Part shown: positions 1 to 14,093 of the stretch, one piece after another
How the letters are laid out: each line of letters starts with the position of its first letter
How positions within the stretch are numbered: the first letter of the stretch is position 1
NCBI GenBank assembly: GCA_002373555.1
Contig: DFKM01000068.1
Location: 1 to 14,093, forward strand
Reading direction: 5' to 3'
Origin: Lachnospiraceae bacterium UBA3645
Lineage (GTDB): Bacteria; Bacillota; Clostridia; Lachnospirales; Lachnospiraceae
Length of the DNA stretch: 14,093 nucleotides
Notes under the pieces: generated by a model
The model's database searches: none
What the model saw: the letters and a program-made list of their open reading frames with translations, nothing else
Told to the model about the DNA's origin: nothing
Made by a program: the position numbers and the translations under genes

Positions 1-460
1 TCAGGTTGAACTGACGGATGTCGGTGAAATCATGCTTGCCGCAGGTCGGGCAGGGGATCTGATGATTGCGGATAAAATCCATCATCTTCTCGGGTTCCCA
101 GCCGTCCACGGAGCCGTCCAGCTCGATATTGTTCTCTGCTGCGAAATCCTCGATCAGCTTGTCCGCGCGGAAACGCTCATGACAGCTGCGGCAGTCCATC
201 AGCGGATCGGAAAAGCTTCCGAGATGTCCGCTGGCGACCCATGTCTGGGAGTTCATCAGAATGGCGCAGTCCACGCCGACATTGTAGGGGTTCTCCTGCA
301 CGAATTTCTGCCACCATGCGCGCTTGACATTGTTCTTGAGCTCGACGCCCAGATTGCCGTAATCCCAGGTGTTCGCGAGACCGCCGTATATCTCGGAGCC
401 GGGATACACAAAACCTCTGGACTTGGCCAGCGCTACGATCTTTTCCATTGTCTTTTCCAT
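1..460 (-). CDS. glyQS: Glycyl-tRNA synthetase, alpha2 (dimeric) type, N-terminal part (runs off the window)
   Basis: This gene charges tRNA-Gly with glycine in the cytoplasm. Only the first 153 residues are in the window; the gene continues past base 1. The N-terminus is typical of the single-chain class II GlyRS of Bacillota: GFVYPGSEIYGG near residues 16-27, WDYGNLGVELKNN near 32-44, and the motif-1 region with VASGH at 75-79. Two CxxC pairs (C90/C93 and C137/C140) resemble the zinc-knuckle cysteines of this family. The start at 460 is supported by an AAAGG ribosome binding site about nine bases upstream; an internal Met at residue 5 has no such site. Only 33 bases separate it from the upstream lipoprotein gene, so the two are probably co-transcribed. 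No T-box leader is visible, although this class often has one in Bacillota. The identification is firm. Confidence 0.95.
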   Translation of the reverse strand, partial: MEKTMEKIVALAKSRGFVYPGSEIYGGLANTWDYGNLGVELKNNVKRAWWQKFVQENPYNVGVDCAILMNSQTWVASGHLGSFSDPLMDCRSCHERFRADKLIEDFAAENNIELDGSVDGWEPEKMMDFIRNHQIPCPTCGKHDFTDIRQFNL

Positions 461-493
461 AGTCTATTACCTTTCGCTTATGCGTATTTTTTC

Positions 494-1165
494 TTATTTG
501 AACAGTACGGAGACAGCTTCTTCGGAACTGATATTCGCGGTGTGATTATCCACGATCTCGACAGAGCCGGATGCGCCGATGATCTTTCCGTTCACGACAA
601 GCTGTGTTGTGCCGATGACAGAGACCACGAAAGCCTTGTCACTGCCGGTGTATTTCGAGGTGTCAACAGCTTCGCCCTTCGCATCTACGAGATCCGCAGG
701 GAAGAGATCCGCCCCGCTTGCCTGCGCGGCACTCGCGAAGAGAAGCCCGGTCACGGCATCGTCCGCTTTGGTGAATGCCAGATAGTCGTCGCAGTTCGCA
801 TATTTCAGGATCAGCTTCGCCTGGTTTTCTTCCACGGTGAGCGAGGTGATCGAGACGGGCAGCGGCGCGCTGTCGTCATTCTTCTCCTTCTCCTCGGGCT
901 CATAAGCTTCGGAAACGCCTGCTTTCTCCTGATTATAAGCTTTCACTTCCTCCTCGACGAAGGCCTTCAGATCTTCTTCCTTGTATCGCTCCTCCGTGAA
1001 CGAACTGTTGTCAAAGCTTTCGATATCAGCACCGGAAACAGTTCCGTCTTTATCGACATAGATCGATGATACGGTCGGCTCAAATTTGACACTGCTGCAG
1101 CCGGTGATCATGGCGATCATGAGCAGCGCGGAAAGCAGCCGCACCGCCTTTTTAAACCTGTTCAT
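494..1165 (-). CDS. Predicted lipoprotein of unknown function
   Basis: This is a 223-residue exported lipoprotein whose function is not recognised. The N-terminus is a lipoprotein signal peptide: positively charged NRFKK, a hydrophobic segment at about residues 10-20, then the lipobox ITGC with the lipidated cysteine at residue 23. The mature part is acidic, with a charged stretch at roughly 55-95 and a beta-rich second half (about 100-223) without enzyme motifs. It would be anchored to the outer face of the membrane. The start at 1165 is chosen because AGGAGG lies seven bases upstream (1173-1178) and the next residues form the signal peptide; a longer reading from 1198 would translate through that site. 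It has its own promoter and lies directly upstream of glyQS. No role in translation follows from that position. Confidence 0.8.
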   Translation of the reverse strand: MNRFKKAVRLLSALLMIAMITGCSSVKFEPTVSSIYVDKDGTVSGADIESFDNSSFTEERYKEEDLKAFVEEEVKAYNQEKAGVSEAYEPEEKEKNDDSAPLPVSITSLTVEENQAKLILKYANCDDYLAFTKADDAVTGLLFASAAQASGADLFPADLVDAKGEAVDTSKYTGSDKAFVVSVIGTTQLVVNGKIIGASGSVEIVDNHTANISSEEAVSVLFK

Positions 1166-1201
1166 GCATATTCCTCCTGCATTATAAACGCATTTCAAGA
1201 T

Positions 1202-1230
1202 ATTTTACCGCATGCGGTGGGAAAAGGCAA
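1202..1230 (-). promoter_or_regulatory. Candidate sigma-A promoter of the lipoprotein-glyQS unit
   Basis: On the minus strand, TTGCCT (1225-1230) and TAAAAT (1202-1207) are separated by exactly 17 bases, between the terminator of the upstream gene and the lipoprotein ribosome binding site. A closer TATAAT lies only four bases before AGGAGG, too near to serve as the -10 box of a normal leader. Confidence 0.5.
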
Positions 1231-1231
1231 G

Positions 1232-1277
1232 AAAAAAAGGCAGTAACCCGCGGGGACAGGTCCCGTGGGTTACCGCT
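1232..1277 (-). terminator. Intrinsic terminator after the glycyl radical enzyme gene
   Basis: Read on the minus strand, a GC-rich stem with a short loop (arms about 1239-1256 and 1261-1277, including GGTAACCC paired with GGGTTACT) is followed directly by seven T residues (1232-1238). It begins a few bases after the stop codon at 1283, so the glycyl radical enzyme gene ends its transcription unit. Confidence 0.9.
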
Positions 1278-1282
1278 GTCGT

Positions 1283-4264
1283 TTACAGGCCGTAATCCGC
1301 TCTGTTTACCAGCTCCAGCTGCAGTTCTCTGTTCAGCTGTGTGAAATACGCATTGTATCCTGAGATCCGGACCATCAGATCCTTGTACGCCTCCGGATTC
1401 GCCATTGCGGCGCGCATCGTCTCCGAGGAGACCACATTGAACTGCATCTGCATACCGCCGAGCTGCGCATACGCCTGCGCATAGTTCTTCACATGCTCCA
1501 CCGTCTCCGCGTGGGTATCCTTCGGCGAAGGATTCACCTTCACATTGAACGCAATGTTGTTGTTCATGCTGAGCGGATCCAGCCGCGTGACATCGCGGAT
1601 GTTGTCCAGCAGGCTCTTCGAAGCATTCGCCTCCGGTGTCAGACCGGGCGTAAACGGCTGATACGCCAGTCTGCCTGACGGCAATGCGCCGGTCAGCGAT
1701 CCGAATGCGACATGGTTCGACATCGACCAGAATCCGGTCGTATAATGTCCGCCGCGGAAATTGAGGTGCGACCAGAAGCAGTCCTTCATGAACTTCGTCA
1801 CTTCATTGGCCACGGCCACCGCTTCGTCGCTGCCGGAGCCGAACCGAGGCACTTCGGTCAGAATGATGCTGCGCATCGCTTCATTGCCTTCGAAATTGTT
1901 CTTTACCGCTTCCACAAGCTCCCGGAAGGTAAAACGCTTCGTGTCATAGACCAGCGTCTTGATCGCCATGAACGAATCCACGATATCTGCAAGGCCGATG
2001 CAGGCTGTTCCGGAGGAATTGTACTTCGCGCCGCCCTTTGTAACATCAACGCCTTTTTCAATGCAGCCATCCACCATCGTACTCATGAGCGGCGTCGGCC
2101 GCAGAACGGCATGCGCCTCGCCCAGATCATTATTGTATCCGCAGGTCGCATCCGCCAGGAACGCCAGCTGTTTAAAGAAGGCATCCCGAAACTGTTCGAA
2201 GGTCTCGAATTCTTCCACCTCTCCGGTCTTCGGGCCGACATCCCAGTGCATCAACGGATGGTAACCGTTGTACATCGCCATCTCCAGCGCGGCGACCATG
2301 TTGAACATCATGCAGTTCGTATGGCCGATATGCTTGCCGGAGATCGTGGGCTCGACACAGCCGGTGGCGGACCAGTCCCTGAGGTCCTCCGGGGCGTAAT
2401 GATGCTCCGCCAGCGAAGCCATCACGACCTCATCATTGTGAATGGAGGGCGTAGAGGTGGTATGGACATTCACCTCGCAGAGTCTGCGCAGGTAAGTAAT
2501 GCTGTTCTTCTTCGCATTATAACGGGCATTCACATTCGGATCCCGCATGCCCAGGATCTCGGTCACCTTCAGGAAAACGTAGGTCATATCATTGACAGCA
2601 TCTTCGCCGTCCGGCGTAATGCCGCCGAGCGTGATCGCCTGATCGGACGAGCTTCCGCCGAAAAGATAATTGCCGATATCCGGCACCAGCGGCACGTGGT
2701 CCTGGCAGCGCAGATAGAAGCAGCCGAGGAGCTCGATCACATGCGAAATGTAGGCATCGCGTTCTTCCTTTGTATGGAGCTTCTCCATATCCGCTGCGAA
2801 ATAAGGCTGGAGCCACTGGTCCATGCGTCCGAGCGAGAAGCCGGCATTCGTGCTCTCCATATGGATGCCGATCCAGTGCACCCAGATGGCGTGCACGGCT
2901 TCATCCATGTTCCGGGCGGGATACTCCGGCGAATGCGCTACTGCATCCGCGATCACGGTAAGCTCGGCTTTCCGTTTGGGATCCTGCTCCGCCTCGGCTT
3001 CCTTCCGGGCCTCCGCTGCCAGATGCCGGGCGTAAGTGATGACGCCCTTACAGCACTCGATCATTGCTTCGAGATATTCCTTCTTTTCCTGCGTCAGATC
3101 CGGATCCCCGGCCATCTCCTGCCGGATCTCTTTGATGATGCCCTGCAGACCGAGCTTCAGAAGCTTCGGATAGTCGATGATGGTATGGCTCAGCGCGACC
3201 GTTTTCCAGAGGAAGCAGGCGGCCCAGCGCTCATCGAGCTTCTGTCCGATCGGCTCATGATATTTTTCCCGGACATATTCCCGGAAATTCCGGTGCGACC
3301 AGAACGGGAAAATGTCGGAATTCAGCGCCTTGATCTCTTCTTCCGAGAGGGGCTCGTAAGGCTGCAGCATCCGCTCGCTGACGGTCAGCAGTTCGCCCCA
3401 CAGCAGGACGCCGACGCCGTCCGGGTAGACCGGCACGCCGATCTCTTTCGTCGTCGTGGTGCCGGCGAGCAGATCGTCTTTCCGGATGATCGGCTGTTTC
3501 TTTGTCATCAGATAGCGGAACGCCAGGCCCTGGCGGACTTCCGGGATCCAGGGCGTGCCGTCCTGCTTTGTCTCGAAGCCCTTCTGACGGAAGAAGTTGG
3601 TCAGCAGCTGTGCACGCTCCACGCACACGGCGGGCTTCGCCGTCAGATGGATGTCGAGGAATTTCTTCAGGCGGGGATAATTCTCGAGCGTATAAGTGCT
3701 GAGATAGGGATCGTCCGTGAGATATTTCACGCCGGGGTCGACGGAATCTGCCTTCAGATACTCTTTGGAGGGACGTTTGCGCACCGCGGCATCGGGATCA
3801 TCGACCATGGCTTTGCCGGACTCGGCGCGTTCGATTTTCTGCGCCTTCATCTGTTTGATCTGCTTATCCTTCATGAGCACCGAGATCAGGAGGTTGAAGA
3901 ATTCGAGATTGCTCATGTTGCCGGTGCTGCTCATTTTGTTCCGCAGCATCAGATTGAGGACTTCATTCGGCGGCAGTGTGGCAAGCTGCGCGAGAACGCC
4001 GGTATCCTGGAGGGTCAGGAGTGTATCGACGCCGCTGATGCTGCTCTTCACTTTTGCCCTGCCGTCTTTAAACCAGATGCTCTGGGCAACGGAGCCGTCC
4101 TCGGTCGTGAGGCCGATGGAGAAGTTGTTCCAGCCGTCACGGGTTCTGAGATATCTGCGGTTCTTCTTTACATTTGAGAATTCAAAAGCAAAATAGTGCA
4201 GGACTGCGTTCGCGAGCCGGTCAGCGGCCGCGCCGGTGAGCTGCTCTTTAATGTTGTCTTTCAT
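1283..4264 (-). CDS. Glycyl radical enzyme (PFL-like family) with an N-terminal SCP2-like domain
   Basis: This is a 993-residue cytoplasmic, oxygen-sensitive radical enzyme of the pyruvate formate-lyase superfamily; its substrate is not known. Residues about 45-133 resemble an SCP2 (sterol carrier protein 2) lipid-binding fold, with IWFKDGRAKV at 63-72 and a later hydrophobic helix. A charged linker follows (about 134-190), then the PFL-like barrel from about residue 195. The thiyl-radical loop is TGCVEP with Cys636 and Glu638, and the glycyl-radical loop is VRISGYNAYF with Gly969. The Cys-Val-Glu form is typical of dehydratases, C-N lyases and arylacetate decarboxylases and unlike the CC pair of true PFL. 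The protein is about 150 residues longer than typical relatives because of the extra domain. Start: GGGAGGAGG lies about seven bases upstream of the ATG at 4264, whereas an extension to 4378 has no such support. The activase gene lies upstream. Confidence 0.9.
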   Translation of the reverse strand: MKDNIKEQLTGAAADRLANAVLHYFAFEFSNVKKNRRYLRTRDGWNNFSIGLTTEDGSVAQSIWFKDGRAKVKSSISGVDTLLTLQDTGVLAQLATLPPNEVLNLMLRNKMSSTGNMSNLEFFNLLISVLMKDKQIKQMKAQKIERAESGKAMVDDPDAAVRKRPSKEYLKADSVDPGVKYLTDDPYLSTYTLENYPRLKKFLDIHLTAKPAVCVERAQLLTNFFRQKGFETKQDGTPWIPEVRQGLAFRYLMTKKQPIIRKDDLLAGTTTTKEIGVPVYPDGVGVLLWGELLTVSERMLQPYEPLSEEEIKALNSDIFPFWSHRNFREYVREKYHEPIGQKLDERWAACFLWKTVALSHTIIDYPKLLKLGLQGIIKEIRQEMAGDPDLTQEKKEYLEAMIECCKGVITYARHLAAEARKEAEAEQDPKRKAELTVIADAVAHSPEYPARNMDEAVHAIWVHWIGIHMESTNAGFSLGRMDQWLQPYFAADMEKLHTKEERDAYISHVIELLGCFYLRCQDHVPLVPDIGNYLFGGSSSDQAITLGGITPDGEDAVNDMTYVFLKVTEILGMRDPNVNARYNAKKNSITYLRRLCEVNVHTTSTPSIHNDEVVMASLAEHHYAPEDLRDWSATGCVEPTISGKHIGHTNCMMFNMVAALEMAMYNGYHPLMHWDVGPKTGEVEEFETFEQFRDAFFKQLAFLADATCGYNNDLGEAHAVLRPTPLMSTMVDGCIEKGVDVTKGGAKYNSSGTACIGLADIVDSFMAIKTLVYDTKRFTFRELVEAVKNNFEGNEAMRSIILTEVPRFGSGSDEAVAVANEVTKFMKDCFWSHLNFRGGHYTTGFWSMSNHVAFGSLTGALPSGRLAYQPFTPGLTPEANASKSLLDNIRDVTRLDPLSMNNNIAFNVKVNPSPKDTHAETVEHVKNYAQAYAQLGGMQMQFNVVSSETMRAAMANPEAYKDLMVRISGYNAYFTQLNRELQLELVNRADYGL

Positions 4265-4320
4265 AACTGCCTCCTCCCGATAATGAAAGCTGTATTGATT
4301 CAATATGCATTGTCTGAAAC

Positions 4321-4333
4321 TGAAACTGTTATT
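4321..4333 (+). promoter_or_regulatory. Motif TGAAACTGTTATT, copy in the glycyl radical enzyme leader
   Basis: This 13-base word is identical to one at 6726-6738 in the promoter of the HTH-Uma2 gene. Here a second CTGAAAC precedes it directly (CTGAAACTGAAACTG). A similar half (TGAAACTGTAAT) occurs on the minus strand near 4606-4617. It lies about 57 bases upstream of the glycyl radical enzyme start codon. It may be a protein-binding site; that is inference. Confidence 0.4.
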
Positions 4334-4481
4334 GCATGTATGATCCTGTCTGCTTCCGAAAATCCTGCTGCGGCGCACATTCTCTCTTCAACCGTGCATT
4401 ATTCTCTGAATTCCGTGATTTATGGTCTACGGTTAGTCACACACTCTCTCCGGCCGTGCATTATTCTCCGGCTTTTGTGAA

Positions 4482-4508
4482 TTATGGTCTAAAGTCGTGC
4501 ACTGACAT
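4482..4508 (-). other. Possible leader peptide MSVHDFRP
   Basis: An eight-codon frame starts with ATG eight bases after AAGGAG (4517-4522) and ends AGA-CCA-TAA inside the conserved repeat box. A second frame at 4420-4461 (MHGRRECVTNRRP) has the same Arg-Pro-stop ending and a closer GGAG. The shared ending is forced by the repeated box, so translation is uncertain. Confidence 0.2.
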
Positions 4509-4562
4509 TCGTTTTTCTCCTTATTATGGTCCATACCAAAAACCATGTCCTTCCAAAAAAGT

Positions 4563-4591
4563 CATATATTTACGATTTCCTTCTTAATCAA
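4563..4591 (-). promoter_or_regulatory. Candidate promoter of the glycyl radical enzyme gene, at the centre of the repeat array
   Basis: On the minus strand, TTGATT (4586-4591) and TATATG (4563-4568) are 17 bases apart; TTGCTT with TAAATA at 18 bases is an alternative in the same place. The pair is centred on 4577, the symmetry point of the repeat array. GTCATAT (4561-4567) and ATATGAC (4599-4605) form a small dyad around it. If used, the mRNA leader would be about 300 bases long. The -10 match is weak. Confidence 0.3.
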
Positions 4592-4679
4592 AGCAAAAAT
4601 ATGACATTACAGTTTCAGAAAGAGACCATAATGATGCATCTATACACAATTCTTGCACAAATACAGACCATAAAACCAG

Positions 4680-4743
4680 AATCAGGCACTTCTCATGCAC
4701 AAGTTCAAGCTCCACACTGTAATCAGGCACTTCTCATGCACAA
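4680..4743. repeat. Perfect 23-base direct repeat, period 41
   Basis: Two identical 23-base copies at 4680-4702 and 4721-4743 each begin AATCAGGCAC and end CATGCACAA. They cover the TGCAC ends of the last two inverted units of the array, so these two units are recent duplicates or are held identical by selection. The second copy ends 14 bases from the activase stop codon. Confidence 0.9.
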
Positions 4744-4757
4744 TTCCCGCATGTACC

Positions 4758-5669
4758 TCAGTTCCTGATCCCTCTCTTTTGAAAGATCGCTTTGCAGTGC
4801 TCGATTTTCTCCTTCGGCTGCCAGTGATCCAGGCCTTCCAGTTCCTTATCTCTCTTCAGCCCCAGTTTGGCAGTCTTCTTATACCACGTCGGATTATACG
4901 GCAGCAGCTCTGTCTTCGTAATTCCGATCTCCCGATACATGTCCGCGATCGCTGTCAGATTCTCATCCGTATCCGTGATCCCCGGGATCAGCGGTGTACG
5001 CGACAGAAACGAGAATCCCATCTCCGCGGAATCACAGTGCAGCCTGCGGAGGTTCTCCAGCACCGGCCTGTTCGGCACGCCGCAGTATTTCTGATGGGCT
5101 TCCGGATCCATGATCTTGACATCCATATAAATGCCGGAAATGTACGGCAGCAGATGTTCTTTCACCGTTTCATACCGGAAAAAGCCGCAGGTTTCCAGAT
5201 GCACCCGGATCCCTTCTTTCGTCAGACGCTTCGCCAGCGCGCCGGCGTACTCCGGAAAGAGTGTCGCTTCGCCGCCGGTCAGCGTGACGCCGCCGCCGGA
5301 AACATCATAAAAAGGCTTGTCCTTCACGCACTTTTCCGTGATTTCTTCGACTGACATCTCCGTCCCGACCCGCTGCAGCGCCTTCGGCGGACAGGAAGCC
5401 GTGCATGCAAAGCAGCGGACGCATTTCCCCCGGTCCACGATCCCGGGCCGGCGCGGAGACGCGGCTCCCTCCGGACATACCTTCGCACAGGTTCCGCAGC
5501 CGATGCAGTCCTCTGTGGAGACAGACAATTCCGGTTCTGTACGCTTGCTCTCCGGATTATGGCACCAGATGCACCGCATCGGGCAGCCTTTGAAGAAGAC
5601 CGCCGTCCGAATCCCGGGGCCGTCATCCAGGGAATTGCCTTTCAGTTCCAATACCAGCGGCACCTTCAT
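4758..5669 (-). CDS. Glycyl-radical-enzyme activating enzyme (radical SAM)
   Basis: This 303-residue protein uses S-adenosylmethionine and an iron-sulfur cluster to abstract a hydrogen from the active-site glycine of its partner, creating the stored glycyl radical. The radical-SAM motif is CPMRCIWC with C29, C33 and C36. An inserted double ferredoxin domain follows, with C55, C58, C61, C65 and C83, C86, C89, C93; PFL activase itself lacks this insert, but activases of dehydratase, decarboxylase and fumarate-adding enzymes have it. The glycine-rich SAM-binding stretch SGGGVTLTGGEA is at 124-135 and MDVKIMD lies further on. The start is supported by AGGAGG about seven bases upstream. The obvious partner is the downstream enzyme Gly969. 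Activase-before-enzyme is the less usual order. The gene has its own candidate promoter but could also be read from the HTH-Uma2 gene 116 bases upstream. Confidence 0.95.
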   Translation of the reverse strand: MKVPLVLELKGNSLDDGPGIRTAVFFKGCPMRCIWCHNPESKRTEPELSVSTEDCIGCGTCAKVCPEGAASPRRPGIVDRGKCVRCFACTASCPPKALQRVGTEMSVEEITEKCVKDKPFYDVSGGGVTLTGGEATLFPEYAGALAKRLTKEGIRVHLETCGFFRYETVKEHLLPYISGIYMDVKIMDPEAHQKYCGVPNRPVLENLRRLHCDSAEMGFSFLSRTPLIPGITDTDENLTAIADMYREIGITKTELLPYNPTWYKKTAKLGLKRDKELEGLDHWQPKEKIEHCKAIFQKRGIRN

Positions 5670-5699
5670 GCAGCCACCTCCTGCGAAATTATCAGTGCT

Positions 5700-5728
5700 A
5701 TTTTATCACAAAGCACATAAAACATAAA
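5700..5728 (-). promoter_or_regulatory. Candidate promoter of the activase gene
   Basis: On the minus strand, TTTATG (5723-5728) is followed after 17 bases by TAAAAT (5700-5705), preceded by TGA as an extended -10 box. It lies in AT-rich DNA 31 bases upstream of the start codon. The -35 box is weak but the extended -10 compensates. No clear terminator separates it from the HTH-Uma2 gene. Confidence 0.5.
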
Positions 5729-5785
5729 CAATTTTCGATAAAATTCTGCAATTTAACCGCTGTCTGTATCGTTCTGTGTGCGCAG

Positions 5786-6676
5786 TCAAAGATTCCTTCC
5801 GTCCTCGACTTCCATCTGTTCCATTTCCTCGATCTCTTCAATCAGCCCGGACAGATCCACTGCACATCTGCCATCCCAGATACCGACCGGGATCTTCTCC
5901 GAAAAATTCCAGGAACGGAAGGAAAGCACCTGGTCCTGGTTCTCATAGACCAGCACCTGCTTTTCCTTCGGATTGATGATCCAGTATTCTTTTACACCGG
6001 CATTCATATATTTATGAAGCTTGATCGTCAGATCTTTCTTTGACGTGGAAGACGACAGGATCTCCATCACGAGATCCGGGGCTCCGAAACAACCGAAACG
6101 CCTCTTCCTGCTTTCGTTGCAGATCACAAGGACATCGGGCTCCACCATCGTACGGTCATCGCAGTCTAGCTGCACATCGAAGGGCGCTGTGAAGACCCTG
6201 CATTTTCCATGATTGTTCTGAACGAACATATGCAGCTGGAAGGACACCTCCATAGAGATCCTCTGATGCACATACGACGGCGCCAGCATCTCATAGAATA
6301 CACCGTCGATCAGCTCCACCCGCTGATCTTCCGGCAGCGCATAATAGTCCTCCAGTGTGTACTCCCCCTGTTTTTTCGCCCGGCGTGCCGCACTTCCGTA
6401 ACTGACCCGCGTTTCTTCGAATGCCGGTATTTCTCCGCCGGACTGCAGAAAATCCATGATCTCCTCTGCCGTTTTTCCGAATGTCCGCTCATATACATCC
6501 GGATCCTGCTTCTTCAGCACTTTCTCCAATCCGAGCACAGCCTGCATACGCGGGGATCTGGTCTCCCCGCTCAGAATCCGCTGGACTGTGCCCAGCGGTA
6601 CGCCCGAGCGTGCGGCGAGTTCTTTGTTGCTGAGCCCGAGTTCTTTCTTCCTTTCCCGCATCTCCTCTATGGTCAT
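5786..6676 (-). CDS. XRE-type helix-turn-helix protein fused to a Uma2-family PD-(D/E)XK domain
   Basis: This 296-residue protein has two parts. Residues 2-56 form an XRE/Cro helix-turn-helix, with LSNKELAARSGVPLGTVQRI at about 15-34, so it should bind DNA. Residues about 105-290 form a Uma2 (DUF820) domain, a PD-(D/E)XK nuclease-like fold, with VEPDVLVI (Asp181), VMEIL (Glu205), a Lys-rich stretch at 213-219 and the family signature GVKEYWIINP at 227-236. The acidic residues of the fold are present, so it need not be inactive. Uma2 proteins are common in Bacillota and cyanobacteria and their biological role is unsettled. The start at 6676 is chosen because AGGAGG lies seven bases before it; a longer frame would translate that site. 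Its promoter contains a motif shared with the glycyl radical enzyme leader, so autoregulation and control of the neighbouring operon are plausible but unproven. Confidence 0.85.
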   Translation of the reverse strand: MTIEEMRERKKELGLSNKELAARSGVPLGTVQRILSGETRSPRMQAVLGLEKVLKKQDPDVYERTFGKTAEEIMDFLQSGGEIPAFEETRVSYGSAARRAKKQGEYTLEDYYALPEDQRVELIDGVFYEMLAPSYVHQRISMEVSFQLHMFVQNNHGKCRVFTAPFDVQLDCDDRTMVEPDVLVICNESRKRRFGCFGAPDLVMEILSSSTSKKDLTIKLHKYMNAGVKEYWIINPKEKQVLVYENQDQVLSFRSWNFSEKIPVGIWDGRCAVDLSGLIEEIEEMEQMEVEDGRNL

Positions 6677-6712
6677 GCTGCACCTCCTCAAACATCTTTT
6701 TCATCTGCATCG

Positions 6713-6741
6713 ATTATAGCAAATGTGAAACTGTTATTCAA
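6713..6741 (-). promoter_or_regulatory. Sigma-A promoter of the HTH-Uma2 gene with overlapping repeats
   Basis: On the minus strand, TTGAAT (6736-6741) and a perfect TATAAT (6713-6718) are 17 bases apart. The spacer and -35 box contain the motif TGAAACTGTTATT (plus strand, 6726-6738). AAACTGTT recurs 22 bases away (6728-6735 and 6750-6757), and CAACCAA (6739-6745) with TTGGTTG (6770-6776) forms an inverted repeat over the upstream part. Such placement suits an autorepressor. Confidence 0.7.
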
Positions 6742-6824
6742 CCAATTTAAAACTGTTTTTAAACTATATTTGGTTGTTCTGCAAAAAACAGCCTGCCGCT
6801 GTCCGGGTCCGCACGGCTTTCCGC

Positions 6825-6853
6825 TTGCCGGTTTCTTTCGAATATGATAGAAT
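6825..6853 (+). promoter_or_regulatory. Promoter of the DUF362 gene
   Basis: TTGCCG (6825-6830) is followed after 17 bases by TAGAAT (6848-6853), preceded by TGA, giving an extended -10 box. The start codon is 33 bases downstream with AAGGAG at 6872-6877. The promoter is divergent from that of the HTH-Uma2 gene, about 85 bases away. Confidence 0.6.
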
Positions 6854-6885
6854 TATCTCATTGATCAGCGCAAGGAGATATTGCA

Positions 6886-7779
6886 ATGCGTTCTAAAGTT
6901 CTTTTTTCAAAAGACATTTCACCGGAAAAGGTTTTGGAAATGTATCAGCAGCTCGGCGTTTCACTTCCCGGAAAAGTGGCCGTCAAGGTGCACTCGGGCG
7001 AAAAAGGCAACCAGAACTTCCTCCGGCCTTCTTTCTGGAAGCCGGTGATCGATGCCGTTCACGGAACGGTCGTGGAATGCAACACAGCCTATGGAGATGC
7101 CTACACCGGCGTGCGCGATCATACCGAGCCGCATCTGAAGCTGATGAAGGCGCACGGCTGGAGCACGGCCTTCACCGTGGATCTGATGGACGCCGAGGGG
7201 CCGGATGTGATCTGGCCGATCCCGGACGGAAAGATTCTGAAAGAGGATCATCTCGGCAAAAATATTCTACACTATGATTCGATGCTGGTCCTCGCGCACT
7301 TCAAAGGCCATCCGCAGGGCGGCTACGGCGGCGCGCTCAAGCAGCTTTCCATCGGATGTGCTTCCAGCAAAGGCAAGGCGCTCATCCATTCCGGCGGCGT
7401 GACCGACAGCAATATCGACACCTGGAAGAAGCATGCGAAGCAGGATCATTTCTGCGAAGCGATGGCCGATGCCGCTTCCGCCGTGCACAGACATTTTGAG
7501 GGTAAGATCGTTTATATCAATGTCATGAAGAATCTGTCCGTTGACTGCGACTGCTGCGCTGTCGCCGAGGATCCCTGCATGCAGGATATCGGCATTCTGG
7601 CTTCCACCGATCCGGTCGCGATCGACCAGGCCTGCATGGATCTGATCTATGCTGCCACGGATGATCCCGGGCAGAAGCATTTCATTGAGCGCGTGGAGTC
7701 CCGCCACGGGATCCATACGATCGAGGCGGCTGCAGCGCTCGGCTTCGGCAGCAGGGAATACGAACTGACCGAGGTATAA
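6886..7779 (+). CDS. DUF362 domain-containing protein
   Basis: This 297-residue protein covers the DUF362 family domain over nearly its whole length. Family landmarks visible are VAVKVHSGEKGNQNFLRP (about 31-48), the central LAHFKGHPQGGYGGALKQLS (136-155) and the cysteine cluster DCDCC at 220-224 with PC at 230-231, followed by DIGILASTDPVAIDQAC. The clustered cysteines suggest an iron-sulfur or metal site, but the separate ferredoxin domain found in longer DUF362 proteins is absent. No signal peptide or membrane segment is seen, so it should be cytoplasmic. The biochemical activity of the family is unknown. The start has AAGGAG eight bases upstream. It stands alone on the plus strand with its own promoter and terminator, so it is a single-gene unit. 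No specific link to the neighbouring radical enzyme is shown. Confidence 0.85.
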   Translation: MRSKVLFSKDISPEKVLEMYQQLGVSLPGKVAVKVHSGEKGNQNFLRPSFWKPVIDAVHGTVVECNTAYGDAYTGVRDHTEPHLKLMKAHGWSTAFTVDLMDAEGPDVIWPIPDGKILKEDHLGKNILHYDSMLVLAHFKGHPQGGYGGALKQLSIGCASSKGKALIHSGGVTDSNIDTWKKHAKQDHFCEAMADAASAVHRHFEGKIVYINVMKNLSVDCDCCAVAEDPCMQDIGILASTDPVAIDQACMDLIYAATDDPGQKHFIERVESRHGIHTIEAAAALGFGSREYELTEV

Positions 7780-7790
7780 AAACGTACAAT

Positions 7791-7816
7791 AAAAAGCAGG
7801 CCATGGCCTGCTTTTT
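7791..7816. terminator. Bidirectional intrinsic terminator between DUF362 and the asparaginase gene
   Basis: A perfect 26-base palindrome has arms AAAAAGCAGGCCA and TGGCCTGCTTTTT. A strong GC stem is followed by five T residues whichever strand is read, and it lies between two convergent genes, 11 bases after the DUF362 stop. Confidence 0.9.
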
Positions 7817-7864
7817 GATTGGATTTCTGCTGCGGGACAGGGATCTGACCCTCTGTTCCGCTCC

Positions 7865-8863
7865 TTACGCGATCGTCACTTCCCGGCAAAGGCTCACCGC
7901 GAAGTATTCCCGCACAAGCTCCGGATCCTCCGTCTGCCCGAGCACCCACATCAGCTTGGTGACCGCAGCCTCCGCCGTCATATCAAAGCTCTCGGTCACG
8001 CCGGCTTCCTTCGCCTTCATGCCCGTCTCATACACATTCAGATTGCTGCCTTCATACCGGCACTGCGTGCCGACCAGGACAGTGATTCCATCCATCACCA
8101 GTTCATGAATTTTCGCGGAAATATCCTCTCCCAGGAACGGGATGCCGCCCAGGCCGAAAGCCTCCACATAAATCCCGCGGCAGCCGGCCCGTCTCGCCTC
8201 TTCAAAAACATCCGACGTAATGCCGGGGTACAGCTTGATCACCCGCACCTTGTCGCAGTACGTGTTCCGCAGGGAGAAGATGTCCTTGCGCTCCGGCAGC
8301 AGATTCCTGTCGATCGACAGCCCCAGTGAGCTCACGGTCCCGATCTGCGGGAAGTTAATGCTCTCGAACGCATCGAAGGACAGCGACCGCACCTTGGACG
8401 CACGGCAGCCGAGAATGATCCGGCGGTTGAACGCCACGAAGACCCCCGGACAGCCCGAAGCCGCCATATGGAAGGCCAGCCTGCAGTTCTCCAGGGCATC
8501 CGCGACCGGATGTGTCAGATTGAGCTGGGATCCGGTGATCACGACCGGAATGTCAATATTGAGCAGCATGAAGGACAGCATGGACGAGGTATACGCCAGC
8601 GTATCCGTGCCGTGGATCACAACGATCCCGCTGTATTCCCTGCGCGCATGGGAGATCCGCTCCGCAAGCGCCGCCCAGTGTTTCGGCGAAAAATTGGCCG
8701 AATCGACAGAGGAAAAATCTTCCGCGATCAGCTCGATCCCTTTGCTGACCGCCGCCAGCTCATCCAGAATATCTTCCTTCCGGATGCCGGGCTTGAGCCC
8801 GGTCTCCGATGCGACGGAAGCAAGCGTGCCTCCGGTAGTCAATATCAGGATCCTCTTATCCAT
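7865..8863 (-). CDS. ansA: L-asparaginase, type I (cytoplasmic)
   Basis: This enzyme hydrolyses L-asparagine to aspartate and ammonia. The 332-residue length and lack of a signal peptide fit the cytoplasmic type I group. The first catalytic threonine lies in TTGGTLAS (Thr13), the second motif is HGTDT at 84-88 (Thr86-Asp87), and RASK at 154-157 supplies the lysine expected of the Thr-Lys-Asp triad. DSANFSP at 54-60 fits the substrate loop. The start at 8863 is chosen because MDKRILILTTGG is the normal family N-terminus and AAGGAG lies just upstream; a longer frame back to 8941 would run through the terminator of the preceding gene. That terminator ends only about 18 bases upstream, and no clear promoter fits between, so expression may depend on read-through. 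Confidence 0.9.
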   Translation of the reverse strand: MDKRILILTTGGTLASVASETGLKPGIRKEDILDELAAVSKGIELIAEDFSSVDSANFSPKHWAALAERISHARREYSGIVVIHGTDTLAYTSSMLSFMLLNIDIPVVITGSQLNLTHPVADALENCRLAFHMAASGCPGVFVAFNRRIILGCRASKVRSLSFDAFESINFPQIGTVSSLGLSIDRNLLPERKDIFSLRNTYCDKVRVIKLYPGITSDVFEEARRAGCRGIYVEAFGLGGIPFLGEDISAKIHELVMDGITVLVGTQCRYEGSNLNVYETGMKAKEAGVTESFDMTAEAAVTKLMWVLGQTEDPELVREYFAVSLCREVTIA

Positions 8864-8883
8864 AGGCAGTCTCTCCTTAAGAG

Positions 8884-8916
8884 AAAAAACGGAGCGCACA
8901 AAATGCGTGCGCTCCG
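8884..8916 (-). terminator. Intrinsic terminator of the flavoprotein-cmk-ispH-rpsA operon
   Basis: Read on the minus strand, CGGAGCGCAC (8907-8916) pairs perfectly with GTGCGCTCCG (8890-8899) around a seven-base loop and is followed by six T residues (8884-8889). It begins about 25 bases after the rpsA-like stop and lies directly upstream of the asparaginase ribosome binding site. Confidence 0.92.
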
Positions 8917-8941
8917 ACAGCTTTTGCAAGTAACTGTTCAA

Positions 8942-10126
8942 TTATTCTGCAGGTGTCTCCTCAGCTGCGGGAACTTCTTCCGCTGCTGCAACAGCTGCTT
9001 CCAGCTTCTCAGCCATCTCGCTCATGCCGGCCTGTGCAGCTTCCGCTTCGGCTTCCTGATCGAACTCCATCTGCTTGATGGAAAGGCTGATCTTCTTGTC
9101 ATCGGGGTTGAAGTCCACGACCTTCGCCTCGATCTGCTGTCCGACCGTCAGGACATCGCTGGGCTTCTCCACATGATCTCTGGAGATCTGGGAAACATGC
9201 AGCAGAGCGTCCACGCCGGGCTCGAGCTCTACGAATGCGCCGAAGTCGGTCATGCGGGCAACTTTACCCTTGACGAACTTGCCGACAGCATACTTCTCTT
9301 CCGCATTCAGCCAGGGATTGCGGTCCGGGAACTTCATGGACAGAGCGATCTTCTCGCCCTTGATCTCCTTGATGAAAGCTTCGACGGTCTCGCCGACCTT
9401 GAAGACCTTCTTCGGATTCTCAATGCGGCCCCAGGACATCTCGGAGATGTGCAGCAGTCCGTCTGCGCCGCCGAGGTCGATGAATGCACCGAAATCGGTC
9501 AGGTTCTTGACAGCGCCTTCTACAATCATGCCCTCTTCGATGCGCTCGAAGAGTTCCTTCTTCATGGCTTCCTTGCGCTCCACAAGGATCTGCTTGCGGT
9601 CGCCGATGATGCGGCGGCGGCGGGGATTGAACTCGATGATCACGAATTCGATCTCCTGATCGGCATACTTGGTAAGATCACGCTCGAAGCCGTCGGATAC
9701 GAGGCTTGCGGGGATGAATACACGAATGCCCTCTACGACAACGCCCAGGCCGCCGTTCAGGACCTGTGTGACTTTCGCCTTCAGGACCTCATGGTTCTCG
9801 AAAGCTTCCTCAAGTCTCTTGCTGCTGCGGTCCTGTGCCAGTCTCTTGTAGGAAAGAGCGACCTGTCCGTCACCGTCATTGACCTTCAGTACTTTGACTT
9901 CCATCTCGTCGCCGACATGAACTGCGTCGGGAAGATAAACGGATGCATCGTTTGTATATTCCTGTTTGGTAACGATACCGTCTGCCTTGTAGCCGATGTT
10001 CAGGATGATCTCGCCTTCCTTAACATCGATGACAGTACCCTTTACGACTGCGCCGGTACGGATCTGGGGCATCGAATCCGCCTCTTCTTTTAACAGCTGA
10101 TCAAATTCATTGTTTACCTCTGACAT
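8942..10126 (-). CDS. rpsA: 30S ribosomal protein S1-like protein, four S1 domains
   Basis: This 394-residue RNA-binding protein is the Gram-positive S1 homologue, shorter than the six-domain proteobacterial S1. Four S1 repeats lie at about 22-95, 112-182, 199-267 and 284-352; the last two carry the classic TDFGAF sequence (210-215 and 293-298) with LLHISEMS and LLHVSQIS. An Ala/Glu-rich acidic tail (about 355-394) follows. It is thought to bind mRNA and associate with ribosomes; its necessity in Bacillota varies. The start has AGGAGG about nine bases upstream, inside the 3' end of ispH, and the genes overlap by 20 bases. In several clostridia IspH and S1 are one fused protein, so this arrangement may represent the unfused form. 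A strong terminator follows. Confidence 0.93.
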   Translation of the reverse strand: MSEVNNEFDQLLKEEADSMPQIRTGAVVKGTVIDVKEGEIILNIGYKADGIVTKQEYTNDASVYLPDAVHVGDEMEVKVLKVNDGDGQVALSYKRLAQDRSSKRLEEAFENHEVLKAKVTQVLNGGLGVVVEGIRVFIPASLVSDGFERDLTKYADQEIEFVIIEFNPRRRRIIGDRKQILVERKEAMKKELFERIEEGMIVEGAVKNLTDFGAFIDLGGADGLLHISEMSWGRIENPKKVFKVGETVEAFIKEIKGEKIALSMKFPDRNPWLNAEEKYAVGKFVKGKVARMTDFGAFVELEPGVDALLHVSQISRDHVEKPSDVLTVGQQIEAKVVDFNPDDKKISLSIKQMEFDQEAEAEAAQAGMSEMAEKLEAAVAAAEEVPAAEETPAE

Positions 10127-10949
10127 GAGAATAAACCTCCTGGATAATATTATTCGGGGTGCTGGCCCCTGCTGTGATACCCACGCTACTTACCGGTGCG
10201 AAACTCAGTGTCTTTAAATCATCTGGTGTCTGTATATAATATGTTCGAGGACATGCGCTCCTGCAGATCTCGAAGAGCTTCTGAGTATTGGAACTCTCTC
10301 TGCCTCCGATGACGATCATGACGTCCGCCCGCTCTGCAATTGCGCCCGCTTCGGTCTGCCGTTCCTGTGTAGCATTGCAAATTGTGTTCACAACATGCTT
10401 ATTATATGACCTTTCGGAAATTTTTTCAACCAGTTCTTTGAATTTCTTATAATTGAATGTCGTCTGGCTGACCACGGTCACCGGCGCATCCTGCGGAATT
10501 TCCGGAATACCGCTCTCATCTGCGATCACAATGGCCTTACCGCCGCACCAGCCAACGATTCCCTTCACTTCCGGGTGGTCCTTATTCCCAGTGATGACAA
10601 CGGTCCGTCCGGCTTCCGACGCCTCCTGCACGATGCGGTGAATGCGCTTGACGAACGGGCAGGTCAGGTCGACCACCTTAAATCCGTGCAAAACGAGTTT
10701 TTCCTGCTCTGCCTTCGGGATCCCGTGCGCGCGGATGATCACGGTGCCTCCGTCAAGGCCCTCCAACTCCTCCGCCGTCACGGCCCGGATCCCCTTCGAC
10801 TCCAAGTCCCGGATCACTTCTTCGTTATGCACCAGCGGCCCGTAGGTATACACCGGACCGTCCGTCTTTTCCGCCTCACCGGCCGCCCGGCTGACCGCCC
10901 GGTCCACGCCGAAGCAGAAGCCGGCTGTCTTCGCGAGTATGACTTCCAT
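10107..10949 (-). CDS. ispH: 4-hydroxy-3-methylbut-2-enyl diphosphate reductase
   Basis: This enzyme is the last step of the MEP isoprenoid pathway, reducing HMBPP to IPP and DMAPP with a 4Fe-4S cluster. All three cluster cysteines are present: C12 in GFCFGV, C97 in LTCPFV and C191 in TICNATQERQ. Substrate and proton-transfer residues are seen at H41 (LVHN), H75 (RAHGIP), H125 and E127 (DHPEV) and T164 (SQTTF). The length of 280 residues is normal. The start codon overlaps the cmk stop in TGATG, which suggests translational coupling, and the 3' end overlaps the rpsA-like gene by 20 bases. The protein is cytoplasmic and oxygen-sensitive. No frameshift or missing key residue is seen. Confidence 0.96.
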   Translation of the reverse strand: MEVILAKTAGFCFGVDRAVSRAAGEAEKTDGPVYTYGPLVHNEEVIRDLESKGIRAVTAEELEGLDGGTVIIRAHGIPKAEQEKLVLHGFKVVDLTCPFVKRIHRIVQEASEAGRTVVITGNKDHPEVKGIVGWCGGKAIVIADESGIPEIPQDAPVTVVSQTTFNYKKFKELVEKISERSYNKHVVNTICNATQERQTEAGAIAERADVMIVIGGRESSNTQKLFEICRSACPRTYYIQTPDDLKTLSFAPVSSVGITAGASTPNNIIQEVYSHVRGKQ

Positions 10950-11617
10950 CAGGAGAGACGCTCCTTATAAAGATCCCGGATCGTTTTCACGACTTCGTCA
11001 ATATTCATGTAAGAAGAATCCACGAGCACGGCATCATCCGCCTGCTTTAAGGGACTGATCTCGCGGGTCATGTCCTGATGATCGCGTTCCGCAATATCCG
11101 CCTCGATTGCCGCGAGATCACAGGCTTCGCCCTTTTCCACAAGCTCCTTGTATCTGCGCATGGCTCTGACTTCCACGCTGGCAGTCAGATAGATCTTCAG
11201 CAGCGCATCGGGCAGCACGACCGTCCCGATATCCCGGCCGTCCATGACGACCGCCGTTGTCTGCGCAAGCTTCTGCTGCAGCTCGACCATTTTCTTCCGG
11301 ACAGCGCCGTTCTTCGAGACCTTGGATGCCATGTTGCCGGCTTCTTCAGTACGGAGCAGCCCGGTGACATTCTCGCCGTTCAGATAGACCTGCTGCGCAT
11401 CATTTTCATACTTAATGGTGATATCCGCGCCGTCTGCCTGTGCCGTAACTGCCGCTTCATCCGCGGGATCAACGCCGAGACGGGAGAAATAGATCCCCAT
11501 GGCGCGATACATCGCACCGGTATCCACATAAACAAGCTTCTCCTGCTTCGCCACAAGCTTTGCGATCGTGCTTTTTCCTGCGCCGGCCGGGCCGTCAATT
11601 GCGATATTTCTGTTCAT
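10949..11617 (-). CDS. cmk: Cytidylate kinase
   Basis: This enzyme phosphorylates CMP and dCMP with ATP for nucleic acid and lipid precursor synthesis. The P-loop is GPAGAGKST at residues 9-17, the CMP-binding stretch DTGAMYRA is at 32-39, and the MDGRDIGTVV segment of the family lies in the middle, followed by the lid region with basic residues (RAMRRYKEL). The 222-residue length is normal. AAGGAG lies about nine bases upstream of the start, and the flavoprotein stop codon is just 11 bases away, so the genes are co-transcribed. The ispH start overlaps the stop by one base. The operon order flavoprotein-cmk-ispH-rpsA is one often seen in Clostridia, sometimes with an acyltransferase gene between cmk and ispH that is absent here. 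Confidence 0.97.
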   Translation of the reverse strand: MNRNIAIDGPAGAGKSTIAKLVAKQEKLVYVDTGAMYRAMGIYFSRLGVDPADEAAVTAQADGADITIKYENDAQQVYLNGENVTGLLRTEEAGNMASKVSKNGAVRKKMVELQQKLAQTTAVVMDGRDIGTVVLPDALLKIYLTASVEVRAMRRYKELVEKGEACDLAAIEADIAERDHQDMTREISPLKQADDAVLVDSSYMNIDEVVKTIRDLYKERLS

Positions 11618-11628
11618 TTCATCTCTCC

Positions 11629-12990
11629 TTATCCAAATAGGTTTTCTTCTTCTTTTGCTGCTGCCAGCCCCGCGGCATATCCCGTGCTCCAGGCTGTCTG
11701 CAGATTATAGCCGCCGGTAAACGCGTCCACATCCAGCACTTCCCCGGCGAAATAAAGCCCCTCTGCCTTTTTCGACGCCATGGTCTTCGGATCGATCTCC
11801 CGGACGGAGACGCCTCCCTGCGTGATGATGGCTTCGTTGTAATCCCGCGTGCCGTCAACATGTATTATAAAGCACTTTGTCACGGAAACAAGGGATTTCC
11901 GTTCTTCTTTCGTGACTTCGCTTCCTTTTTTTTCGCCGCGGATGCCGGAAAGCTTCAGCATGACAGGGACCAGCGACGCCGGAAAGGCCTTCCGCAGGAT
12001 ATTCGTCATGTTCCTGCCGGACAGTTCGGTGAAATCGCGGACGAACCGCGCATCCAGCTGCTCTTCCGTGAGCGCGGGCTTGAGATCCAGCCGGATCGTC
12101 ACCGGTTCATGCTTCCCGTGCAGCGTCTTCGTCATCACGCTGCCGGCCGACAGCACCATCGGCCCGCTGACGCCGAAATGCGTGAACAGCAGCTCGCCGA
12201 AATCCTCCCGAACGAGCTTTTTCCCTTCATACATGCGGAAGCCGGTGTTCTTTACCGTCAGGCCCATCAGGTCTTTGCATGCAATTCCCTTATCCAGATG
12301 CGCGTTAAACGGGATCAGCGCAGGGAAGCAGTCCGTAACGGTATGGCCGGCTTCTTCCGCGAACCTGTAGCCGTCACCGGTCGAACCGGTCGCCGGATAG
12401 GCCAGGCCGCCGGCCGCGACGATCACCGCATCCGCGTGCAGCACCGTGCCGTCATCCAGCTTTACGCCGGTCACCCGCATCGTCCGCAACTCTTTTTTTC
12501 CGTGCTTTCCGCGTTTACCGCCGGGTGCATCTTCCTGCGCCTCTTTCAGGGGCGCTTCCTCTGCAGCATTCAGCCGTTCCGTCAGCAGCCCAATTACAGG
12601 CGTGTTCAGCAGGGTCCGCACTTGCAGAGCCTGCAGTTGGTCTGTCAGCGTCCGGATCACATCCGAAGATTTGTCCGACTGCGGAAAAACTCGGTTCCCG
12701 CGCTCCGTCTTCAGGCGCAGGCCGGCTTCCTCCAGCAGATCCATCATGTCGTAATTATTGAATGCCGAAAACGAGGAGTACAGGAACCTGGGATTCGTCA
12801 CGATATTCGCGAAGAAATCCTCCCGGTCCCCGGCATTGGTGACATTGCACCGGCCCTTGCCGGTGATGTAGATCTTCTTCCCGGCCTTTTCATTTTTCTC
12901 AACGATCGTCACGGATGCGCCAGCCCGGGCGGCGGCAATGCCCGCCATCATCCCGGCCGCACCCGCGCCGATCACGATTATCTTTTTCAT
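11629..12990 (-). CDS. HI0933/BaiN-like NAD(P)/FAD-dependent oxidoreductase
   Basis: This 453-residue flavoprotein binds FAD through the N-terminal Rossmann motif GAGAAG (residues 8-13). ITGKGRCNVTN at 42-52 and AAGGLAYPATGSTGDGYRFA at 192-211 are family signatures, and the C-terminus ends with GLYFAGEVLDVDAFTGGYNL. The physiological reaction of most members is unknown; BaiN is a bile-acid reductase in a few gut species, but that role cannot be read from this sequence, since the gene sits in its usual housekeeping place before cmk. A charged low-complexity insertion at about 138-172 makes it longer than many relatives. The start at 12990 is chosen because MKKIIVIGAGAAG is the normal N-terminus, although the ribosome binding site is weak (GGGA about 13 bases upstream). 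The frame stays open upstream into a Uma2 remnant. Confidence 0.88.
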   Translation of the reverse strand: MKKIIVIGAGAAGMMAGIAAARAGASVTIVEKNEKAGKKIYITGKGRCNVTNAGDREDFFANIVTNPRFLYSSFSAFNNYDMMDLLEEAGLRLKTERGNRVFPQSDKSSDVIRTLTDQLQALQVRTLLNTPVIGLLTERLNAAEEAPLKEAQEDAPGGKRGKHGKKELRTMRVTGVKLDDGTVLHADAVIVAAGGLAYPATGSTGDGYRFAEEAGHTVTDCFPALIPFNAHLDKGIACKDLMGLTVKNTGFRMYEGKKLVREDFGELLFTHFGVSGPMVLSAGSVMTKTLHGKHEPVTIRLDLKPALTEEQLDARFVRDFTELSGRNMTNILRKAFPASLVPVMLKLSGIRGEKKGSEVTKEERKSLVSVTKCFIIHVDGTRDYNEAIITQGGVSVREIDPKTMASKKAEGLYFAGEVLDVDAFTGGYNLQTAWSTGYAAGLAAAKEEENLFG

Positions 12991-13017
12991 ACGTATTGCA
13001 TTCCCATCATGCCGCAT

Positions 13018-13200
13018 TGACTCCGGCACCGCTTCCTCATAAAGGAAGCGCATCTCTTCACAGATCTCCGCGAAATCGACTTCACACTTTCCGTCCCAGA
13101 TGCGTACCGGCACCCGGTCCGAAAATGTATATCCGACCGGCATCATATCATGTTCGAACCAGTATGTCCACACCAGCTTTCTGTACTGTTTCTGTGCGGT
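13018..13200 (-). pseudogene. C-terminal remnant of a Uma2-family gene
   Basis: The roughly 60 codons just upstream of the flavoprotein, in the same frame, encode a sequence like the end of the intact Uma2 protein in this window: YTFSDRVPVRIWDGKCEVDF aligns with WNFSEKIPVGIWDGRCAVDL, and acidic residues follow in both. The helix-turn-helix and the PD-(D/E)XK core are missing, and upstream DNA has a stop in this frame at about 13291-13293. It is therefore a decayed fragment, not a working gene. Its open frame runs into the flavoprotein gene, which could mislead automatic start calls. Whether the fragment is still translated is unknown. Confidence 0.7.
13142..13170 (-). promoter_or_regulatory. 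Candidate promoter of the flavoprotein-cmk-ispH-rpsA operon, inside the Uma2 remnant
   Basis: On the minus strand, TGGACA (13165-13170) and TATGAT (13142-13147) are 17 bases apart, with TGA just before the -10 box. This is the best sigma-A match upstream of the operon, about 150 bases from the flavoprotein start. It lies within remnant coding sequence. Confidence 0.45.
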
Positions 13201-13261
13201 TTGTGCAAAAACTGACCCATTTAACAAAAATACAACCTCTCTTCGTGCAAAAAATGTTTCA

Positions 13262-13325
13262 TAATAAAAAATTACTGTCCTTTTTCCGCATCATTCTGCA
13301 TAAATCAGCTTCAAAAAGGACAGTA
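13262..13325 (-). terminator. Inverted repeat, possible terminator of the PFOR operon
   Basis: Perfect 13-base arms, TACTGTCCTTTTT (13273-13285) and AAAAAGGACAGTA (13313-13325), flank 27 bases. On the minus strand the stem is followed by ATTTTTTATT. It is the only terminator-like structure seen after the porB-like gene, but the loop is long and the site is over 200 bases past the stop, so it could instead be a mobile-element end or an operator. Confidence 0.4.
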
Positions 13326-13414
13326 TTTTCTTTAAAAGAGATTTAAATTGCACAAATCAAGGCATTTTCATAAGATCATGCAAAGAAATTTTGATAAAGG
13401 TGGGCAGTATATTT

Positions 13415-13435
13415 GCTGAAACGGTCTGTTATTGC
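13415..13435 (+). promoter_or_regulatory. Motif related to TGAAAC-CTGTTATT, third copy
   Basis: CTGAAAC followed by GGT and CTGTTATTGCA resembles the glycyl radical enzyme leader at about 4315-4336, where the same CTGTTATTGCA follows tandem CTGAAAC. It lies between the porB-like gene and the Uma2 remnant. It may be a relic of an earlier Uma2 promoter region or a chance match. Confidence 0.25.
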
Positions 13436-13540
13436 ACAGCTGTACCGTTTCCGACGAAAAACCGGCGAAATAATGCATAGATCCGCCGCGAACAACTCCG
13501 CCGGCACCTGCACACGCTTCCCAGGCTTCCTGCACGCTCC

Positions 13541-14093
13541 TTACACGCTCTTCTTTAACAGCTTCTCCCATCTTGCATCGACAGAACGCTGCCAGTCTTC
13601 GATCATCCACTCGTTGCCGGGCTTGAACATATGGCGGAAACGTCCCTGAAGTTTTAAGTATTCCTCGACCGGAAGCTTGTGCTTCGGCTCGTAGTTCACC
13701 TTCCACTCGCCGTCGATCACTTCGTACAGCGGCCATACGCAGGTCTCGACCGCCATCTTGCAGATGGTCATCAGCTCTTCGGTCGGATAGCGCCAGCCTC
13801 TGGGGCAGGGCGACATGATGTTCAGGAATGCCGGGCCTTCGGTATAGATGGCCTTTCTGGCCTTCTCATGCAGATCCTTGAAGTTCCCGATGTAGGTCGT
13901 CTGGGCAACGTAAGGCACATTGTGCGCCGCGATGACTTCGGTCAGCTCCTTCTTGTTCTGCTGCTTGCCCTGGATCACGGAACCGGCCGGGGATGTGGTC
14001 GCATCCGCGTATTTCGGCGTACTGGAAGAACGCTGGATACCGGTATTCATGTAGGCTTCATTGTCGAGGCAGACATAGACCATGTCGTGGCCG
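13541..14093 (-). CDS. porB: Pyruvate:ferredoxin oxidoreductase, beta (TPP-binding) subunit or domain, C-terminal part
   Basis: The last 183 residues of a protein that enters from beyond base 14093. It matches the thiamine-diphosphate half of 2-oxoacid:ferredoxin oxidoreductases, which oxidise pyruvate to acetyl-CoA, CO2 and reduced ferredoxin. Landmarks are DNEAYMNTGIQRSS (cofactor/Mg-binding loop), SPAGS, PYVAQTTYIGNF and PCPRGW, with a C-terminal arm ending in LLKKSV. The motif DNEAYMNTG is characteristic of the separate beta subunit of the multi-subunit PFOR type (PorB), with VOR-type relatives as an alternative; the rest of the complex should lie upstream, outside the window. The stop is TAA at 13541. 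No terminator lies close by, but an inverted repeat follows about 215 bases on. The identification of the family is firm; the exact keto acid is not proven. Confidence 0.92.
   Translation of the reverse strand, partial: GHDMVYVCLDNEAYMNTGIQRSSSTPKYADATTSPAGSVIQGKQQNKKELTEVIAAHNVPYVAQTTYIGNFKDLHEKARKAIYTEGPAFLNIMSPCPRGWRYPTEELMTICKMAVETCVWPLYEVIDGEWKVNYEPKHKLPVEEYLKLQGRFRHMFKPGNEWMIEDWQRSVDARWEKLLKKSV

Follow-up and report, generated by a model that had tools for sequence, protein, structure and literature searches.

A helically phased array of bipartite repeats beside a glycyl radical enzyme gene is one of about a dozen dispersed among unrelated genes in a Lachnospiraceae bacterium

The looping operators of AraC and Lac show helical phasing between their sites. 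The sopC centromere consists of tandem 43-bp repeats of about four helical turns, and matS sites are dispersed sites for a single chromosome-organizing protein. The arrays reported here resemble these sites, as generally described, in their helical phasing, their tandem repeats of about four turns and their dispersal. To our knowledge, none of the four is built of multi-unit arms that converge on each other, with an asymmetric bipartite site as the unit, at a dozen loci. REP and BIME elements are described, in the sections of the source cited here, as intergenic clusters with units in both orientations, in which the segments between units are repeated within a cluster and unrelated between loci; they differ strongly between relatives and are bound by host proteins (PMC2817692). 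The BrickBuilt MITE of Porphyromonas gingivalis is present in 19 intergenic copies in one genome, each made of short head-to-tail repeats, and has a limited host range. In the portion of that account used here, its 23-nt repeats lack spacers and are flanked by a leader and a tail, with small inverted repeats at the ends (PMC4596501).

We analyzed a window of 14,093 bp from Lachnospiraceae bacterium UBA3645 (contig DFKM01000068.1; "the window" refers to this whole stretch of DNA), in which an array of bipartite repeats lies between an activase gene and a glycyl radical enzyme gene (Table 1). An initial annotation had described five clear units and one degenerate unit, three per strand. Searching the window with GTGCA-N21/22-TTATGGTCY, with Y at the last base, returned five matches at 4394-4700, three on the + strand and two on the - strand. 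The five clear units are thus perfect, and the sixth, on the - strand, is a GTGCA half (4737-4741) lying in a 23-bp stretch that is duplicated exactly (4680-4702 and 4721-4743). The boxes were located at 4420 and 4482 (+), 4524 (+, with one mismatch, TTATGGTCC in place of TTATGGTCT), and 4623 and 4665 (-), which are the same four perfect 9-base boxes and one single-mismatch box named in the annotation. Its statement that this density is far beyond chance also held, as 200 dinucleotide shuffles of the window yielded no match to the bipartite unit. The four inner boxes are mirror-symmetric exactly about 4577.5, with the reported 6 bp within each pair, and the GTGCA halves of the inner pair mirror exactly. 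Those of the outer pair miss by a single base, as one of the units measures 35 bp rather than 36 bp. The reported spacing needed correction: successive boxes are 62, 42, 99 (over the centre) and 42 bp apart rather than 62, 42, 42 and 41 bp. The lattice is 42 bp, and the 62-bp step is off this lattice, though near six turns.

Table 1. Coordinates of the array and its neighboring genes, counted from the first base of the window.
Feature	Position	Strand	Remarks
Unit 1, 35 bp	4394..4428	+	Perfect; pattern match
Unit 2, 35 bp	4456..4490	+	Perfect; pattern match
Unit 3, 36 bp	4497..4532	+	Innermost of left arm; box TTATGGTCC
A+T-rich centre	4533..4622		GC 0.29; 90 bp separating the innermost boxes; dyad at 4577.5; in helical phase
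Unit 4, 36 bp	4623..4658	-	Innermost of right arm
Unit 5, 36 bp	4665..4700	-	
Half unit	4721..4743	-	Second copy of exact 23-bp duplication; GTGCA without TTATGGTCT box
Glycyl radical enzyme gene	1283..4264	-	993 aa; PFL-like and Gly_radical domains; downstream of array
Glycyl radical enzyme activase gene	4758..5669	-	Radical SAM; upstream of array

The radical enzyme had been labeled SCP2-type, and a Pfam scan at E 0.001 found no SCP2 domain in it. Its first ~194 residues gave no Pfam or NCBIfam match at the same threshold, and its scores against the listed NCBIfam equivalogs were far below their cut-offs. Nearby, an HTH_3-Uma2 gene (5786-6691) is flanked by the activase gene and a DUF362 gene. 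The equivalent gap in G010, another genome of the genus, has no HTH_3-Uma2 gene but carries one array unit (L078:7253-7288).

We found that arrays at other loci follow the same grammar. The unit is asymmetric and bipartite, 35 or 36 bp long (GTGCAY-N20/21-TTATGGTCY), with the consensus YYGTGCAYRRA ... T-TTATGGTCY. Our set comprised 26 arrays: 12 from the genome of the window (G000), 13 from G001 (counting the tandem pair at L071 as two) and one from G010. Arrays were defined by units with at most two mismatches, and gaps were measured between units with at most one; a perfect unit within a microcompartment gene (C83:16571) and a one-mismatch copy at the same place of L074 were set aside before counting. 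Among 64 gaps between same-strand neighbors, 46 were 5-6 bp and 13 were 47-48 bp, or one slot more, and the remaining five were 17, 27, 58, 68 and 90 bp. This pattern is a 42-bp lattice in which a slot is occasionally left empty. The arms are convergent in 25 of the 26 arrays, with every + unit to the left of every - unit. The sole exception, at L068:6110-6828, has six alternating + and - units with a 126-bp period (three lattice steps), a layout that resembles BIME-2. Duplications of units are seen inside arms. Between the two tandem arrays of L071 (6298-6459) lie ~43-bp repeats that keep the GTGC start alone and look like decayed units.

The distance between the arms varies and its helical phase does not. 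The innermost facing canonical boxes are separated by 7, 17, 38, 81, 90-92, 122, 127 or 133 bp, and the arm-to-arm gaps taken modulo 10.5 fall within 6.0-8.0 in 25 of 26 arrays, with L068 entered once. The mean resultant is 0.87, with a nominal Rayleigh p of 3e-9 that assumes independence of the arrays, yet 11 of the 26 share one gap class; when the eight gap classes are counted once each, simulation gives p of about 0.008. The outlier, at 127 bp, is L078 of G010, where one unit has lost 5 bp and so escaped the pattern. Once that unit is included, the gap is 90 bp and in phase.

Facing boxes in an array are complementary, as they would be in a structured RNA transcribed from the array whose left arm pairs with its right arm. 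The window array also folds better than its shuffles (z -2.9, with 0 of 100 as good). Pairing offers no reason for the 10.5-bp phasing, however, and in 24 of 26 arrays the spacers of the arms are non-complementary. Covariation is absent at the last box position (eight C/A mismatches in the 25 arrays scored; Fisher p 1.0), and the failure of the innermost boxes to covary as base pairs speaks for duplex DNA over RNA. Rfam searches were negative for the window and for the arrays at four further loci. A known RNA family or riboswitch was therefore rejected, the sole match at those four loci being a Clostridiales-1 RNA (RF01699, 83 bits) that lies near the array locus at L071:3959-4157 and away from the array itself. 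We find the RNA explanation hardly credible.

Some arms carry a second type of box on the same lattice. We searched for TTAGG[ATG]?[TC]CC after GTGC[AG]-N19-24, a motif derived from the arrays themselves, and found 16 such boxes (TTAGG[N]TCC) within the arrays (11.1 kb including short margins) and none in the surrounding 315 kb. In 12 of 16 cases the second box belongs to the unit of its arm closest to the centre. The sequence TTTAGGATCC is invariant across six co-aligned arrays. By eye, TTAGG[N]TCC sits on the arm nearest the downstream gene in five of the six arrays with a single nameable side (L058, L064, L071, L072 and L073, versus L070).

The element is abundant in few genomes. The genome of the window, which is 63% complete, contains 40 perfect units at 12 array loci and none of the reversed-pattern control. 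Across 11 genomes of the genus, there are 100 perfect units versus one for the control, and all of them occur in three genomes: G000 (40), G001 (56; 96% complete) and G010 (4; 75% complete). Thus, two of the ten other genomes share the element. The 28 array loci contain 99 units, against one in all of ten order-3 Markov simulations of equal length. When the 36-bp form was allowed up to two mismatches, hits versus control were 53 and 4 in G000, 71 and 14 in G001, and 10 and 6 in G010; the other eight genomes gave near-control counts. G010 keeps few arrays, and the element is therefore dispensable in that genome.

Outside the genus, we found little trace of the element. A stricter tandem pattern occurred in one of 299 genomes drawn from the family, namely the genome of the window. 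A scan of named contigs for exact matches to this pattern, which may have left out records near our own genome, returned 13 stretches: 11 in Lachnospiraceae MAG RGIG2573 (goat jejunum), one in SRR873608_bin.142 and one in a Bacteroidetes MAG. The first two are the other carriers in the genus. The third (L096) was rejected as a true array and taken as chance because it falls within a reading frame of 860 aa and has no array in its surroundings. The exact tandem-pattern scan of viral contigs gave no match, blastn found neither a phage match for the L072 array nor a plasmid match for the window array, and we rejected a phage or plasmid origin. Among the literature matches listed, those to the exact box were unrelated and those for similar intergenic repeats were MITE and REP papers, none of them on this element. 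Strict multi-term queries about binding sites that are dispersed or arrays that are helically phased gave nothing, which is a weak negative. A search for RGIG2573 found no literature, and the matches listed for SCP2-type radical enzymes included nothing relevant. On the basis of these searches, we are aware of no earlier account of the element.

We compared the distribution of the arrays with that of the radical enzyme. A full-length enzyme is present in three of the 11 genus genomes, the same three that carry perfect units, and in none of 298 other genomes of the family at E 1e-250. All three have an array beside the gene, including both genomes other than our own, so the element is retained where the gene is retained. 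The initial annotation had asked whether related genomes always place the element by SCP2-type glycyl radical enzymes. It is found at many other loci, and with 40 units at 12 loci in the genome of the window and further units in two more genomes, an exclusive tie to the enzyme was rejected. Nor is this spread random: 337 of 8504 array bases lie in called genes (home-made hexamer model), whereas the loci overall are 86% coding. Of these 337 bases, 247 come from carA (L054), where a chance match was included in the tally of its array, and the rest belong to one called frame in L055.

The genes beside the arrays have no function in common. Arrays adjoin rho and a glyoxalase gene, carA and pyrG, prmC-prfA, the genes for EF-P and an M18 peptidase, a microcompartment shell gene, the genes for a MATE protein and a diacylglycerol kinase, those for UbiD and a LysR protein, and others. 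An all-against-all table of the home-made gene calls gave orthologous loci and ordinary paralogues and no gene common to many arrays. No DNA-binding protein candidate stands out among the neighboring genes scanned, and NCBIfam gave no match for three unassigned neighbors. The arrays have a GC content of 0.41, versus 0.45 for other intergenic DNA of the loci, and 15 centres range from 0.26 to 0.44.

The arrays could instead be the operators of an ordinary transcription factor regulon, whose arms flank a promoter and whose factor represses or activates by looping, both here beside the enzyme gene and at the other loci. Looping operators typically show helical phasing across a centre, tandem or divergent genes border 22 of the 25 array-bearing gaps that measure at least 200 bp, and the one-sided position of the second box described above would suit this model. 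The types of gap with and without arrays are not clearly different, however, at 6 divergent, 16 tandem and 3 convergent versus 13, 27 and 2 (home-made gene calls). A simple sigma70-type score found no enrichment of promoter-like sequence in the 15 centres (mean z -0.5), which speaks against a promoter there. Ten of 26 arrays have a gap of 7, 17 or 38 bp, which leaves insufficient room for a promoter. The lack of a common function among neighbors and the absence of the rho, prfA and carA sites from both sister species (see below) also weigh against a regulon, which we regard as improbable. The same evidence bears on the claim that the window array controls the radical enzyme. That locus is one of 12 in its own genome, the others lie beside functionally unrelated genes, the centres show no promoter enrichment and three of the 25 gaps lie between convergent genes. 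Control of this particular enzyme is thus unsupported.

We examined constraint at the enzyme locus, where G000 and G001 could be compared across the four inner units. Their boxes are identical at 56 of 56 positions and their spacers at 39 of 87. The enzyme gene itself is 56% identical at fourfold sites, with a dS of 0.93, so the inner boxes at this one locus have been conserved while neutral sites approached saturation. The outer units show no correspondence between the two genomes. In G010, two of the four inner GTGCA halves are intact and all four TTATGGTCT boxes are kept.

Other arrays turn over between species. The MATE and microcompartment arrays are also common to G000 and G001. Neither G001 nor G010 has the arrays that G000 carries at rho, prfA and carA, and no array was seen among the stretches compared in other genomes (prfA in six genomes; rho and carA in part). 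The ABC-gene array is absent from G001, and the UbiD locus of G010 holds a single unit. The comparison of G001 with G000 leaves out the EF-P array, where the G000 contig ends within the gene. In looking for target-site duplications, we found that the junctions lacking an array (rho, prfA, carA and ABC) have diverged too far for the ends to be placed. At prfA (L103, L104) and carA (L121, L122), G001 and G010 carry pieces of another intergenic repeat, with CTCAGGATGACA / TGTCATCCTGAG, where G000 has its array; within the array loci, its exact sites number 6 in G000, 10 in G001 and 1 in G010.

We also compared arrays with their boxes masked, using 650 comparisons with 30 shuffles each and leaving out the two-mismatch match inside carA (L054). 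The median z was 0.7, and small values mean little, as the orthologous pair of the window and L075 reached only 4.2. Most arrays of different loci lose their similarity when the boxes are masked. Clear exceptions are the orthologous pair L075-L078 and the family L071a, L071b and L072, with z of 18 to 23 in the family. Between different loci, another seven pairs, such as L059-L071a and L071a-L073, have z of 5.4 to 8.4. No two arrays from different loci are more than 77% identical, a value reached over 247 bp by L071 and L072.

The turnover at rho, prfA, carA and ABC and the relatedness of L071 and L072 would also suit a selfish or formerly mobile repeat family, REP/BIME- or MITE-like, in which the boxes are recognition sites of a transposase that copies the elements from one intergenic site to another, and are conserved because no copies but those with good boxes multiply. 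Sister species differ in array presence at conserved gene pairs; some arrays interrupt probable operons (activase-enzyme, prmC-prfA), and others separate convergent genes. The L071a, L071b and L072 arrays are related through their spacers and centre, with the weaker box-masked pairs adding to them. Y1 transposase matches are also present in G000 (two) and G001 (three) and absent from array-poor G010. Several results do not fit this account. The ceiling of 77% identity between loci argues that there has been no recent burst, and the arms are not inverted repeats outside the boxes (z below 3 in 24 of 26 arrays; the exceptions are L061 at 6.4 and L064 at 4.8). In G001, which is 96% complete and has 56 perfect units, no two facing arms are separated by the length of a gene. 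At the enzyme locus, G000 and G001 have identical inner boxes against near-saturated neutral sites.

We found ten Y1 matches in four of the 11 genomes (G000, G001, one in G002 and four in G008; none in the other seven), and G008, with its four matches, has no perfect unit. Seven of the ten Y1 loci (1.8 to 3.4 kb each, including all five of G000 and G001) contain no perfect unit or box, and the sole match at a Y1 locus, in G002 (L141), is weak, with two mismatches. We rejected a link to RAYT proteins on these seven loci, with the qualification that the carrier genomes are incomplete and one could be missing. Altogether, we consider a mobile origin of this kind fairly unlikely.

REP and BIME elements are nonetheless the nearest known kind. 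Like them, the arrays are intergenic and clustered, with units in both orientations, and in the respects covered by our source, the segments between units are unrelated across loci though repeated within a cluster, relatives differ strongly, and the arrays would likewise be bound by a host protein. The arrays fall outside this class, as their unit is non-palindromic and the Y1 loci examined contain no perfect unit. Whereas a REP unit is an imperfect palindrome or hairpin of 20-40 bp, inspection of 100 units by eye found no dyad in GTGCAYRRA...TTATGGTCY beyond the 6-bp GTGCAC. Except at L068, the arms run head-to-tail and face each other with a strict 42-bp pitch and a helical phase, and the 40 and 56 perfect units of G000 and G001 include none beside the Y1 transposases examined. 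BrickBuilt, as far as the cited portion describes it, is similar in copy number and intergenic placement and differs in anatomy: our arrays have free spacers and mirror-placed arms, with no common end sequence seen beyond the boxes. MITEs also have near-identical copies and terminal inverted repeats, unlike the arrays, whose best pair is 77% identical and whose arms are unrelated outside the boxes in 24 of 26 cases. The arrays would be a variant of dispersed, protein-binding intergenic repeats and may be a class of their own.

We lean, with modest confidence, toward a model in which the arrays are lineage-specific, BIME-like dispersed intergenic elements of a small uncultured Lachnospiraceae clade that serve as lattices for a putative DNA-binding protein, with their boxes under selection. 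An asymmetric site repeated every four turns in phased, facing arms most likely reflects the demands of a protein that binds duplex DNA cooperatively along one face. Each 35- or 36-bp unit would be the site for one putative sequence-specific protein, and copies docked every 42 bp (four helical turns) would turn an arm into a one-faced lattice. The two arms would face each other at a distance that holds rotational phase over one to a dozen turns. At gaps of 7 or 17 bp, the proteins of the two arms would touch directly; at 38 to 133 bp, contact would follow bending of the A+T-rich centre and close a local nucleoprotein knot or loop. Arrays would grow by tandem duplication of 42-bp units and be gained and lost between species, with selection acting mainly on the boxes.

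This docking model retains one half of the original proposal, a cooperative protein-binding scaffold, which is well supported at the level of sequence by the strict 42-bp pitch, the fixed phase over variable centres and the conservation of the inner boxes. Boxes conserved against a neutral background (one locus) and a phase fixed to the helix (26 arrays) are what would be expected of an architectural site. We place an architectural or insulating role for the surrounding DNA ahead of an operator because the 15 centres lack promoter enrichment and three arrays lie between convergent genes. The array would then not be a switch for the radical enzyme. A bolder proposal, possible but doubtful, is that the arrays form a new class of chromosome element, confined to a single small clade, in which convergent arms of the asymmetric bipartite site on a 42-bp lattice, often capped towards the centre by the second box, allow one protein to build closed, one-faced knots at twelve or more intergenic loci that act as boundaries or anchors of the chromosome.

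The window array is one of about a dozen similar arrays among unrelated genes in the genome of a rare gut bacterium, which corrects the view that it is the radical enzyme's own. If the docking model is true, a putative protein touches the chromosome of a gut bacterium in helical phase at twelve or more sites, and its code would be legible from sequence alone as a pitch, a phase, an orientation and two box types. Array-rich G000 and G001, array-poor G010 and the eight genomes without perfect units, all within one genus, form a natural experiment that should help to pinpoint the protein by gene content.
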